NCBI GenBank assembly: GCA_016235555.1
Contig: JACRKC010000067.1
Location: 1 to 64,000 of the forward strand
Length of the DNA: 64,000 nt
Direction of reading: 5' to 3'
Source: Verrucomicrobiota bacterium
GTDB taxonomy: Bacteria; Verrucomicrobiota; Verrucomicrobiia; Opitutales; Opitutaceae
Position 1 is the first letter of the stretch; every line of letters starts with the position of its first letter. A model generated the notes under the pieces. It had not been told where the DNA came from. It did no database searches and worked only from the letters and a program-made list of their open reading frames with translations. The position numbers were made by a program, and so were the translations under genes. This document shows, one piece after another, positions 1-64,000 of the stretch.

Positions 1-1
1 A

Positions 2-140
2 GGTGTAACTCAAACTGATGTCAGCGCGCTGTAGCGGCGGTCTACGACCGCCGAACGAATCCCCTTGGCGCAACGTCGGCGGTCATAGACCGCCGCTACA
101 ACCAAAGTCTTCGTTGAGTGACATCAGTTTGAGTTGCACC
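2..140. repeat. Palindromic intergenic repeat element, copy 1
   Basis: The ends are inverted copies of each other (ggtgtaactcaaactgatgt at the left, its near-complement ending ttgagttgcacc at the right). Inside sit two inverted arms of the type gtagcggcggtc / gaccgccgctac around a short spacer. A second copy with the same outer ends and arms is at 56241-56378. This is a non-coding REP/MITE-like host element. Confidence 0.8.
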
Positions 141-203
141 CGCCGGCGCCGGGGCGGTCACAAGCCGCTTGTTTTCGCGCAACGCTTGCCGCAGGCTGCC
201 GTG

Positions 204-803
204 ATGTTCCTCCGTGTGCTTCTCGCTGGCGCGCTCGCTTCGGGTGCGGTGGCCCAGACTTCGCCGCAAGTCGAGCTGGCCAACCTGCGCGAGGACGTGC
301 GCGGTCTCACGCAACGCGTCGGCGAGCTCGCGCTGCGCGTCGAGCAGCTCGAACGCGAAAACACCGAGCTGCGCGCGAAGTCCGGCGCCACGCAGAAATC
401 CTACGCGACGGTGGCGCAACTCCGGGAGGCCGTCGCCGACGTCCAGCGCACCCTCGAGGCCTCGATTTCCTCCTCGAAAAACGAGACGCTGGAGCGGGTG
501 GCCACGCAGATGGCCAACCTCGCGAAGCAGACCAATGCCGCGCTCGACTCGCTCGCCCGGACGCAGCCGGCGGGGCGTGTGGCGGCCGCTCCGCCGCCGC
601 CGGCCCCGGCCACACCGCCCGAGGCCCCGCCGAAAGACAGCACCAGTTACGTCGTGCAGAAAGGCGATACGCTTGCGCTCATCGCGAAAAAGACCGGGGC
701 GAAGCAACAGGACATCATCAACGCCAATAAACTGACCGATCCCTCGCGCATTCTGGCCGGCCAGACCCTTTTCATTCCGAACGCCAATTCCGGAGCCAAA
801 TAA
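204..803 (+). CDS. Secreted LysM-domain protein with coiled coil
   Basis: A 199-residue exported protein predicted to bind peptidoglycan. The ATG at 204 is chosen because it begins a typical signal peptide (MFLRVLLAGALASGAVAQ); the reading frame upstream runs through repeat DNA. Residues about 25-125 are heptad-rich and probably coiled coil (VELANLREDVRGLTQRVGEL). A Pro/Ala-rich linker follows, then one C-terminal LysM repeat starting SYVVQKGDTLALIAKKTG and ending LAGQTLFIPN. The stop is one base before parB, so the two genes are probably co-transcribed. The coiled coil plus LysM layout resembles periplasmic cell-wall scaffolding proteins; no enzymatic residues are visible. Confidence 0.85.
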   Translation: MFLRVLLAGALASGAVAQTSPQVELANLREDVRGLTQRVGELALRVEQLERENTELRAKSGATQKSYATVAQLREAVADVQRTLEASISSSKNETLERVATQMANLAKQTNAALDSLARTQPAGRVAAAPPPPAPATPPEAPPKDSTSYVVQKGDTLALIAKKTGAKQQDIINANKLTDPSRILAGQTLFIPNANSGAK

Positions 804-804
804 G

Positions 805-1746
805 ATGTCCGCAGCACCCAAATCCCGTCTCGGCCGCGGCCTCGGCGGCCTCATCGCCGCCGCCAAAACCGCCCCCCAGCCGCATGCCGACGCCCAGCTC
901 GATCACGGCGGCCCCCACGCCGCCCCCGTGCCCCCGGCGGGCGCGCCCGGCTATGCCGAGATCGCCGTGACGGCGATCGAGCCGAGCCCGTATCAGGCGC
1001 GGCGGGAGATTCCGCCCGATCAACTCAACGAGCTGGCCGAGAGCATCCGCAGCGAGGGACTGCTCCAGCCGATCGTGGTGCGCAAGGTCGGGGAGAAGTT
1101 TCAACTCATCGCGGGCGAGCGCCGCTGGCGGGCGTTCCAGCAGCTCAGCCTCAAGGCGATCCCGGCCCGCGTGGTCGAGGCGAGCAACGCCTCCTCGGCC
1201 GCGCTCGGCCTCATCGAGAATTTGCAACGCGAGGGGCTCAACCCGATCGAGGAAGCGCACGGCTATGCGAGCCTCATCCGCGATTTCGACCTCACACAGG
1301 AGACGGCGGCGGAGCGCGTCGGCCGGAACCGCGCGACCGTGGCCAACGCGCTCCGGTTGCTCCAGCTCGATGCCGAGCTCCAGGGCTTCGTCGCCAAAAG
1401 CCTCCTCAGCGTCGGCCACGCCAAGGTGTTGCTCGGCGTCGAAGACGAGGCGCAGCGCACGGTGCTCGGCCGCCGGGTGATCGAGCAGGGGTTGAGCGTG
1501 CGGGCGACGGAAAAGCTGACGCTCGCGGCCAAGGCCTCCGGCGGCGGTGTGCCGGCGAAGCGGGCCAAGCGTGGCGTGGGCGCCAAGGATTCCGCGGCGG
1601 TGGAGGCCATCGAGAAAAAGCTCACCTCGCATCTCGGGGCGCGGGTCGGGATCGTGCATACCCCAAAACGCGGGCGCATCGTCATCGAATATCGCGGCAA
1701 CGACGATTTGCAGCGGCTGCTCGAAAAGCTGGGGATCGAAGCGTAG
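805..1746 (+). CDS. parB: Chromosome partitioning protein ParB
   Basis: A 313-residue ParB/Spo0J-family CTP-dependent clamp that loads at parS sites and works with ParA in chromosome segregation. The N-terminus has the basic RLGRGLGGLI ParA-contact motif (8-17). The CTP-binding/nuclease-like domain has GERRWRA at 104-110 and LIENLQREGLNPIEEA at 136-151. A helix-turn-helix covers about 163-185 (LTQETAAERVGRNRATVANAL), and a C-terminal dimerisation segment follows a basic linker. Length and domain order are normal for a chromosomal ParB. It starts one base after the LysM gene; no parA is in the window upstream. Confidence 0.95.
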   Translation: MSAAPKSRLGRGLGGLIAAAKTAPQPHADAQLDHGGPHAAPVPPAGAPGYAEIAVTAIEPSPYQARREIPPDQLNELAESIRSEGLLQPIVVRKVGEKFQLIAGERRWRAFQQLSLKAIPARVVEASNASSAALGLIENLQREGLNPIEEAHGYASLIRDFDLTQETAAERVGRNRATVANALRLLQLDAELQGFVAKSLLSVGHAKVLLGVEDEAQRTVLGRRVIEQGLSVRATEKLTLAAKASGGGVPAKRAKRGVGAKDSAAVEAIEKKLTSHLGARVGIVHTPKRGRIVIEYRGNDDLQRLLEKLGIEA

Positions 1747-1843
1747 CGCGGCCGGTGGGGTGGAAGCGCCGGGGACCGGCCGTGCTGTCCACGTTCATGC
1801 CCGGCGCTCGACAGCGGGCGGATTCGTGGCAGTTTCGGCGCGC

Positions 1844-2680
1844 ATGAAGGCCCCACTCATGTTTCTCCTCGCGGTTGCGCTCGCGGCCACGGCCGGCGCC
1901 GGCGTGAAAACCGATATCGAATACGGCACGGCTGGCGGCGAGCGCCTGAAGCTCGACGCTTATGTGCCGGAGGGCGCGGGGCCGTTTCCAGCGGTGATTT
2001 TGGTGCACGGCGGCGGCTGGACCGGCGGCGACAAATCGGGCGGGCCGAAGAAAGGCTACATGGCGCCGCTGCACGCGCCGCTGGAGAAGGCGGGGTTCGC
2101 GTGGTTTTCGATCAACTACCGGCTCGCACCGCGGCACCGGTATCCGGCGTGCATCGAAGATGTCGAGACGGCGATCCGCTGGGTGAAGGCGCGGGCGGCG
2201 GAGTATCGCGTCGATCCGCGGCGCATCGCGTTGGCGGGGGAGTCGGCGGGTGGACACCTCGTGGCGCTCGCGGCCGTGCGGATGGACGAGAGCACGCGCC
2301 TCGCGGCGGTGGTGCCGATCTACGGCCTGTTTGACCTGACGGCCGGGCTGGCGGACGGGGAGCCGTTGCGGAAGAACTTCGTCGCGTTGTTCGGCCGGGA
2401 AAAAGCTGACGCGGAATCGCTCGCGCTCTTGCGGCAGGCCTCGCCGCTGCACCAGGTGCGGCCGGGGCTGCCGCCGATGCTGCTGCTGCACGGCGACGCG
2501 GACAAGACGGTGCCCTATGATCACTCGACGCGATTGCTGGCGCGGTTGCGCGCGGCGGGAGTGCCAGGCGAGTTGATCACGATCCCGGGCGGCCCGCACG
2601 GGATGCTGCCGTGGGACGCGCTGGCGCCGGACTTCAAGGACCGCGTGGTCGCGTGGCTCGGGAAGACGCTGGGCCGGTAG
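1844..2680 (+). CDS. Secreted alpha/beta-hydrolase (BD-FAE/esterase-like)
   Basis: A 278-residue predicted esterase of the HSL/BD-FAE type. The ATG at 1844 gives a signal peptide (MKAPLMFLLAVALAATAGAG), pointing to the periplasm or outside. The oxyanion-hole motif HGGG is at 55-58, the nucleophile elbow GESAGG has Ser134, an acidic residue lies in HGDADKTVP (Asp218 or Asp220), and the catalytic His is in GGPHGM (His252). Relatives remove acetyl or feruloyl groups from plant polysaccharides, which suits the glycosidase and receptor nearby, but the substrate is not readable from the sequence. Confidence 0.88.
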   Translation: MKAPLMFLLAVALAATAGAGVKTDIEYGTAGGERLKLDAYVPEGAGPFPAVILVHGGGWTGGDKSGGPKKGYMAPLHAPLEKAGFAWFSINYRLAPRHRYPACIEDVETAIRWVKARAAEYRVDPRRIALAGESAGGHLVALAAVRMDESTRLAAVVPIYGLFDLTAGLADGEPLRKNFVALFGREKADAESLALLRQASPLHQVRPGLPPMLLLHGDADKTVPYDHSTRLLARLRAAGVPGELITIPGGPHGMLPWDALAPDFKDRVVAWLGKTLGR

Positions 2681-2906
2681 CGGCGCGACCCGGAAGTTGC
2701 GTGGCAGGTAGCCGCGAGCGCCGGCGAGCGGACCGGACGTCAACCGCGCGTTGGCGCGGGAGGCTCGGATGGGGGCGGAAAATTCGCGGCGAAAAAAAAG
2801 TTCGCGTGGCGGACGGCCTGATGTTCGCCTCGGAGTTACGACTCCCATTCTCCCCGGCGCGAGTCGCGTTTGCGGCCACGCCGGTGTTCAACCCTACCTA
2901 CCCTAC

Positions 2907-5888
2907 ATGACTACCTGTAAGTTGGCTTCGGCCGTTGGTGCGCGGCGCTTTGTGCGGCCGCTTTGTTTCATCGTCAGCCTGATCACCGTCGCTTCATCGG
3001 TCGCGCTCCGGGCCGCGGATGGCGGCTCCATCACCGGCACGGTCAGCAATCCGGCGACCGGCAACCTGCTGCCCGGCGCGAAAGTCGAGATTCCCGCGCT
3101 CGGCCGCAGTGAACTCGTCGACATCACCGGCCGTTACGTGCTCACGGATATCCCGGCCGGCGCGCACGAGGTGGTGGCCTCCTACATCGGCCTCGATTCG
3201 GCCAAGTTCGCCGTCACCGTCACCGCGGGCCAGCGCACGACGCGCGATTTCGATCTCACATCGGGCGTCTACCGCCTGGACGCGTTCAAAGTCACCGGCG
3301 AGCGCGAGGGTGGCGCCGCGGCGATCACCGCGCAGCGCAACGCCCCCAACACGATGAACGTGGTGGCGATGGATTCCTTCGGCCATCTGCCCAACATGAG
3401 CGCGGGCGAGGTGCTCATGCGCCTGCCGGGCGTGGCCGGCAGCCCGACCGACGAGGGCCTGGCCTACAATTTCAGCGTCCGCGGCATGCCGGCGGGCCTC
3501 AACACCGTCACCATCGATGGCGGGCTGGTCACGCCCTTCGGCACCAACCGCGCGTTCGAGATGCAGAGCATTTCCGCCGCGCTGTTCGACCAGCTGGAAC
3601 TGACCAAGGGCCACCGCCCGGACAAGAACGCCGATTCGCTCGGTGGCACGGTCAACCTCAAGAGCCGTTCGTCGCTCAACATGAAGGAAAAGCGCCGCCT
3701 GACCTACAGTCTTTCCACGCGCATCGCACCGTCCTTCACCGACCAGATTCCGCTGCGCGAGCAGCATCGCGAGCATCCGATGCTCAACTTTGGCTACCAG
3801 GAGCTGTTCGACGTGCTCGGGGGCAGCCGCAACCTCGGGATCATCGTCAACGCCTTCTACAGCGAAAACGCCGTCGGTTTCTATCAGACCGATCGCGACT
3901 ACCAGAACACCACGGTGCAGCCCGCCTATGTCTGGAGCTACCAGACCTTCGACAACTACAACAATCGCAAGCAGCAGAGCGCGAGCATCAAGGCCGAATA
4001 CCGGCTCTCCCCGTCCACGCGCATCTCCGTCGGCGGGACCGCGAGCGACAACTTCGAACACTCCCGCCGCCGCTACATCACCCGCGCCTACAGCTCGCAG
4101 AACCAGAACACCGTGCCGAGCGCGACCACCAGCGTCGTGCCGGGCTGGACCGACAAGATCACCACGATCCGCCCGGTGGCGCAGTCGTTGATCGACATGC
4201 AGAACCGCGGGCCGAATCACTACGACACCCGCCAGCGCCGGCTCGATCTTTCGATGGAGCAGGACTTCGGCCCCCTGCAGCTCGACTATGCCGCCTACTA
4301 CGCGCGCAACAACCTGAACAACGGCAACGGCCAGGGCGGCGAGCTCACCATGCGCGTCGCCGGCACCGGCTGGATTCTCGACCGCACCAATTCGGAACTG
4401 CATCCCAGCTTCCGCCCGAACGGCGGCGTCGACTTCACCGACTGGCGGAACTACCGCCCGAGCGGCGCGCTGCAGGTCAGCGACGGGCAGAACGACCAGC
4501 GGGTGCGCGAGGCCCGCTTCAACGCCCAATACAAGCTGCCGACCACCATCCCGATCGCGCTCAAGACCGGCGCGCAATGGCGCGAGACGCTGGCGCAGTC
4601 GATCAGCAACAGCCACCGTTATAATTATGTCGGCACCGGTCCGCTGCCGGCGGATCCCCAGATCATCACCTACGATGAAGTCAAAACCGGCCGGAAGATG
4701 CCGCAGTGGACCACCTCGATGTATGTCAACAACCGCAAGCCGCTCGATGCCGCGCTGTGGACCGAGGATGTCTATTATGGCCTCCAGCAGCGCTACACCG
4801 GCGCCAAGGACATCACCGAGACCGTCAAGGCCACCTACTTGATGGCGCAGGGCAAGTTCGGCAACGAGGGCATCCTCGGTCGCACGAGCTTCCTCGGCGG
4901 CGTGCGCTGGGAAAAAACCGAGGATGAGGGCCTCGGCTGGGTGCGCGCCCGCGTGGGCAGCACGACGGCGCAACAGGTGGCGGATCCGCTCGGCTCCGTG
5001 ACCCGGGACTACGCCAACACCCGCCGTGAAATCAACGGCAGCTACACCAAGGCGTTTCCGAGCATCCACCTCACGCATGATCTCACCAAAAACCTCCGGG
5101 CGCGGCTGGCTTGGTCCACGAGCTTCGGCCGGCCCGGCTACGGTGAATTGCTCCCGAGCGAGTCGATCAACGAGACGACCAGCTCCCTGACCATCAACAA
5201 TGCCGCGCTGCTGCCGCAAAACGCAAAGAACTGGGACGCCTCCGTCGACTACTACTTCGAGCCCGTGGGCAATTTCTCGGTCGGCTTCTTCAAGAAAACG
5301 ATCACCGACTTCATCGTCCGCAACATCAACGCCGGCACGATCGCCTCCGGCAACGACAACGGCTACAACGGGGAATACGCGAACTGGACGCTTTACACCT
5401 CCGCCAACGCCGGCACGGCCTACGTCCAGGGCTGGGAGTTCAGCTACCAGCAGCAGTTCACCTTCCTGCCCGGCCTGCTCAAGGGCCTGAGCGGTTCGCT
5501 GAACTACACGATCATCGATACGCACGGCAACTTCGGCACCAACATCAATTCGACGGGCCGCGAGGTCGTCGGCTTCATCCCGAAGGCCGCGAACGCCATG
5601 CTCTCGTGGCGCTACAAAAAGTTCAGCACCCGCCTGCTCTACAACTGGACGAGCGACTACATCGTGGAGTATTCGGCGGCGACCGTCGGCCGCAACCGCT
5701 GGCGCGCGGCGTTCGACACGCTCAACGTGGGCATTGCCTACCAGATGCGGCCCTCCGCGTCGCTCACGGTCGATGTGTCCAACATCCTCAACGCCTATCA
5801 GGAAATCTACCGCGGCTTCCGCAACCAGCCGTCGACGATCAACTACAACTTCATCACGATCAATGTCGGCGTGAACGGCCGGTTCTGA
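2907..5888 (+). CDS. TonB-dependent receptor with CarboxypepD_reg-like domain
   Basis: A 993-residue outer-membrane receptor for energy-dependent uptake of a large ligand. The ATG at 2907 precedes a signal peptide ending near ASSVALRAAD. Residues about 40-120 form a carboxypeptidase-regulatory-like beta domain (GSITGTVSNPATGNLLPGAK), followed by a TonB-box-like stretch (DAFKVTGER), a plug domain (about 145-265, VRGMPAGLNTVTIDGG) and a beta-barrel ending with the expected C-terminal Phe (NVGVNGRF). This architecture is typical of verrucomicrobial and Bacteroidota receptors for oligosaccharides. No SusD homologue is adjacent. About 226 bp of non-coding DNA lie upstream. Confidence 0.92.
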   Translation: MTTCKLASAVGARRFVRPLCFIVSLITVASSVALRAADGGSITGTVSNPATGNLLPGAKVEIPALGRSELVDITGRYVLTDIPAGAHEVVASYIGLDSAKFAVTVTAGQRTTRDFDLTSGVYRLDAFKVTGEREGGAAAITAQRNAPNTMNVVAMDSFGHLPNMSAGEVLMRLPGVAGSPTDEGLAYNFSVRGMPAGLNTVTIDGGLVTPFGTNRAFEMQSISAALFDQLELTKGHRPDKNADSLGGTVNLKSRSSLNMKEKRRLTYSLSTRIAPSFTDQIPLREQHREHPMLNFGYQELFDVLGGSRNLGIIVNAFYSENAVGFYQTDRDYQNTTVQPAYVWSYQTFDNYNNRKQQSASIKAEYRLSPSTRISVGGTASDNFEHSRRRYITRAYSSQNQNTVPSATTSVVPGWTDKITTIRPVAQSLIDMQNRGPNHYDTRQRRLDLSMEQDFGPLQLDYAAYYARNNLNNGNGQGGELTMRVAGTGWILDRTNSELHPSFRPNGGVDFTDWRNYRPSGALQVSDGQNDQRVREARFNAQYKLPTTIPIALKTGAQWRETLAQSISNSHRYNYVGTGPLPADPQIITYDEVKTGRKMPQWTTSMYVNNRKPLDAALWTEDVYYGLQQRYTGAKDITETVKATYLMAQGKFGNEGILGRTSFLGGVRWEKTEDEGLGWVRARVGSTTAQQVADPLGSVTRDYANTRREINGSYTKAFPSIHLTHDLTKNLRARLAWSTSFGRPGYGELLPSESINETTSSLTINNAALLPQNAKNWDASVDYYFEPVGNFSVGFFKKTITDFIVRNINAGTIASGNDNGYNGEYANWTLYTSANAGTAYVQGWEFSYQQQFTFLPGLLKGLSGSLNYTIIDTHGNFGTNINSTGREVVGFIPKAANAMLSWRYKKFSTRLLYNWTSDYIVEYSAATVGRNRWRAAFDTLNVGIAYQMRPSASLTVDVSNILNAYQEIYRGFRNQPSTINYNFITINVGVNGRF

Positions 5889-5947
5889 CCGCGGACGTCG
5901 CCTGATGACTGACGCCCGGATGAACTCTCGCGGAGCGCGCGCCGGCA

Positions 5948-6016
5948 GTAGGGCGGGTCTGTGACCCGCCTTCGAATAATTGGCATGCGAAAGGGCAGGT
6001 CACAGACCTGCCCTAC
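5948..6016. repeat. Palindromic intergenic repeat (gtagggc...gccctac)
   Basis: Outer arms gtagggc and gccctac enclose two internal hairpins (gcgggtctgtgacccgc and caggtcacagacctg). It lies between the TonB receptor and the GH31 gene and fits the local family of REP-like palindromes. Confidence 0.75.
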
Positions 6017-6068
6017 CGCGCGGGGTCCGTGGCCGCCAAGTTAACGACGCCGTTTTGATTGAATCCTC

Positions 6069-6094
6069 GGCGGCTGGCCCCTACGCCAGCCGCC
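6069..6094. terminator. Perfect 10-bp hairpin before the GH31 start
   Basis: The arms ggcggctggc (6069-6078) and gccagccgcc (6085-6094) flank a six-base loop, 10 bases before the GH31 start codon. The following sequence (gattctgttt) is only weakly T-rich. It may terminate the receptor transcript or act as a 5'-leader structure; the sequence alone does not decide. Confidence 0.5.
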
Positions 6095-6104
6095 GATTCT
6101 GTTT

Positions 6105-8000
6105 ATGTCGCAACCCGCCGCCAAACCTCGTCGCTCGCCGGTTTTTCGCCTCGTCCGCGCTGCCCTCGTGGCGATGGCGCTCGGGCTCGCGGGTATCGCG
6201 GGCGTTTTCCTGCTTTCGTTCTGGGGCCGGCCATTCGACTCGTCGCGCGGCGGACGCGTGCCGCTCACGCCGCCGTGGGCGCTCGAGTGCTGGCTCTGGG
6301 AGGACGATCGCAACACGGGCGCGGCCGTCGAGGAGTTGCTCGCCGGCTACGCACGGCACGACCTTCCCGTGCGCACCGTCGTGCTCGATAGCCCGTGGAG
6401 CTGGCGCTACAACGACTTCAAGGTCGACGACGCCCGCTATCCCGAACCGGAGAAATTCTTCCGCGGCCTCCAGGACCGCGGCTACCGCGTGGTGCTCTGG
6501 ATGACGTGCATGGTGGACAGCTCGAGCAAGGACACGCGCGTGCGGGAGTCGCGGGAGTTTTTCGAGCACGCGCGCGCGAATGGTTTTCTCACGGGCGGCG
6601 GTGCCGAAATCAAATGGTGGAAGGGCCGTGGCGGATTCGTCGACTACACGAACCCCGCGGCGATGCAGTGGTGGCACGGGCTGCAGCAGCAGGTGTTCGA
6701 CTGGGGGATCGACGGCTGGAAGCTGGACGGCACCGACACGTTTTTCCAGACGCCGCTCGGCAGCGTGCCGCTGCCGATGGCGCGGACGCATGCTGGTTGG
6801 ACCACCACGCGCGGCTACATGGATCTCTACGCCCGCAGCGAATACCAGCACGGACTCACGCAGAATCCGGAGTTCGTCACGTTGATCCGCTCGATGGACG
6901 GCCGGTGGACGCATCCGGAGGGATTCGCGCCGCGCGATGCGGCGCCGGTCACCTGGGTCGGCGACAACCGCCACACGTGGAAGGAAAAGGACCGTGGTCT
7001 CGAGGCGGCGATCCGGGACATCCTCGGGAGCGCGCGGCTCGGCTACGGCGTGATCGGGAGCGACGTGGCCGGCTACCATGGCCGCAGCAATCCCGAAGAT
7101 ATCGGGGCGGGCACGAGCGCGTTGGTGGCAGGCTGGCGCACGGCGGCGGACGCGTCCGCGACCCCGGCGCCGGGGGCCGCGTCGAAGCCGGATGAAATAG
7201 CGCCGATCATCTACATCCGCTGGGCGCAGTTCTCGGCGTTCTGCGGGCTGTTTCTCAACGGCGGCCACCACGAGCGCCGGCTGTGGCTGCGCACGCCCGC
7301 CGAGCTCGAGATCGTGCGGAAGTTCTCGTGGCTGCACACGGAGCTCGTGCCCTTCATGTATTCCCACGTGGTGGCGTGCCACCGGGGCGGCGCGCCGCTG
7401 ATGCGACCGTTGGCCGACGGGAAGTATCACTACCTGTTCGGCGACGATTTGCTGGTGGCGCCGATTCACGAGGATAAACCCGCACGCACGGTCACGCTCC
7501 CGCCCGGGCGCTGGCGCTACCTGTTTCACGACCGCGAGGTCCTGACCGGACCGGCGACGATCACGCGCGAGTTTCCGCTGGATGAATACCCGGTGTTTGT
7601 GCGCGACGGTGCGATCGTGCCGCTCAAGGTGTCGCGGCCTTATACGGGCTGGGGCGATCGCGATTCCGCCGACTACACGACCTGGCTCATCTATCCGCGC
7701 GGAAAAAACGCGTTCACGCTGTGGCACCCCGAGACGCATCCGCGGCCGGAGTCGACGACGGTGACGGTGGACGCGGGTGCGGCGCTCACGATTCGTTTTG
7801 TGGGGCGGAAGCAACCGCACCTCCTGCGCATCGCAGCGGCCCGCAAGCCTGGTCGCGTCGCGCTCGACGGGCGGGAACTCGCGGAAGGCGACGCGTGGCG
7901 CTACGAGGCGAAGGAGCGCCGCCTCGTCATCACGACCCGGGATTACGCCGGCGGTGACTACCGGATCGAAGGCTGGTCGGAGCTGGCGGAAACAAACTGA
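6105..8000 (+). CDS. GH31 family glycoside hydrolase, membrane-anchored
   Basis: A 631-residue alpha-glycosidase-type enzyme. An uncleaved N-terminal membrane segment (about 15-40) suggests anchoring in the inner membrane or export. The TIM barrel carries GIDGWKLDGTD with likely nucleophile Asp208, and WVGDNRHTW with likely acid/base Asp287, then IGSDVAGYHG. The C-terminal beta domain includes DDLLVAPIHE and RWRYLFHDRE. Compared with long GH31 enzymes the N-terminal beta-sandwich is much reduced, since the barrel begins almost directly after the anchor. Members cleave alpha-glucosides, alpha-xylosides or sulfoquinovosides; specificity cannot be assigned here. Confidence 0.85.
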   Translation: MSQPAAKPRRSPVFRLVRAALVAMALGLAGIAGVFLLSFWGRPFDSSRGGRVPLTPPWALECWLWEDDRNTGAAVEELLAGYARHDLPVRTVVLDSPWSWRYNDFKVDDARYPEPEKFFRGLQDRGYRVVLWMTCMVDSSSKDTRVRESREFFEHARANGFLTGGGAEIKWWKGRGGFVDYTNPAAMQWWHGLQQQVFDWGIDGWKLDGTDTFFQTPLGSVPLPMARTHAGWTTTRGYMDLYARSEYQHGLTQNPEFVTLIRSMDGRWTHPEGFAPRDAAPVTWVGDNRHTWKEKDRGLEAAIRDILGSARLGYGVIGSDVAGYHGRSNPEDIGAGTSALVAGWRTAADASATPAPGAASKPDEIAPIIYIRWAQFSAFCGLFLNGGHHERRLWLRTPAELEIVRKFSWLHTELVPFMYSHVVACHRGGAPLMRPLADGKYHYLFGDDLLVAPIHEDKPARTVTLPPGRWRYLFHDREVLTGPATITREFPLDEYPVFVRDGAIVPLKVSRPYTGWGDRDSADYTTWLIYPRGKNAFTLWHPETHPRPESTTVTVDAGAALTIRFVGRKQPHLLRIAAARKPGRVALDGRELAEGDAWRYEAKERRLVITTRDYAGGDYRIEGWSELAETN

Positions 8001-8150
8001 GCGGAACGATCATCCGCGATCGAGACTCGCGCGAGATGGCGCTGACGCAGTTTGGGAGGGAGCAGCGGAAGCCGTCAGCCTTTCGCCGACCGGGCGAAAC
8101 GCTCATGCGTTCCGCTACGTCGTGGGGCGTCCGGGGTAGCGTGACTATTG

Positions 8151-8284
8151 ATACCAGCGGCTGCTGAAGAATGGACGATTGGGTCGGGTGGGTAGGTCGG
8201 GGTTTATCCCCGACGCCTGCGGTCGGACGATGTCGGGCGTAAAGCCCGACCTACGATCATCCAAATCTCAACAGCCGTTGGTAT
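8151..8284. repeat. Nested palindromic repeat beside the prophage
   Basis: Outer inverted ends (ataccagcggctgctgaa and tcaacagccgttggtat) enclose inner arms gtaggtcgg (8192-) and ccgacctac (-8254) with hairpins ggggtttatcccc and tcgggcgtaaagcccga. The inner hairpins match the type at 57365-57413. The stretch 8001-8317 holds no gene; apart from this element nothing was recognised. Confidence 0.75.
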
Positions 8285-8315
8285 GAAACCGACGCGGCAG
8301 ATGGGTTGAGGGAGG

Positions 8316-8484
8316 ATTGGGAGTCCCCTCAAAAACCCTCACCTGGGCTCAGAAAGTATGAGTCTCCGAGGTGAGTCCGGCCGCTTGAAACGAGTCCGCC
8401 GACCGCCGGGTTGATTGGGAGAGTCCGGGCCGCTCCACCCCGGCATTCGCAGAGGTTTGGGAGTGATTCTGTGAGTCCGCCGCG
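8316..8484. repeat. Left prophage end: array of putative transposase-binding repeats
   Basis: This non-coding stretch has three TTGGGAG copies (8317, 8415 and 8457) and several GAGTCC copies (8321, gtgagtccggccgc at 8371, cgagtccgccg at 8390, gagtccgggccgc at 8421, gtgagtccgccgcg at 8471). The 17-mer cgcagaggtttgggagt (8448-8464) recurs inverted at the right end. By analogy with Mu attL, it probably contains the transposase binding sites. Confidence 0.65.
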
Positions 8485-8519
8485 CTCGTTTAACGCGTCG
8501 TTTTTGCCCAGTTTGAACA

Positions 8520-9083
8520 TTAGAAAAACGTGGTTTGGCCGCAGTCTTCCTTCCGAGTCTTCGTCGGCCGCTTCTGGCTGGCAAGCACCCGATGCGCGGC
8601 CGCCAGCGCCTCCATCGGGTCCGGCCCGGCCGGCGCTCTCCCGATCGCGCCCTTGAGCAGCGCCAGGTCGATCGAGTCGCGGAGACTCTTCTGGCGGTAA
8701 TACAGCTCCTCGCCGTTGTGGACGAACCAGAGGCGGACGCACTGCTGCAGGTAGCCCGGAAAGTATTCGATTTTGGCCAGGTCTCCGTGCGTCGCGATGC
8801 CTTCGACGATCTCGCGCATGATTTCGCGATAGCGGGCCACGGAAAGGCTCACGCCGCGCTGTTTGAACCACGTCGCCGGCCACGTCAGCGTCATCATCAG
8901 CGGCTTCTGGTCCTGCCCCCAGCGCTTCGCGCCCTTGCCCTGGTAGAACCGCCGGCCGATTTCGGCGAGCAGCTCAGCAACCATGCCATCCGGCGACTCG
9001 ACGGCCGCCACGCCGTCGCGTTTCGCCTGGTGCGCGGCCGCCGAGGCATCGCGCTCCCGCTGGTCCAGGTAGTCCTCAAGCAC
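8520..9083 (-). CDS. Phage early protein, unknown function (187 aa)
   Basis: The last gene of the leftward early operon, ending about 200 bp from the left terminus. The GTG at 9083 is preceded by a strong GGAGGAG ribosome-binding site and overlaps the upstream gene by 8 bp. The protein has a charged N-terminus (EDYLDQRERDASAAAHQAKR), a central aromatic-rich part (LTWPATWFKQRGVSL, YFPGYLQQCVRLWFVHNGEE) and a basic tail. No family recognised. Its position next to the end recalls semi-essential early genes of Mu-like phages. Confidence 0.7.
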   Translation of the reverse strand: MLEDYLDQRERDASAAAHQAKRDGVAAVESPDGMVAELLAEIGRRFYQGKGAKRWGQDQKPLMMTLTWPATWFKQRGVSLSVARYREIMREIVEGIATHGDLAKIEYFPGYLQQCVRLWFVHNGEELYYRQKSLRDSIDLALLKGAIGRAPAGPDPMEALAAAHRVLASQKRPTKTRKEDCGQTTFF

Positions 9084-9486
9084 GCGGTGGCTCCTCCCGT
9101 GCCTCCGGCGCGCCCCGGAAGCGTTTGTGATAGGCGCGCCGATAGAGGATCGCCCGCTGAAACATGTCTTTGCCCTGGCTCTCGAACGCCTCGATGCAAT
9201 GCCCGATCTCGTCGATCGTGCAAAGCTGCCAGAGCTTGTAGCCCTTCGATCCGGGAAAGCTCACGATCGCGGGACACGCGGCGCTCGCGATCTTCCGCAC
9301 ACAGCGGTCACTCACGTCTTCGCCGAGCTGCTTCGCCAGCTCCTGCGCCGTCGCCCAACCCGCGCGCTTCTCGTGCTCCGCTTGCCAGCTCTTCAAATCG
9401 GCCAGCAACGCGACCAGCCGCTCCACCTCGGCCGCGGAGACTTCCGGCTCGGGCATGGCGACCAAAAATTCCGCGCCCACATTCAT
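9076..9486 (-). CDS. Phage winged-helix-like protein
   Basis: A 136-residue protein that looks like a DNA-binding winged helix. GWATAQELAKQLGEDVSDR and CVRKIASA form the helical part and IVSFPGSKGYKLWQ the wing, followed by a basic C-terminal helix (QRAILYRRAYHKRF). Its ATG overlaps the stop of the upstream gene (ATGA), so translation is probably coupled. It may regulate phage transcription or replication; the assignment rests on pattern only. Confidence 0.7.
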   Translation of the reverse strand: MNVGAEFLVAMPEPEVSAAEVERLVALLADLKSWQAEHEKRAGWATAQELAKQLGEDVSDRCVRKIASAACPAIVSFPGSKGYKLWQLCTIDEIGHCIEAFESQGKDMFQRAILYRRAYHKRFRGAPEAREEPPRA

Positions 9487-9872
9487 TTTTTCTTGAGCTG
9501 CCACGCCCACGGACTGCTGCGGTCGAGCGCGTCGACCGGTGCATAAACCACCTCCACCCACTCCAGCGGGCTCTCCGGATTCTTCGGATCGCTGCGCTTT
9601 TGCACGAAACGCCGCATCGCAAACGGCAACGCGTGCATGACGACGGTTGCCTTGTCGACGTTCTGTTCCGCGAGCCGGTCGACGTTGGTGCAATCGCCGA
9701 CGACTTCGACCTCCGACCAGGCCATCGTGCAGAGCGTCACTTTATACGGACGCTTGCGGCGAAACTCGTCCTCGCTCGCGCGGACGGCCGCCTGCCAGAG
9801 CGATTTCTTCGCGTCTTCCGCGCCGCCGGCCGTTGCGTTCGCGCTCGCGATGATTTCGCCCAGCGACTTCAC
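9483..9872 (-). CDS. Phage early protein, unknown (129 aa)
   Basis: Starts at a GTG that overlaps the stop of the upstream gene (GTGA). The centre contains YKVTLCTMAWSEVEVVGDC and HALPFAMRRFVQKR, and the C-terminus is Trp- and Lys-rich (SPWAWQLKKK). No family recognised. Confidence 0.65.
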   Translation of the reverse strand: MKSLGEIIASANATAGGAEDAKKSLWQAAVRASEDEFRRKRPYKVTLCTMAWSEVEVVGDCTNVDRLAEQNVDKATVVMHALPFAMRRFVQKRSDPKNPESPLEWVEVVYAPVDALDRSSPWAWQLKKK

Positions 9873-10150
9873 GAGAGGTCTCCCGCGCAGCACGGCGCGC
9901 CTTGACGTCGGCTAACCTCGCGGCGTTTCGATGCGAACCAAACGCGCCGCTGGCCGTCATCAGCCTGCACGCGCTCGAACTCTGCGAAGCACGTTTCACA
10001 GCACGGGAAACCGCCCCATTCGCCGGGCCAATTATGCGGCACGGGTTCGCCCTCAAACATGGCAATGCCCTTGTTGCCGTCCACGATCACACGCTCGCAC
10101 ACCGCGCATTCTTCCTCGCGAGGCGATAGATTGATGGAGATCTGACTCAT
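9869..10150 (-). CDS. Small zinc-binding phage protein
   Basis: A 93-residue protein with two Cys pairs (CAVCERVIVDG at about 16-26 and FPCCETCFAEFE at about 48-59), consistent with a zinc ribbon. The start is the ATG at 10150, two bases after the upstream stop. One of four small Cys-rich proteins in this operon. Confidence 0.65.
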   Translation of the reverse strand: MSQISINLSPREEECAVCERVIVDGNKGIAMFEGEPVPHNWPGEWGGFPCCETCFAEFERVQADDGQRRVWFASKRREVSRRQGAPCCAGDLS

Positions 10151-10152
10151 GA

Positions 10153-10713
10153 TTAGAACGGCACGTCGACCTTCGGCGACTCGTTGCGCACCGGAGCGGC
10201 CGGCGCGGTGCTGGCCGGCGTTTGGCTGGCCAAATCTTGGCCAGCGCGCCGCTCCTGGCGTTGCTTCCGCTGATGCCGGCTCGCGACCGTCAAATGCCGC
10301 TTGCGCACCTCGTCGGCGTCGAGCGTTTCGAGCGGGCCGCCGGCCGCCGACGCCTTCCCGGCGAAGCGATTGCGATCGAGCTTGTTCTTGCCGGGACCAT
10401 AGAGCTCGCGCTCGTGCCAATCGGCCTGCTTCGCGCGGTTGAAGGTTCGATAATCCTCCTGGCACGTCACCCAGCGCGCCGATTTGTCGAGGCTCGCGGG
10501 ATCGGCGAGATGGCGCAGGTAGGTGAAGAGCGCCGTCACCTCATCTGGGCCAAACGCCGCGGAGCTGGCCGTGGCCATCGGCCCGCGCACCAGCCTCATG
10601 CATTCGATCGTCACCGCGCGCCGCTGCGCGTCATCCTTCGGATTCCAATCGCAGACTGCGCAGGCCGCCGGCCAGAGCCGGCCGAAGTATTCATTGCGTT
10701 CGCCGGGAGTCAT
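10153..10713 (-). CDS. Phage early protein, unknown (186 aa)
   Basis: Begins MTPGERNEYFGRLWPAACAV and carries CDWNPKDDAQRRAVTIECM, a pattern I associate with an uncharacterised phage family whose core reads LADPASLDK...CQEDYRTFNRAKQADWHE. The C-terminal 70 residues are basic and low-complexity. The ATG at 10713 excludes the less plausible upstream reading. Function unknown. Confidence 0.65.
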   Translation of the reverse strand: MTPGERNEYFGRLWPAACAVCDWNPKDDAQRRAVTIECMRLVRGPMATASSAAFGPDEVTALFTYLRHLADPASLDKSARWVTCQEDYRTFNRAKQADWHERELYGPGKNKLDRNRFAGKASAAGGPLETLDADEVRKRHLTVASRHQRKQRQERRAGQDLASQTPASTAPAAPVRNESPKVDVPF

Positions 10714-10744
10714 GTGAGTGCGAGGGTTTGCTCTGCGGGCGCTT

Positions 10745-11401
10745 TCACCGCGCTGCGAATTTCGGTTTGCGGCCGCGGATGAAACCGGCCCATCGCGCCG
10801 CGTCCGCGCTCGGATCGGCCATGCCCTTCGATTCGATCTTGCCGATGTGCTGCGCGATATAGCCGTCCATCGACAACGCGAGCTCCGTGCCCTCCGCCTG
10901 GCGCTCCGGGGCCGGCGGCTCCGCCTCGACGAGCTTGTGATAAAGCCCCTCGAACATGCCGTGAACATAGCTGTAGCGATTGCGCAGCCGTCCGCGGTGC
11001 TTCCTCCAGCAAAACGCGAAGTGTCGCACGAGGAAGTGATACACGTAGAGCGCGATCTCGATGTCGCTCGTCGTGCCGACGAATGACAACTTTTCGCCGG
11101 CTCTCGGCCAGCCATCAACGACGTGAATCGCGCCACGCACGATCGGGCGCACGCGGAAAAAACGCTTCACGATCAGGGCGGCGAAATTGCGATCGTAGCC
11201 AAGCCGCGCCAGCGAGTCGGTGTCCTGGTGCGTGATGAGCGGCGTCGCCGCATCGGGATTGAGCCCATCGACCGCCACGCGGTGCTCTTCCGCGAGTTGC
11301 AGCGCGCGCTGCATAGCGAGCTGCGCCTCGTGCGGGTTCGCGCTGCGCGCGAGGCGGAGAAGTTTTTTGATCTTTTCGACGATTTCAGCGGGCGCGCTCA
11401 T
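10745..11401 (-). CDS. DUF2786-family phage protein
   Basis: A 218-residue protein whose N-terminus (EIVEKIKKLLRLARSANPHE followed by AQLAMQRALQLAEEHRVAVD) matches the DUF2786 pattern. The centre has LSFVGTTSDIEIALYVYHFL, and the C-terminus is basic. Such proteins are frequent in early regions of transposable phages; the role is unknown. The ATG overlaps the upstream stop (ATGA). Confidence 0.75.
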   Translation of the reverse strand: MSAPAEIVEKIKKLLRLARSANPHEAQLAMQRALQLAEEHRVAVDGLNPDAATPLITHQDTDSLARLGYDRNFAALIVKRFFRVRPIVRGAIHVVDGWPRAGEKLSFVGTTSDIEIALYVYHFLVRHFAFCWRKHRGRLRNRYSYVHGMFEGLYHKLVEAEPPAPERQAEGTELALSMDGYIAQHIGKIESKGMADPSADAARWAGFIRGRKPKFAAR

Positions 11402-11730
11402 GCGGCCTTTCCAGCGACCAGCGCCGAGACCTCAGCGAGATCGCGTCGCGCGACGTAGGCGCGCAGCGTGGACCAATTCTTGAGCCAGGGACCGTAGATC
11501 ACCTCGCGGATTTCGTCGTCGTCTTCCTCATCGACCGCCGTCTCCCAGAGATAGCGGCCATATTCCTCGCCATAGTAGGAGACCAGACGTTTCACGATTC
11601 GCGCCTCCAGGCCGGCGAGAAGGTTGTGCAGCAGGAGCGTCGATGCCTTCTCCGTCAGCTCGACGAAGAATTCCCGCGGGTGCTGGCTGTCCCACCAGCC
11701 GTAAGAAAGAATTTCGCCCAGGATGATCAT
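11398..11730 (-). CDS. Small acidic phage protein (110 aa)
   Basis: Starts at ATG 11730, overlapping the upstream stop. It contains SYGWWDSQHPREFFVELTEK, a strongly acidic run (VDEEDDDEIREV) and YGPWLKNWSTLRAYVARRD. No family recognised. Confidence 0.65.
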   Translation of the reverse strand: MIILGEILSYGWWDSQHPREFFVELTEKASTLLLHNLLAGLEARIVKRLVSYYGEEYGRYLWETAVDEEDDDEIREVIYGPWLKNWSTLRAYVARRDLAEVSALVAGKAA

Positions 11731-12050
11731 GCCTGCCTCCCCAGCGCCAGCACGCTGAATTTCCCGGCGACGAAGAGGAACGGCGCCCGCTCGCGTGCCC
11801 AATCTTCGATCATCGAGCCGCGCAGCTCGGCGCTGCAGTTCTCCGTGCGTTCGATCGCGCGGCGCGCGTCACGTCGCTTCAGGAAGTGCGCGATCGTGTC
11901 CGTCTCGACGTCCGCCGGGCGGAGCACGCCGCCCTTCCGCTTGCCCGACACGTTCTCGATCGTGCAGAGCTGCGCATCCTTCACGACGAGGAACCCCGTC
12001 GCGATAAACGACGGGGCGATCGGTTTTTCCTCTGCCCGTTTCTTTTTCAT
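11727..12050 (-). CDS. Small basic phage protein (107 aa)
   Basis: Starts MKKKRAEEKP at ATG 12050, overlapping the upstream lipoprotein stop (ATGA). A compact, mostly basic domain (FIATGFLVVKDAQLCTIENV and APFLFVAGKFSVLALG). No family recognised. Confidence 0.65.
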   Translation of the reverse strand: MKKKRAEEKPIAPSFIATGFLVVKDAQLCTIENVSGKRKGGVLRPADVETDTIAHFLKRRDARRAIERTENCSAELRGSMIEDWARERAPFLFVAGKFSVLALGRQA

Positions 12051-12223
12051 CGCTCGGGCATCGGGTAAACCGGGCTCGCCGGCCGGAAGATTTCGGGATC
12101 TCGCGGATCGGATTTTTGCGGCGGCGTGCCGCAGGCACCGAGCGCGAGCGTGAGCGCGACGAGGAGCGCGCGAATCAACCCATTCGACAGGCTCAGGGAT
12201 TTCATGCAGCGAGGCCGAACCAT
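12047..12223 (-). CDS. Small phage-encoded lipoprotein
   Basis: A 58-residue peptide with a hydrophobic signal segment ending in a lipobox (ALGAC), so the mature lipoprotein is only about 30 residues, proline-rich and acidic/polar (GTPPQKSDPRDPEIF). The ATG at 12223 is chosen because AAGGAG lies seven bases upstream; the ATG at 12205, which overlaps the upstream stop, is the alternative. Bases 12183-12199 (ttcgacaggctcaggga) match a dispersed repeat also seen near 59055. Possible roles are exclusion or an outer-membrane spanin; neither is shown. Confidence 0.65.
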   Translation of the reverse strand: MVRPRCMKSLSLSNGLIRALLVALTLALGACGTPPQKSDPRDPEIFRPASPVYPMPER

Positions 12224-12699
12224 GACGTGCTCCTTTCGTTGGTGGTGAGGTCGACGAGCTGGCCCATGCCGGGCTCGAAGAAGTTCACGCGGGATTCGTA
12301 ATCGACGAACCAGTTGATCGCATGGCCGCCCGCGACCTGGAAGTTCTCGGGCCGTGCCGGGCCGGCCTGATAGAAGAGAAACCCGTAGGCGAGCCCGCCG
12401 CGTGCGACGCCGGTGAGCTTCGCCTTGCGCGCGTTGCCGACCTGCGCCCACGCCATCGTCCCGATCGCGAGGTTGTCGCAGTCGCTCGATTCGGCCTCCC
12501 ATAGCGGCCGCAGGCGCACGCGCTTGCCGCCGGCGTCGCCGAAGACGACGAGTTCAGCGGGGCGGGATTCCAGCCATGCCTCGAAATTGCGGCCGACAAA
12601 GTCGGAGCTGCACGGATCGTAGCTGACATCGGGGAGCTGCCAAAGCACGGCGGGCAAGCCCGCTGCGGTGAGAATCTGACGGAGGTCGGATTGTGTCAT
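12202..12699 (-). CDS. Unknown phage protein with papain-like Cys/His pattern
   Basis: A 165-residue protein starting at ATG 12699 (ATGA overlap). Cys74 in SSDCDNLAIG, His126 in GGHAINWFVDYE and Glu142 in NFFEPGMG occur in the order and spacing seen in papain-like folds, where a Cys starts a helix and the His lies on a strand before an acidic or amide residue. This may be a cysteine peptidase, amidase or a toxin-like domain, but the link is by pattern only. A tiny lipoprotein gene lies immediately downstream. Confidence 0.6.
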   Translation of the reverse strand: MTQSDLRQILTAAGLPAVLWQLPDVSYDPCSSDFVGRNFEAWLESRPAELVVFGDAGGKRVRLRPLWEAESSDCDNLAIGTMAWAQVGNARKAKLTGVARGGLAYGFLFYQAGPARPENFQVAGGHAINWFVDYESRVNFFEPGMGQLVDLTTNERSTSWFGLAA

Positions 12700-12992
12700 G
12701 GTCGTGAAAGAGAACCGCGATGGATTTTGGCCAGCACCGCGTCGCGATCGTCCGCGGTCTGGAATGTGAAGCCGTCGCCCGGCAGCATCAGCGCGCCGAA
12801 TTCGCCGGTGTTGATGGACTGCACCTCGATGACATAGAGAAACCGCGCTGGCGCCGAGTTGGGCAGCGACACATCGATGTTGCCGCCGCGCACCGCATGG
12901 CCGTTGCGTTGCGCCGTCTCGCGCACGATCGCGATCCACGCGTCGGGCACCTGCGCGGCCGTGATGGCGGGCTTGGCCAGGAGCGGATTCAT
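12696..12992 (-). CDS. Phage early protein, unknown (98 aa)
   Basis: Starts at ATG 12992 in a TGATG junction with the upstream gene; a GTG at 13007 is the alternative. A compact globular protein (RFLYVIEVQSINTGEFGALM, LPGDGFTFQTADDRDAVLAK). No family recognised. Confidence 0.65.
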   Translation of the reverse strand: MNPLLAKPAITAAQVPDAWIAIVRETAQRNGHAVRGGNIDVSLPNSAPARFLYVIEVQSINTGEFGALMLPGDGFTFQTADDRDAVLAKIHRGSLSRP

Positions 12993-13345
12993 CACGAGTA
13001 GCCGCACTGCGGGCAGATGTCGCGGTCGAGCCGCTCGCTATATTCGAGCTGCACGACTTCGTTCTTCCACGCGCAGCGCGGGCAGCAGCCGTCCTCGACA
13101 TCGGGCAGATCGTCCGGCGTGCCGGCCTTCCGCGCCGGCTGCGCGGCCTCGCGTTGCGCGACGCAGAGCGCGCGCACCACGGTGCGACACTTGAGCGTAT
13201 GAGCGGTCGAGCCGCGCTGCTCTTTATAGAGGCGATACACTTCCTGCTGGTCGGCGAACGGCACCTTCGCCCAGCATGTCGCGCAGACCAGGTGCCAGCG
13301 CTGGTCCTTCGGCGCGCTGCAGACGGGGCAGCGGTTGGCGCTCAC
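12992..13345 (-). CDS. Double zinc-ribbon phage protein
   Basis: A 117-residue protein with CPVCSAPKDQRWHLVCATC at the N-terminus and CCPRCAWKN...ICPQCGYS at the C-terminus, giving two likely zinc-ribbon sites joined by a basic helical linker. It begins with GTG overlapping the Gam stop (GTGA). Probably nucleic-acid or protein binding. Confidence 0.7.
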   Translation of the reverse strand: MSANRCPVCSAPKDQRWHLVCATCWAKVPFADQQEVYRLYKEQRGSTAHTLKCRTVVRALCVAQREAAQPARKAGTPDDLPDVEDGCCPRCAWKNEVVQLEYSERLDRDICPQCGYS

Positions 13346-13890
13346 GCTTCGCCCTCCGCGGTCTTCGCGCCTTCGTCGAGGAGCTTAGCGACCAGCTTGT
13401 CGATCTCGGTGTCGGCGGCCTTGATCACGATCTGGTCGCCGGTGTCCGCGACCGTGCAGCCGAGCTTCTTCAGCGTGGCTACGTCGAGGTTCATCAGCGC
13501 GTCCTTCACCAGCTCGAATTTCACGCGCACCGCCGTGTCCGTGAGTTCGGGAAAGTTCTTCGAGATACGCTCGACGACCTTGTCGGCGTCGTCGAATTCG
13601 AGCCGGCCCTTGCCCTTCTGGTAGCCGAGCTTGATGCCGTGCAGCGTGAACGTGCGCGGCTTCACGAAGAGATCGGGCGAGCCTTCGACCGCGGAGCGCA
13701 GCCGCGCCTGGGCGTCGGCGGCCGTCGCGGCGGCTTTCTTGATCCGCGCGATGTGCCGGCGCTTGATCGCGGCGAGTTCGTCTTCGAGTTCGGTGACGTG
13801 CGCGGAGAGCTGCTCTCGCGCGACGGAATAATCTTTCGCGAGCGAATCGATCGTCGCGAGCGTGATGGTGGTGGTGGAGACGGTGGACAT
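13342..13890 (-). CDS. Mu Gam-like host-nuclease inhibitor
   Basis: A 182-residue homologue of the Mu Gam family, which binds DNA ends like Ku and protects transposing phage DNA from host exonucleases. The N-terminal coiled coil (LSAHVTELEDELAAIKRRHI), the central FVKPRTFTLHGIKLGYQKGK and FDDADKVVERISKNFPEL, and the C-terminal KKLGCTVADTGDQIVIK follow the family pattern and length. It lies in the early operon with the transposition genes, as expected. Confidence 0.88.
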   Translation of the reverse strand: MSTVSTTTITLATIDSLAKDYSVAREQLSAHVTELEDELAAIKRRHIARIKKAAATAADAQARLRSAVEGSPDLFVKPRTFTLHGIKLGYQKGKGRLEFDDADKVVERISKNFPELTDTAVRVKFELVKDALMNLDVATLKKLGCTVADTGDQIVIKAADTEIDKLVAKLLDEGAKTAEGEA

Positions 13891-13918
13891 TTTGTTGAAT
13901 GGGTTGATAGCTGATGGG

Positions 13919-14149
13919 TCAGGAGGCGCGGGCGCGCTGGCGGGCGAGGGCGAGTTCGGCCGGCGTCAAGCGTTCGCGGTTGGGCTTGGCGCGGCAGCAG
14001 TGCGCCGTCAGCCCGCGGCTGGAGAAGTTCGTCGTGCCGCAGCACGGGCACGTGAGCAGCACTTCCGTGGCCGCTGCGGCCATGCCGGGAGCCTGCGAGC
14101 GCGCACTCAGGCGCGCTTGGTGGGCGGCGATGAAATCGGCATTGTTCAT
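13919..14149 (-). CDS. Small zinc-finger phage protein
   Basis: A 76-residue protein from ATG 14149 (ATGA overlap). It carries LTCPCCGTTNFSSRGLTAHC, a C2-H-C type finger, and a basic C-terminus (RERLTPAELALARQRARAS). Likely nucleic-acid binding. Confidence 0.65.
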   Translation of the reverse strand: MNNADFIAAHQARLSARSQAPGMAAAATEVLLTCPCCGTTNFSSRGLTAHCCRAKPNRERLTPAELALARQRARAS

Positions 14150-14340
14150 CGGGAAGTGACGATCATGCCGATCGTCCAGATGGCGGTGGTGAATCCGGCC
14201 GCGAACGCGCACGCGATCGCGAGCCAGGCGGTGGAGCGACGGCAGCGGAGCAAGCTTTCAGGCTGAAAGCTTGAAACGCGGTGCCACCCCTCGATGCCGC
14301 CGATGTGCGGATGGAAGCGGTGCGCGGGGAAGTGTTTCAT
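14146..14340 (-). CDS. Small single-span membrane protein (64 aa)
   Basis: Starts MKHFPAHRFHPHIGGIEGWH at ATG 14340, overlapping the upstream stop. One C-terminal membrane segment (TAWLAIACAFAAGFTTAIWT). Its centre, SSFQPESLL, is encoded by the palindrome at 14251-14273. Confidence 0.6.
   Translation of the reverse strand: MKHFPAHRFHPHIGGIEGWHRVSSFQPESLLRCRRSTAWLAIACAFAAGFTTAIWTIGMIVTSR
14251..14273. repeat. Palindrome within an early gene, copy 1
   Basis: Ten-base arms caagctttca and tgaaagcttg around a three-base loop. The same palindrome with 12-base arms is at 19400-19426, and both copies are read in the same frame (SSFQ-A/P-ESL). Confidence 0.8.
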
Positions 14341-14576
14341 CGCACGCCTCCTTTCGTGAGCCGCGCAGCGAACCGCTCGGCGCTCGCGAGCGAAGCCTTC
14401 GCGCCCTGGAGCGCATCGATGGCGCACGCGATGTGATGCGAACGCTTCGGGTCTTCGGCCGCGCAGGTCGCCAGCGCGGCGAGCCGCTGCTCGCACACGC
14501 CCGCGTCCCACTCCACGCCGAAGAGCGCCGTCTCCAGAGCCGACTCGATCACCGCGCGGTTTAGACGACGTGGCAT
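14337..14576 (-). CDS. Small phage protein (79 aa)
   Basis: Alpha-helical, Ala-rich 79-residue protein (VIESALETALFGVEWDAGVC, ACAIDALQGAKASLASAERF). Starts at ATG 14576, inside the end of the upstream gene (16-bp overlap). No family recognised. Confidence 0.6.
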   Translation of the reverse strand: MPRRLNRAVIESALETALFGVEWDAGVCEQRLAALATCAAEDPKRSHHIACAIDALQGAKASLASAERFAARLTKGGVR

Positions 14577-14968
14577 GGCGCACCTCCTTCCGTTGTCTCC
14601 TCGGTCGGAGTTTCCGGCGTGCCTATCAGCACGCGCAGCGCGGCCGCGAATGCCTCGTGCATGTCGGCCGATGCGTGAAGTCCATGACCAGGCGGCACGC
14701 GCTGCAGCCGCGCACCCTCACGCAGACGCAGCGCCATTTCGTCATGGTATTCGAGGGCGTCGAACACGGCCTGCGTGCGCAGCGCCAGGCGCACCGCGCC
14801 GAGCGCGGCACGCGCCTCGGTAAGTTGCGCGCGCGCGCGACTGAGCGCCGCGATCGATGCCGGCACGGAAGGACGCGGATCGTTGTTGGCACGAATCCCA
14901 AAGGCGATTTCCGCATCAGCGTTCAGGATTTTGTGGGCCGCTTCGCCGAGATGAAGAAGCGCGCTCAC
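14561..14968 (-). CDS. Helical phage protein (135 aa)
   Basis: Starts with GTG 14968, sharing one base with the upstream TAG. Largely helical (IAALSRARAQLTEARAALGA, RLALRTQAVFDALEYHDEMA). No family recognised; similar in style to the neighbouring 79- and 107-residue proteins. Confidence 0.6.
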   Translation of the reverse strand: MSALLHLGEAAHKILNADAEIAFGIRANNDPRPSVPASIAALSRARAQLTEARAALGAVRLALRTQAVFDALEYHDEMALRLREGARLQRVPPGHGLHASADMHEAFAAALRVLIGTPETPTEETTEGGAPCHVV

Positions 14969-15291
14969 TATGCACCGCCTTTCACCGATCGCTTTTTCAA
15001 GACCGCAGTCGCGGAGATCACGGTGCTTTCGCCGAGCGCCTCACGTGCGAGGCGATCGGCCGCCTCGATGTCGTTGAGGTTGTATTCGCCCTGGTAACGC
15101 GCGGCATTATTCACCGCGAAGCGGATCGAACGGCAGGCCGCGAGCGCGGTCTCGACCGACTTGATCGCACTCTCGATTCGTTCCGCGCGCGCCGTGTAGG
15201 TCGCTTTAGCCTTGGGCGCGTGGATGCACTGCGCCGCGCACGAGCGCTGCTCGTCGGCGATTTCGCGCAGAGTGGCGATGACAGCGCTCAT
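14968..15291 (-). CDS. Helical phage protein (107 aa)
   Basis: Starts at ATG 15291 (ATGA overlap). Helical, basic and Ala-rich with a Cys pair spaced like a helix hairpin (EQRSCAAQCIHAPKAKATYT). No family recognised. Confidence 0.6.
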   Translation of the reverse strand: MSAVIATLREIADEQRSCAAQCIHAPKAKATYTARAERIESAIKSVETALAACRSIRFAVNNAARYQGEYNLNDIEAADRLAREALGESTVISATAVLKKRSVKGGA

Positions 15292-15791
15292 GACGCACCG
15301 CCTTTCTCCGCCGCGACCATTTCGTCGGCGATCGCGTCAGCCGTGCGGGCTTCGGCGAGTGGCACGTAGCTGAGTTCGCCGTAGCCGCTCACCGAGTAGC
15401 CGATGAGTTGCGCGAACTGCGCGCGGTCCGCGTCGCTGAATTGCATCCGCGCGAGCGCGTTCAAGTCGAAGCGTCCGTTGCGCAGGAGAAAATCGACGAT
15501 CTCGTTTTTCTTGAACCGCACGACGTCACGATCCCGCACCATCGGCTGGAACGTGCGCCGTGCGCGGTCGCGATAATCGCTCTCTCCGAGCACTGCTGTG
15601 CGCGTATTCCAAGCCGCGATGGCCTCGGGCTTGGTGTCGCCGAAGCTCATCGGCGTCGCGGTGCACGCGACGGGTTTGCCCGGACAGCCGAGCGACCAGT
15701 AGGCGTGATCGATTTCCGGGACGGCCTCTTTCTTCGAGTGAAACGAGAACTTCGGCTGCTGCCGGCAGAATGGACATGGCAGAGGTTTCAT
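15288..15791 (-). CDS. Lar-like zinc protein with extra C-terminal domain
   Basis: A 167-residue protein whose first 65 residues match the Lar restriction-alleviation pattern: LPCPFCRQQPKF, a second Cys pair (LGCPGKPVACTATP) and the closing EAIAAWNTRT. Lar proteins modulate type I restriction. The remaining 100 residues (FKKNEIVDFLLRNGRFDLNA, ADRAQFAQLIGYSVSGYGEL) are an added domain I do not recognise. The ATG overlaps the stop of the ATPase gene. Zinc binding is well supported; the anti-restriction role is by analogy. Confidence 0.7.
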   Translation of the reverse strand: MKPLPCPFCRQQPKFSFHSKKEAVPEIDHAYWSLGCPGKPVACTATPMSFGDTKPEAIAAWNTRTAVLGESDYRDRARRTFQPMVRDRDVVRFKKNEIVDFLLRNGRFDLNALARMQFSDADRAQFAQLIGYSVSGYGELSYVPLAEARTADAIADEMVAAEKGGAS

Positions 15792-16768
15792 GACCGCAGC
15801 GCCTCCACGCGTTTGATGGCTGCCGTCACGACATCGAGCGACGCGTCCTTGCCCGCGCCTTCGCTGCCCACCTCGGCGCAGATGCGCTCCAGCGTGTCGT
15901 AGAGCCCGAAACGATTCGCGGCCGCGACGCACACCGCGACGATCTCCTTTTCGTCGCCGGCCTTCGCGTCGTAGCCCGGCAGGCGCGCCGCGAGAAACTT
16001 CCGGCAGTCGCTGGCCTCGACCTTTTCGACGACGATCTTCGCGTGCGTGCGCCGGCGTAGCTGCCTCGCCTCGTCGTAGGCTTTCTGCTCCATCCGCGCC
16101 CAGAGTTGCGGCATCGCCACCATCACCACGCGCGAAGTCGTCTTGTTGAGGATCGCCTTGATGAAATTGAGCGCCTGCGGGCCGCAATAGTGGCACTCGT
16201 CGATCACGACGATGCGCGGTGTCACCGCCAGCGCGTCGATCACGGCGCGCTCGGCCGCGCGCGGGTTGGTGAACTCCTCGTCGAGACCGATCCACTCGGC
16301 GACGTCGGAAGCCGCGTTGAGGTAGGAGCCGCGCCAGGTCTCGCCCGCCTCGCCGCAGATGGCGGCGCTGCGGTAGGTTTGCTGCAGCTTGAGCGCGAGC
16401 GTGGTCTTGCCGCCGCCGGTGTCGGCCAGATAGACGACGAGCCGGTTCTGCGGCACGCCGTAGCAACCCTTGATGCCGGCGATCGCCGCTTTGATGTGGG
16501 GCAGGTCGATAATCGTGCCCTTGTTGCCGCCGGTCGTGTCGGCGCGCTCGGCCTCGTCGATGAGCACCTGCAGCGCGGCCTCGCATTTCTCCAGCATGGG
16601 CGACGGGTCTTGCGCCGGGTAAGTGCCGCTCTGGAGCTGGCTCCAGGTGGTCTTGCTGATGCCGATGTAGCGGCGCGACAGGATCGTGTCGCTGATGTTG
16701 AGACGATCGCGGTGCTCGATGAGCGCCTTGACCGTGGGATGGTTCTTCGTGTCGATTTTGTCGGACAT
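15788..16768 (-). CDS. MuB-like AAA ATPase, transposition target protein
   Basis: A 326-residue ATPase that in Mu-like phages captures target DNA and activates the transposase. The N-terminal HTH-like part (LSRRYIGISKTTWSQLQSGT) precedes a AAA core with Walker A ADTGGGKT (115-122) and Walker B IVVIDE (186-191), then ILNKTTSRVVMVAMPQLW. The ATG at 16768 is chosen because the preceding codons read through simple gtagcggta-type DNA. It directly follows the transposase gene, the usual A-B order. Confidence 0.88.
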   Translation of the reverse strand: MSDKIDTKNHPTVKALIEHRDRLNISDTILSRRYIGISKTTWSQLQSGTYPAQDPSPMLEKCEAALQVLIDEAERADTTGGNKGTIIDLPHIKAAIAGIKGCYGVPQNRLVVYLADTGGGKTTLALKLQQTYRSAAICGEAGETWRGSYLNAASDVAEWIGLDEEFTNPRAAERAVIDALAVTPRIVVIDECHYCGPQALNFIKAILNKTTSRVVMVAMPQLWARMEQKAYDEARQLRRRTHAKIVVEKVEASDCRKFLAARLPGYDAKAGDEKEIVAVCVAAANRFGLYDTLERICAEVGSEGAGKDASLDVVTAAIKRVEALRS

Positions 16769-16858
16769 GGTAGCGGTGTTGTTTAGTAGCGGTATCGTTG
16801 CTGTGTTCGGCCGCGCGGCGGTTCGTGATAAAAAGCGCCGCGCGGCCACCTAAATGGA

Positions 16859-18883
16859 TCAGGCTTCGTCGTCGTGACTGGCCTCGCGGGACAAAAGGAG
16901 ATCGGTCGCGTCCTTGTGCTTGGTCTTCGTCGCGATCTCCGCGCGCTGGCCAAGCTGCGCGAGCATCTCGGTCGCGTTCTCGGCGGCCTCGGCGTCGCGC
17001 CGGATGAGCGGCGCGGCCGCGCGCAGCACCGGCACCAGGCGCTGGCGCGCCGACGCCGTGCGCTGGCCGCACGCGCGCGCGTGGCCCTCGGCATCGCCGC
17101 GCGTCGGCACCAGCGTGCGCGGCGCCCAGCCCAGGTAGCGGCCCTTCGCGTCGCAGACATACATGCGGCGGGGATCGAGCATGGAAACGAACGTCGCGTA
17201 TTTCTCGCCGTCCTGGAGCACGTGGTGCTTGCCCTCGGCGTCGACCACGTGGCCTTCATAGTGGTGATCGCCCGGCCCGAGGTTCTCGTCCTCGAAGTTG
17301 AAGCGGCCGTCCTTGCCGACGCGGTGCGTCTCCGCCAACTCCATGCCGAGCAGCTCGGGCACGAGGTGCGCCGGGATCGTCACCAGATGCGGCTGCACGC
17401 GCTCCGCGAAAACTTCCGCCGGGCTCATCCGCCGGCACGTCGTGAGGCGATGGTCCGTGCGGAGCGATTGCTCGATCGCGGCGCGCACGGCCGCCGGATA
17501 TTCCAGCAGTGCGCTCTGGCGCTTCCACTCCTCGTTCGGCGATAGCCGAAACAGCGGGGCCATGAAGCCGCATTGCTCCCAGCCTTCGAGGTCGTGCTCC
17601 TGGCGGTGGTTGATGCGCTCCTGGATGAGATCGAGCAGCTCGACCACCTGGGCGAACGGCGGCGTGACGTTCGCCGTGATCATTTCGCGCAGCGGAGCCG
17701 GCACGAGCAGCGCGGCCCGCTGGAGTTGCAGCAGGTGCTTTTCGCGGCCGTGCAATTCCTCGGGCTCGTTGACGCGGCCGATGCTGCCGCTCTGCGCCGG
17801 CAGCAGCAGGCGATCGCCCGTCTCGTTGTGGATCAGGTTGCCGAGCGATTCGAGCGCGGCCTTGATCTTGAAGTTGCCCTTGCTCGAACCGGCGTAGAGT
17901 CCCTCGGCGAGCGGATTGCCGGACGTATTGCCCTTTTCGACGCGCAGCTTGCCGCCGCTGTGATCGTGCAGCAAGCGCACGACGCGCTCGTCGACGGTCG
18001 CGGTGCCGCGCTCCATGATGAGCGTGCAGCCGTCCGGGTTGTAGCCGCGATTGCCGAGGATGTGCGCGAGCAGGAAAAGCATCTCGCGCTCCTTCAGCCG
18101 CTCCATCTTGCCCGTCGAATCGTTGAGGATTTCCGGCTTCATCCCGCGTCCGATCTGCGAACCGGAGAGCAGCTCCGCGCAGTGGAACTGCAGCACGCGG
18201 CGCATGCCGGTCTGGCCGGGCACGCTGCAATAGATGTCGTGCCAGATGTCGTCGAAGAGCAGGAACGATCCCGGCTTCATGCCGAGGCGCGTCGTGAGCA
18301 CGCTCGGCAAAAACTCCTCGGCCGCGCGGAGCCCGATGCGCGCGACGCGCTTCGTCGCGGCCGTGGGCCGATACTTGTCGCGCATCAGGTTCGGGTAACT
18401 CAGGCCGCCCGGCAGATCGGGACCACGGCCCTTGTCGGGCAGGCCGGGAATCGGCGCGCCCGCGCGCCACTGGCGACGCAGCTCGCGATGCGCGGCGCGA
18501 GCGCGGCCGCTCTTCTGGAAGAAGAGCTGGTGCCAGTAGACGATCGTCTCCTGATCGAGTCCGCCCGCTTCCTTCGGCGCGCGCCGGCGATCGATCATCG
18601 TCTTCCAATCGCGGTTGCTCGCGCGCCACTTCTCGAAATACAATTTCCGGATCGCGCCCTCCGAGTAGCGCTCGCCGTTGTGCGTGCGCAGCACCTCGGC
18701 CTCGATCGCCGGTTGCTTCTTCGGCGCGGCGTCGATGCGCTCCATCATCGCGATGCGTGCCTTGACGTGCGGCTTCTCCTCGTCCGGCAGCGCGCCGTAT
18801 TCCTGGTCCGCCATCATCGCGCGCACGATCGGCGACGCGGAGGATTGGGAGGAAAGACCTTCTGCGAGAGAGAGCGTCATCAT
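16859..18883 (-). CDS. DDE transposase (Mu/BcepMu-like TnpA)
   Basis: A 674-residue transposase that integrates and replicates the phage by transposition. ATG 18883 has an AAGGAG site upstream and overlaps the previous stop. The helical N-terminal part is followed by an RNase-H-like core: FLLFDDIWHD (Asp211/212) as the first acidic residue, and KGNFKIKAALESLGNLI with Glu345 as the probable third. At the expected second position the sequence reads LIMERGTATVDE (Glu291) rather than the usual DNG. A C-terminal beta domain follows. The residue assignment is by pattern, but context makes the role secure. Confidence 0.88.
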   Translation of the reverse strand: MMTLSLAEGLSSQSSASPIVRAMMADQEYGALPDEEKPHVKARIAMMERIDAAPKKQPAIEAEVLRTHNGERYSEGAIRKLYFEKWRASNRDWKTMIDRRRAPKEAGGLDQETIVYWHQLFFQKSGRARAAHRELRRQWRAGAPIPGLPDKGRGPDLPGGLSYPNLMRDKYRPTAATKRVARIGLRAAEEFLPSVLTTRLGMKPGSFLLFDDIWHDIYCSVPGQTGMRRVLQFHCAELLSGSQIGRGMKPEILNDSTGKMERLKEREMLFLLAHILGNRGYNPDGCTLIMERGTATVDERVVRLLHDHSGGKLRVEKGNTSGNPLAEGLYAGSSKGNFKIKAALESLGNLIHNETGDRLLLPAQSGSIGRVNEPEELHGREKHLLQLQRAALLVPAPLREMITANVTPPFAQVVELLDLIQERINHRQEHDLEGWEQCGFMAPLFRLSPNEEWKRQSALLEYPAAVRAAIEQSLRTDHRLTTCRRMSPAEVFAERVQPHLVTIPAHLVPELLGMELAETHRVGKDGRFNFEDENLGPGDHHYEGHVVDAEGKHHVLQDGEKYATFVSMLDPRRMYVCDAKGRYLGWAPRTLVPTRGDAEGHARACGQRTASARQRLVPVLRAAAPLIRRDAEAAENATEMLAQLGQRAEIATKTKHKDATDLLLSREASHDDEA

Positions 18884-19620
18884 GACTTCGCTCCTTTCTT
18901 GAGCGTCGCCGCGATACGTTCCTGGGCGTCGACCAGATTGCCGTGGAGCGTGCGGCGATGCTCCTCGGTGCAATCGTTCCACCAGCCGTCTTTCAGCGCC
19001 TCCTCGATCAGTGTGTTGAGCCGATATGCACGCTCTTCCCAGCCGTGTGGAATCTTCGACTCCGCGGGCGCGGCCGGCGTCGCGTCTGCGGTGACGTCGC
19101 CGCTCGCGGCCTCCTTCGCGGGCTTGCGCGTATTGCCGCCCTTGGCCGCGCCACCCTGCTCCTTCTTCGTGATGCCGAATTCGCGCATCACCTCGGCGGC
19201 CGTCTTGCCGTCCGTCACCTTCGCGACCGCGCGGAGCATTTTCTCCTGCTTCTCCTCGGGCATGTCCGCGATCGACGTCGTGAGCAGCGCCTGGCCGTCG
19301 AGGAGCGCGACGCGCTTCTTCGCGCCCTTGAACATCTCGCGGGCACGCCACGCCTGCGCCTCGGAGCAGCCGACGTGCTGCTGCACCACCTCGGCCCATT
19401 TCAAGCTTTCAGCCTGAAAGCTTGAACCGTTGCGGGCGCCGCCGTGGCTCTTCCCGTAGGTCTTGAAGAGCCGCTCCAACTCCGCGCCCATGAGCACCAT
19501 GAACGCGGCGGATTGGCCGGCCGCGACGCGCGCGGATTGCCAGTATTGTTTGGCCTGGGCGAAGTCCGACGCGATGGCCGGCGCCGCCGAGGGTTTGAGA
19601 GCTGGGGAATTTTTACTCAT
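18880..19620 (-). CDS. Phage early protein upstream of transposase (246 aa)
   Basis: Begins MSKNSPALKPSAAPAIASDF. The helical core (AAFMVLMGAELERLFKTYGK, VQQHVGCSEAQAWRAREMFK) recalls proteins that accompany phage transposases and may bind DNA. The C-terminal half has a low-complexity stretch followed by a helical domain (HGWEERAYRLNTLIEEALKD). SSFQAESLK is encoded by the palindrome at 19400-19426. Function unknown. Confidence 0.65.
   Translation of the reverse strand: MSKNSPALKPSAAPAIASDFAQAKQYWQSARVAAGQSAAFMVLMGAELERLFKTYGKSHGGARNGSSFQAESLKWAEVVQQHVGCSEAQAWRAREMFKGAKKRVALLDGQALLTTSIADMPEEKQEKMLRAVAKVTDGKTAAEVMREFGITKKEQGGAAKGGNTRKPAKEAASGDVTADATPAAPAESKIPHGWEERAYRLNTLIEEALKDGWWNDCTEEHRRTLHGNLVDAQERIAATLKKGAKS
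19400..19426. repeat. Palindrome within an early gene, copy 2
   Basis: Perfect 12-base arms ttcaagctttca and tgaaagcttgaa around loop gcc. It lies in frame in the gene upstream of the transposase and matches the copy at 14251-14273. Confidence 0.8.
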
Positions 19621-19829
19621 TTCGGAAGGGAGATTTGTTCGGCCGTCGCGATCTTCCCGGCGATGAACGCGAGCTTCATCATCGAGCGGAAACCGGTGAC
19701 GGGCATTTCGAGGCTGCCCGGCGTTTGGAGATCGGGGTTGCCGCGCACCAGGTCGTCCCATAGCGCGTCGAATTCTGCGTCCGGCATTTCCAGGAGCGGC
19801 AGGAGGTGGGAGAAGCGCTGCGTGCTCAT
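19617..19829 (-). CDS. Small phage protein (70 aa)
   Basis: Acidic N-terminal half (PLLEMPDAEFDALWDDLVRG) and hydrophobic helix (FRSMMKLAFIAGKIATAEQI). ATG 19829; the stop overlaps the next start (ATGA). No family recognised. Confidence 0.6.
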   Translation of the reverse strand: MSTQRFSHLLPLLEMPDAEFDALWDDLVRGNPDLQTPGSLEMPVTGFRSMMKLAFIAGKIATAEQISLPK

Positions 19830-19832
19830 GGT

Positions 19833-20210
19833 TCAGCACGCGATGGCCGGCGTTTGGATGTCGTCGATCACCAGGACGCCGGTGCGCTCCGCGCGGAGCC
19901 GGTTGTCGGTGTCGATCACCTTCGTGAGCGCGGCGATCATCGCGACGCGGCGGAAAGCGCGCAGCGCGCGGTCGTGCGCCAGCTCGGCGCGGATCAGCGC
20001 GAGGTAATCCGCCTCCTGGTGAATCCGCAGCCAGGAGCGCGCCTGCTTGCACGTGAGCTTGTGCCTGTAGGCGAAGCGACGCAGCGCGCGGCGCTGATCG
20101 TCGGCGGCTTCGCGGGTGTCGCGTTCGAGCGTGCGGGCCTGTGCGAGATCGTCGAACGCCTGGGCAACGCTGGGGTGGATGATTTCTGTCGTAGCGGTAG
20201 CGGTGTTCAT
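19833..20210 (-). CDS. Helical phage protein (125 aa)
   Basis: Starts MNTATATTEIIHPSVAQAFD at ATG 20210. Arg-rich helices (LERDTREAADDQRRALRRFA, YRHKLTCKQARSWLRIHQEA). Three bases separate it from the next gene. No family recognised; DNA binding is possible. Confidence 0.6.
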   Translation of the reverse strand: MNTATATTEIIHPSVAQAFDDLAQARTLERDTREAADDQRRALRRFAYRHKLTCKQARSWLRIHQEADYLALIRAELAHDRALRAFRRVAMIAALTKVIDTDNRLRAERTGVLVIDDIQTPAIAC

Positions 20211-20256
20211 AGCGGGTGGTTCGGGAGAAAGATTCCGGCGCGATGGGTCTCGTTGG

Positions 20257-20685
20257 TTATCCGCGTGCGGCCGAGACGGCCGATGCTGACTTGGTTGCGG
20301 TCGCGCCCGAAAAAGGTGTGCCCGCGGTCGCGAGCTGGCGGATGCGATCGGCGAGGTTCAGCAGGCGCGCCGCGGAGAGCGGCGTGAGCGCGGCCAGGAA
20401 GGCGTCGTCCAGGCTCGCGTCATCGTAGTCGGCCGTGCGCAGCGCGTAGGCGAGGAGCGAGGCGCGCAGCACGCGCTTGTGGTCGCGCTCGCCCCGGCCG
20501 GCGTTGTGCGAGTGCCCGGTCAGCTCGCCGCGATCGTAAAGGCGCTCGATCGTGCTCTCCGTCAGGCCGAGCACTGCCGCCGCCTGGCGGAGCGTGAACC
20601 ATTCCTGCGCGATTGGAAACCGGAACGGCAGTTCCTGCGTGGATTGCGCGGCGGCCTTGCGGATTCTGGCGGCGACGGCGGACAT
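20257..20685 (-). CDS. Excisionase/MerR-like helix-turn-helix protein
   Basis: A 142-residue protein with EWFTLRQAAAVLGLTESTIE and RLYDRGELTGHSHNAGRGER, the arrangement of an excisionase-type winged HTH (binding motif LTESTIERLYDRGEL at about 38-52). The C-terminal half is helical. Likely an early transcriptional or transposition regulator. Confidence 0.72.
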   Translation of the reverse strand: MSAVAARIRKAAAQSTQELPFRFPIAQEWFTLRQAAAVLGLTESTIERLYDRGELTGHSHNAGRGERDHKRVLRASLLAYALRTADYDDASLDDAFLAALTPLSAARLLNLADRIRQLATAGTPFSGATATKSASAVSAARG

Positions 20686-20729
20686 CGTTAGGATTGCGCG
20701 CCTCCATCGGCGCAGTCAGTGTCGCGGCC

Positions 20730-21179
20730 ATGCCCACTCTCACGATGATCACCGCGATCGCCGGGTTGGTGTTTGGCCTCGTCGGTGCGGTGCTCGGCGT
20801 GATCAACCTTTGGCGCGCGCTGGATCGCGACCGCATCAAGCTGCTGGTCGTGCCCCGGCCGTGGGCCGACAGCACCGGTCAATCCGGCCTCTGCCTCGAC
20901 GTGATAAACCGCGGCGAGTATGCGGTGACGATTAGTGCCGTGGGCATCCTCCTGCGCGGCGACGAGAAGCTTGAGTGGCAGTTCGTGCCGATCGACGAGA
21001 AGCGGCGTTGTCCGTATCGGCTCGAACCACACGACGCCGTAACCTTCCGCGCGAAGCCGGGGGCTGAGCAGGACAAGAAATTGGTCGAGTGCGGTCGTTG
21101 CGCCTTCGCGCGCACCGCCTGCGGCCACACCGCCATTGGCAGCTCCGGCTACCTCCGCAGCGTTCTCCGGCGAAAGTGA
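20730..21179 (+). CDS. Membrane-anchored protein, opposite strand in early operon
   Basis: A 149-residue protein on the + strand within the leftward early operon. It starts with one membrane helix (MITAIAGLVFGLVGAVLGVI), followed by a beta-rich domain with LCLDVINRGEYAVTISAVGI and RCPYRLEPHDAVTFRAKPGA. Codon third positions are strongly G/C in this frame. An opposite-strand reading (21242 to 20688) starts with a GTGA overlap, but most of it looks like the antisense of this gene. Likely a lysogeny-expressed cargo gene; function unknown. Confidence 0.65.
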   Translation: MPTLTMITAIAGLVFGLVGAVLGVINLWRALDRDRIKLLVVPRPWADSTGQSGLCLDVINRGEYAVTISAVGILLRGDEKLEWQFVPIDEKRRCPYRLEPHDAVTFRAKPGAEQDKKLVECGRCAFARTACGHTAIGSSGYLRSVLRRK

Positions 21180-21238
21180 CCGCACGTCGATCTCGTCGTC
21201 GTAAACTTCGACGATCAGGTCGTTGATCGGATAGCGTT

Positions 21239-21463
21239 TCACGGCTTCGGCCCTCCGTTGCTGCTCCGCCGAAAATCTAGCACGAGCTGATCGTGCGCGT
21301 TGATGAGCGCCTCGCAGTTGGCCGCGAGTTGATTGTATCGGCCGGCGAGTGCGGACGTGCCGGATATGAGCGCTAGGTCGCGATAAAGCGCGGCACGCCG
21401 GGAGAGCGGCTGTGACTCAATCTGCTCCAGCACAAAACAAGTGATGTGAGTGAGCGGTTTCAT
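21239..21463 (-). CDS. Small phage protein (74 aa)
   Basis: Second gene of the early operon, with ATG 21463 overlapping the stop of the gp16-like gene (ATGA). Helical (HITCFVLEQIESQPLSRRAA, YNQLAANCEALINAHDQLVL). No family recognised. Confidence 0.6.
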   Translation of the reverse strand: MKPLTHITCFVLEQIESQPLSRRAALYRDLALISGTSALAGRYNQLAANCEALINAHDQLVLDFRRSSNGGPKP

Positions 21464-21645
21464 CGAAGTGCTTCCACGGCTGCCGAAATCTTCCGCGAAA
21501 GGTGGCTGGAACGTTCTCCACGGACGGCGGCTTTCACGCTGCGCGTCTTGTAGCCGTGCAACGCGGCGAATCGCGCGTATGTCAGGCCGGCGGCGACGAG
21601 TTTCGCGCGGAGCTGACGGGTTTTGTGGATTGACCGAGAGTCCAT
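21460..21645 (-). CDS. BcepMu gp16-like small HTH protein
   Basis: A 61-residue basic protein and the first gene of the leftward early operon. The core LRAKLVAAGLTYARFAALHG and TRSVKAAVRGERSSHLSRKI follows the pattern of the BcepMu gp16 family, small HTH proteins next to the repressor of transposable phages. It probably acts like Ner/Cro to turn down early transcription. The operator region lies just upstream. Confidence 0.72.
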   Translation of the reverse strand: MDSRSIHKTRQLRAKLVAAGLTYARFAALHGYKTRSVKAAVRGERSSHLSRKISAAVEALR

Positions 21646-21713
21646 ATTTCTTTGATGTGTCTAATCAGACACAAACAAACTGGATACTTTGCAAGATAAA
21701 TTAGACACATCTC
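21646..21713. promoter_or_regulatory. Early/repressor divergent operator region
   Basis: The A+T-rich gap between the divergent gp16-like gene and the repressor. The 12-mer gatgtgtctaat (21654-21665) recurs as a perfect inverted copy at 21700-21711, and tgtgtctaatcagacaca (21656-21673) is itself a palindrome with one mismatched pair. These are likely repressor or gp16 operators. The second site lies within the first codons of the repressor gene, consistent with autoregulation. Confidence 0.7.
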
Positions 21714-22342
21714 CGGGGTTTTTTGGATTACGCCTGCGTGCCCACGTTGAAGGAAAAGGCACGATCGAGCAGGCCTATCAGGACATCGGCGTCAGTCGTG
21801 CGACATTGTTCAATTGGTTCGATCGCAAAACTCCGCCTCCGGGGGAAGAGAAGCTGGAGAAACTTAGACGGTATCTAGGAAAACATGCAGCGTGGATATT
21901 GGATGGCATCCAGAATCGCGAGGCGCCCATTTCGCATGTCGTCGTGGAAACGACCCCCGTGCGCTACGTGCCTCTGGTCTCATGGGCGCATGCTGGGGCG
22001 GCTGTTAGCTACGAGGAAATCCCGCGCGATGAGCGCGAGCGCGTGGCTACGATGTGCACCGATCCACGCGCGCTCGCGGTTACGATCGAAGGCGAATCGA
22101 TGCTACCGGACTTCAAACCGGGCGATCGCTTGATTGTTGCTCCATCTCGCGATCCCCGCAACGGCCACCCGGTTGTAGCGAAGCTCTCTGATGATGGCAT
22201 CGTCGTGCGGCTTTATCATCGGCTGAATGCACGCACCGTGCGGCTGTCGAGTTTGCGCCCAGAGATCTACCCATCAATCGACTACGCCGCTACCGATCTT
22301 CAGTGGTGCTGGCCGGTCGAAGAATTGAATCGCAAAGTCTAG
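21689..22342 (+). CDS. S24/LexA-type prophage repressor
   Basis: A 217-residue CI-like repressor. The N-terminal HTH includes IEQAYQDIGVSRATLFNWFD (26-45). The C-terminal S24 domain has a likely Ala102-Gly103 cleavage site (WAHAGAAV) and nucleophile Ser137 (IEGESMLPDFKPGDRLIV). At the usual catalytic Lys position the sequence is IVVRLYHR, so Arg174 may replace it. The start is a TTG; an in-frame stop at 21662 limits upstream choices and CTG 21680 is the only near alternative. It opposes the early operon and is followed four bases later by a secreted-protein gene. Confidence 0.85.
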   Translation: MQDKLDTSPGFFGLRLRAHVEGKGTIEQAYQDIGVSRATLFNWFDRKTPPPGEEKLEKLRRYLGKHAAWILDGIQNREAPISHVVVETTPVRYVPLVSWAHAGAAVSYEEIPRDERERVATMCTDPRALAVTIEGESMLPDFKPGDRLIVAPSRDPRNGHPVVAKLSDDGIVVRLYHRLNARTVRLSSLRPEIYPSIDYAATDLQWCWPVEELNRKV

Positions 22343-22346
22343 TCCG

Positions 22347-23228
22347 ATGAAAACCAAGCACCTCGCTTCGCTCCTTTGCCTGTTCGCATGCACCGCACCC
22401 GCCCAGGTCACGTCATACCAACCGCCGTCGATTCAGAGCATCACGCAAGTCTCGAAGTCAGGCGGTTCGGCAGGAACCACGCTCTCGTTGACCGTCACGA
22501 TCGCGCGCGGCACCGACCCTTCGCCTTCAATCGTTGGGCTCTCCTACGAATTTGGTCAGAATTCCATTTCCGCTTCTGAGTTCCCGCAGGGTCGCACCGT
22601 GATCCCGGTCGCAATCGAAATCAAAACTACAAGCGTCGTCGGCGCCTATCTCCTTGATCATATTTCGATCACCCATTCGGCCGGCATCACCAGCTACTGG
22701 CGCGACGGCTCGATCACCCACCTCGGCTATCCGGCCGCCGGTCTACCCACGCGGCACTCCTTCAACCTCGCCGCTGGCGATTTCAGCGTCGTCGCACCGG
22801 GCACGCAAGTGCCGACGACGCCTCCGGTCGTCACGCAATTCACGGGCCGCGCGATCAATCTCTCCACGCGCGGCTTCGTGGGCACAGGCGATCAGGTGAT
22901 GATTGTCGGCATCGTAGTCGCATCCGGCACGAAGTCCTTTCTTTTTCGCGCCGTTGGGCCGGGGCTTGGCGCGCTCGGCCTCTCCGGTTTCGTCCGCGAT
23001 CCGAAGATCGAGTTGAAAGATCAGACCGGCGCCACGATTGCCGAGAACGACAACTGGTCGTCACAACTCCTCGGCGACATGCAGAGCGTCGGCGCATTCG
23101 GTCTATCCACCGCCAGCAAGGACGCTGCGCTCAAAGCTACGCTCGCGGCCGGCAACTACACGCTCACCATCAGCAGCGCAGATGGCAGCACCGGCATCGC
23201 GATTGCCGAGGCCTACGAGCTTCCTTGA
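22347..23228 (+). CDS. Secreted cargo protein with host-type C-terminal domain
   Basis: A 293-residue protein with a signal peptide (MKTKHLASLLCLFACTAPAQ), an N-terminal beta-rich part and a C-terminal domain (about 170-293: INLSTRGFVGTGDQVMIVGI, FLFRAVGPGLGALGLSGF, AGNYTLTISSADGS). The domain matches the C-termini of two host genes at 53020-53847 and 53858-54691 (shared STR, GFVV, LVRAVGP, GAFAL, AYT positions). It starts four bases after the repressor stop, so it is probably transcribed with the repressor in lysogens. No phage structural role is apparent. Confidence 0.8.
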   Translation: MKTKHLASLLCLFACTAPAQVTSYQPPSIQSITQVSKSGGSAGTTLSLTVTIARGTDPSPSIVGLSYEFGQNSISASEFPQGRTVIPVAIEIKTTSVVGAYLLDHISITHSAGITSYWRDGSITHLGYPAAGLPTRHSFNLAAGDFSVVAPGTQVPTTPPVVTQFTGRAINLSTRGFVGTGDQVMIVGIVVASGTKSFLFRAVGPGLGALGLSGFVRDPKIELKDQTGATIAENDNWSSQLLGDMQSVGAFGLSTASKDAALKATLAAGNYTLTISSADGSTGIAIAEAYELP

Positions 23229-23439
23229 TGCCACCGCTGGGAAGTTTTCCGCCGGGAAGTAAAAAATAATCGTTCAGCAGCCCCAGCAACGGCTCTAGGC
23301 CAACCGGATTTTCGCGCGTTCGGTTAGGGTGGTGGCAGTTACATGCCGCCGCCCGCCCGCAAGCAATCCCATTCATCCGAATTTCTCGCGCAGCAGCGCC
23401 AGATCGTCCGCGATTTCCTGCGCGACACCGGCTACCACG

Positions 23440-23706
23440 CTACGGCTTCTGCGGCGGCTTCCCGCGGCGCGGCGGTTCAACCGGAAGCTCGCCTTGAAAC
23501 GGCGGAGAAATTTTCAGGTCGGTCACTATCTGCCGCACCGCGCAATACCATTGGATCATTTCTGCGAAAGGCACCTGTAGTTCATGCCTTTCACCTTTGT
23601 GGTCAATGTAGCGTAGACTCAGGAGCATATCCTCCGGGCTCCGTCCTCGTAATAACGCTGCACCAGTGGCCTTCTGCACGGCAGGTGGCGGCTGAGATTC
23701 GCTCAT
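23440..23706 (-). CDS. Small phage protein on minus strand (88 aa)
   Basis: Starts at ATG 23706 and reads MSESQPPPAVQKATGAALLR, then MLLSLRYIDHKGERHELQVP and FAEMIQWYCAVRQIVTDLKI, ending in a Pro/Lys-rich tail. It looks like a folded domain. It is wholly antisense to a longer + strand frame (23343-23753) whose second half looks non-coding, although that frame ends in a GTGA junction with the next gene. The minus reading is preferred. Confidence 0.5.
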   Translation of the reverse strand: MSESQPPPAVQKATGAALLRGRSPEDMLLSLRYIDHKGERHELQVPFAEMIQWYCAVRQIVTDLKISPPFQGELPVEPPRRGKPPQKP

Positions 23707-23749
23707 TCTGCGAGCCTGCCAAAAAACACCGTGGAAAGCGAGGCCAGCG

Positions 23750-23974
23750 GTGAGCGGCGAACTCGCAACCGTCTTTGGTCACAGCGTCGAACGTAAGCGC
23801 GGCAGCGTGCATCTGCTCCTGCGCACCGATCTCGGCGCGCAGACGTTCCGCCTCACGCCGGCCGACGCGCAGCAAGTCGGCTCCGATCTGCGCATCAAGG
23901 CCGTGCATCCGCCCGGCGAACGCGCGCCCGACCCATCCGCGCCCGTGGAAAAACCCGGCGGCGGCATTCTCTGA
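23750..23974 (+). CDS. Small phage protein (74 aa)
   Basis: Begins at GTG 23750 and reads VFGHSVERKRGSVHLLLRTD and FRLTPADAQQVGSDLRIKAV. No family recognised. It leads into the lysis genes, with 14 bases to the next start. Confidence 0.55.
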   Translation: MSGELATVFGHSVERKRGSVHLLLRTDLGAQTFRLTPADAQQVGSDLRIKAVHPPGERAPDPSAPVEKPGGGIL

Positions 23975-23988
23975 TTTTTTTTCGTCCC

Positions 23989-24435
23989 ATGAACAAAACC
24001 ATCCATCCGATTCGGTTCGTTGCCGCGGTCATCGCGATCGCGTTCGTCGTCATGCTCGCCCTGTTCGTTGTTCAGTCCGCGCACGCGCAGGCCGCGCCGG
24101 CCGACAGCACCGCAGCGATTGCTCCTGCTCCCGCGCCGGCGGATTCGAGCGCTGGCGTCATCGCCTCGTTCATCACCGGCCTCGCGGGCTCGCACCCGTG
24201 GATCGTGACGCTCGCGACGATCATCGGTGCGCTGCGCCTGGTCTTCAAACCGATCGTCAGCGGCGTCGAGGCGTATGTGAAATCGACGCCATCGAGCACC
24301 GATGACGAGTTGGTCGAGAAGGTCGAGCACTCGGCCGCGTTCAAGTCGTTCGCCTGGTGCCTCGACTTCTTCGGCTCGATCAAGATCGGCCCGCAGTTCA
24401 CCGCGAAGCCCAAAGGCGAAAGCCCGAGCGCCTGA
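23989..24435 (+). CDS. Holin-like membrane protein
   Basis: A 148-residue protein with an N-terminal hydrophobic or signal segment (FVAAVIAIAFVVMLALFVVQ) and a second membrane segment (SHPWIVTLATIIGALRLVFK), then a soluble C-terminus. Size, two hydrophobic segments and position before the spanin genes suggest a holin or pinholin. No endolysin gene was recognised next to it, so the lysis role is inferred. Confidence 0.6.
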   Translation: MNKTIHPIRFVAAVIAIAFVVMLALFVVQSAHAQAAPADSTAAIAPAPAPADSSAGVIASFITGLAGSHPWIVTLATIIGALRLVFKPIVSGVEAYVKSTPSSTDDELVEKVEHSAAFKSFAWCLDFFGSIKIGPQFTAKPKGESPSA

Positions 24436-24438
24436 ATC

Positions 24439-24738
24439 ATGCTCGCGCTGCTCACGTCGATCGCGCGCGCCCTGGCGGCGTTTCTGGAAATTCGTGCCGT
24501 CACCGCCCGCTACGATCTGCAGCGCCGCATCGAAAACGACATCGCGGCCGATGAAAACGAAATCGCTGATCTCCGCGCTCGCGGTGATGACGCTAGCCAG
24601 CGCCGGGCTGACCTCCTGCGCCAGCGTGTCGTCCGCGCCGCCGGCGTCGCAGCAAATCTATCAGCCGCGAGTGCTCCGCCTCCAGGCGGGCCAGGCGGTG
24701 ATGACGCGGGACGGAACCTACGTGCCGCAAACGGATGA
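24439..24738 (+). CDS. Putative inner-membrane spanin (Rz-like)
   Basis: A 99-residue protein with a short hydrophobic N-terminus (MLALLTSIARALAAFLEI) and a charged helical stretch (LQRRIENDIAADENEIADLR) likely to be a coiled coil. A lipoprotein gene begins inside it in another frame at 24551. Nested small coiled-coil and lipoprotein genes in a lysis region are the hallmark of Rz/Rz1 spanins. Confidence 0.6.
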   Translation: MLALLTSIARALAAFLEIRAVTARYDLQRRIENDIAADENEIADLRARGDDASQRRADLLRQRVVRAAGVAANLSAASAPPPGGPGGDDAGRNLRAANG

Positions 24739-24832
24739 GACCTGGCACAGCGCCAGGGCCTTCGAGCAACTCGAACAAGAAAACCTGAACCTCGCCGCCG
24801 CACTCACGCAGGAGCGCAACCGCACCAAATGA
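24551..24832 (+). CDS. Putative outer-membrane spanin lipoprotein (Rz1-like)
   Basis: A 93-residue lipoprotein starting inside the preceding gene in a different frame. The signal peptide ends in a lipobox (SAGLTSC). The mature part has APPASQQIYQPRVLRLQAGQ and a C-terminal helix (AFEQLEQENLNLAAALTQER). It is longer than the classic Rz1, so a different lipoprotein role remains possible. Its stop overlaps the next start. Confidence 0.65.
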   Translation: MKTKSLISALAVMTLASAGLTSCASVSSAPPASQQIYQPRVLRLQAGQAVMTRDGTYVPQTDETWHSARAFEQLEQENLNLAAALTQERNRTK

Positions 24833-25293
24833 TCCATTCGACTCTGGCCGAAGCTGCGCCCTCGTTCACTCCCGGCGAACTCGCCGCCTTCCTCGGCATC
24901 GTCGCCTTCCTGCTCGGGCTCTACGTGCTTGGAAAAAAAGCCTTCGGCCACGAACCGCCGCTGCACAAGGAATACGCGCCGCGCACGGAGATCGAAAAGC
25001 TTGAGAAGAAAATCGACGCGGGAATCGCCAAAGACACCTCCGCCCGCAAGGGCATCTACGGCACACTCGACGCCCACTCCGCTCGCCTCGCCGCGCTTGA
25101 GGCCGACAAGCATACCACCGCCGAGAAGCTCGGCACGCTCGACGATAAGATCGCGGAAAACACCGCCATCACCTCCGACACGAAGGCCAAGATGGAGGGC
25201 GTGGCCGCGAAGACTGACCTCACCCATGCCCAGGTGCAGCTCATCGACGGCAAGATCGAGCGCATCCTGCGCGAAATGCCCCGCAACACATGA
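24829..25293 (+). CDS. Membrane-anchored coiled-coil phage protein (DUF2730-like)
   Basis: A 154-residue protein with one membrane helix at about 19-35 (LAAFLGIVAFLLGLYVLGKK) and a long coiled coil (IEKLEKKIDAGI, LAALEADKHTTAEKLGTLDD). Mu-like phages have such a protein just before the small terminase, which fits here. Role unknown. Confidence 0.65.
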   Translation: MIHSTLAEAAPSFTPGELAAFLGIVAFLLGLYVLGKKAFGHEPPLHKEYAPRTEIEKLEKKIDAGIAKDTSARKGIYGTLDAHSARLAALEADKHTTAEKLGTLDDKIAENTAITSDTKAKMEGVAAKTDLTHAQVQLIDGKIERILREMPRNT

Positions 25294-25544
25294 ATCAGAT
25301 TCTCGCCCAATTCATCTTACTCGCCTTGCAGGAGCAGGGCTCGCTCGGCATGGCCGAGACGCTGCTCCTGCAGCAGGCACGCACCGAAGTCTCGGCTGCG
25401 CTCACGCTCCCCGAACTGCAGGCCATGCTCCGCGCGCAGGCCGACGAAGGTCTCCTGATTCAATGGACGCCGCGTCTCGCCGCGCTCCGTTGGAAGATCA
25501 CCGAGCAAGGCACGCTCCTGCTGCGCGAAAAGAAGCTCGCATGA
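25290..25544 (+). CDS. Small winged-helix-like phage protein (84 aa)
   Basis: Begins MNQILAQFILLALQEQGSLG with ATGA overlap. The helical part (MLRAQADEGLLIQWTPRLAA) and the short wing LRWKITEQGTLLLREKK resemble a winged helix, as in the equivalent small protein upstream of the terminase in other Mu-like phages. Confidence 0.6.
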   Translation: MNQILAQFILLALQEQGSLGMAETLLLQQARTEVSAALTLPELQAMLRAQADEGLLIQWTPRLAALRWKITEQGTLLLREKKLA

Positions 25545-25620
25545 TCGTGTTCAAAATCTTTCCAGCCTTTCGCTGCGGGCGGGAGTTCATCCGCGGCGAT
25601 ATAGTGGGGCTAGTAACAAC

Positions 25621-25659
25621 CTCCGCGGGCGGCCTCGTAGCGGGGAGCCGCCCGCGGAG
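25621..25659. other. Strong hairpin between early-late and terminase genes
   Basis: Perfect 13-base arms ctccgcgggcggc (25621-25633) and gccgcccgcggag (25647-25659). It fills the only gap over 100 bp in this part of the operon, just before the DUF3486 start. A 42-codon reading (25541-25669) spans the gap but is probably not a gene. It may be an mRNA-stability or attenuation element. Confidence 0.55.
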
Positions 25660-25668
25660 CAATTTCTG

Positions 25669-26307
25669 ATGGCCGGTCTCTCCAATCAACTCTCCGGCCC
25701 GCAATTCGAGGCGATGCTCGCCGAGCTGCGCGCGATCTCCGCGGAGCCTACGCTGGAGCAAATCCGCGCCGTGATGATCCGCTACGGCATCAAATCGCCC
25801 ACGGCGAAGGATGGCCTGCCATCCGCCCAGGCCGCGACCACGCTGCGCGACGGGCCGTTCAAACGTTATCTCGATCGGCTCAACGCCGGCCGCGAGGCGC
25901 GCGAGCAACTCTGCTCCGCGGCCGGCGCCGGCAAGCATCCCGTCGATGCGATGGAGGAAATGGCCGCGATTGAGCTGCAGGACCATTTCACCAGCGGCGC
26001 GGCGATCGACATCGAGTGGGTCACCAAGCAGCTCGTAAAGCTCCGTGCCTCGATCTCGATGCGTGAAGAGTCTCGCCGGAAGACCGAAGACCTGGAGCGC
26101 AAGCAGCGCGAGACAGAGGCGAAGCTCCAGCTCGCCGAGCAACGCGAGCAGCTTTACCGCGAGCAGATTGCTTCGTTGACCGCCGAGCGCGAAGAGCGCG
26201 AGCGCAAGAAATCCGAGCTACTCGCGAAGATCGAGGGCGCGAAGAAAAAAGGCGGGCTCACTAAAGAGTCGCTCGCGAAGATCGAAGAGGAGGCGCGTCT
26301 CCTATGA
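25669..26307 (+). CDS. Terminase small subunit-like protein (DUF3486)
   Basis: A 212-residue protein with an N-terminal segment (ISAEPTLEQIRAVMIRYGIK, RDGPFKRYLDRLNAGREARE) matching the Mu gp27/DUF3486 pattern and a long C-terminal coiled coil (ERKQRETEAKLQLAEQREQL). It overlaps the large terminase start by four bases. Probably recognises phage DNA for headful packaging. Confidence 0.75.
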   Translation: MAGLSNQLSGPQFEAMLAELRAISAEPTLEQIRAVMIRYGIKSPTAKDGLPSAQAATTLRDGPFKRYLDRLNAGREAREQLCSAAGAGKHPVDAMEEMAAIELQDHFTSGAAIDIEWVTKQLVKLRASISMREESRRKTEDLERKQRETEAKLQLAEQREQLYREQIASLTAEREERERKKSELLAKIEGAKKKGGLTKESLAKIEEEARLL

Positions 26308-27773
26308 GCCAGCGGCCCGGCTACGTCCCCGGCGCGTTCGGCGGGAAGTGCAAAAACTTTCCGCCGCGCGACACGCTCATGTTGAGCTACCAGTCGAAGT
26401 GGATTCGCGACAACTCGCGCCTGAAGTTCTGCGAGAAGTCGCGCCAGATCGGCTGGACCTGGTCCACGGCCTACGAGATCGTCAGCAAGACAAGCCAGGC
26501 CGACGCGGCGTGGGACGAATGGATTTCGTCGCGCGACGAAATTCAGGCGCGGCTCTTCCTGGAGGACTGCAAGAATTTCGCGAAGCTCCTGAAGATCGGC
26601 GCCGACGATCTCGGCGAGCGAATCATCGACGACAAGGGCCACAGCGCCCAGGTGCTGCAGTTCGCCAACGGCCGGCGCGCCCACTCGATGTCGAGCAACC
26701 CGGATGCGCAGGCGGGCAAACGCGGCGGCCGCAAGATCGACGAATACGCGCTGCATCGCGAGCAGCGGAAGATGTGGGCGATCGCTTATCCTGGCATCAC
26801 GTGGGGCGGCACGCTCGCGGCCTGGAGCACGCATCGCGGCTCCGCGACGTTCTTCAACGAGATCATCACGGAGATCCGCGAGAAGGGAAATCCCAAAGGC
26901 ATCTCATTGCACCGAGTCACGCTGCAGGACGCGCTCGATGCGGGCTTCCTCTACAAGCTCCAGCTCAAGCTGCCGGCCGACGATCCGCGCCAGCAGATGG
27001 ATGAGACGGACTATTTCAATTACACGCGGTCCGGCTGCGCCGACGACGAGTCGTTCCTCCAGGAATACATGTGCGTGCCCGCCGACGACAACTCGGCGTT
27101 CCTGAGTTACGAGCTGATCACCTCGTGCGAATACGCCGTCAGCGAAACATGGAAGCTCGATCTCGCGGCGTGCAAGGGCCAGCTCTTCATCGGCGTCGAC
27201 ATCGGCCGCGACCATGACCTCACCGTCATCTGGGTGTTGGAGCGGCTCGGCGATGTGTTCTACACGCGGCGCGTCATCGAACTCAGCAAGCAGACGTTCG
27301 AGGCCCAGGAGGCGGAACTCTACGCTCTACTGCGGCTGAAGAATGTCCGGCGGTGCTGCATCGATTGCACCGGCATCGGCCGCCAGTTTAGCGAGCGCGC
27401 GCAGAAGCGGTTCGGGAAATACAAAGTCGAGGCCGTCAACTTCACCGGTCCGGTGAAGGAGGAACTCGCTTATCCGCTGCGCAGCACGTTCGAGGATCGC
27501 GCGGTGCGCATCCCGAGCCGCGGAGAAATCCGCGCCGATCTGCGCGCGATCAAGAAAGAGACGACGGCCAGCGGAAACATTCGCTTCACCGCGGATCGCG
27601 GGAAGAACGGCCACAGCGATCGCTTCTGGGCGCTGGCGCTCGCCATCCACGCTGGCAAGACGCGCGGCGCGCTCTTCGTGCCGGCCGCCTTCGATCGCGC
27701 ACGCAGCGCTGGCGGCATGGGCGGGCGCGAAAGTCGTTTTGCCATGAGTCGGAAACGGGAGGTGCTCGGATGA
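26304..27773 (+). CDS. Terminase large subunit (Mu gp28-like)
   Basis: A 489-residue packaging motor. The N-terminal ATPase has the Mu-like variant Walker region EKSRQIGWTWSTA (about 44-56), and the C-terminal RNase-H-like nuclease begins LFIGVDIGRDHDLTVIWVLE (about 296-315) with CCIDCTGIGRQFSERAQKRF later. Length is slightly short for the family but both domains are present. It overlaps both neighbouring genes by four bases. Confidence 0.85.
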   Translation: MSQRPGYVPGAFGGKCKNFPPRDTLMLSYQSKWIRDNSRLKFCEKSRQIGWTWSTAYEIVSKTSQADAAWDEWISSRDEIQARLFLEDCKNFAKLLKIGADDLGERIIDDKGHSAQVLQFANGRRAHSMSSNPDAQAGKRGGRKIDEYALHREQRKMWAIAYPGITWGGTLAAWSTHRGSATFFNEIITEIREKGNPKGISLHRVTLQDALDAGFLYKLQLKLPADDPRQQMDETDYFNYTRSGCADDESFLQEYMCVPADDNSAFLSYELITSCEYAVSETWKLDLAACKGQLFIGVDIGRDHDLTVIWVLERLGDVFYTRRVIELSKQTFEAQEAELYALLRLKNVRRCCIDCTGIGRQFSERAQKRFGKYKVEAVNFTGPVKEELAYPLRSTFEDRAVRIPSRGEIRADLRAIKKETTASGNIRFTADRGKNGHSDRFWALALAIHAGKTRGALFVPAAFDRARSAGGMGGRESRFAMSRKREVLG

Positions 27774-29533
27774 GCCGCGAGAAAAAATTCAGTCACCGCG
27801 TCGAAACCGCGAAGATCGTCCCGCGCCGTCTGCCGCGCGGCACGATCCTCAACCGCCAGGGCCAGCCCGTGCAGGCGCTCGTCGCGCCGGCCGGCGGCTC
27901 TTCGTATCTCGATCGTCTCAACCGCATCAATGCGGGGCGCGAGTATTTGAATCCGCTGCGCGGCCTCACGATCGCGCGCGCGATCGCGCTTCTGGAGGAA
28001 TACCAGCTCGGCCGCATGGCCGATCTGCAGTGGACGTGGTTCTTCGCCGAGCAGACCGATCCCGACATGATTGCGCTGCTCGCGCTGCGCGTCGCCGGCC
28101 TGGTCGAGATGGATTACAATCTCTCGCCGGAAGAGGACAGCGACGACAAGCTGGCCGAGGAGCAGACGGCGTTCCTCGCGGAGAAGCTCGCGAAGATCGA
28201 CAACCTCTACGAGGCGATCGAGCACCTCGCGATGGCGCCGTTCCGCGGCTTCGCGCACGTGGAGAAGCACACGGATGCCGCGGGCGAGATCGTTCACCTG
28301 GAGCCCGTCGACCAGTGGAACGTCGTGCGCGATGGCATGCGCGGCCCGTGGAAATACAATCCCACGGCGCGCTCGATCGATTATCTCTCGATGACCAGCG
28401 TCGAGGATTTGCCGATGGAGCGGTTCCTCTATCGGGAGTGCCGGCGGCCGATCAACCGCTTCGCGCTGCTGAAGTTCGTCCGCAACGGCCTCACCGAAAA
28501 AGATTGGGACGCCTTCAACGAAATTTTCAACGTGCCGGGCGGCGTCGTGATCGGCCCGCCCGAGGTGCCGGAGGGCGACGAGGAAATCTACGAGGCGGCC
28601 GCGCGCAAAGTCGCCGAGGGCGGCAGCGGCTATCTGCCGCACGGCAGCGAATACGTGCCGAACGAGATGCCACACGATCCGCAGACGTTCAAACTGCGGC
28701 TCGATTTTCTCTCGGAGAAACTCGTCCTGGCTGGCACCGGCGGGAAGCTCACCATGCTCACCGCGGCCGGCTCGGGCACGCTCGCCGGCTCCGCGCACGC
28801 GCAGGTTTTCGCCAGCATCCGCTCGGCGGAGGCGATGCGCATCAGCGAGATCGTCACCAAGGGGATGATTAGCGGCTGGCTCGACGAGGGTTTTCCCGGC
28901 AAGCCGCACGTTGTCTATTTCGGTCTGGCGGCCAACGAGGAGACCGATTCGGCCGCTGCGGTGGAGCAGGTCGCGAAGCTTTCGCTGGCTGGCTTCCAGT
29001 GCGATCCCGAGCAGGTGACGCAGAAGACGGGCTGGAAGGTCACGGTGAAGCCCCAGCCAGTAGCCGGGCTTCTCGACAATCCCGATGCCCCGGCGCGTTC
29101 GCCGATCGCCAACCGCGCCAGCGACAGCATCGCGGCCGGCAACGAGGCGCGCTTCATGTCGGAGTCGGAACGGATGCTGGCCGAGGCCGATCTCGCGGTG
29201 CTCGCGCCGGTCATCGATCGCGTCCGGCCGATTCGCCAGGAGCTGGTGCGCATCGACGGCCTGGATGATGCCGGGTTTGCCGCCGGGATGGCGGCGTTGC
29301 AGCCATCGTTGCGCCGACTCCAGACCGACCTGCCGGAGCTGGAGAAGCAAGTCCTCACCGCCCGCCCGGACCTGGAGGAGGCGTTCACCGACATCGTCGG
29401 GACGGCGTTCCTGAGCGGTGCGGCCGAGGCCAGCGATGCCCGCGCGAAAATGCTGGCCCGGAAGGCCCGTAATCGGGCCGGCGGGCATCAACGGGCCAAT
29501 CGGGGCCGTTCGGGCCGACAGCGGCGGAATTAA
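27770..29533 (+). CDS. Portal protein (DUF935, Mu gp29-like)
   Basis: A 587-residue portal predicted to form the dodecameric DNA gate. RLNRINAGREYLNPLRGLTI, LGRMADLQWTWFFAEQTDPD and ALRVAGLVEMDYNL follow the DUF935 opening, and WNVVRDGMRGPWKYNPTARS and LRLDFLSEKLVLAGTGGKLT the core. The C-terminus is Ala- and Arg-rich. It follows the large terminase as in Mu. Confidence 0.85.
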   Translation: MSREKKFSHRVETAKIVPRRLPRGTILNRQGQPVQALVAPAGGSSYLDRLNRINAGREYLNPLRGLTIARAIALLEEYQLGRMADLQWTWFFAEQTDPDMIALLALRVAGLVEMDYNLSPEEDSDDKLAEEQTAFLAEKLAKIDNLYEAIEHLAMAPFRGFAHVEKHTDAAGEIVHLEPVDQWNVVRDGMRGPWKYNPTARSIDYLSMTSVEDLPMERFLYRECRRPINRFALLKFVRNGLTEKDWDAFNEIFNVPGGVVIGPPEVPEGDEEIYEAAARKVAEGGSGYLPHGSEYVPNEMPHDPQTFKLRLDFLSEKLVLAGTGGKLTMLTAAGSGTLAGSAHAQVFASIRSAEAMRISEIVTKGMISGWLDEGFPGKPHVVYFGLAANEETDSAAAVEQVAKLSLAGFQCDPEQVTQKTGWKVTVKPQPVAGLLDNPDAPARSPIANRASDSIAAGNEARFMSESERMLAEADLAVLAPVIDRVRPIRQELVRIDGLDDAGFAAGMAALQPSLRRLQTDLPELEKQVLTARPDLEEAFTDIVGTAFLSGAAEASDARAKMLARKARNRAGGHQRANRGRSGRQRRN

Positions 29534-29561
29534 ACGGGGCTTAAACGCGTTTTACGAACCA

Positions 29562-30620
29562 ATGAATCCACGAATTCTCAACCGGGAGGGCAAACTGCCG
29601 AGCGATGGCTGGTATAATATCGAGGCCAACGGCGAGCACATCAACCACCGCGCGCGCGTCATCCAGGTCATCGACGCAAAGGCCGTCACATCGATCGTCA
29701 ACCGCTTCAGCCAGGAGGCAGCCGTCGAGCACTTCGCCGGCCAGCGCATCGACAAGGATCATCTCAGCCAGAGCGAGGACAACTCCACCGAATCCCTGGG
29801 CTGGGCGATGGAGCTGCGCAATCGCGATGGCTTGCTGGAGGCGAAGATCGACTGGACCGGCCTCGGCCTGCCGTTGATCGAGAGCGCGCCCGGCAAGCCT
29901 CCCGTCTATAAGTTTTTCTCGACGGAATACGAGCCGGCCGAATGCGAGCCGATCGGCACGCGGAAGATCAAGAACCGCACCTACGACGTCGTGCGGCCGC
30001 TCCGTCTCGACGGCCTCTCGCTGACCAACGATCCGAACAATCGCGGCCAGCGCCCCATTTCCAACCGCAACCCTGCGGCGACCGCAGAACGGGAAGAAAA
30101 CCAAACCACGATGAAAACACTGCTCAAGAAAATGGGCTTGGCGGAAGACGCTTCCGAGGAATCGGCCGTCGCCGCCTACGACAAGATCGCCAACCGTGCC
30201 ACCACGGCCGAAAGCCAGGTGACGACGTTGACCGCGGAGCGTGATGCGCTCCTCAAGGACCAGGTCGAGTCCGACCTGGCCAAATACCAAAACCGCATCA
30301 AGCCCGACAACGTCGAGAAGGTGCGCAAGCAACTCATCTCGAATCGGGCCGCGACGATCGAGCTGCTCGAATCGCTCAGCGATGAAGCCGGCGGCGCGGG
30401 CGGAGGCGAGGATCGGGAGAAAAAACCGATCACGAATCGCCGCGAGGCGCGCACGCCGGCCGGTGGCGGCGGTGGCGACAAAGCCGCCGAGGCCGAAGAA
30501 GAGCGCGCCGCGAAAATTCAGAATCGCGCGCGGGCGCTCCGCTCGGCCGACAAGAGCCTGAGCATCTCGCGCTCCTACGAACTCGCCGAGGCGGAGTTTC
30601 CCGCCCCGGCCGCGAAGTAA
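29562..30620 (+). CDS. Phage protease/scaffold (Mu gpI-like)
   Basis: A 352-residue protein beginning MNPRILNREGKLPSDGWYNI and containing AVEHFAGQRIDKDHLSQSED, the pattern of Mu gpI prohead proteases (His in DKDHLS). The C-terminal third is a charged scaffold. An in-frame ATG at 30111 (MKTLLKKMGLAEDASEE) could start a separate scaffold, like Mu gpZ. Upstream bases attaaac...ttaaac...accaatgaa resemble those before the right end of the phage. Confidence 0.8.
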   Translation: MNPRILNREGKLPSDGWYNIEANGEHINHRARVIQVIDAKAVTSIVNRFSQEAAVEHFAGQRIDKDHLSQSEDNSTESLGWAMELRNRDGLLEAKIDWTGLGLPLIESAPGKPPVYKFFSTEYEPAECEPIGTRKIKNRTYDVVRPLRLDGLSLTNDPNNRGQRPISNRNPAATAEREENQTTMKTLLKKMGLAEDASEESAVAAYDKIANRATTAESQVTTLTAERDALLKDQVESDLAKYQNRIKPDNVEKVRKQLISNRAATIELLESLSDEAGGAGGGEDREKKPITNRREARTPAGGGGGDKAAEAEEERAAKIQNRARALRSADKSLSISRSYELAEAEFPAPAAK

Positions 30621-30639
30621 CCCGGCGCAAGCCGTTCCA

Positions 30640-30675
30640 CTCTCACTCTCACTCTCACCTTCACTTTCACTTTTC
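30640..30675. repeat. Pyrimidine-rich hexamer tandem repeat
   Basis: Imperfect copies of ctctca / cttcac in the gap before the 171-residue gene (start 30681). Similar pyrimidine-rich runs precede 31259 and 39246. No function is assigned. Confidence 0.6.
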
Positions 30676-30680
30676 AGAAA

Positions 30681-31196
30681 ATGAATCCCGACCAATCCAA
30701 CACGAAACCCGTTGGGCCAGTCATCACGCTCGCCGGCGAAGACCTCACCGGCAAGCGCTCGCGCCTCGTCGTGCTCACGCACGACACCGGCGTCGGCGAG
30801 GTCAAGCTCCCGACCAGCAACAGCGCGCTCGCGCTCTTCCTCCTCAACGACGAGGCGGCCGACACCGAGCGCGTGGAAGTCGAGCCGCTCATCCCCGGCA
30901 AGACCTACCGCACGACGCAGAAGGACGCGGTGAACCCCGGCGACGAGCTGGTGCTCGCCGACGTCGGAACCGCGGCCGACAAGGGCAAGCTCCGCAAGCT
31001 GCCCGCCGTTGCCGGCGTCTATCTGCGGCTCGGCTTCGCCGAAAAGAAATGCGGCGCCGGTGAGCTGGTTGAATGGCGCTTCGCCCCGGAACTCGTGCAC
31101 GTCGCCAGCGCCGACACGATCACCGGCGCGGCCGATCTCGCGGCCACCAAGGCCGCCGTCCTGGCGATCCTCCAGGCCCACGGGTTCGTCGTCTGA
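30681..31196 (+). CDS. Putative capsid decoration protein
   Basis: A 171-residue beta-rich protein between the scaffold and the capsid gene (VGPVITLAGEDLTGKRSRLV, DELVLADVGTAADKGKLRKL, ITGAADLAATKAAVLAILQA). Position and length suit a head decoration or DUF2190-type protein; no diagnostic motif is visible. Confidence 0.55.
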   Translation: MNPDQSNTKPVGPVITLAGEDLTGKRSRLVVLTHDTGVGEVKLPTSNSALALFLLNDEAADTERVEVEPLIPGKTYRTTQKDAVNPGDELVLADVGTAADKGKLRKLPAVAGVYLRLGFAEKKCGAGELVEWRFAPELVHVASADTITGAADLAATKAAVLAILQAHGFVV

Positions 31197-31258
31197 ACCG
31201 CGCGGCTCTCAACCCTCAACTCTAAATTCTCAACTGCGGCCTCCCGGCCGCCCGACAC

Positions 31259-32188
31259 ATGCCAAATCGCATCGCTTCTCTCGGCACGAATCCCGTGCTC
31301 CGCAACTTCGCGCGCGACGCCTCGCAATCTGCGATCCGTCCCGTGGCCGACTTCCTCGCGCCCAGCGTCGAAGTCCCGACGCTCACCGGCAAATACAAGA
31401 TCTACGACGCGAAGCACCGCTACAAGCGGCCCGACACGCGTCGCAGTCCGAACGGCGTCGCCACGCGCATCGGCTTCACGGCCCAGGATGCCAACTACAA
31501 CCTCGAACCGAAGGCACTCGATTTCCCGATCGCGAATGTCGAGACGCTCAACGACGAGGGCCTGCTCAACCAGGCGAAGTATGGCACCACGCTGCTCGCC
31601 GATGCCGCCGGCCTCGATCACGAGGCCGAGGTGATCAACACGGCACTCGCGGCCGTGGGTGCCGGCACGGACGCTAACTTCGAGGCCAATGGCTACGATC
31701 CGATCAAGGTGCTCGACGGCCTGATCCTCGACGTCATGAAGCTCGCGAAGAATGGCGCCGGCGTGCGCATGCTCTTCGGCCCGACCGCGTATCTGCGCAC
31801 GAAGAACAACGCGTCCGTGCTCGGCCGTTTCAACGGCGGCGCCGGCAAGGCGCTCAAGGTGCCGAGCCTGGACGACATCCGCGCCATGCTCCTCGGCAAT
31901 CCCGAGGTGCAGATGGCGATGATGGTGCAGGACACCGCGGCGGAAGGCGCGGCCGAGGCCATCAACTTCCTGCTCGACGACCAGATCATCGTCTTCGCGT
32001 GCAATCCCACGCCGAACACGATGGACGCGTCGTTCATGAAGACGCTGCGCCTCATGGGCCAGTGGATGAAGCCCGGCTCCTACAAGAGCACCGATGAGCG
32101 CGACGACGTCCTGAAGATGGACTGGATCGAGCAGATCCTCGTCACCAACTCCGTCGCGGCCAAGCGCCTCAACGCGAAGAACGCCTGA
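31259..32188 (+). CDS. Major capsid protein
   Basis: A 309-residue protein probably of HK97 fold. VADFLAPSVEVPTLTGKYKI, TAQDANYNLEPKALDFPIAN and NVETLNDEGLLNQAKYGTTL resemble phage major heads, and FGPTAYLRTKNNASVLGRFN and RDDVLKMDWIEQILVTN complete the A and P domains. It follows protease/scaffold and decoration genes in the usual order. Confidence 0.85.
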   Translation: MPNRIASLGTNPVLRNFARDASQSAIRPVADFLAPSVEVPTLTGKYKIYDAKHRYKRPDTRRSPNGVATRIGFTAQDANYNLEPKALDFPIANVETLNDEGLLNQAKYGTTLLADAAGLDHEAEVINTALAAVGAGTDANFEANGYDPIKVLDGLILDVMKLAKNGAGVRMLFGPTAYLRTKNNASVLGRFNGGAGKALKVPSLDDIRAMLLGNPEVQMAMMVQDTAAEGAAEAINFLLDDQIIVFACNPTPNTMDASFMKTLRLMGQWMKPGSYKSTDERDDVLKMDWIEQILVTNSVAAKRLNAKNA

Positions 32189-32249
32189 TCTCGTTCGTGA
32201 TTTCTTCGAGCCCTGGGCGCGTTGAGCGCAGCAGGGCTTTTTAGAAACC

Positions 32250-32726
32250 ATGCCCGCTATCACCTGGACAACTCTCACCGCCGCCGATCTGCCGGTCGGC
32301 AAGGCGGCCGCGCTGGTCGCCGCGCTGCAGTCGGCCGCGCTTGGCGACGGCCAGGCCGATCCGATGCCGGGCATCGTCGCCAACGTCATCACGCGCATCC
32401 GCGCCGAGATCGCCGCCGGCGGGCGCAGGGTGCTCGATGCCGACGCGACGAAAATCCCGCCGAGTCTCAAGCCGCTCGCGATGCGCATGGCGCTGCGCGA
32501 AGGCCAGAGTCGCATCAATGTCGCCGGCTCGCTCGAGCTGACCGAGCAGGAAAAGGAAGAGTGGCGCCAGGATGTGCGTTACCTCGAACGCATCGCGAAA
32601 GGCGAAATCACCGTCGAGGAATCCGACAACCCGGAGTCGTCGCCCAGCGTGCAGAGAAAAACCACCCGGCCACTTGTCACCGAGCGCACGCGCGCCTGGG
32701 GCTCCGCTAACCAGGACGGGATCTGA
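32250..32726 (+). CDS. Head-tail connector-like protein (DUF1320-like)
   Basis: A 158-residue protein placed after the capsid, as Mu gp36 is. Helical N-terminus (WTTLTAADLPVGKAAALVAA), core VANVITRIRAEIAAGG and SLKPLAMRMALREGQSRIN. A moderate match to the DUF1320 adaptor pattern. Confidence 0.65.
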   Translation: MPAITWTTLTAADLPVGKAAALVAALQSAALGDGQADPMPGIVANVITRIRAEIAAGGRRVLDADATKIPPSLKPLAMRMALREGQSRINVAGSLELTEQEKEEWRQDVRYLERIAKGEITVEESDNPESSPSVQRKTTRPLVTERTRAWGSANQDGI

Positions 32727-32728
32727 CG

Positions 32729-33571
32729 ATGCAGCCCTGGCAATATGAAGAGCCCGGCGAGGAAGCCGCATTGCCGCACGCGCGGCCGGTCATCGGCTGG
32801 CCGGGCGGAAAGACGCGGATGCTGCAGCACATCCTTCCGCTCATCCCGGAGCACAGCACTTACTGCGAAGTGTTCGGCGGCGGGCTCGCGGTGTTCCTCG
32901 CGAAGCCGGAAAGCGACGTCGAGATCATCAACGACATCAACGGCGACCTGGTCGCGTTCTATCGCTGGTGCAAATTCCACCTGGAGCCGCTGCTCGACGA
33001 GATCGATCTGGTGCTCAACGCGCGCCAGGAGCTGCGCGATTATCTCTCGCAGCCTGGTCTCACGGAGCTGCAGCGCGCGGCGCGCTGGTTCATTCGCAAC
33101 AAGATTTCCTTCGGCGGCATGGGCACCGAATTCGCGGTGTCCCGCGCGCAGCCGCTCGGCTCGCGCGTGAAGCGCCAGCTCGCGATCCGCGCGCTCAACC
33201 GGCGGCTCGATCGCACGGCCGTCGAGAATCTCTCCTGGGAGAAGTGCCTCGATCTCTACGACTGCGCGCACGGCTGCTTCTTTCTCGATCCGCCGTATCT
33301 CGACAGCGGCGGCCGTGCCTATGGCGGCTGGTCGGAGCTGGAGCTCGCGCGCTTCTGCCAGAAACTCCCGGCGCTGCAGGCCAAGTGGGTGTTCACATTC
33401 CAAGACTGCGAGCAGGTCCGGGATCTGATGAGCGGCTACGAAATCCTCGGCGTCGAGCGCGCGAACGGCATCGGCAACAACTCCGGTAAGACGGGCCGCA
33501 AATATCGAGAGGTGATCATCACGAGCGAGCGGCGCGCTCCGGTGCGCGCGCGGAGGACGAAGAGCGCATGA
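32729..33571 (+). CDS. D12-class adenine-N6 DNA methyltransferase
   Basis: A 280-residue Dam-like methylase inserted in the head module. GWPGGKTRMLQHILPLIP and YCEVFGGGLAVFL (about 45-57) form the SAM-binding motifs, and FFLDPPYLDSGGRAYGG (DPPY at 187-190) is the catalytic motif IV. KISFGGMG fits D12 enzymes. It probably marks phage DNA against restriction. The stop overlaps the next start. Confidence 0.9.
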   Translation: MQPWQYEEPGEEAALPHARPVIGWPGGKTRMLQHILPLIPEHSTYCEVFGGGLAVFLAKPESDVEIINDINGDLVAFYRWCKFHLEPLLDEIDLVLNARQELRDYLSQPGLTELQRAARWFIRNKISFGGMGTEFAVSRAQPLGSRVKRQLAIRALNRRLDRTAVENLSWEKCLDLYDCAHGCFFLDPPYLDSGGRAYGGWSELELARFCQKLPALQAKWVFTFQDCEQVRDLMSGYEILGVERANGIGNNSGKTGRKYREVIITSERRAPVRARRTKSA

Positions 33572-34407
33572 AGTTCCCGCGTCCATTGCCGTTTCGCCAG
33601 GCCGTGACCGCCGCGCAGGCGCGCACACTCCTGCCGACGAACATGCGCACGGCCGAGTTCGCGCAGCTCGTCGCCGATGGCCACGCGGCCGTCCTGGAGC
33701 GCGCGCGCTTCTCCGCCGGCGTGCGCTCCGTGCAGCACCTGGACGTGATCGACAGCGGCATCAACGATCTCGTCGCCGGCGTCACGGACCTCGCGACACA
33801 GCGCCTGGCCGTGAAAAACTTTTTGCGCGGCACGGGCTACATGGCGCCGGAGAGCGAGCGCGGCACACTCACCGATCTGGCGAGCGATGTCCGCATCAAC
33901 CTGCAGCTTTCGGTCGGCGTGCAGCAGGCGCAGGGCTATGGTTGGTGGAAGCAGGGCCAGCAGGCCGACATTCTCGACGCGTTCCCCGCGCAGGAATTTC
34001 TCCGCGTGGAGGATCGGATGGTGCCCCGCCAGGATTGGCCGCAGCGTTGGAATGCCGCGCGATCGGCGACCGTCACCGATGGCGCGACGGACAGCAGCTC
34101 GGGCCGGATGGTCGCGCTCAAGAATCATCCGATCTGGGTCGCGCTGTCGCGTTTCGGCACGCCCTACGAACCGTTCGACTACAACAGCGGGATGGGAGTA
34201 GAGGACGTCGCGCGCAAGGACGCGATGAACCTCGGGCTCCTCGGCCGCGACACGCAGATTTTTCCGCAGGACCGGCCGTTCAACGAGGATCTGCAGGCGA
34301 CGGTCGATGTGCGCGCCGATCGGCTGCGTCAGCTCCTCCAGGAGACCGGTCTCGGCCGCTTCGATCGCCAGGGAGTGTTCATCTACACGCGGGAGGGCGG
34401 CAACTGA
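33568..34407 (+). CDS. Putative minor head/morphogenesis protein
   Basis: A 279-residue protein. PLPFRQAVTAAQARTLLPTN and QRLAVKNFLRGTGYMAPESE lead to ALKNHPIWVALSRFGTPYEP and FDYNSGMGVEDVARKDAMNL, a region reminiscent of phage head-morphogenesis proteins. No Mu gpF homologue is elsewhere, so it may take that role. Weak assignment. Confidence 0.6.
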   Translation: MKFPRPLPFRQAVTAAQARTLLPTNMRTAEFAQLVADGHAAVLERARFSAGVRSVQHLDVIDSGINDLVAGVTDLATQRLAVKNFLRGTGYMAPESERGTLTDLASDVRINLQLSVGVQQAQGYGWWKQGQQADILDAFPAQEFLRVEDRMVPRQDWPQRWNAARSATVTDGATDSSSGRMVALKNHPIWVALSRFGTPYEPFDYNSGMGVEDVARKDAMNLGLLGRDTQIFPQDRPFNEDLQATVDVRADRLRQLLQETGLGRFDRQGVFIYTREGGN

Positions 34408-34408
34408 C

Positions 34409-35011
34409 ATGGCCCTCTCCGTCCTCATCGAATTCGACGACCCGCGGAAATATCCGCCGCTCCTGCGCCTCTCGAACGGCGTGCAGCGGCCCGACATTCG
34501 CCGCGTGATGGGCCGCGCGATCGCCGGCGCGCTGCGTCGCTATTTCACGAAGCTCGATCGCGAGCGGCCGAACCAGCTCGGTGGCACGCGCACTCATTTC
34601 TGGGGTCAGGTGCGCCGCAGCGTGCAGCAGCCCGAGCTGGTCGGCGGCGACGGCGTGAAGGTCGCGATCAACCACGTCGGCATCGCACAGCGTTACTTCG
34701 GCGGCGACATCGAGGCATCGCCGGGAAAGAAGCTCACGATCCCGGTCAATCCCGAGGCTTACGGCCATCGCGCGCGCGAATTCACGGACCTGCATCCGAT
34801 CTGGTTCGAGGATGGGTCAGGCGTGCTGGTGCGAGATCACACCGAATCGCCGGGCGACATCGGCGAAGTGTTTTATCGCCTGGTGAAGCGCGTCCACCAG
34901 GACGGCGACGAGACGGTGCTGCCGCCGGAAGATGGAAAGGACGGCCTCGAAGCGATCGCGCTCAATGCCGGCGAGGAACATCTGCAGACGCTCGTCGCGC
35001 GCGCGGCGTAA
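34409..35011 (+). CDS. Tail completion / virion morphogenesis protein (gpS/gpG-like)
   Basis: A 200-residue protein with MGRAIAGALRRYFTKLDRER, THFWGQVRRSV and VKVAINHVGIAQRYFGGD, the pattern of the Phage_tail_S family (Mu gpG), which completes the head-tail junction. Located between head and tail genes. Confidence 0.75.
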   Translation: MALSVLIEFDDPRKYPPLLRLSNGVQRPDIRRVMGRAIAGALRRYFTKLDRERPNQLGGTRTHFWGQVRRSVQQPELVGGDGVKVAINHVGIAQRYFGGDIEASPGKKLTIPVNPEAYGHRAREFTDLHPIWFEDGSGVLVRDHTESPGDIGEVFYRLVKRVHQDGDETVLPPEDGKDGLEAIALNAGEEHLQTLVARAA

Positions 35012-35015
35012 ACCC

Positions 35016-35519
35016 ATGCCCTACGATCCAAACAAAATCGAGGACCGGCTGCTGATCGTCGCGGACAAATTCGCGTCGCTGATCGCACAGGACGCGTTTT
35101 TCACGAGCGCGCCGGCGATTCCCGTGCTCACCGAGCGCGTGGGTGACATCAACAACAAGATCACGACGTCGCTCAACAAGCTCGGCATCGCGGTCGCGGT
35201 CATCATGCCGGACGGCGACCAGGGCCAGAGCAACGGCGAGAGCATCTCGCTCCGCGTGCGCCTGGTCGCGCAGATCGAGGAGCTGGTGCTCGTCAACCAG
35301 GCCGCCGCCACGGCCGCGAACGTCGCGTATCGTCCGGCACTCGCGGCCGCGATCCGCGCAATGAAGGCCGTGCATCGCAAACCCAACGGGCTCGATGCCG
35401 GCGCGCACATCGCCGGGCTCAACGAGTTCGAGTGCCCGGAAGTGCAGCCGTTCAAGCTCATCCCGGCGAAGTCATTCGTGACGTATCACGTCACCGCTTT
35501 CACGACCGTCGAACTCTGA
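35016..35519 (+). CDS. Tail terminator-like protein (167 aa)
   Basis: A compact protein (LLIVADKFASLIAQDAFFTS, IAVAVIMPDGDQGQSNGESI, LRVRLVAQIEELVLVNQAAA) in the position of the tail terminator (gpU/DUF1834-like). Length and beta-rich core fit; no diagnostic motif. Confidence 0.6.
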   Translation: MPYDPNKIEDRLLIVADKFASLIAQDAFFTSAPAIPVLTERVGDINNKITTSLNKLGIAVAVIMPDGDQGQSNGESISLRVRLVAQIEELVLVNQAAATAANVAYRPALAAAIRAMKAVHRKPNGLDAGAHIAGLNEFECPEVQPFKLIPAKSFVTYHVTAFTTVEL

Positions 35520-35565
35520 CCCATCGCTTTTTCCACGTTCAGGAAACTCAAACCAAAACAAGACC

Positions 35566-36372
35566 ATGCCACTCGACAGTAACCTCAATCACACGCGTGC
35601 CGAAATCCAGGGCACGGTCCGTTTGCTCCTCTCGCTCGATGCCGCGTCGAAAGCGGCCGCCATCGTCTCCGGCTTCGAGGAATTCTCCGACCTCATCGGC
35701 ACCGAACTCCAGGGCGAGTCGAAGACTGAGCCGGTGCTCAAGCCCATCAACGGCGTCATGCGCCAGACCGACGAGACGCCCGGCCTGCTCACGCTCGGTT
35801 ACGAGCTGACCACGCGCGCGATCGCCGATGCGCGGAAGTTGAAATACTTCCTCGCGGCCGCCGCCGGCCAGGACCTCGCCCAGGCCGCGATCAACGCGCA
35901 GGCCGCCGACAACATCGTGTTCTCCGCCCAGGTGCCCGCGGTGCTCAACCGCTGGTATGACGTGCTGAAAAATGGCGCGCGTGTGCGTCAGCTCTCCGCC
36001 TTCGCGATCGCCGGCAAGGTCGAGGGTGTCGACTTCATCGTCGACTACGAGAACGGCGCGGTGCGTTTCCCGAGCGCCGCTTATCTGCCGGCCGCCAACG
36101 TCGCGCCGACGATCAGCGCGCCCGCGATCGACGCCGCGCACGCCAAGTTCATGCGCGGCCTCCGTCCGATGCAGAACCAAATCTGGCGCGGCTATGCGCG
36201 GCTCTACGCCTACGATCAGAACCGCGCCAACCGGCTCGTGATGGCGCATGAGGATTTTTCGTTCACGCTGACGATGGGAAAAAAGTTCGGCGTGAAGCAC
36301 GACGGCCAGAGCGAAGGCAGCATCAAGCTCATGGTCGCCGCCGACGAAGGCACGATCCTCCACCGCGACTAA
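35566..36372 (+). CDS. Putative major tail tube protein
   Basis: A 268-residue protein followed by another beta-rich tail protein and the chaperone pair. GYELTTRAIADARKLKYFLA, VEGVDFIVDYENGAVRFPSA and IWRGYARLYAYDQNRANRLV suit a tube protein. No sheath gene precedes it, indicating a non-contractile tail. Confidence 0.65.
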   Translation: MPLDSNLNHTRAEIQGTVRLLLSLDAASKAAAIVSGFEEFSDLIGTELQGESKTEPVLKPINGVMRQTDETPGLLTLGYELTTRAIADARKLKYFLAAAAGQDLAQAAINAQAADNIVFSAQVPAVLNRWYDVLKNGARVRQLSAFAIAGKVEGVDFIVDYENGAVRFPSAAYLPAANVAPTISAPAIDAAHAKFMRGLRPMQNQIWRGYARLYAYDQNRANRLVMAHEDFSFTLTMGKKFGVKHDGQSEGSIKLMVAADEGTILHRD

Positions 36373-36457
36373 GCCTCTGCGTGCGCCTCAACCGAGGCGG
36401 CTCGATGCCGCCGCCGAATCCTGAGTGCGCAGCGCGAAGGATCAAATCCATCAGCCC

Positions 36458-37210
36458 ATGAAACTCATTCTCGAAACCACGACCGGCCAGCTCGTCCCGG
36501 CCGGCGTGGCTCCCAACCTGCCGCGCGGCGGGCTCGAACCGACCTTCCTGCAATTCGTCACGAACAGCGTGGCGGGCTTGCTGGTCGGCGGCGCGCCGAT
36601 CGCGCTCAAGCTTTATTCGCCGGCGGACCTGGTGAATCCGATCGCCACGTTCAACGTGTGGACGGCTTCGCCGGCCGACGTTGGCTACACCGCGCAGCTC
36701 GACACGCTCGCCGAGAGCCTCGCCTACCTGCAGCGCGGCACGCTCGTCGCGAAGATCAGCTATGCGAATCCGAACGTGGACTCGCAGAACTTCCTCGTGA
36801 ACTACGGCACCGGCGCGAGCGGCGGCGGCGCGCCCGTCACGCCGATCGTGATCACGCAGCCCACCGGGCCGGTGAACTACGTGCAGCCGATCGGCCAGTT
36901 CGGCGGCCGGCTCGCGGTCAACCAGGTCGAAGGTTTCTGGCGCGTGAAAGCGCCGTGCAATCTCCTCGGCCTGCAGCTCAACGCCCAGGACGCGCCCACC
37001 GGCGCGAACCTCCTGGTGGACGTCGTCAAAGGCGGCGTCGCGCAAAACAAAATCGCGCAGCTCACCGCCGCGCAGAAAAACGAAGAGACCATCTTCGGCG
37101 CGCCGCTCGCGCTCGCGATCGGCGACATCGTGCAATTCAAGCCCACCCAAGTCGGCAGCGGCAAAGCCGGCACCAACCTCGATGTGAAAGGCATCGTGCA
37201 GCTCCTCTGA
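36458..37210 (+). CDS. Tail-associated beta-rich protein (250 aa)
   Basis: The start is taken at ATG 36458 (MKLILETTTGQLVPAGVAPN). The N-terminal domain has ALKLYSPADLVNPIATFNVW; a Gly-rich hinge and a C-terminal domain follow (VEGFWRVKAPCNLLGLQLNA, IGDIVQFKPTQVGSGKAGTN). It may be a tail or adsorption accessory protein. No family recognised. Confidence 0.6.
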   Translation: MKLILETTTGQLVPAGVAPNLPRGGLEPTFLQFVTNSVAGLLVGGAPIALKLYSPADLVNPIATFNVWTASPADVGYTAQLDTLAESLAYLQRGTLVAKISYANPNVDSQNFLVNYGTGASGGGAPVTPIVITQPTGPVNYVQPIGQFGGRLAVNQVEGFWRVKAPCNLLGLQLNAQDAPTGANLLVDVVKGGVAQNKIAQLTAAQKNEETIFGAPLALAIGDIVQFKPTQVGSGKAGTNLDVKGIVQLL

Positions 37211-37311
37211 TCGTTCTCCTCGAGTAATTCGATCCTCCTATGTCCCGAGCGCGAAGCGCGACAGGCCGACCGGCTTTCGCGGCGAGCGATCCGAGACGGG
37301 GAACCCATATT

Positions 37312-38724
37312 ATGAAACAAACAATTCTCTCCATGTTCTTCATGATCACGTGCGCGGCCTTCGCACAAGTGGTCACCGAGTCCGACGCGGTGATTGTCAC
37401 CGGCACCGGCGGCAGCGGCTACATGCAGCTCCCAAACCAATCGTCCGCGCCCGGCACTCCCACCAGCGCGGCTCGATTGTTTTTCGACAGCAGCAACCGG
37501 TTCTCATGGAAAGGCATCAACGGCTACGTGCGCACATTCGATAGCACGGCGAATACCGCGGATCGCGTTTATACTTTGCCCGATCTAAGTGGCACGGTCG
37601 CGCTCAGCGGCGCGGGGCAAAGCGTCAGCTTTTCCTCCATCACTGCGAGTGGCCAAACAATTATCGGTTCTGGTTCGATACTCGCGCTGCAGGTGGGCGC
37701 AGCCTCCGTGCTCACTATGCCGACGATCGTTCGCACGACAATTGTCGCGCCGCAGACCGGAATAAACCAGCCAACCATCGCTTTGACCGGCGCTGCAGGT
37801 GGCTACGGCGCCGGCATCGATTTCAACTCGGCGTTGAGCGACGCCACATCAACCTATAAGACGATGGCGCGAATCGTCGCCGATGGATCGGATGGATGGA
37901 ATACTACGGCGGGCACGCAGGACGCCGCCCTCACATTCTGGACATCGCTCAACGGCACTCTGACCAAGGGAGCGGGTCTTTCGAGCGATGGAAACTTATC
38001 CATTTATGGCACCGGAACGAGTAGCATCGCCGGTTCTCTCAAGATCGGCTCAACGCTTTCGGTTAATGCGACCGGAAGCATTCTCGTTCAACCTCATCAG
38101 AGCGGGTCCGCCGGGCAACTGGAACTCACGACGACAACATCGAGCCTCTACAAGAACGACGGCACGGTAAAATGGAGTGTCGATAATTCAGGCAATTCTT
38201 TTCAGAGTGGCTACATCAGCACGGGCATCTCCGGCTATGTGCGTCATTTTGGGCAGCAGCTCTACAAGGTCGGGACGGCTTCCGGCAGTGCGGCAAATCT
38301 GAGATGGGACATCGAAACATCCGGATCTGAAACAGGCAGCAACGTGGGCTCCGACTATGTCATATTTGGCTATGATGACAGCGGCACCTACCTCTCAAAT
38401 CCGTTAACGATCAAACGCACTGGTGCGGTGGCGGTGGCGGGCACAAGTTCGTTAAAGGGTATTCGCACCGCGACGGCCACCTTCAATTTCGGAACCGTTG
38501 CCGCCGGCGGGACATCTTCTCAGATGTCGGTCACGATCACCGGTGTGGCATCGGGCGATTCGATAATGGTCGACGATGCCGAGGGAAACTTCTTTCCCGG
38601 CGCGGCGCTCATCGTCGAGAAATCAGTCGGAGGGAACGCCGGCTATGTCCGGCTGAAAAATCCAACGGCGGGAGACATCGTTGTCGGCTCCAAAACTCTC
38701 CGGATTACCGTCTTCAGTTTCTAA
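37312..38724 (+). CDS. Fibre-like repetitive protein with signal peptide
   Basis: A 470-residue protein with a signal peptide (MKQTILSMFFMITCAAFAQ) despite lying among tail genes. The mature part begins like phage fibres (FSWKGINGYVRTFDSTANTA, DRVYTLPDLSGTVALSG) and continues as Gly/Ser/Thr-rich beta repeats. It is visibly richer in A and T than its neighbours. An upstream ATG at 37240 would add 24 residues without a signal peptide. It may be exported cargo rather than virion fibre. Confidence 0.75.
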   Translation: MKQTILSMFFMITCAAFAQVVTESDAVIVTGTGGSGYMQLPNQSSAPGTPTSAARLFFDSSNRFSWKGINGYVRTFDSTANTADRVYTLPDLSGTVALSGAGQSVSFSSITASGQTIIGSGSILALQVGAASVLTMPTIVRTTIVAPQTGINQPTIALTGAAGGYGAGIDFNSALSDATSTYKTMARIVADGSDGWNTTAGTQDAALTFWTSLNGTLTKGAGLSSDGNLSIYGTGTSSIAGSLKIGSTLSVNATGSILVQPHQSGSAGQLELTTTTSSLYKNDGTVKWSVDNSGNSFQSGYISTGISGYVRHFGQQLYKVGTASGSAANLRWDIETSGSETGSNVGSDYVIFGYDDSGTYLSNPLTIKRTGAVAVAGTSSLKGIRTATATFNFGTVAAGGTSSQMSVTITGVASGDSIMVDDAEGNFFPGAALIVEKSVGGNAGYVRLKNPTAGDIVVGSKTLRITVFSF

Positions 38725-38733
38725 TTTGAACCC

Positions 38734-39216
38734 ATGAAAAAACTAACTGCATTCATCCTGTTGAGTTGCGCGGCCCTCGTCGCCGCTCCCACCTACCGCG
38801 TCGATAACCTCGGTAACTGCTACGAGATCGCTGAGGACGGCACCGAAACTAATCTGGGCAAGCCGATCGACGCGATGGCGAATAATCCGCAAAAGGCGCC
38901 CGGTATTCAAAAGGCAGCGGAAAAACTGCTCGCCGATTTCAAAGCCAGCACGGCCGCACAAATCAAAACTGCTCAGGACGCAGCTGCGAAACAAGTGGCA
39001 GATGCAACACTCGCAGCCGAAAAGGCCATCGCCGCAAACGCCGCCGAACTCGCCGCCGCCAAGTCTACCGTGGCGATGCAGACGCAACAGGCAGCCACCA
39101 AGGACGCCGCCATCGCCGAGCGAGATGCGCGCTTGGCCGCCGGTGCCGCCTATATCGCGAAATTGCAAAAGGCGATCCGCGACGCGGGCGGGACGCCACC
39201 GCAGCCCGACAATTGA
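38734..39216 (+). CDS. Exported Ala-rich coiled-coil protein
   Basis: A 160-residue protein with signal peptide MKKLTAFILLSCAALVAAP, a small N-terminal region (YRVDNLGNCYEIAEDGTETN) and a long Ala-rich coiled coil (ATLAAEKAIAANAAELAAAK). It begins nine bases after the preceding gene, so the two exported proteins are probably made together. No family recognised. Confidence 0.7.
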   Translation: MKKLTAFILLSCAALVAAPTYRVDNLGNCYEIAEDGTETNLGKPIDAMANNPQKAPGIQKAAEKLLADFKASTAAQIKTAQDAAAKQVADATLAAEKAIAANAAELAAAKSTVAMQTQQAATKDAAIAERDARLAAGAAYIAKLQKAIRDAGGTPPQPDN

Positions 39217-39245
39217 TCGTCTCTCAATCCTCAACTCGTCTCTCC

Positions 39246-39701
39246 ATGTCCGCTACCATTCTCCGTCCGAAAATCACCGTGCCGCTCGAAAGCGGCCCCG
39301 TCGAGCTCCGCGACCTGCCCTGGCAGGACTCGCTGGAATTCCTCCGCCGGCTCTCGTCGCACGCGAAAGACATCATGGCGGCCGCGACCAGCGACGACGG
39401 CCGCGTCGATCTGCAGGCGCTCCTGCCCAAGCTCACCGAGCTGGTCACCAACGTCGGCGAGCTCTCCACGTTCCTGCTCACGAAGAGCGCGGGCAAGGAT
39501 GAGGAGTGGCTCAAGCAGTTCGGCACGCTCGAAACGATGGCGCTCCTGGACGCCGCGCTCGAAGTCAACCTCTCGGACGGCCTCATCGAGCTGGGAAAAA
39601 AGGTGGCCGCACGGCTGGCGCGGGTGACGACCGGGGCGCAAGCGCGGGCGGTGACGGCCACTTCGACGACGAGCGCTACGCCGGCCTCTGCGACTTCCTG
39701 A
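39246..39701 (+). CDS. Tail assembly chaperone G
   Basis: A 151-residue zero-frame product. It begins MSATILRPKITVPLESGPVE and contains LRDLPWQDSLEFLRRLSSHA and LIELGKKVAARLARV. It precedes the tape-measure gene and overlaps a second frame through a slippery heptamer (39593-39599), as in lambda G/GT. Its C-terminus is Thr/Ser/Ala-rich and probably unstructured. Confidence 0.8.
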   Translation: MSATILRPKITVPLESGPVELRDLPWQDSLEFLRRLSSHAKDIMAAATSDDGRVDLQALLPKLTELVTNVGELSTFLLTKSAGKDEEWLKQFGTLETMALLDAALEVNLSDGLIELGKKVAARLARVTTGAQARAVTATSTTSATPASATS

Positions 39702-39829
39702 TCTCGCAGGGCCATCCGGCTGACGCAGTGCTGTGCCTTCGCCCCTGGGGCTACACGCTGCGTCAGCTTGATCTCTTCACCCGCACGGCAACCGAGCGCC
39801 TGAAGCAACAAGGCCCGCGGTTGTTTTAA
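39246..39829 (+). CDS. Tail assembly chaperone GT (-1 frameshift product)
   Basis: The first 118 codons are shared with G. After a -1 shift at GGGAAAA (39593-39599) translation would continue in the frame that reads GGRTAGAGDDRG and then DDERYAGLCDFLISQGHPAD and TLRQLDLFTRTATERL to TAA 39829, giving about 194 residues. The added part looks like a folded T domain, which recruits the tape-measure protein in siphophages. Confidence 0.75.
39593..39599 (+). other. Programmed -1 frameshift site (GGGAAAA)
   Basis: In the zero frame the codons are CTG GGA AAA AAG, so GGGAAAA fits the X-XXY-YYZ rule and allows both tRNAs to re-pair after slipping. It lies within a run of six A. The downstream sequence is GC-rich and could form a stimulatory structure. 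Confidence 0.75.
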
Positions 39830-39999
39830 CCGACGCGCCGGACGCGCACGCACTTCTTCACCGCCCACAGCGCGAACAACCCGCCGAGAGTCCACCGCAG
39901 CCAGGGAAACACCATCAGACCGATGACCGCGAACAACGCCACGCCCAGCAACGCCGACCAGGCGGCGGTGCGATCGTAGTAATCCGGTTCACGCGACAT
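39826..39999 (-). CDS. Small antisense membrane protein (57 aa)
   Basis: The minus-strand reading MSREPDYYDRTAAWSALLGV then ALFAVIGLMVFPWL and LGGLFALWAVKKCVRV, with two hydrophobic segments. It fills the 168-bp gap between the chaperone and tape-measure genes; its start codon overlaps the tape-measure start on the other strand, and its stop overlaps the GT stop. It could be a membrane cargo gene or a chance reading. Confidence 0.45.
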   Translation of the reverse strand: MSREPDYYDRTAAWSALLGVALFAVIGLMVFPWLRWTLGGLFALWAVKKCVRVRRVG

Positions 40000-42900
40000 G
40001 GCCGCCAATAAACTCGAAGTTACCCTCAGTTTCAAGCCGCTGATGGACGGCTTGAATCGCTTCACGTCTGCGATCCAGCAGCGGATGGAGGCGGTGCGCG
40101 CCTTCAACCAGCGCATCGAAAACGGCGCGAAGGCCGTGAACTCGCTGCTCGCCCAGGGAGCGGCGTTCTTCGCGGTGGGAAAGCTGGAGAGCTATATCGG
40201 GAAGGCGGAGGAAGCGGCGCGCGCGCAGGCCCAGCTCACGGCCGCTCTGCAGCGCACCGGGCAGTTCTCGCCCGAATACGTCGCGGCGCTCAACGCACAG
40301 GCCAAGGCGCTCAAGCTCGTCACCGACTACAGCGGCAACCAGATCGCCGCCGTGCAGCGCCAGCTCGTCGCCGCGCGGCTCTCGCGCGAGCAGGTGCTGC
40401 AGATGACGGAGGCCGTGCTCGACCTCGCGGCCCAGCTCAACGCCGATCCCGATGCGGTCGCGAAGCTCGTCGGCAAATTCTTCCGCGGCGATGCGGAGGA
40501 ACTCAGCCGGCTCGGGCTCAAGATCGACGAGACCAAGGATCGCTACACCGGCCTCCTCGAAGCGATGCGACGCTTCGCCGGTGGCCAGGCGCGCGCGGCT
40601 GTCGTTTTTCCCGATCTGCATCACGCCGCCGTCGAAATCGGCGCGTTGAAAAAGGAAGTCGGCGCACTCGTCGCCAACGCGATCGGGCCATTCCTGGGCG
40701 GGTTCGCGCACGGGCTGCACGAAGTCCACGACTGGCTGAAGGAAGTGCTCGGCCGTATGAAAGAGTTCACGCCTTCGGCCGAATCGCTGCGGCCGGTGGG
40801 CGAGGTGCTCGGGAAGATCGCTGTCGCGGCGTTCGCCGTCATCGCTCCGCTTCTGCTCATCCGAGCGATCGTCACGTCGCTCCCGGTGCTGATCAATCCG
40901 GTGCGCATGGGCTTCGTGGCGCTCGCTGGCGTCGATTTCATCGACGCGATCCGGGATCTGCAGCTTTTCTCGAAGGAGCTGGGGATCATGCAGGCGATGA
41001 ACCTGGCGAATTGGGGCCAGCGCTTCGCGGCGTTCGGTGCAGTCGCGGCCGCCGCCTTTGCCGGCGTCGAACTCGGGCTGTTTCTCAACAAGCTCGAAGT
41101 CGGCGGCATGACCATCGGTGACTGGGTGGCGCGCACGATCAACTGGTTCATCGGCTGGGGCGATCGCATCGGCGCGGCGTTTCAAACCGCATGGGTGCTG
41201 TTCAAATTCGATTTTCTCGATCGGCTCGCCCAAGCGCGGATCACGATCCTGGAGTTCGTCAACTTCGTCGCGGAGAAGCTGAACGTCATTCTGCCGAAGA
41301 AATGGCAGATCCCGACCGACAGCGTGAAGGCCGCGATCGCGGAATACAAAAAGGAGCTGGGCACGCTCGATGATGAAAAGACCGCGGCGCTCGCAGCGAT
41401 CGAAACGCGCCTGCAGGGCAACCTGAAGTTCCGTGCGGATGTCGATGCCGACCTCGCCGCGAAGGGCCGCGCCGGCGTCGCCAAGCCTTCGACCATCCCC
41501 ACGCCGATGGGCACCGGCGATACCGGCGATCTCGACCGCCAGGAGTTGGAGCGGAAACGGAAACTGTTCCGCCTGGAGACGGACCTCATCCGCGCGAAGG
41601 CGGAGCACAACCAGAAGAAGATCGATGCGATCCAGCTCGATATCGACGAGCTGAAGCTGCAGGACGAAATCCGCGCGCTGCAGCTAGGCCCGGAGGCGAA
41701 GGCCGCGCTCGATGCACGGCGCGAAGCAATGGCGGCCGCGCTCAAGGATGAACGCGGGCTGCAGCAATCGCTCTTCGAGATCGAAAACCAGCGGCAGGCG
41801 GCCGAGTTGGCCGGCAATCAGCCGGAAATGGATCGGCTCGCGCGGCTGGCGAAAGAGAAGCAGCTCCAGATCGAGCTGCAGGCGCTCGGTGCGGCGGCCG
41901 GTCCGCTCATCAAGGCTCGGCTCGATGCCGAGGACGCGCTCCTGAAAAAGCAGCGCGAGCGCACCGAAGCCGAGCGCAAGATGAGCGAACAACTCGGCGC
42001 GATCGGCATCAAGCGCGCCGACATCGAGAGCGATGTCTATAAGACGACGGAGGAAAAGCAGCGCGCGATCCTTCCGCTCCTGCGCGAGGAGGCGAAGATC
42101 ATCCAGGACCGGATCAGCCTGCTCGAACAGGAGCTGCTCCTTGGCGCGGACGAAAAGCGGAAGGGCGAGATCATGGGCTCGCTCGATCAACTCCGCGCGA
42201 GCCAGGCGCAGAATCGCCGCGACCAGGCCGTTGCCACGCCGCAGACGTTCGGCCAGGGCATCGAGCAAGGTGTCTCCGGCCAGGGCGGGTTTCTCGAATC
42301 GCTCGGCACGGCCGCGCAGAACGCTGCCAGTGCCGTCAGTGGCACGCTCAATGGTGCGCTTACGGCGACGCAGGGGCTGCTCTACAATCTCGCCTCGGGC
42401 GCGATGAATTTCCGCCAGGCGTGGGGCACCGCAATCCTGGCAGTCGGCCAGCAATTTCTCCAATCCACCACGGAGATGGTCGCAAAGATGCTCTGGCGCG
42501 CGACGATCGAGCGCGCGCTAGTGGCGCTTGGCGTGACGACGCACGTCGCCGGCGAGCAAACGAAGACGGCTGCGACGCTCGGCGGCATGGCGATTCGCAT
42601 CGGCGCCACGATCAAGGAAGCTTTGGCCAGCGTGTATCACGGCGCGATCGAGGCGTTCAAGGCGCTCGCCTCGATCCCCTACGTCGGCCCATTCCTTGGG
42701 GCGGCCGCAATGGCGGCCGCAGTTGCTGGCGGCCTGGCGCTCGTGTCGAAAATTGGCGGGCACGCGGAGGGCGGTTTGATCACCGGCCCTGGCACCGGCA
42801 CCAGCGATTCGATTGTCCGGCGGCTCTCCGATGGCGAATTCGTGAACCGCGACGCGTCGGTGCGGAAATTTGGCGTGCCGTTCTTCGAGTCGCTCAACGC

Positions 42901-43150
42901 CGGCATCCTCGATCTCGCCGCGTTGCCGGCCAACATCTCGCGCGGCATCGCTACGCCGCCGGCGGCGGCCTCGGCCGTGGGCTCCGCGGCCGCGCCTGGC
43001 GCGAGCGCGGCGGCAGCGATGCCGGCCGTCAATGTCGCCTACTTCAACTCCGAGGCCGACGCGATGCGCTGGCTCGAAAGCAAGCAGGGCCGGAAGATTC
43101 TCTACCGTCGCCTCGGCCAGGACCGCAGCGAACTCGGCGTGGAGACCTGA
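39998..43150 (+). CDS. Tape-measure protein
   Basis: A 1,050-residue protein that sets tail length and assists DNA entry. It has a helical N-terminus, hydrophobic stretches at about 265-370 (AVAAAAFAGVELGLFLNKLE), a long coiled-coil middle (about 500-750) and a hydrophobic C-terminal part (GPFLGAAAMAAAVAGGLALV) with GGLITGPGTGTSDSIVRRLS near the end. It follows the G/GT chaperone, the standard order. Confidence 0.9.
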   Translation: MAANKLEVTLSFKPLMDGLNRFTSAIQQRMEAVRAFNQRIENGAKAVNSLLAQGAAFFAVGKLESYIGKAEEAARAQAQLTAALQRTGQFSPEYVAALNAQAKALKLVTDYSGNQIAAVQRQLVAARLSREQVLQMTEAVLDLAAQLNADPDAVAKLVGKFFRGDAEELSRLGLKIDETKDRYTGLLEAMRRFAGGQARAAVVFPDLHHAAVEIGALKKEVGALVANAIGPFLGGFAHGLHEVHDWLKEVLGRMKEFTPSAESLRPVGEVLGKIAVAAFAVIAPLLLIRAIVTSLPVLINPVRMGFVALAGVDFIDAIRDLQLFSKELGIMQAMNLANWGQRFAAFGAVAAAAFAGVELGLFLNKLEVGGMTIGDWVARTINWFIGWGDRIGAAFQTAWVLFKFDFLDRLAQARITILEFVNFVAEKLNVILPKKWQIPTDSVKAAIAEYKKELGTLDDEKTAALAAIETRLQGNLKFRADVDADLAAKGRAGVAKPSTIPTPMGTGDTGDLDRQELERKRKLFRLETDLIRAKAEHNQKKIDAIQLDIDELKLQDEIRALQLGPEAKAALDARREAMAAALKDERGLQQSLFEIENQRQAAELAGNQPEMDRLARLAKEKQLQIELQALGAAAGPLIKARLDAEDALLKKQRERTEAERKMSEQLGAIGIKRADIESDVYKTTEEKQRAILPLLREEAKIIQDRISLLEQELLLGADEKRKGEIMGSLDQLRASQAQNRRDQAVATPQTFGQGIEQGVSGQGGFLESLGTAAQNAASAVSGTLNGALTATQGLLYNLASGAMNFRQAWGTAILAVGQQFLQSTTEMVAKMLWRATIERALVALGVTTHVAGEQTKTAATLGGMAIRIGATIKEALASVYHGAIEAFKALASIPYVGPFLGAAAMAAAVAGGLALVSKIGGHAEGGLITGPGTGTSDSIVRRLSDGEFVNRDASVRKFGVPFFESLNAGILDLAALPANISRGIATPPAAASAVGSAAAPGASAAAAMPAVNVAYFNSEADAMRWLESKQGRKILYRRLGQDRSELGVET

Positions 43151-43153
43151 GCG

Positions 43154-45019
43154 ATGCCGATGTTTTATCGCACGGTTTTCCTCGGCCACGATCTGGCGCT
43201 CTTCCTGCCCGATCCCAACTGGCGCTGGTCGCTCGAAATCACGCACCGGCTGGTCGCCGAGGTCGAGGCGGGCCAGACCGGCCGCGAGAACCGGCGGCCG
43301 AAGCACTACGCGCTGCGTCACGAACTCGCGGCGACGTGGACCCTCCCGAAAGCGCAGACCGCCGAGCTGGAAAACGCGCTGTGGAATCTCGGCACGCCGG
43401 CCGAGGGCTGCGAGCGCGTCTATGTCGGGCTGCCGATCTTCGTCGACCAGCTCGTGCCCGGCCGCTGGCCGGAGAAAATCTACGACGCACAATGGGTGCT
43501 CAACTACGACGAGACGGGCTACGCGATCCATGCGAGCGACGATTTGCCGGACGCTCCCGTGCGTCGCTGGTTCGCGCCGCTGATCGTCGGCCGGCTGCAG
43601 CAGCGGCCGAAGCTCAAGGCCCTGAGCGACGAGCGCGCGCAATATGCGCTCCGGCTCCTGGAGCGCTCGCCGTGGGATTTCCGGATCGCGCCGGCGCCGG
43701 AGCTCGTCGAGGTCATCGGCGCCGACTGGCCGCCCTCGCTCGAAGCCAACTGGAAGGAGCTGCCCGAAGAATGGACGGAAGACGTGCTCGTTTACGACGA
43801 CGTGGGCGGCGGCCGCGTCGAGGCGCTCGACGGCCAGGAGGGCAACGTGCGGCGCGCGCAGAGTTTTCTCGTGACGATGAAGACGCGCGCCCAGGTGCGC
43901 GTGCTGCTCAACTTCTTTCTCGCGCGAAAAGGCATCGTGCAGTCATTCGGCGCGCCTTGGCTGCTCCAGCCCGGCGACGATCTGCCGCAGACGCCGCACA
44001 CCACGAAAGCGCGTTTTTCCGAGAACGCGGTCAAGCTAACGTTCACCAGCGACCAGGCGGCCGAGGCGAAGATCGCGATGCTGCAGGTGCCGTGGGAAAT
44101 CGCCGGCGTCGAGGGCGAGAATCCGGAGCAGGCGCCTGACGCCTATTTCTACAAGCTCTGGCTCGACGTGCCCGGCGGCCCGGTGGTGTGGCGGTTCACC
44201 AATTGGGAGCACGATCTTGTTCGCAGTGATTGGAGCGGCGTGGGTTACGAGGAAGCGACCTACAAGGGCGACGTGAACGCGCTCTTCCAACACGACAAGA
44301 TTTCGCACGCGATCGACCTGTCGGACGATCCCGTGACGATCGGCTCCTGGATTTTCCAGGGAAACCCGCTGGTGCGCGTAGTGCAGCGTGTCCTCGACGT
44401 GCCGCTGCAGATCGAGATTCGGCGCGGCGATCCGGCGAATCCTAACGCGGCCGCCGTGGTCTATAGCGGCGAAGTCCTGGAGGCCGACAACGAGGGCCGG
44501 CGCTTGTCGGCGTCGACGGCCGTGCTCGGCGGGCTCCTCGACGTGAAGGTGCCGAACTTCTTTTTCGGACCGGTGTGCAATTATCAATTCACCGGGCCGG
44601 GCTGTAACACGAACGGCTCGATGGACCCGGCGGATTGGACCTTCGCCGGCACGATCGTCAGCCAGGTTGGCAGCGATCTCACGATCGCCGTGACGAGCAA
44701 TCCGCCGGCGGCCGCGCTGGTCGCCGACTACTTCGCGAAGGCGTGGCTGAAGTCAGGCGACGGCGACAACTTCGAGCTGCGCCAGATCGTGCGCTCCGAG
44801 GACCTCGGCGGCGGCCAGCAGAAATTCAAACTCAAGCGGCCGCTCCGCAACGTTGTCGTCGGCGCAGCCGTCACGTTCCGCCCTTATTGCTCAGGCACGC
44901 GTGCCGAGTGTGAGGTGAAGTTCGACAACTACATCAACATGGGCGCGCACCCGCATATCGGGAGCCGGAATCTCTCCGTGCCGTCGCGCGACGTGAACAC
45001 ACCCACCGGAAAGAAATAA
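43154..45019 (+). CDS. Tail hub/distal protein, DUF2163/BR0599-like
   Basis: A 621-residue protein. The C-terminal part has FFGPVCNYQFTGPGCNTNGS and RPYCSGTRAECEVKFDNYIN followed by MGAHPHIGSRNLSVPSRDV, the conserved-Cys pattern of BR0599/GTA gp13-type baseplate hub proteins, some of which bind an iron-sulfur cluster. The N-terminal two-thirds are a fused distal-tail region. It is followed by an NlpC/P60-like gene, as in gene-transfer agents. Confidence 0.8.
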   Translation: MPMFYRTVFLGHDLALFLPDPNWRWSLEITHRLVAEVEAGQTGRENRRPKHYALRHELAATWTLPKAQTAELENALWNLGTPAEGCERVYVGLPIFVDQLVPGRWPEKIYDAQWVLNYDETGYAIHASDDLPDAPVRRWFAPLIVGRLQQRPKLKALSDERAQYALRLLERSPWDFRIAPAPELVEVIGADWPPSLEANWKELPEEWTEDVLVYDDVGGGRVEALDGQEGNVRRAQSFLVTMKTRAQVRVLLNFFLARKGIVQSFGAPWLLQPGDDLPQTPHTTKARFSENAVKLTFTSDQAAEAKIAMLQVPWEIAGVEGENPEQAPDAYFYKLWLDVPGGPVVWRFTNWEHDLVRSDWSGVGYEEATYKGDVNALFQHDKISHAIDLSDDPVTIGSWIFQGNPLVRVVQRVLDVPLQIEIRRGDPANPNAAAVVYSGEVLEADNEGRRLSASTAVLGGLLDVKVPNFFFGPVCNYQFTGPGCNTNGSMDPADWTFAGTIVSQVGSDLTIAVTSNPPAAALVADYFAKAWLKSGDGDNFELRQIVRSEDLGGGQQKFKLKRPLRNVVVGAAVTFRPYCSGTRAECEVKFDNYINMGAHPHIGSRNLSVPSRDVNTPTGKK

Positions 45020-45498
45020 TGAAACCGTTCTTTCAACTGCCGTCGCGCCAGGAGGCACTCTGGTCCGAGGCGAAAAAATGGGAGCACACGCCATTTTTCG
45101 CGAACGCCGCATCGCGCGGTCACGGCGTGGGCTGTGTCGAGCTGGTGCACGAGCTGATGACCGCGCCGGCAGTCGCGGCCGCGCCGCGCCTCGATCCACT
45201 TCCGCGCTACACGCTCGATCACGGGCATCACGCGACTGAGACGCAGCTCCTCCGCTTCCTCTTCGACCACCCGGCGCTGCGCGGCCGCCTGGTGTTCGTG
45301 CCCTTTGAATCGCCGCGGATGCCGGGCGACTTGCTCGGCGTGTTGAGCGGCCAGCTCGATCATCACCTGGCGTGCGTGCTGCCGTGGCGGAAGGTGATTC
45401 ACGCGATGGAGAATCACGGCGCGGTGATTCACGATCTGGATGAGGACAAGCTCACGCGCCGCACGCTCTACGTGCTGCGGTTACTCGAGGCGAAATGA
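45019..45498 (+). CDS. NlpC/P60-like tail peptidoglycan hydrolase
   Basis: A 159-residue protein with WEHTPFFANAASRGHGVGCV (Cys39 in GVGC) and LDHHLACVLPWRKVIHAMEN (His115 or His116), matching the NlpC/P60 Cys-His order in GTA gp14-like tail proteins. It probably opens the cell wall during DNA injection. The start shares one base with the previous stop, and its own stop overlaps the next start. Confidence 0.8.
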   Translation: MKPFFQLPSRQEALWSEAKKWEHTPFFANAASRGHGVGCVELVHELMTAPAVAAAPRLDPLPRYTLDHGHHATETQLLRFLFDHPALRGRLVFVPFESPRMPGDLLGVLSGQLDHHLACVLPWRKVIHAMENHGAVIHDLDEDKLTRRTLYVLRLLEAK

Positions 45499-48400
45499 GT
45501 TTCGGAGGAAAAGCCAACGTCCCGACCAAGTCGCCGAAGACCGCCGGCCTCGATGCCAGCGACACGTCGACCAACGAGCAGGCCGTTCCGGTGCCGTGGT
45601 GGATCGGCGTCGACGCTCGGCCGCTCACGTGGGTCGTCCCTGATGTCTATAACCAGCGCACAGTCGAGGTGCGTCAGAAGGTCAGCAAAGGAAAGGAGCA
45701 GGTCGTCGGACACCAATACTACGGCGACGTTGCCGGCATCGCCGGCCTCGGCGTGCTGCGCTACATCCGCTGGATCGAGAGCAATGGCGAACTCGTGTGG
45801 ATCGGCGACAAGGCGCGGCCCGACGATCCAGGGCATCCCGACTACTGGCGCGCGCTCATCACGACGAGCGTCGGAAAATTCTATATCTACTGGGGCCGGC
45901 CGGACCAGCCGATCGATGACATCCTGCTTGGCCCGCTTGGCGATGCGAATGCGACGCTGAAGCATCCGGCTTATCGGAACCAGATTCTCGTCGTCATCAA
46001 AGACTACTTCCTCGGCGAGGGTGGCGGCACGGTGCCGAACACGCGCATCGGCGGCGACCGCGCGCCTCTGCCTGCGCTCGGAAATTTCCCGGCGCAGGAA
46101 AACGGCGTCCAGGGCGAGAGCATGGTTGCCGGCATGCTGGAGCTGGCGACGAGCCCGATCTTCGGCGCGGGCATTCCGACGACACGCTTTACGGCCGCGG
46201 AGTGGGAAGCGCTCTCGGCCGCGGTCGTCGCGCGCGTCGGCTGTCACGCGCCGTCGCTCGATCGCGCGCGGCCGCTGCGCGATGTGTTCAAGGACTTCAT
46301 GACCTATTTCGACGGCTGGTGCCGCATCGAGAATGGTCTGCTGCGTCCCGGTTTCTTCCCGCACGACGGCACGATTCCGGCCGGGCTCACCGAACTGTCG
46401 GTGCATGATTTTGTGGAACGGCCGCGCGTGAAGGCGGCCACGCCATCGAAGACGGTGAACGACGTGGTGATCGTCTATCGCGACGGCCACGACATGCTGA
46501 AGAAAAAGCCGGCGAACGACTCCGCGTCGGACAACGTGGAGGCGCGCCGCGCGCATGAGACGGCGGCCGTCGAGATGCTCGGCATCATCGATCCGGAGCA
46601 GGCGCAGGCGTTTGCGGCCGAGGCGGCCGCCACGGGCGCGGAAGGCGAGTGGGACGGCACGATTAAGGTGCGTCGCCCGCGTGCGGTGTGGGCGGACAGT
46701 TCGCCGCTGCAGGCCGGCGACAACTTCAATCTCGATCTGATCGCACCGCAGGTCGACCAGGTCTCGCGCATCACGCGGCGCACCGATCCCTATAGCGGCT
46801 CGCCCACGCTGGAAATCGTCGCCGAGCGCGGCGTGTTCCCCACGCCCTACCGGCCGCCAGCGGACTTGCGGCCGAACATCGGCAAGATCGTGCCGCTCGA
46901 AATCGCGCACGCGCGCGTCCTGGAACTCACGCCGGCGCTGGCCGGCACGCCGCTCGGCCTGCCGGTGAGTTTTCTCGCGATGCGGCCCCGCGCGCAATTC
47001 GACGGCGTGCCGCTCAACGCGGCGAACGTGCTCGGGTTCAACGTGTGGTATTCGGCCGCAGGCGCGTCCTACGATTCGCTTGGCCACATGGTGGGCTGGG
47101 CCGTGCGCGGCACGCTGCGCGTCGCGCTCGCCGAGGACACGGCCGACGTGACGGTGCAGCTCGCGATGGATGCCGACAATTTGGATCTCGGCCGCCTCGC
47201 GTCGCAGAGCGCCGAAGGCCAGGCCAACGACAACCTGCTGCTCGTCCTCGGCGATGAAATCTTCTCGGTCGGCGCGATCACGATCGCGGCGCTGAATTGT
47301 GACTTCGCTTGCAAACGCGTGCGGCAAGGCTCGCTGCCAGCCGCGCACGCGCTCAATGCCGAGGCGTGGCTGATCTATCGCGACGAGCTGGCGGTGTTCA
47401 CGCACCGCCGTTTCGTCGAAGACCAGGACCGCTACTTCAAGCTGCAGCCCTACACGGCCTCCGCGGCCGTCGAGCTGGCCGACGTCGACGCGCTGCTCTA
47501 TCACTTCCGCGATCGCGCGGACGAGCTGCCCGTTGTGGTGATTGATGTTCTGCCGGCGGCCATGCGCGCCGGTCTCATGTATTTCATCTCCGGCTCCATC
47601 TCCGACGTGAACGGCGATCTCACGAACTACGAGATCACCGCCGCGCGAATCGTGGGCGGGAACGTCGATTCCGAAATCACACTGCGGTCGGCGAGCTTCG
47701 CGCCCGACGAGAGAGCGCTCTTCGCGTTCAAGGCGCCGGTCATCTTTCCGCAGGCTGGCACATGGCGCATCGTCGTGCGTGCCTACGACGAGCGCGTGGG
47801 CTTCACCGAGGTGCAGACGGCCGATTTCGTCGTTGCGGCTGGCTCCGGCCTGGTCGGCCCCGACGATGGCATCACGCCCGACGCGGCGAGCAACGTCACG
47901 GTCACGCCGGGCTTCGGCATGCTAGTCCTGGAGTGGGACAACCCGGTGAACACACCGCTGCTCACGGTCCGGATTTACGAGAGCGTCAACAACGTGCGGC
48001 CGGCGAGTCCGACCTACGTGCTCACCGGCACGCAGGACATCTTGTTCCGCGAGGGGCTCGGCAACAACGTCACGCGCTACTTCTGGATTGAAGTCGAGGC
48101 GACGAACAAGCGGCTCAGTGCGATTGCCGGGCCATACAACGGCACGACGATCGACGGAATCACGCTGTCGCATCTGGTGCCAGGCATGGAGCTGGTGAGC
48201 ATCGTGAACGCGCTTCCAAATCCGGTGGGTTACACCGGCGCGAAGGTCGTGTTCCTCACTACGGACGGGAAGCTCTATCGCCTCGTCGGTGGGGCGTGGA
48301 CCACCGCCGTCGCCGCGGTTGATCTCACCGGCCAGATCGTGAGCGGGCAGATTGCCGACAACGCAATCCTGCAGGCGAAGCTCGCCGACAACTCGATCTC

Positions 48401-49628
48401 CCAGGCGAAGCTCCAGGACAATATCGTCAGCACGGCCAAACTGGTGGACAGCGCGATCACGAACGTAAAGATTGCGGCTGCTGCCATCGACGCGAACAAG
48501 CTCGCGGTCGACGCGGTTACCTCAGCCGCAGTCGCGGCCGGCGCGATTACGAACACCAAGATCGCCGACGATTCGATTTCGACGGCCAAACTCTCTGCCG
48601 GTTCGGTGACGGCCGCGAAGATTGGCGCGGGCGAGGTAGTCGCGGGCAAAATCGCGGCGGGCGCGGTGCGCACGAACGAACTGGCCGCGAACTCGATCAC
48701 CGCTGCGAAGATCGGCGCGGGCGAGGTGACTGCCGGCAAGATCGCGGCCGGTGCTGTGTCGACCAACGAGCTGGCGGCAAACGCGGTGACGGCCGCAAAG
48801 ATCGGGGCGGGTGAGATCACCACGGCGAAGCTGGCGGCGGGCGCCGTGACGGCCAATGAGCTGGCCGCAAATTCGGTCACGGCCGCGAAGATCGGGGCTG
48901 GCGAGGTGACAACCGCCAAGCTCGCGGCAAGCGCCGTCACGGCCAACGAGCTGGCCGCGAACGCCGTCACAGCCGGAAAGATCGCGGCAGCCGCGGTGAC
49001 TGCGACCGCAGTCGGTGCAAACGAGGTGATCGCCCAGACCGCAAACATCGCGAATGGCGTCATCACGAGCGCGAAAATCGCGGACCTGGCGGCCGGAAAG
49101 ATTACCGCAGGCACGATCGCGGCCCAGGTGGCCCTCAGTGCCCCGCTAATCGCGACGGCGGGCGCTTGCTTCAATACGGGCTATCCAAGCAGCACCTTCC
49201 CGACAGTCGCCTGCCAGATGGATTCCGACTCGACGCAACGAAACAACTTTCCCGCTGGAGGCACGGTTGTGAGTTTCTTCTCGTTCTGGGGTTGGCAGAC
49301 TGGGACGGGCTATGCGAATGACCGCTACGGCCGATCCGATCCCCGCTTCTACGTCGCAGCCGTGGTGGGCTTCTCGAACATTCCGAGCGGCAACTATGCT
49401 TCGGTGGAACTGGTCTACTCCACGGACGGGGGCACTACTTGGGACCAGGTGAACGGCATCGAGGCGTCAATCCACAACCCCGGCACCTTCGTCAACGTGT
49501 CCGGAGCGTTCGCCTTGGCTGGAATGAGCGCCAATGGGCGGGTTGACCTGGGCATCCGGCTCAAGTCCCCGTCTTCGGCCAGTCAGTTTGAGTATGGGCA
49601 ACTGATGGCCCTGTGCTTCAATTTCTAG
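45495..49628 (+). CDS. Tail tip/host-specificity protein J with repeat fibre
   Basis: A 1,377-residue protein. The N-terminal two-thirds resemble central tail-tip proteins (TKSPKTAGLDASDTSTNEQA, TEQAVPVPWWIG-like opening; VGRVGCHAPSLDRARP-like centre), and there is a fibronectin-like part (VTVTPGFGMLVLEWDNPVNT). Residues about 970-1180 form an Ala-rich repeat fibre with 30-residue units (48603-48962), and a terminal beta domain (about 1210-1377) is probably the receptor-binding head. It is the last phage gene. Confidence 0.85.
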   Translation: MSFGGKANVPTKSPKTAGLDASDTSTNEQAVPVPWWIGVDARPLTWVVPDVYNQRTVEVRQKVSKGKEQVVGHQYYGDVAGIAGLGVLRYIRWIESNGELVWIGDKARPDDPGHPDYWRALITTSVGKFYIYWGRPDQPIDDILLGPLGDANATLKHPAYRNQILVVIKDYFLGEGGGTVPNTRIGGDRAPLPALGNFPAQENGVQGESMVAGMLELATSPIFGAGIPTTRFTAAEWEALSAAVVARVGCHAPSLDRARPLRDVFKDFMTYFDGWCRIENGLLRPGFFPHDGTIPAGLTELSVHDFVERPRVKAATPSKTVNDVVIVYRDGHDMLKKKPANDSASDNVEARRAHETAAVEMLGIIDPEQAQAFAAEAAATGAEGEWDGTIKVRRPRAVWADSSPLQAGDNFNLDLIAPQVDQVSRITRRTDPYSGSPTLEIVAERGVFPTPYRPPADLRPNIGKIVPLEIAHARVLELTPALAGTPLGLPVSFLAMRPRAQFDGVPLNAANVLGFNVWYSAAGASYDSLGHMVGWAVRGTLRVALAEDTADVTVQLAMDADNLDLGRLASQSAEGQANDNLLLVLGDEIFSVGAITIAALNCDFACKRVRQGSLPAAHALNAEAWLIYRDELAVFTHRRFVEDQDRYFKLQPYTASAAVELADVDALLYHFRDRADELPVVVIDVLPAAMRAGLMYFISGSISDVNGDLTNYEITAARIVGGNVDSEITLRSASFAPDERALFAFKAPVIFPQAGTWRIVVRAYDERVGFTEVQTADFVVAAGSGLVGPDDGITPDAASNVTVTPGFGMLVLEWDNPVNTPLLTVRIYESVNNVRPASPTYVLTGTQDILFREGLGNNVTRYFWIEVEATNKRLSAIAGPYNGTTIDGITLSHLVPGMELVSIVNALPNPVGYTGAKVVFLTTDGKLYRLVGGAWTTAVAAVDLTGQIVSGQIADNAILQAKLADNSISQAKLQDNIVSTAKLVDSAITNVKIAAAAIDANKLAVDAVTSAAVAAGAITNTKIADDSISTAKLSAGSVTAAKIGAGEVVAGKIAAGAVRTNELAANSITAAKIGAGEVTAGKIAAGAVSTNELAANAVTAAKIGAGEITTAKLAAGAVTANELAANSVTAAKIGAGEVTTAKLAASAVTANELAANAVTAGKIAAAAVTATAVGANEVIAQTANIANGVITSAKIADLAAGKITAGTIAAQVALSAPLIATAGACFNTGYPSSTFPTVACQMDSDSTQRNNFPAGGTVVSFFSFWGWQTGTGYANDRYGRSDPRFYVAAVVGFSNIPSGNYASVELVYSTDGGTTWDQVNGIEASIHNPGTFVNVSGAFALAGMSANGRVDLGIRLKSPSSASQFEYGQLMALCFNF
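48603..48962 (+). repeat. Four 90-bp coding repeats in the tip protein
   Basis: Four consecutive 30-codon units of the form SVTAAKIGAGEV then AGKIAAGAV and TNELAAN, starting at 48603, 48693, 48783 and 48873, with degenerate copies on either side. Each unit contains three ten-residue half-turns, consistent with a trimeric fibre shaft. Confidence 0.85.
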
Positions 49629-49714
49629 GCTTCCGGCGGCCGATTAAACACGGTTTAAGGGACCAATGAACGCGCACCAAAACAGCGGCCTAAAACGGCC
49701 GGGAATGGGTCAGG

Positions 49715-49744
49715 ACTCCCAAACCTCTGCGAAACCCTCCCAAT
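49715..49744. repeat. Right prophage end: transposase-binding repeats
   Basis: actcccaaacctctgcg (49715-49731) is the exact inverse complement of 8448-8464, and ctcccaat (49737-49744) is the inverse of attgggag (8316-8323). It lies within 120 bp of the last phage gene. A 27-codon reading (49666-49749) crosses the end and is not counted as a gene. Confidence 0.7.
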
Positions 49745-49866
49745 TCTGACGGCGCGTTACTCGGCGGGCCGACGCTGAAGACCGATCCCGGCCCTCACGG
49801 GCCGGGCTGCTCATCGCCGCAGCCCGCTTCGTGAGAAACGGGAGGGCGCCACATTGCTTTTGGACT

Positions 49867-49913
49867 GTAGGCCCGGCCGGTGGCCGGGCTGCCCGCCCAG
49901 CGGGCGGGCCTAC
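49867..49913. repeat. Host palindromic repeat right of the prophage
   Basis: The arms gtaggcccggcc and the closing gggcctac enclose two GC-rich hairpins. Another inverted repeat (ctcacggg...cgtgag) lies at 49794-49835. Nothing else was recognised in 49745-49946. Confidence 0.7.
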
Positions 49914-49946
49914 AACGGAAAGTCTGAAAGCTACGGGACGTTAGGA

Positions 49947-52778
49947 TTACTTGGCCCCAGCGGGTTTGCCGGCGGCCTCGAAATCGCCGGCGACCACGAT
50001 CACGAGTCTCTGCGGATCGAGGTGCTTGCGCAGGGCGGCGTTGACGGACTCGGGGGTGAGGGCGGCGATCTTTTTCTCGAAGTCGGACTGCCACGTCATC
50101 GTGCGGCCGACATAGCGGTAACCGGCGAGTGAGTCGTTGATGGCGGCGTCGCTGGAGCGCGAAACTTTGCGGGATTCGAGATAGCCTTGACGCGCCTTCG
50201 CGAGTTCCTCGGCGGTGATGCCGTCCTTGAGCAGGCGGGCGAGTTCCTCCTGCACGCAGACTTCGAGGCGGGGCATGTTTTGCGGGTTGCAGATGGCCGT
50301 GATCGAGAAGGTCGCGCGCTTGTCCTGGGACGAGGTGGTGAAACTGGAGCTCACACCGTAGCTGAGGCCCTCCTGCTGGCGGATGCGCACACCGAGGCGG
50401 GAGGCGAGGGTGCCGGCGCCGATGAGGTAGTTGCCGATCACGAGGGCGGGATAGTCGGGATCGTCGTCACGCATCGCGAGGTTGAGGCCGGCGGAGTAGG
50501 TGGCGTTGGCCTTGTCGGGCGTGTTGATGACGTGGCGCGAGCCGGGCACGGCGGCGGGCGGCGGGTTGCCGATGCGCGCGTAGGCTTGCTTTGGTTTCCA
50601 ATCGGCGAGCGCGGTCTTGGCGATCATCAGGCCGGCGTCGGGATCGAAATCGCCGACGATGGTGAGCTCGCCCGTGGCGCCGCCGAGATAATCGCGATGG
50701 AGGCGGGTGACTTGGGAATGGGTGACGGCTTGCAGGCGCTCGAGCGATTCCTCGATGGTCGGCTGGTAGCGGATGTCGTCCTTAGGATAGGGGTTGAGGG
50801 TGCGTTGGAGGAGGCGCGGGCCGAGCATCGCGGGCTCCGTGCGCATTTCCTCGAGCGCGGCGAGGCGGGCGCGCTTGGAGATTTCAAACTGTTCGGCCGG
50901 CAGCAGCGGTTCGCGTAGCACCTGACCGAGCAGGTCGAGCACGGCGGGCAAGGTGTCGCGTTTCGCCTGGATCGAAAACGTCGCGGAGCCGAGCGAGCCG
51001 CCACCACCTCCGCCACCGCCGCCACGACGGCCGCCACCGCGGCGACCACCGCCGCCGGCGCCCGAGCTGATGGTCGCGCCGAGGCGGTCGAGTTCGTCGC
51101 GGAGCTGCTGGGCGGTGAGCTTCCTGGTGCCCTGCATCATCAAGTCGGGCAGGAAACCGGCGGCACCTTCGAGGTCCTTCAGGTTTTGCTCGTTGCCGTA
51201 GCGGAGCGTGAGCGTGGCGTGGACCTCCTGGCCGCGGGATTTTTTCGGGAGCACGGTGACCTTGAGTCCGTCGGGCAGCTCGGAGCGCGAGACGCGCGAC
51301 TCGATGTTGGCCGGCGTCGGATCGAAGGCCTCGCCCTCGGCGATGGCGGCGCGGCCGGAGTAACCGGCGACGAGCGTCTTCAAGTCAGGCGTGGCCGGGA
51401 TGGCGGCGCGGTCGGGTTGGTCGGTCGGGATGAACAGGCCGACGGTGCGGTTGCTTTGCTTGAAATAGCGTTTCGCCACGGTGCGCACGGCCTCGGGTGT
51501 GACCTGCTCGATGCGGTCGCGATAGAGGAAGTAGAGGCGCCAGTCGCCCTGCGCGGCCCACTCGCTGAGCGAGATGCCGATCTGCGCGGTGTCGGTGGCG
51601 GAGAGTTCGCGTTGTTTGAGGATCTGCTGCTTGGCGCGATTGACCTCCTCGGCGGAGAAATCGGTCGCGCCGGCGCCCTCGATCGTGGCGAGGAGCACGT
51701 CGCGCACTTCGTCGACCGAGCCGTCGCGGGCCACGTCGGCCGAGGCCATGAAGAGACTCGGGTCATGCTGGCGGGAGGAAAACGCGGCGGCGCTGGTGGC
51801 CTTTTTGGATTCGATCAGCGCCTTGTAGAGCCGGCCGGACGGGCGGGCGTTGAGCGCGCTGGCGAGCACCTGGAGCGCGGCAGTGTCCTCGTGCGGCCCG
51901 GCGGGGATGTGGTAGGCGAGGCCGACGGCGCTGTTCACGCCGACGCGGCGGAGCGTGACGGTGCGCTCGCCGTCCTGCACGGGCTCCTCGGTCCACGTGG
52001 CGGGGAGTTTGCGCGCAGGGCGCGGGATGGCGCCGAAGTGTTTCTGCACAAACCCGAGCGCCTTCGCCTCGTCGAACTTGCCGGCGAGCACGAGCACGAC
52101 GTTGTCGGGCTGGTAGAATTTCTGGTAGAACGCGCGGAGGTTTTCGATCGGCACGCGCTCGATGTCGCTGCGGTTGCCGATGGTGGACTTGCCGTAGTTG
52201 TGCCACTCGTAGGCGACGGCGGAGATGCGTTGACTGAGGACGCGGGAGGCGGAGTTTTCGCCGCGCTCGAATTCGTTGCGGACGACGGTCATCTCCGAAA
52301 GGAGGTCGTCGCGCCGGACGAAACTGTTCACGAGCCGGTCGGCCTCGAGGTCGATCGCGAACTCGAGATTCTCATCGGTGGCGGCAAGTGTCTCGTAGTA
52401 ATTGGTGCGGTCGTCGTTGGTGCTGCCGTTGAAGACGGCGCCGTGCTCCTGCAGGGCCTTGGGCACGAGGGGGTGGCGCGGCGTGCCCTTGAAGACGAGA
52501 TGCTCCAACAGGTGCGCCATGCCCGTCTCGCCGTAGCCCTCGTGGCGCGAGCCGACGAGGACGGTCATGTTGACGCTCACGCGCGACTGCGACTGGTCGG
52601 GGTAGAGGAGGAGGCGCAGCCCGTTGTCGAGCTGGTATTCCGTGATACCTTCGACGGTGGCGATTTTCTTCGGAACGTCGGCGGCGGGGGAGAGTGCGGT
52701 GACAGCGCACAGGGCACTAACAAAGGCGGCGACTTGAGCCGCGCGGAACCACGGGGCGGGGCGAAGCGAATGAGGCAT
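49947..52778 (-). CDS. M16-family zinc metalloprotease
   Basis: A 943-residue exported pitrilysin-type peptidase with two M16 halves. A signal segment (AAQVAAFVSALCAVTALSPA) precedes the active N-terminal half with HLLEH (89-93) binding zinc and Glu169 in VVRNEFERG as the third ligand. The C-terminal half (from about 515) lacks HxxEH, as is usual for M16B-type partners, and has a long Gly-rich run near 570-590. It probably degrades peptides in the periplasm. Confidence 0.88.
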   Translation of the reverse strand: MPHSLRPAPWFRAAQVAAFVSALCAVTALSPAADVPKKIATVEGITEYQLDNGLRLLLYPDQSQSRVSVNMTVLVGSRHEGYGETGMAHLLEHLVFKGTPRHPLVPKALQEHGAVFNGSTNDDRTNYYETLAATDENLEFAIDLEADRLVNSFVRRDDLLSEMTVVRNEFERGENSASRVLSQRISAVAYEWHNYGKSTIGNRSDIERVPIENLRAFYQKFYQPDNVVLVLAGKFDEAKALGFVQKHFGAIPRPARKLPATWTEEPVQDGERTVTLRRVGVNSAVGLAYHIPAGPHEDTAALQVLASALNARPSGRLYKALIESKKATSAAAFSSRQHDPSLFMASADVARDGSVDEVRDVLLATIEGAGATDFSAEEVNRAKQQILKQRELSATDTAQIGISLSEWAAQGDWRLYFLYRDRIEQVTPEAVRTVAKRYFKQSNRTVGLFIPTDQPDRAAIPATPDLKTLVAGYSGRAAIAEGEAFDPTPANIESRVSRSELPDGLKVTVLPKKSRGQEVHATLTLRYGNEQNLKDLEGAAGFLPDLMMQGTRKLTAQQLRDELDRLGATISSGAGGGGRRGGGRRGGGGGGGGGSLGSATFSIQAKRDTLPAVLDLLGQVLREPLLPAEQFEISKRARLAALEEMRTEPAMLGPRLLQRTLNPYPKDDIRYQPTIEESLERLQAVTHSQVTRLHRDYLGGATGELTIVGDFDPDAGLMIAKTALADWKPKQAYARIGNPPPAAVPGSRHVINTPDKANATYSAGLNLAMRDDDPDYPALVIGNYLIGAGTLASRLGVRIRQQEGLSYGVSSSFTTSSQDKRATFSITAICNPQNMPRLEVCVQEELARLLKDGITAEELAKARQGYLESRKVSRSSDAAINDSLAGYRYVGRTMTWQSDFEKKIAALTPESVNAALRKHLDPQRLVIVVAGDFEAAGKPAGAK

Positions 52779-53019
52779 CGCGGCAGGCTGCGGGAAGCGG
52801 TGCGTGACTCAAGCCCTGAGCGGCATGCCGCGGCCGTTGCCGACGGGAAAAGTGAAATCCAGCGGTGCATTCCCATTGCCGTTGCTTTGGTCTCCTGACC
52901 TCTCTTGACCCTTCCGTGCGCTTGGGGGACCATCATGCCGAACAACAAGTATGGTCTTCGCTACTCGGGAATCGTCCGAGGCGCGGTTAAGCGGTCTACG
53001 GCGAATCCGTGAGTGTCAC

Positions 53020-53847
53020 ATGAGAACAATCCAGAAGCAGTCGCACCGTCGCGGTTGGCTCTTTGGTAGGGCGAACCTTGGAGGGAGCAGCTCAGGCGCG
53101 ATCATTCTCTGCCTCGCCGTGATTGCGGCTGACCTTCGGTGTCAAGAGCCAGCACCGGAGCGAATTTCAAACACGGTCGTGGATTTCGCGATTCGACGAG
53201 AAGTGGGGCTTCCGTTGCTACCAGGGTTTACCGTGGTGTTTACCGCTGACGGTCTGGTCCACTCCGTCGGCACGGGCAAAGTCGCGGGATCGTTAGGCCA
53301 GCCAAGTCCGTATTCCTGGCGCAAGACCGGCCCGACGACAGCGTCATATTCCGTCGACGGCGAACCCGAGCGTGTCGTCACTTTCGGGAGCAATGGAGTC
53401 GGAAGCTTCGTGACGAACCTCGGCACCAACCTGATGACGATAACGCCGTTTCCAACGCGGTCCGAGGCGCCGGTGCGCAACGGCTCGACCCGGCTGATGT
53501 TGGCTGCTGGTCAGGCTTCCATGATGGGATTCGTCGTGGGCGGAGCGATGCCCCGTCGCATGTTGGTGCGGGCGATAGGGCCCTCACTGGCGCAATTTGG
53601 GGTTGCGAATCCAGCGACGAATCCGGTGCTGACCGTGCAGCGGGGCAACGCGGTGCTGGCCACGAACAGCGGTTGGGGCGGATCGACTGCAATTGCTGCT
53701 GTCTTCACTGCGGTGCGTGCTTTTTCGCTACCAGCTGCGAGTCGGGATTGTGCTCTCGTGCTCACATTGCCGGCAGGAGCCTATACGGCTCAAGTAACCG
53801 CAGAGACAGCGGGTGAAATTCTGATCGAAGTGTATTTTGTCGATTGA
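53020..53847 (+). CDS. Secreted protein with shared C-terminal domain, paralogue 1
   Basis: A 275-residue protein with a membrane-spanning or signal segment (GGSSSGAIILCLAVIAADLR), a short beta-rich region and the C-terminal domain TRLMLAAGQASMMGFVVGGA, MLVRAIGPSLAQFGVANPAT, AFSLPAASRDCALVLTLPAG, ending VYFVD. The same domain ends the next gene and the prophage protein at 22347-23228. Function unknown; domains like this occur at the ends of secreted proteins in this group. Confidence 0.75.
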   Translation: MRTIQKQSHRRGWLFGRANLGGSSSGAIILCLAVIAADLRCQEPAPERISNTVVDFAIRREVGLPLLPGFTVVFTADGLVHSVGTGKVAGSLGQPSPYSWRKTGPTTASYSVDGEPERVVTFGSNGVGSFVTNLGTNLMTITPFPTRSEAPVRNGSTRLMLAAGQASMMGFVVGGAMPRRMLVRAIGPSLAQFGVANPATNPVLTVQRGNAVLATNSGWGGSTAIAAVFTAVRAFSLPAASRDCALVLTLPAGAYTAQVTAETAGEILIEVYFVD

Positions 53848-53857
53848 ACTGTTTCCC

Positions 53858-54691
53858 ATGAGCGCGACTTCCATCCGACTCCTCGCGTGCAAGGCTCCGC
53901 CACAGCGGTTAATAGCGGTCGGATTGCTTGCGAGCATCTTGGCTACGCGAATGCACGCCCAGGATCTCGCGCCAGATTCGATGGTGGATATGGGCTACTA
54001 TTTGCTCGCGACCAATCCGGGTTTCGATGGAAGCCGGTTTGGCCCTCGTGCGGGCATCCTGTCCGCCGACGGAAGACGCACTTCGATCACCGTGTTCGGT
54101 GGGCCAGAATTTACCGGCGTCGCCAGCTATGAATGGAACAAGACCGGACCTGATACCGGCACGCTCACACTGACGAGGGCCGGCGCGAGTTCCCGACTGG
54201 ACATTACGTTCACCGTTTCGGGTGAGGGCACATACCGGGAGCTGATCGCGGGAAGCACGACGGTGGCGACGGGGCGAGTTTTTGTCGGTCCGCTTCCGCG
54301 TGATCCGACGCCGCCGCTGTTTAATCTCTCGACCCGCACGATGTTGGTCGCGGGTCAGCCGGTGACGATGGGATTTGTCGTTGATGGCGAGAAGCCCCGG
54401 CGGGTGCTCGTGCGCGCGGTCGGGCCGACGCTGGCGCAGTTTGGTGTCGCGACCCCAGCGGCGAATCCGACGCTCACGGTGTTCAAGAACTCGGCGCAGG
54501 TGGCTGCGAATGCCGCCTGGGGCGGCGCCCCGAGCCTGGCGTCGGTCTTCGCCACGGTCGGCGCGTTTGCGCTGCCGGCGAACAGCCGCGATTGCGCATT
54601 GCTGCTCACGCTCGAACCCGGTGCCTACACCGCGCAGGTGCGCGGCGAAGCCGGCAGCGAGGTGTTGGTCGAAGTGTATTTCGTCGATTGA
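53858..54691 (+). CDS. Secreted protein with shared C-terminal domain, paralogue 2
   Basis: A 277-residue paralogue of the preceding gene, ten bases downstream. Signal segment (LLACKAPPQRLIAVGLLASI), a beta region (WNKTGPDTGTLTLTRAGASS) and a C-terminal domain nearly identical in layout (TRTMLVAGQPVTMGFVVDGE, VLVRAVGPTLAQFGVATPAA, ending VYFVD). The pair probably arose by tandem duplication. Function unknown. Confidence 0.75.
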   Translation: MSATSIRLLACKAPPQRLIAVGLLASILATRMHAQDLAPDSMVDMGYYLLATNPGFDGSRFGPRAGILSADGRRTSITVFGGPEFTGVASYEWNKTGPDTGTLTLTRAGASSRLDITFTVSGEGTYRELIAGSTTVATGRVFVGPLPRDPTPPLFNLSTRTMLVAGQPVTMGFVVDGEKPRRVLVRAVGPTLAQFGVATPAANPTLTVFKNSAQVAANAAWGGAPSLASVFATVGAFALPANSRDCALLLTLEPGAYTAQVRGEAGSEVLVEVYFVD

Positions 54692-54699
54692 CGAGCTTC

Positions 54700-54782
54700 G
54701 ACCGACCGGCGCCTTGATGCCCGTGACCTGAGCGACCTTACGGCCGGAAGAGATTTTGCCATCCGGCCGCGTGTGCGCCCGG
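54700..54782 (-). pseudogene. Decayed fragment of an exported methyltransferase gene
   Basis: On the minus strand this reads RPDGKISSGRKVAQVTG, close to RDGIGKIYFGREIAQVMG in the intact gene at 55446-56168, and the DNA is alike over about 75 bases (ccggcgccttg, agattttgcc shared). It has no start, no SAM motif and small deletions, so it is a remnant of a related gene. Confidence 0.65.
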
Positions 54783-54842
54783 CGGGCGGAATGAAAGACC
54801 GGCGTCATTGACGGACTAAAATCCGACGTCATGCTCGCCGAC

Positions 54843-55094
54843 ATGACCAACCTGACCCTTCGCGTTCCGACCAAGTTGAAACGTGCTTTGGCGAGCGCAG
54901 GGCGGCGGCAGCGGCGCACGCAAAGCGACATCGCGCGGGAAGCGATTGCCGGGTTTTTGCACGGCCAGCGCGTGCGGACGCGCGACACGGGCGCGATTCC
55001 GATGCGCCCCGCCGGCTATTTCAATTTCGATGACGAGTTGACCGATCTGGCCAACCGGGCCGAGCCTTCGTTCACACTGGCGGATGAGAATTGA
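54843..55094 (+). CDS. Ribbon-helix-helix antitoxin
   Basis: An 83-residue protein with an RHH DNA-binding N-terminus (NLTLRVPTKLKRALASAG, RRTQSDIAREAIAGFL) and a C-terminal toxin-contacting tail (FNFDDELTDLANRAEPSFT). ATG 54843 places the beta-strand at the usual position; ATG 54831 is the alternative. It overlaps the toxin start by 11 bp and probably autoregulates the pair. Confidence 0.75.
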   Translation: MTNLTLRVPTKLKRALASAGRRQRRTQSDIAREAIAGFLHGQRVRTRDTGAIPMRPAGYFNFDDELTDLANRAEPSFTLADEN

Positions 55095-55425
55095 GCAGTG
55101 GGACATCGTTCGGTTTCGCATTGGGGCGTCGGATCGTGACCTGCATCCCGGGGTCGTGATTTCGGCACCCGAGTGGTGCGCCGACGACCGCAAGCTTCGC
55201 CTGAATGTGCTCGCTTGTTCAAAACGCGTTCCGGCCGAGGGAGCGCGAGCGCATCAAGTGCTTCTCAACGGCGCGGATGGACTTGAGTTTCCCAGCGTGT
55301 GCGGCTGCGAGTTCGTTCACGTGATTGCGCGTGACAGTGTCCACGAAACCATCGGGCGCGTGACTCCGGCGAGAAGGCGGGCGATCGGCAGAAAGCTCAA
55401 CGAAGTGCTGCGACTGCCGCTGTGA
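55084..55425 (+). CDS. MazF/PemK-like toxin
   Basis: A 113-residue toxin of the MazF type, a predicted mRNA endonuclease. It begins MRIEQWDIVRFRIGASDRDL with HPGVVISAPEWC, has a central VNVLACS-like strand (LRLNVLACSKRV), LEFPSVCGCEFVHVIARDSV, and GRVTPARRRAIGRKLNEVLR at the end. It overlaps the antitoxin gene, typical of type II modules. Confidence 0.78.
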   Translation: MRIEQWDIVRFRIGASDRDLHPGVVISAPEWCADDRKLRLNVLACSKRVPAEGARAHQVLLNGADGLEFPSVCGCEFVHVIARDSVHETIGRVTPARRRAIGRKLNEVLRLPL

Positions 55426-55445
55426 CCGGCTGGCGAGGTGGGGCG

Positions 55446-56168
55446 TTACGTTTTCCGAAACACGATGATATGCTGCTGGGGCAGCAGCGAGAGCGTGCGC
55501 TCGAAGGTCACGGGGTGGACGCTCATCTCCTTTTTCACCTGCGCCTCGGTCAGCTTGTGGAGCGGCTTGATGGGCACGGCGGGATCTTCGCCGCGGTATT
55601 CGACGAAGACGAGGCGGCCGCCGGGCTTGAGGGCGGCGATCATTGCACGCGCCATCTCAAATGGGAAATCGAACTCGTGGTAGACATCGACCACGAGGAT
55701 CGTGTCGATGCTCGCGGGTGGGAGTTTCGGGTCCTGCACGGTGCCGAGCACGGGGACGATGCGGTCGGCCACGCCGCGGCGTCGCATGTTGGCCATGAGC
55801 AGGTCGAGCATTTCCTGCTGGATTTCGATGGCGTGGATTCTGCCGGTGTCGCCGACTTTCTGCGCCATGCGCCACGAGAAATAGCCGGTGCCGGCGCCGA
55901 TGTCGGCGACGATCTCGCCGGGTTTGAGCGCGAGGGCTTCGAGGAGGAGATCGGTGCGCTCCTCGGCCTCGCGGGACGGGCGTTCGAGCCAGCCGGCGCC
56001 TTGGTGGCCCATCACCTGCGCGATTTCGCGGCCGAAGTAGATTTTGCCGATGCCGTCGCGCGTGCGGGGGCGGGTGGTGTAGGCGGCTTCGGGCGGACGC
56101 GCCGGATCGGCGGCGAAGGCGACGGTGACGGCAAGTGCGAGCGCAAGAATGGAACGGGCAGAACTCAT
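55446..56168 (-). CDS. Exported class I SAM-dependent methyltransferase
   Basis: A 240-residue protein with a signal peptide (MSSARSILALALAVTVAFAA) in front of a conserved linker (RDGIGKIYFGREIAQVMGHQ) and a Rossmann methyltransferase (motif I VADIGAGTGYFSW at 87-99, IHAIEIQQEMLDLL, TILVVDVYHEF). Such periplasm-directed members are known as uncharacterised secreted methyltransferases. ATG 56177 is an alternative start. A decayed relative is at 54700-54782. Confidence 0.82.
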   Translation of the reverse strand: MSSARSILALALAVTVAFAADPARPPEAAYTTRPRTRDGIGKIYFGREIAQVMGHQGAGWLERPSREAEERTDLLLEALALKPGEIVADIGAGTGYFSWRMAQKVGDTGRIHAIEIQQEMLDLLMANMRRRGVADRIVPVLGTVQDPKLPPASIDTILVVDVYHEFDFPFEMARAMIAALKPGGRLVFVEYRGEDPAVPIKPLHKLTEAQVKKEMSVHPVTFERTLSLLPQQHIIVFRKT

Positions 56169-56240
56169 GGGACGCATGGGCGGAGGAGGGGGCGGTCCAC
56201 GCAACCCGACGAATCAGCATTTGTCGAGAAGGTGGGCCGG

Positions 56241-56378
56241 GGTGTAACTCAAACCGAGGTCAGGGAATTGTAGCGGCGGTCTATGACCGCCGACCGTATA
56301 CCCTTGCCGCCACGACGGCGGTCATAGACCGCCGCTACAGCCGAGCAGCCGAGAACCGACATCAGTTTGAGTCACACC
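56241..56378. repeat. Palindromic intergenic repeat element, copy 2
   Basis: Same outer ends (ggtgtaactcaaaccgaggt and tcagtttgagtcacacc) and inner arms (tagcggcggtctatgaccgc) as 2-140. The rest of 56178-56504 is non-coding and nothing else was recognised. Confidence 0.8.
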
Positions 56379-56504
56379 CGGTGGGTCGGGCGCTCCGCGC
56401 ACGGCCTGGCGGGAGGTGAGTGGAAAGGCCGCGCACGGAGTGCACGGCTCACCCTTGGATCGAGGGCGCGGTGGAAATCGGGGAGTGGCGTGCGGTTGGT
56501 GCCG

Positions 56505-57305
56505 TCACTTTGTAGCCGCGAGCGTGACCAGCACCGGGCGATGGTCGGAGGCGACCGCCTCGGGGAGCACGGCGCTTGAGGCGATAGCCCAGCCAGACGG
56601 CGGGCGCAGGAGCACGAAGTCGATGCGTCGCGTGGGTTTTCCGGCCGGGATGGTGGGCGCTGGCGCGGGGGCGGAGGAGTCGGCGAAATGTTCGAGCAGC
56701 AGCTTCATCGTGCGGGAGTCGGGCACGGAGTTGAAATCGCCGACGAGCACGGTGGGGAGTGGATCGGTGGCGAAAAGCTCCACGAGTTTCCGGCCTTGCA
56801 ACCAGCGGTGATCGTCGTCGCGGTTGGCGTCGAGGTGCGTGCCGACGAAGCGGAAGGGTTTCATCCCCGGCGCGCGGACGATGGCGGCGAGGGCGATGCG
56901 CGGTTCACGTTTCGCCGGATTCGGCAGCGCGTGCACGGTGAACTCGTCGAGCGGCCAGCGGCTGAGCAGCGCCTGACCGTAGGCCCCGCCTTGGTAGTCC
57001 ATCGCTTTGCCGTAGTAGGCACGCAGGCCGGTGAGGCGGCCGAGTTCGGCGGCCTGATCGACGCCGTCGGTGCGCGTGGTCTTCTGGTCGACCTCTTGCA
57101 GGGCCACGAGGTCGGCGCCGGAGTCGGCGATGACCTTGGCGAGGCGCGGGAGGTCGAGGCGGGCGTCGACGCCCTCGCCGTGGTGGATGTTGTAGGAGAG
57201 CACGTGCAGGCTCGCGGTGGGTTCGGCGGCGAGAGCGAGGGGTGCGAAGGCACGGGCGAGGAGGAGCAGGCCGGCGGCGAAGATCGGGACGGGGCGGAGA
57301 TTCAT
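56505..57305 (-). CDS. Exported endonuclease/exonuclease/phosphatase family hydrolase
   Basis: A 266-residue EEP-family enzyme with a signal peptide (FAAGLLLLARAFAPLALAAE). VLSYNIHHGEG (Asn39), LVALQEVD (Glu at about 77), FVGTHLDANRDDDHR, LVGDFNSVPDS and SDHRPVLVTL are the five family motifs in order. Members act on phosphodiesters such as nucleic acids or lipids; the extracellular substrate is unknown. Confidence 0.85.
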   Translation of the reverse strand: MNLRPVPIFAAGLLLLARAFAPLALAAEPTASLHVLSYNIHHGEGVDARLDLPRLAKVIADSGADLVALQEVDQKTTRTDGVDQAAELGRLTGLRAYYGKAMDYQGGAYGQALLSRWPLDEFTVHALPNPAKREPRIALAAIVRAPGMKPFRFVGTHLDANRDDDHRWLQGRKLVELFATDPLPTVLVGDFNSVPDSRTMKLLLEHFADSSAPAPAPTIPAGKPTRRIDFVLLRPPSGWAIASSAVLPEAVASDHRPVLVTLAATK

Positions 57306-57328
57306 GGGGTGAGAATTGGATTCTGGAA

Positions 57329-57444
57329 GGTGGAGCGCGTTGACCCCAACGCGCTGGTTTGAAGGTGGGAGCGGGTTTACCCCGCGACTTGTCGGGGCGT
57401 AAAGCCCCTCCCACAAAAGCGCGTTGAGGGCAACGCGCTCCACC
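57329..57444. repeat. Nested palindromic intergenic repeat
   Basis: Outer arms ggtggagcgcgttg and caacgcgctccacc enclose an inner palindrome (gtgggagcgggtttacccc ... ggggcgtaaagcccctcccac, 57365-57413). The inner part matches the type at 8192-8254. Confidence 0.75.
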
Positions 57445-57468
57445 TCAAACGGAGGACGTGCGGTTCGC

Positions 57469-60400
57469 TCATTGCGGCTTGTGCGCGCCGCGGCCGGCGG
57501 CGGCGTCGCGCTCGGCGGCGCTGAGAGTGGCGTTGAATGTCGCGCCGAAGCCCACGGTTTGCCGATACGGATAACTGGCCCACGGGTCGCGACCGGCGAG
57601 GCGGGGATCCCCGGTTTTTTCGAGGTAGGTGTGGAGTTGCTGCCAGAGTTTCTCACGCGTGGCGGCGTGGGCGGGGCTGGTGGCGAGGTTGTTGATCTGG
57701 TCGGGATCGGCGCGCACATCGTAGAGTTCCTCGAGCGGGCGCTTGCCGTAGCAGAGGGCGAACTCGCGCGGGAAACGGCGCTGGTTGGCGGGGTCCTCCA
57801 TGAAGTCCTTGATCGGGGCACCGTCGACGTCGCCGTGGAACGTCTTGTTGGAGGAGACGAAGTCCGGCCCGCCGGTCGGCCAGCGGTCCGGGGCGAAGTT
57901 CCGGATGTAGAGAAAATCGCCGGTGCGGATCGCGCGCATCGGATAACCGGCGCCCTCGGGGCGGCACCATGTGTGGCGTTCCATGGCGGTGAAGGCGGCG
58001 GTGCGCGCCGGGTCGACACGACCGGTGGCGGAGGAGGCCAGGACATTGAGCAGGCTGCGGCCGGTGACGACGGCCGGCACGGGCAGGCCGGCAGCGGCGA
58101 GAAAGGTGGGTGCAAAGTCGACGTGGCTCACCAAGTCGTCGACGACGCGGCCGGCGGGAACACGGGCCGGCCAGCGGATGGCCAGCGGCATGCGCACGCC
58201 GGGATCGTAGAGCGTGGTCTTGGCGCGCGGAAACGGCATGCCGTTGTCGCTGGTGACGACGACCAACGTGTTGTCCAGTTCGCCGATGGCCTCGAGCTGA
58301 GCGAGCACGCGGGCGAGGTGAGTGTCGAACCAGTCGATCTCGTTGGCGTAGTCGAGGATGTCGCTGCGCACTTCCTCGGTGTCGGGCCAGTAGGGCGGCA
58401 CCGTGACGTCGGCGGTGCGTTTGCCGGCGCGGATGCCGGCGCCCTTTTCATAAACGCGATGCGGCTCGGTGGCGCCGAACCAGAAGAAGAACGGAGCGCC
58501 GGTCGGACGCGCCGCGAGAAAGTCGGCGAAGTTTGCGGCGTAATCGCGCGGGTCGATCGCGTCGTGGGGTTTCGGTGACACCAGCCGGGCGTTGAACTCG
58601 GGACCGATCGGGTGGCGGGTGAGGCCGCCGGCCTGCCAGTCGCCTGGGCCCCAGCCTTTGCCGGTGAAGCCGACGAAGTAGCCGGCGTCCGCGAGCGCAT
58701 GCGTGAACGGCGGGTAGTCCGGATGCAGCGTGCCGTAGAGCAGGCCGGCCTCACCGATCTGCCAGATGTGCCGGCCGGTAAGCACGGCGCTGCGCGAGGG
58801 GGTGCAGGACGGACTGGCGCAGAACGAATGGGTGAAACGCACGCCCTCGCGGGCGACGCGGTCGAAGGCCGGTGTGCGCACAAGATTGGAACCGGCGACG
58901 CCGGTGTGGGCCCAGGACTGGTCGTCGGTGATGGCGAAGAGGATGTTGGGGCGGCGGATGGCGGCGGTCGTCGGTGTAGCCGCCGAGGTGACGAGGCGGG
59001 CGGCGGCAGCGTCCGGCGTCGCGGCCTCCGGCCTCCTTACCGCCTGTCCTGAGCCCGTCGAAGGATCGGCCGCTACGGATCGGCCGGCAAAACGCGCGAG
59101 ATCGACGGCGATGGCGTCGATCTCATCGCTCGAGCGTTTGCCGGTGGTGGGCACGAAGCGGTTGAGCATCACGCTGAAGAGCAGGCGCTCGCCTCCCGCG
59201 CTGGTGACGTAGCCTGCGATCGACGTGGCGTAGCGGAGCGTGCCGGTCTTCGCGCGCACGTTGCCCTCGGCGAGGGTGCCCTTGAGACGGCGGCGCAGCG
59301 TGCCATCGACACCCGCAATCGGAAGCGATGCGGCGAACGCGGCCGCCTCGCGGTGCTTCGCCATGAACTGGAGCAGGGCGACGGTGGCGTTGGCGGTGAG
59401 GAGATTGTTGCGGGACAGGCCGGAGCCCTCGTCGAAACGCACCTCGTCGGCCGCGAGGTGGTTTTTCGTCAGAAAATCACGTAGGAGACGCAGCGCGGAA
59501 TCCTCGGCGGTCAGCAGGGCAGATGCGTCGGGGGCGCGGAATTTTTCGCCGAGGTGGCCGAAGATCAGATCCGTCTCGAGGTTCTGCGACGGCTTCATGA
59601 ACCCGGTGACGAGATCGCGCATCGGGGGCGACGTGATCTCGCCGAGCGGCACGCACGACGGAGTGACCGCGCTGGCGTCGGGCCAGCGGCGGCTGCGGGC
59701 CACGCCATCGGTGCGGATGCCGCGGCGGGCGAGCGCGTCCTTGAGCGCCGCGGCGAACCACTGGGCGGGACGTGGCACCGTGAGATCGACCAACTCCTCC
59801 TTGTCGCCGGCCGGGAGTTCGCCGGTGAGGTGGACGACGTTTTCGCCGAAGAGGCGCAGGGCGGAGACGCGTCGCGGCGTGCCCTTGGCGGTGGTGATCG
59901 TGCGGTTGTCGATCACGAGTCCGGTGTGCGGTTGGACGAACTCGATCCGGCAGGGCGGGCCGGCGGTCGCGGCGGGGGTGACCCGCAGCTCGGCGTAGTT
60001 ATCCTCGAGCGAGAGGGCGGAGATCTCCGCGCCGTAGTAGTCGTTGAGATCGTCGACGGTCCAACTTGAGCCGTTCGGGAGCGAGCGGAGCCAGGTGGCG
60101 TCGGCGACGATGTCGCCGGTGATGTGGCGCACGCCGGCTTTGGTGAGTGCGGCGACGAACGGCTCGAACGTGGACCAAAAATCCCGCTTGGCATCGCGGG
60201 CTTTCCAGCTCGGGTCGCCACGCCCGCTCACGATGAGATCGCCGCGGAGGGTGCCGGCGGCGTCGGGTTGGGCGGTGCCGAAGAGTGGAGTGACGATACG
60301 GTAGTCGCCGCCGACCTGATCGAGCGCGAGTGCGGCGGTGTAGAGTTTGCTGTTGGAGGCCGGGCTCAAGTAGCGGTCGGCGTGGTGTTCGAAGAGCACG

Positions 60401-60606
60401 CGACCGGTATCAAGCGAGGTCACCTTGACGCCCCAGGCGGCGCGGTTGAAACGGGGCTGGGTGACGTGGGCGGTGAGGTGGGTCCGCAGATCGTCCGCGG
60501 TGGTGAGAGGAGGCAGCTCCGGCGGCTCCGCGCCGAGCAGGCGAATCGAGATGAGGGCGAGCGCCAGAAACAGCGCAGGAACGGCGCGGCGAGGGAGGTG
60601 GGGCAT
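57469..60606 (-). CDS. Fused D-Ala-D-Ala carboxypeptidase (S13) and sulfatase
   Basis: A 1,045-residue fusion. Residues 1-25 are a signal peptide. The S13/PBP4-like part has SxxK at Ser84-Lys87 (PASNSKLYTAAL), SGLSRNN and KTG near 453. After a low-complexity linker (about 506-555) comes a sulfatase that starts RRPNILFAITDDQSWAHTG with the formylglycine motif CTPSR at Cys601 and LVVVTSDNGMPF. Bases 59043-59066 in the linker match a dispersed repeat. Both halves retain their catalytic motifs; the single long reading frame is uninterrupted. Confidence 0.85.
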   Translation of the reverse strand: MPHLPRRAVPALFLALALISIRLLGAEPPELPPLTTADDLRTHLTAHVTQPRFNRAAWGVKVTSLDTGRVLFEHHADRYLSPASNSKLYTAALALDQVGGDYRIVTPLFGTAQPDAAGTLRGDLIVSGRGDPSWKARDAKRDFWSTFEPFVAALTKAGVRHITGDIVADATWLRSLPNGSSWTVDDLNDYYGAEISALSLEDNYAELRVTPAATAGPPCRIEFVQPHTGLVIDNRTITTAKGTPRRVSALRLFGENVVHLTGELPAGDKEELVDLTVPRPAQWFAAALKDALARRGIRTDGVARSRRWPDASAVTPSCVPLGEITSPPMRDLVTGFMKPSQNLETDLIFGHLGEKFRAPDASALLTAEDSALRLLRDFLTKNHLAADEVRFDEGSGLSRNNLLTANATVALLQFMAKHREAAAFAASLPIAGVDGTLRRRLKGTLAEGNVRAKTGTLRYATSIAGYVTSAGGERLLFSVMLNRFVPTTGKRSSDEIDAIAVDLARFAGRSVAADPSTGSGQAVRRPEAATPDAAAARLVTSAATPTTAAIRRPNILFAITDDQSWAHTGVAGSNLVRTPAFDRVAREGVRFTHSFCASPSCTPSRSAVLTGRHIWQIGEAGLLYGTLHPDYPPFTHALADAGYFVGFTGKGWGPGDWQAGGLTRHPIGPEFNARLVSPKPHDAIDPRDYAANFADFLAARPTGAPFFFWFGATEPHRVYEKGAGIRAGKRTADVTVPPYWPDTEEVRSDILDYANEIDWFDTHLARVLAQLEAIGELDNTLVVVTSDNGMPFPRAKTTLYDPGVRMPLAIRWPARVPAGRVVDDLVSHVDFAPTFLAAAGLPVPAVVTGRSLLNVLASSATGRVDPARTAAFTAMERHTWCRPEGAGYPMRAIRTGDFLYIRNFAPDRWPTGGPDFVSSNKTFHGDVDGAPIKDFMEDPANQRRFPREFALCYGKRPLEELYDVRADPDQINNLATSPAHAATREKLWQQLHTYLEKTGDPRLAGRDPWASYPYRQTVGFGATFNATLSAAERDAAAGRGAHKPQ
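59043..59066. repeat. Dispersed ttcgac-g-ggctcagg repeat in the fusion linker
   Basis: The complement reads ccttcgacgggctcaggaca, a core that also occurs at 12183-12199 (ttcgacaggctcaggga) and is a widely dispersed bacterial repeat from memory. It encodes DPSTGSGQ in the linker. Confidence 0.7.
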
Positions 60607-60717
60607 GATCGAGGGTGGCGGCAGGATGGCGAAGGATGAGGCCGGTGCAAAGAATTCTCCTCGCCAAGTTCCAGGTGATTTCGCTCTGTCGTGCCTCGCT
60701 TATAACCACCACCCACC

Positions 60718-61107
60718 ATGAAAAAATTCATCTCACTGCTTGCGATTTCCGGCGTGCTGCTTGGCGCCGCTCCGATCCTCTCGGCGGCCGACTCGGCGCC
60801 GAAGTCGGTCATCCACATTGTCACGGTGGCCTTCAAGGAAGGCACCACGCCGGCGCAGATTCAGGCGGCGCTCGACGGCGTGCAAAAACTGCCCAGCCAA
60901 TACAAAGGCATCACGCGCGTCTGGACGAAGGCCGTCAAAGTTCAGAACCTGAGCGACGCGAAGGTGAAGAAGACCCACGTGATCGTGATGGAGTTCGCCA
61001 GTGAAAAGGCGCTCGCCGACTACAGCGGCAGCGACGCGCAGAAGGAGTGGTATAAGGTCTACGAAGGCATCCGCCAGCAGAGCACGACGTTTGACGTGAC
61101 CAACTGA
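60718..61107 (+). CDS. Secreted Dabb (stress-responsive A/B barrel) protein
   Basis: A 129-residue protein with a signal peptide (MKKFISLLAISGVLLGAAPI) and a Dabb ferredoxin-like domain (SVIHIVTVAFKEGTTPAQIQ, YKGITRVWTKAVKV, THVIVMEFASEKALADYSGS). Cytoplasmic relatives include plant stress proteins; secreted ones are uncharacterised. It is divergent from the fusion gene and ends at a strong terminator. Confidence 0.82.
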   Translation: MKKFISLLAISGVLLGAAPILSAADSAPKSVIHIVTVAFKEGTTPAQIQAALDGVQKLPSQYKGITRVWTKAVKVQNLSDAKVKKTHVIVMEFASEKALADYSGSDAQKEWYKVYEGIRQQSTTFDVTN

Positions 61108-61134
61108 CGGCAGGCCGTGTTGCCAAGGGATTCC

Positions 61135-61160
61135 GGGCCACCGAACGGTGGCCCTTTTTT
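61135..61160 (+). terminator. Intrinsic terminator after the Dabb gene
   Basis: The stem gggccacc (61135-61142) / ggtggccc (61147-61154) with loop gaac, followed by TTTTTT (61155-61160). It ends the Dabb transcript 28 bases after its stop. Confidence 0.88.
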
Positions 61161-61219
61161 GTGTCGTCATGGCCGACGCTCCGCTTGCGCCTCGCCCAAA
61201 ATCTCCGCTCACTTCCGAC

Positions 61220-62869
61220 ATGAGCCCCAAGCCCCGTTGGTTGCCGTTGCTTAGCTGGTTGATTCTGGCCGTCGGTCCGCTCGCTGCGTCCGATAGCCGC
61301 CTCAACATCCTGTTCGTGTTTGCGGACGATTGGGGGCGCTACGCCAGCGCCTACCGCGGCCTCGATGGACGCCCGACGGTCAACGACGTGATCAAGACGC
61401 CCAACGTCGACCGCGTGGCGCGCGAAGGCGTGCTGTTCCGCAACGCGTTCGCCACGTCGCCGAGTTGCACGCCGTGCCGAAGCGCGTTGCTCTCGGGTCG
61501 CTACTTTTTCCAAACCGGTCGCGCGGCGATCCTGAACGGCGCGGTGTGGGACGAGACCATCCCGAGTTTCCCGCTGCTGCTGCGCGATGCGGGCTACCAC
61601 ATCGGCAAGAGCTTCAAGGTCTGGAGCCCCGGCACGCCGGCCGATGCGCCGTTTGGCCGCCAGGAATATGCCTACCAGTCGGCGGGCAACGCCTGTAACA
61701 ACTTCTCGGAGGAATCCACGGCCATGGTGGAGTCGGGGATGACGGTGGCGGCCGCGCGCGAGAAAATCCTCGGGCAAGTGCGCGGCAACTTCGACTCGTT
61801 CCTCGCGGCGCGCAAAGCCGGCCAGCCGTGGCACTATTTTCTCGGCACGACGACCACGCACCGGGCGTGGACGCGCGGCAGCGGCAAGGCGCTGTGGGGC
61901 ATCGAGCCCGACTCGCTCAAGGGCAAGCTGCCGAAGTTTCTGCCGGACGTGGCTGAGTTGCGCGAAGACGTCGCCGATTACCTCGGTGAATGCCAGGCGG
62001 TGGACGCGTATGTGGGCGTCCTGTTGAAGCGGCTCGAGGAAATCGGCGAGCTGGACAAGACGGTCGTCGTGCTCTCGGGCGATCACGGCATGCCGGGCGT
62101 GACGAACGGCAAGTGCAACCTCTACGACCATGGCAGCATGGTGCCGCTCGTCGTGCGCTGGCCGGGTGCGAAAGCGGGCCGGGTGGTCGACGATCTGGTG
62201 CGCCTGCCGGACCTCATGCCGACGTTTCTGGAAATCGGCGGCGCGAAGATTCCGGAGAATCTCTACGGCAAGAGCATCGTTTCGCTGATAAAATCCGATC
62301 GTGCCGGCCGGATTGATCCGACGCGCGACTGGGTGATCGTCGGCCGCGAACGGCACGTGTGGCTCGCGCGCGAGGGCAACCTGCCGTATCCGATGCGCGC
62401 GCTGCGCACGCCGGATTTTCTCTATGTGCGCAATTTCATGCCGGACCGTTGGCCGATGGGTGCGCCGGGGCTGGCGGCGGCCCAGCCGCTGGATCTTAAC
62501 CGCATCGGCGCCGAGACGCGGATCGCCTACGCCGACATGGATGCGAGCCCAACCAAGACCTGGCTGATCGCACACCAGAACGACGCGGAGTGGAAATGGC
62601 ATGTCGACATCGCGTTTGCCAAGCGCCCCGGCGAGGAACTCTACGACCTCAAGAACGATCCCGACCAGATCAAGAACCTCGCGGCGGATCCGGCGTTTGC
62701 GGCCAAGAAGAAGGAACTCGCCGACCGCTTGATGAAGACGCTGACCGCGGCCGGTGATCCGCGTGTGACCGGCGACGGCTCGACCTACGACAAGTCGCCG
62801 TTCACCGATGCGGAGCAGCCCGCGGCGGACGGCAGTAAGAAGAAGGGCAAGAAAAAGGCGGGGGAGTGA
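61220..62869 (+). CDS. Secreted sulfatase (formylglycine-dependent)
   Basis: A 549-residue sulfatase with a signal peptide (WLPLLSWLILAVGPLAASDS). NILFVFADDWGRY supplies metal-binding Asp36-Asp37, CTPCR at Cys83 is the formylglycine motif, and VVVLSGDHGMPG the late metal site. The C-terminus is Lys-rich (KKKGKKKAGE). The ATG at 61148 lies before the T run of the previous gene's terminator, so 61220 is preferred. Likely removes sulfate from polysaccharides or host glycans. Confidence 0.9.
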   Translation: MSPKPRWLPLLSWLILAVGPLAASDSRLNILFVFADDWGRYASAYRGLDGRPTVNDVIKTPNVDRVAREGVLFRNAFATSPSCTPCRSALLSGRYFFQTGRAAILNGAVWDETIPSFPLLLRDAGYHIGKSFKVWSPGTPADAPFGRQEYAYQSAGNACNNFSEESTAMVESGMTVAAAREKILGQVRGNFDSFLAARKAGQPWHYFLGTTTTHRAWTRGSGKALWGIEPDSLKGKLPKFLPDVAELREDVADYLGECQAVDAYVGVLLKRLEEIGELDKTVVVLSGDHGMPGVTNGKCNLYDHGSMVPLVVRWPGAKAGRVVDDLVRLPDLMPTFLEIGGAKIPENLYGKSIVSLIKSDRAGRIDPTRDWVIVGRERHVWLAREGNLPYPMRALRTPDFLYVRNFMPDRWPMGAPGLAAAQPLDLNRIGAETRIAYADMDASPTKTWLIAHQNDAEWKWHVDIAFAKRPGEELYDLKNDPDQIKNLAADPAFAAKKKELADRLMKTLTAAGDPRVTGDGSTYDKSPFTDAEQPAADGSKKKGKKKAGE

Positions 62870-62892
62870 GATGCTGAATTGTTCTCCGCAAC

Positions 62893-62951
62893 GTGGCACG
62901 GGTCTCCTGACCCGTGAGTTCGCTCGTCACGGGTCGGGAGACCCGTGCCAC
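62893..62951. repeat. Palindromic intergenic repeat before the symporter
   Basis: Near-perfect inverted halves gtggcacgggtctcctgacc and its complement ending gggagacccgtgccac around a short spacer. Between the sulfatase stop and the symporter start. Confidence 0.75.
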
Positions 62952-62962
62952 TTTCCCATCGC

Positions 62963-64000
62963 ATGAACCCCCATTTCAACGCCGGCGACTGGATCGTCAT
63001 CATCGCCTATCTGGGCGGCATCGTTGCGCTGGGCGTCTGGTTCGGGAAGGACCAGCGCAACACGCGCGACTATTTTCTCGGGAGCAAAAACATTCCGTGG
63101 TGGGGCATCGGCGTCTCCATCGTCGCGGCGGAGACGAGCGCGCTCACGATCATCGGCGTGCCGGCGTATGCGTTCGCGCAGGGCGGCAACATCATGTTCA
63201 TCCAGATGATCGTGGGCTATGTGATCGCCCGCCTCATCCTCGCGGTGGTGATGGTGCCGCACTACCTGAAGGGTGAAATCTACTCGCCCTACCAGTTGCT
63301 CGAGCAGCACCTCGGCCAGGGGCCGCGCAAGCTCGCCGGCGGACTGTTTTTGTTTCTCGAGACGATGGCGGCCGGTGTGCGCGTTTACGTGGCGTGCATC
63401 CCGATTCAACTGATGCTCGGGCCGACAATTTGCAGTCTCGGCTTGCCCGGTATCGTCAATCCCGTGCTCGGTGCCATCCTGATCTTCGTCGGGCTCTCGC
63501 TGCTCTACACCTACATCGGCGGCGTGAAGGCCGTCATCTGGACCGATGCGGTGCAGTTCGGGCTGTTCCTCGCGGGCGGGCTCTTTGCGCTGGTTTACAT
63601 TCCCACGCTCGTGACGGGCGGCTGGGGTGAGGCGTTCAAGCTGGCGGGCGAGGCGGGGAAACTCGCGTGGCTCAATACCTCGTTCACGTTTTCGGCGCCG
63701 GTGAACATCTGGATGGGCATCATCGGCGGGACGGTGATGGTGCTCTCCACCCACGGCGCCGAGCAGCTCATCGTCCAGCGCGTGCTCGCGTGCGGCACGG
63801 TGAGCGACGGGCGCAAGGCGCTGTGCCTGAGCGCGGTGCTGATTTTCCCGCTCTTCCTGATCTTCCTGCTCGTGGGCGTGATGCTGTGGGTGTTCTACCA
63901 GGGCACGGGGCATCCGTTCCAAATCCCGCTGCCGGAGACGCGGCCGGGCATCAAATCGAACGACTTCATCTTCCCGATTTTCATGATGACGGAGGTGCCG
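62963..64000 (+). CDS. Sodium:solute symporter (SSS family), 3'-truncated by window
   Basis: The first 346 codons of a membrane transporter with repeated hydrophobic helices: DWIVIIAYLGGIVALGVWFG, the SSS signature region FLGSKNIPWWGIGVSIVAAE then TSALTIIGVPAYAFAQGG, VKAVIWTDAVQFGLFLAGGL and STHGAEQLIVQRVLACGTV. It reads off the right edge without a stop. It follows a sulfatase and probably imports a sugar or related solute with Na+. Confidence 0.88.
   Translation, partial: MNPHFNAGDWIVIIAYLGGIVALGVWFGKDQRNTRDYFLGSKNIPWWGIGVSIVAAETSALTIIGVPAYAFAQGGNIMFIQMIVGYVIARLILAVVMVPHYLKGEIYSPYQLLEQHLGQGPRKLAGGLFLFLETMAAGVRVYVACIPIQLMLGPTICSLGLPGIVNPVLGAILIFVGLSLLYTYIGGVKAVIWTDAVQFGLFLAGGLFALVYIPTLVTGGWGEAFKLAGEAGKLAWLNTSFTFSAPVNIWMGIIGGTVMVLSTHGAEQLIVQRVLACGTVSDGRKALCLSAVLIFPLFLIFLLVGVMLWVFYQGTGHPFQIPLPETRPGIKSNDFIFPIFMMTEVP

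Follow-up and report, generated by a model that had tools for sequence, protein, structure and literature searches.

The window, a stretch of 64,000 nucleotides from an Opitutaceae genome (8.03 Mb, 140 contigs), contained an ORF in which a Peptidase S13 domain was followed in the same frame by a sulfatase of family S1. The two are likely made as one polypeptide, with the leader of the S13 half exporting both and the domains working independently in the periplasm. The S13 and sulfatase parts are known; the architecture is new. A narrow literature search found neither the S13-sulfatase order, nor its recurrence in two genera, nor a REP-dimer-like linker between enzymes. The features of the ORF are as follows.

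57469..60606, minus strand: fused ORF with leader, S13 peptidase, linker and sulfatase; 1,045 aa, ATG start
60532..60606, minus strand: leader MPHLPRRAVPALFLALALISIRLLG, signal-peptide-like as judged by eye
59110..60486, minus strand: Peptidase S13 / PBP4-type domain, residues 41-499 (Pfam, PBP4 model, motifs)
58976..59076, minus strand: GTAG-tagged inverted-repeat element encoding linker residues 511-544 (last codon shared)
57472..58953, minus strand: sulfatase half, residues 552-1045, without a leader of its own (Pfam, motifs)

Domains and Motifs of the Fused ORF

The original prediction of one 1,045-codon frame holding an S13 peptidase with SxxK, SxN and KTG and then a sulfatase with CTPSR was borne out, as the coordinates, Pfam, the PBP4 model and the motifs agreed. 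In Pfam, Peptidase_S13 (PF02113) covered residues 41-499 (307.5 bits, cut-off 22.8), Sulfatase (PF00884) covered residues 553-840 (127.5 bits, cut-off 25), and SGSH_C covered residues 796-860; the NCBIfam PBP4 model TIGR00666 matched the ORF with 247.2 bits (cut-off 107.8). The S13 motifs SNSK84, SRN398, and KTG453 were all in register with the SxxK, SxN, and KTG of the solved D-Ala-D-Ala carboxypeptidase 1w79 in the alignment, and six distinct solved chains, including PBP4 and DacC, matched this half, which was the only S13 match in the window genome. The sulfatase half harbored DD561, CTPSR601, and DNG787 (TSDNG785) and matched solved S1 sulfatases, the best being 9bb9 (S1_8A, E 2.7e-38). 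It was assigned to the formylglycine type because of its CxPSR motif. DD561 is presumably the metal-binding pair of the sulfatase, and the roles of the CxPSR-type motif and of the DD and DN residues are likewise assumed here. Codon-position GC was 0.68/0.51/0.86 and 0.67/0.54/0.87 for the two 500-codon stretches that flank the linker element, which is the pattern of coding sequence.

Between residues 480 and 660, in-frame ATG, GTG, or TTG codons occurred only at 480, 485, 576, 589, and 608. None lay between residues 486 and 575, and GTG576, the earliest candidate past the S13 domain, is located behind DD561; therefore, a working sulfatase could hardly be made alone in the window genome. The prediction that one polypeptide carries both domains thus gained support from an intact frame, conserved motifs, the lack of a usable internal start, and the recurrence of the fusion in a second genome (G466). 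One gene could nevertheless yield two working proteins if the polypeptide were cut in the linker after export. The linker, by inspection rich in Ala, Pro, Thr, and Ser, is likely flexible, and cleavage there would again yield a free peptidase and a free sulfatase, the state seen in the relatives. However, the other way to two products, an internal start, is unlikely in the window because after codon 485 the next start is GTG576, and we consider the formation of two proteins rather unlikely overall.

Occurrence of the Fusion in Related Genomes

S13, counted at E<=1e-40, was present in 74 of 252 family genomes, and two of these showed the sulfatase fusion, namely the window genome and G466, which belongs to another genus. 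All S13 frames of at least 676 codons were inspected, and those below this length were counted as unfused because of their size. Fifteen carriers had frames of at least 1,000 codons, and on inspection of all of them a sulfatase followed S13 in two. The S13 frames of at least two carriers, G465 and G475, were cut off by a contig end. A first set of 57 relatives and 110 loci (21 S13 and 89 sulfatase matches) had contained no fusion besides that of the window; the view that the fusion is unique to the window genome was then overturned by G466 in the search of the 252 family genomes. A phylum sample gave S13 matches in 79 of 387 genomes, and none of the open frames in its S13 rows from outside the family exceeded 587 codons, which leaves no room for the fusion.

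Several candidates were rejected. The 1,192-codon frame of G472 matched neither the amidohydrolase, nor the hydrolase-like part, nor the sulfatase, and its upstream part had an antisense-type composition. The S13 frames of G610, G592, G449, and G025 contained no amidohydrolase, hydrolase-like, or sulfatase partner; in G449, an amidohydrolase match was located nearby in a frame separate from S13.

In G466, a hydrolase-like part, S13, and a sulfatase were encoded in one 1,284-codon frame on a 5.6-kb contig. Its S13 was 69% and its sulfatase 80% identical to those of the window. The linker of G466 was short, Ala/Pro-rich, and different in sequence from the window linker, and the element was absent from it in a model search up to E 1. 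It held two in-frame GTG codons (771 and 783), and an internal start is therefore formally possible there. The S13 and sulfatase motifs that were checked were intact in both genomes.

These observations bear on whether the window fusion is an assembly chimera joined across a repeat, as the presence of a dispersed repeat at the junction might suggest. However, the same fusion with another, element-free linker was found in a genome of another genus, which makes an assembly accident unlikely. The longest exact match of the element elsewhere was 27 nt (76 other loci of the same genome, many of them overlapping), which was judged too short to mislead most assemblers, and a chimera would have kept the frame and both halves intact only by chance. 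The second fusion and the short exact matches likewise argue against an overlooked stop or frameshift in the linker. The S13-sulfatase fusion is probably real, and a chimera is highly improbable.

A second doubt is whether the fusion is a neutral accident that is tolerated while one of the halves decays. The fusion is rare and patchy, and its presence in 2 of 74 S13 carriers gives hardly any indication of a benefit retained across the family. On the other hand, the checked motifs were intact in both genomes, and dN/dS (NG86) between the window and G466 was well under 1 for both halves (sulfatase 0.138/0.832, S13 0.232/0.949), with a dS of 0.8-1 being near saturation. These values suggest constraint on both halves, at a high dS, and a neutral accident is considered quite unlikely.

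Unfused Orthologues and Genomic Neighborhood

The original prediction had named relatives with always separate, never fused genes as evidence that would count against it. This was not what was found: close sulfatase orthologues (at least 75% identity) were identified in 9 of 252 family genomes and were fused in two and separate in seven. As had been predicted, the sulfatase half of the window has no leader of its own, and all seven unfused orthologues have leader-like N-termini as judged by eye. All seven genomes with an unfused orthologue also carried S13, on another contig in six of them and on the same contig, approximately 1.06 Mb apart, in G471. The surroundings of the window ORF were compared with those of relatives, and the neighboring features are listed below.

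49947..52778, minus strand: M16-peptidase-like gene, beginning approximately 4.7 kb beyond the fused ORF
57328..57446, no strand assigned: near-palindromic repeat of approximately 118 bp, just downstream of the fused ORF
60718..61107, plus strand: Dabb protein, divergent neighbor of the fused ORF, also beside S13 in G026 and G025
61148..62869, plus strand: second, unfused sulfatase between the Dabb gene and a sodium:solute symporter gene, 42% identical to the fused one

In G031, the end of S13 lay only a few codons from the position that corresponds to the start of the element in the window, and a homologue of the gene at 49947..52778, which we take to be M16-peptidase-like, followed S13 directly. 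Since this gene is located approximately 4.7 kb away in the window, either the sulfatase and other genes came in between or the gene moved. Its protein has a long Gly/Arg run in the middle. On the other side, Dabb and the symporter were located beside S13 in G026 and G025 as in the window, and no match to the second sulfatase was found between Dabb and the symporter in these two genomes. In G026, at L040:2-3076 (G026:C101), two sulfatase frames lay in the same reading frame with one stop codon between them at 1478-1480.

Around the sulfatase orthologue in the MAG CAMBVX010000011 (L090), a TonB-plug protein, a LacI-type regulator, and D-mannonate dehydratase (UxuA) were encoded. These surroundings point to glycan use and give no reason for a link to peptidoglycan. 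For the repeat of approximately 118 bp, no fewer than 40 genomic sites with at least 91% identity were counted, including the window one (40 candidates scored). Further along the window, positions 26304-49625 encoded a terminase large subunit, a portal, a major head protein, a DNA methyltransferase, a tape measure protein, and tail proteins; seven of eight proteins scanned from this region matched PHROGs, and it is probably a prophage.

The Linker Element

Residues 511-544, which make up most of the linker, corresponded to one 101-bp copy of a dispersed GTAG-tagged inverted-repeat (REP-dimer-like) element, which overlapped most of the junction at 58990-59100 that the earlier note had singled out for a possible missing frameshift. 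The window copy starts with GTAG and ends with CTAC, so that each outer end carries the GTAG tag and the two tags face in opposite directions. A sequence profile of eight copies detected the element at 139 or more places in the window genome at E<=0.001 (150 of 6,624 candidates scored), and at least 22 copies, the best matches to the profile, were nearly full-length. An exact-pattern search for the element core found the window copy only, whereas the core with three mismatches occurred at 29 places and the reversed-pattern control at 0.

Stop-free frames were common among the best 22 copies (first frame 14, second 1, third 8, with numbering from the base at which a match starts; in three matches this base lies 1-2 positions within the element, so their frames are displaced). 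The window frame through the element avoids the element's TAG. As judged by codon-position GC, 2 of the 22 copies continued the reading frame of coding sequence to their left and right, namely the window copy and one on contig C59. The latter is situated in frame inside a 661-codon ABC ATPase gene (L184:693-2675, G000:C59), presumably of the RbsA type, with two ABC_tran stretches, the best of them at residues 160-310, and adds approximately 25 residues behind the first ABC domain. At the copy in L187, the frame was open on both sides and the composition was not coding-like. The window copy folded alone was no more stable than shuffles (z -0.56). The consensus fold of eight copies had a 10-bp outer stem with double changes in only 2 of 25 pairs, a weak covariation. 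Ten Y1_Tnp matches, family-level candidates for a cognate RAYT transposase, were detected in the window genome.

One Fusion or Two

The window genome and G466 may share an older fusion, whose linker later received the element in the window genome, or the element may have been at the site of an independent join. If there was one fusion, the element would have entered the linker later; if there were two, the element may have made the join. In a tree of S13 built from 42 of the 74 carriers, the window copy was placed beside G466, G474, and G467 (91/92, under the threshold for firm support), and G466 grouped with G474 and G467 (100/97). Because of this latter grouping, a clade consisting of just the two fused S13s was rejected (p-AU 0.0048). 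The tree of the sulfatases, with 20 rows from 15 family genomes and five public MAGs, left the nine orthologues largely unresolved; its best topology did not join the fused pair, and the pair was not rejected (p-AU 0.32).

A single event is favored by two genera sharing one domain order and an almost identical junction, and by the other copy of the element that sits inside an otherwise intact gene frame in the window genome. It is disfavored by G474 and G467, which group with G466 yet have no sulfatase in the fetched 6-kb stretches and no close orthologue, and by the best sulfatase tree, in which the fused copies are not joined. We give the single event an even chance. The alternative is an event independent of G466, in which a GTAG element at the 3' end of an S13 gene became the site of a join to a sulfatase. 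This would explain why the element fills the junction almost exactly and why the G466 linker differs in sequence and has no element match up to E 1, and it agrees with the rejection of the fused S13s as a clade. However, one fusion followed by sulfatase loss in G474 and G467 costs about as many steps, given the position of the window copy beside them, and the sulfatase tree does not reject the fused pair. Two events are thus plausible but somewhat short of an even chance.

S13 as a Fusion Partner in the Family

S13 was fused to other enzymes as well. In 13 of the 74 carriers, an amidohydrolase preceded S13 in the same frame, one of these frames (G512) being open to the contig end. Four amidohydrolase fusions were scanned with Pfam, and all of them had Amidohydro_3 over its cut-off; the remaining ones rest on BLAST with the G128 part. 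For the G128 fusion (L209:2064-5180), the best NCBIfam amidohydrolase model was PRK09061, under its cut-off. A hydrolase-like part preceded S13 in six carriers (G466, G474, G467, G458, G470, and G471), and the frame in G474 was L238:2244-4586. We apply the label hydrolase-like on the basis of the HLHG and SFSAGFG motifs, which we assume to be indicative. This part had no Pfam match in G474 and G466, and that of G474 had no PDB sequence match up to E 1.

These fusions raise the idea that a PBP4-type peptidase serves as an export and wall-location module for other exported enzymes (sulfatase, amidohydrolase, hydrolase), with mobile GTAG repeats supplying linkers that are often stop-free and that create or extend such fusions. 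As a general rule this is speculative and on balance unlikely.

Proposed Function

A PBP4-type (S13) D-Ala-D-Ala carboxypeptidase/endopeptidase and a formylglycine-type S1 sulfatase would be translated as one chain, and the S13 leader would export both halves. C601 would most likely be matured by an FGE-type enzyme; the FGE family (PF03781) had strong matches over its cut-off at three places in the window genome, plus one split match, all of which are family-level matches. In the periplasm, the S13 domain would most likely act on peptidoglycan peptides independently of the sulfatase, which in turn would act on sulfated glycans that are used as food. The fusion could provide co-export and equal dosage of the two enzymes, and it possibly holds the sulfatase near peptidoglycan. 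If the fusion is functional, it couples the desulfation of glycans to a peptidoglycan enzyme. It also offers a concrete system for testing how a palindromic repeat, which is probably selfish DNA, serves as the linker of a two-enzyme protein; the relatives with separate genes, and the one whose fusion lacks the repeat, are available for comparison. More generally, a cell-wall peptidase has been repeatedly fused to other enzymes within one bacterial family.

Comparison with Known Systems

The S13 half resembles the solved chains of PBP4 / Peptidase S13 in domain length, SxxK, SxN, and KTG motifs, and a leader-like N-terminus; the matched chains have 453-489 residues and hence, unlike the window ORF, no sulfatase. 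The sulfatase half shares the CxPSR-type motif and the DD and DN residues with S1 sulfatases (PF00884, SGSH_C), but differs in lacking its own leader and in being C-terminal to another enzyme. The amidohydrolase-S13 and hydrolase-like-S13 fusions of the family likewise use S13 as a fusion module, but there the partner is N-terminal.

GTAG repeats inside genes have been published for Opitutus terrae by Di Nocera and co-workers (PMC3733652). The window element fits the GTAG-tagged REP dimers: as described in that paper, these are likewise small, inverted, with GTAG at the outer ends, dispersed, and found in frame inside ORFs. The likeness refers to these described features rather than to a match with the published consensus of a subfamily. 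The Rickettsia palindromic elements, as described in the same source, are also small dispersed inverted repeats that occur in frame inside ORFs. Unlike the GTAG REP dimers and the Rickettsia palindromic elements as presented there (PMC3733652), the window element links two enzymes that are separate in relatives.
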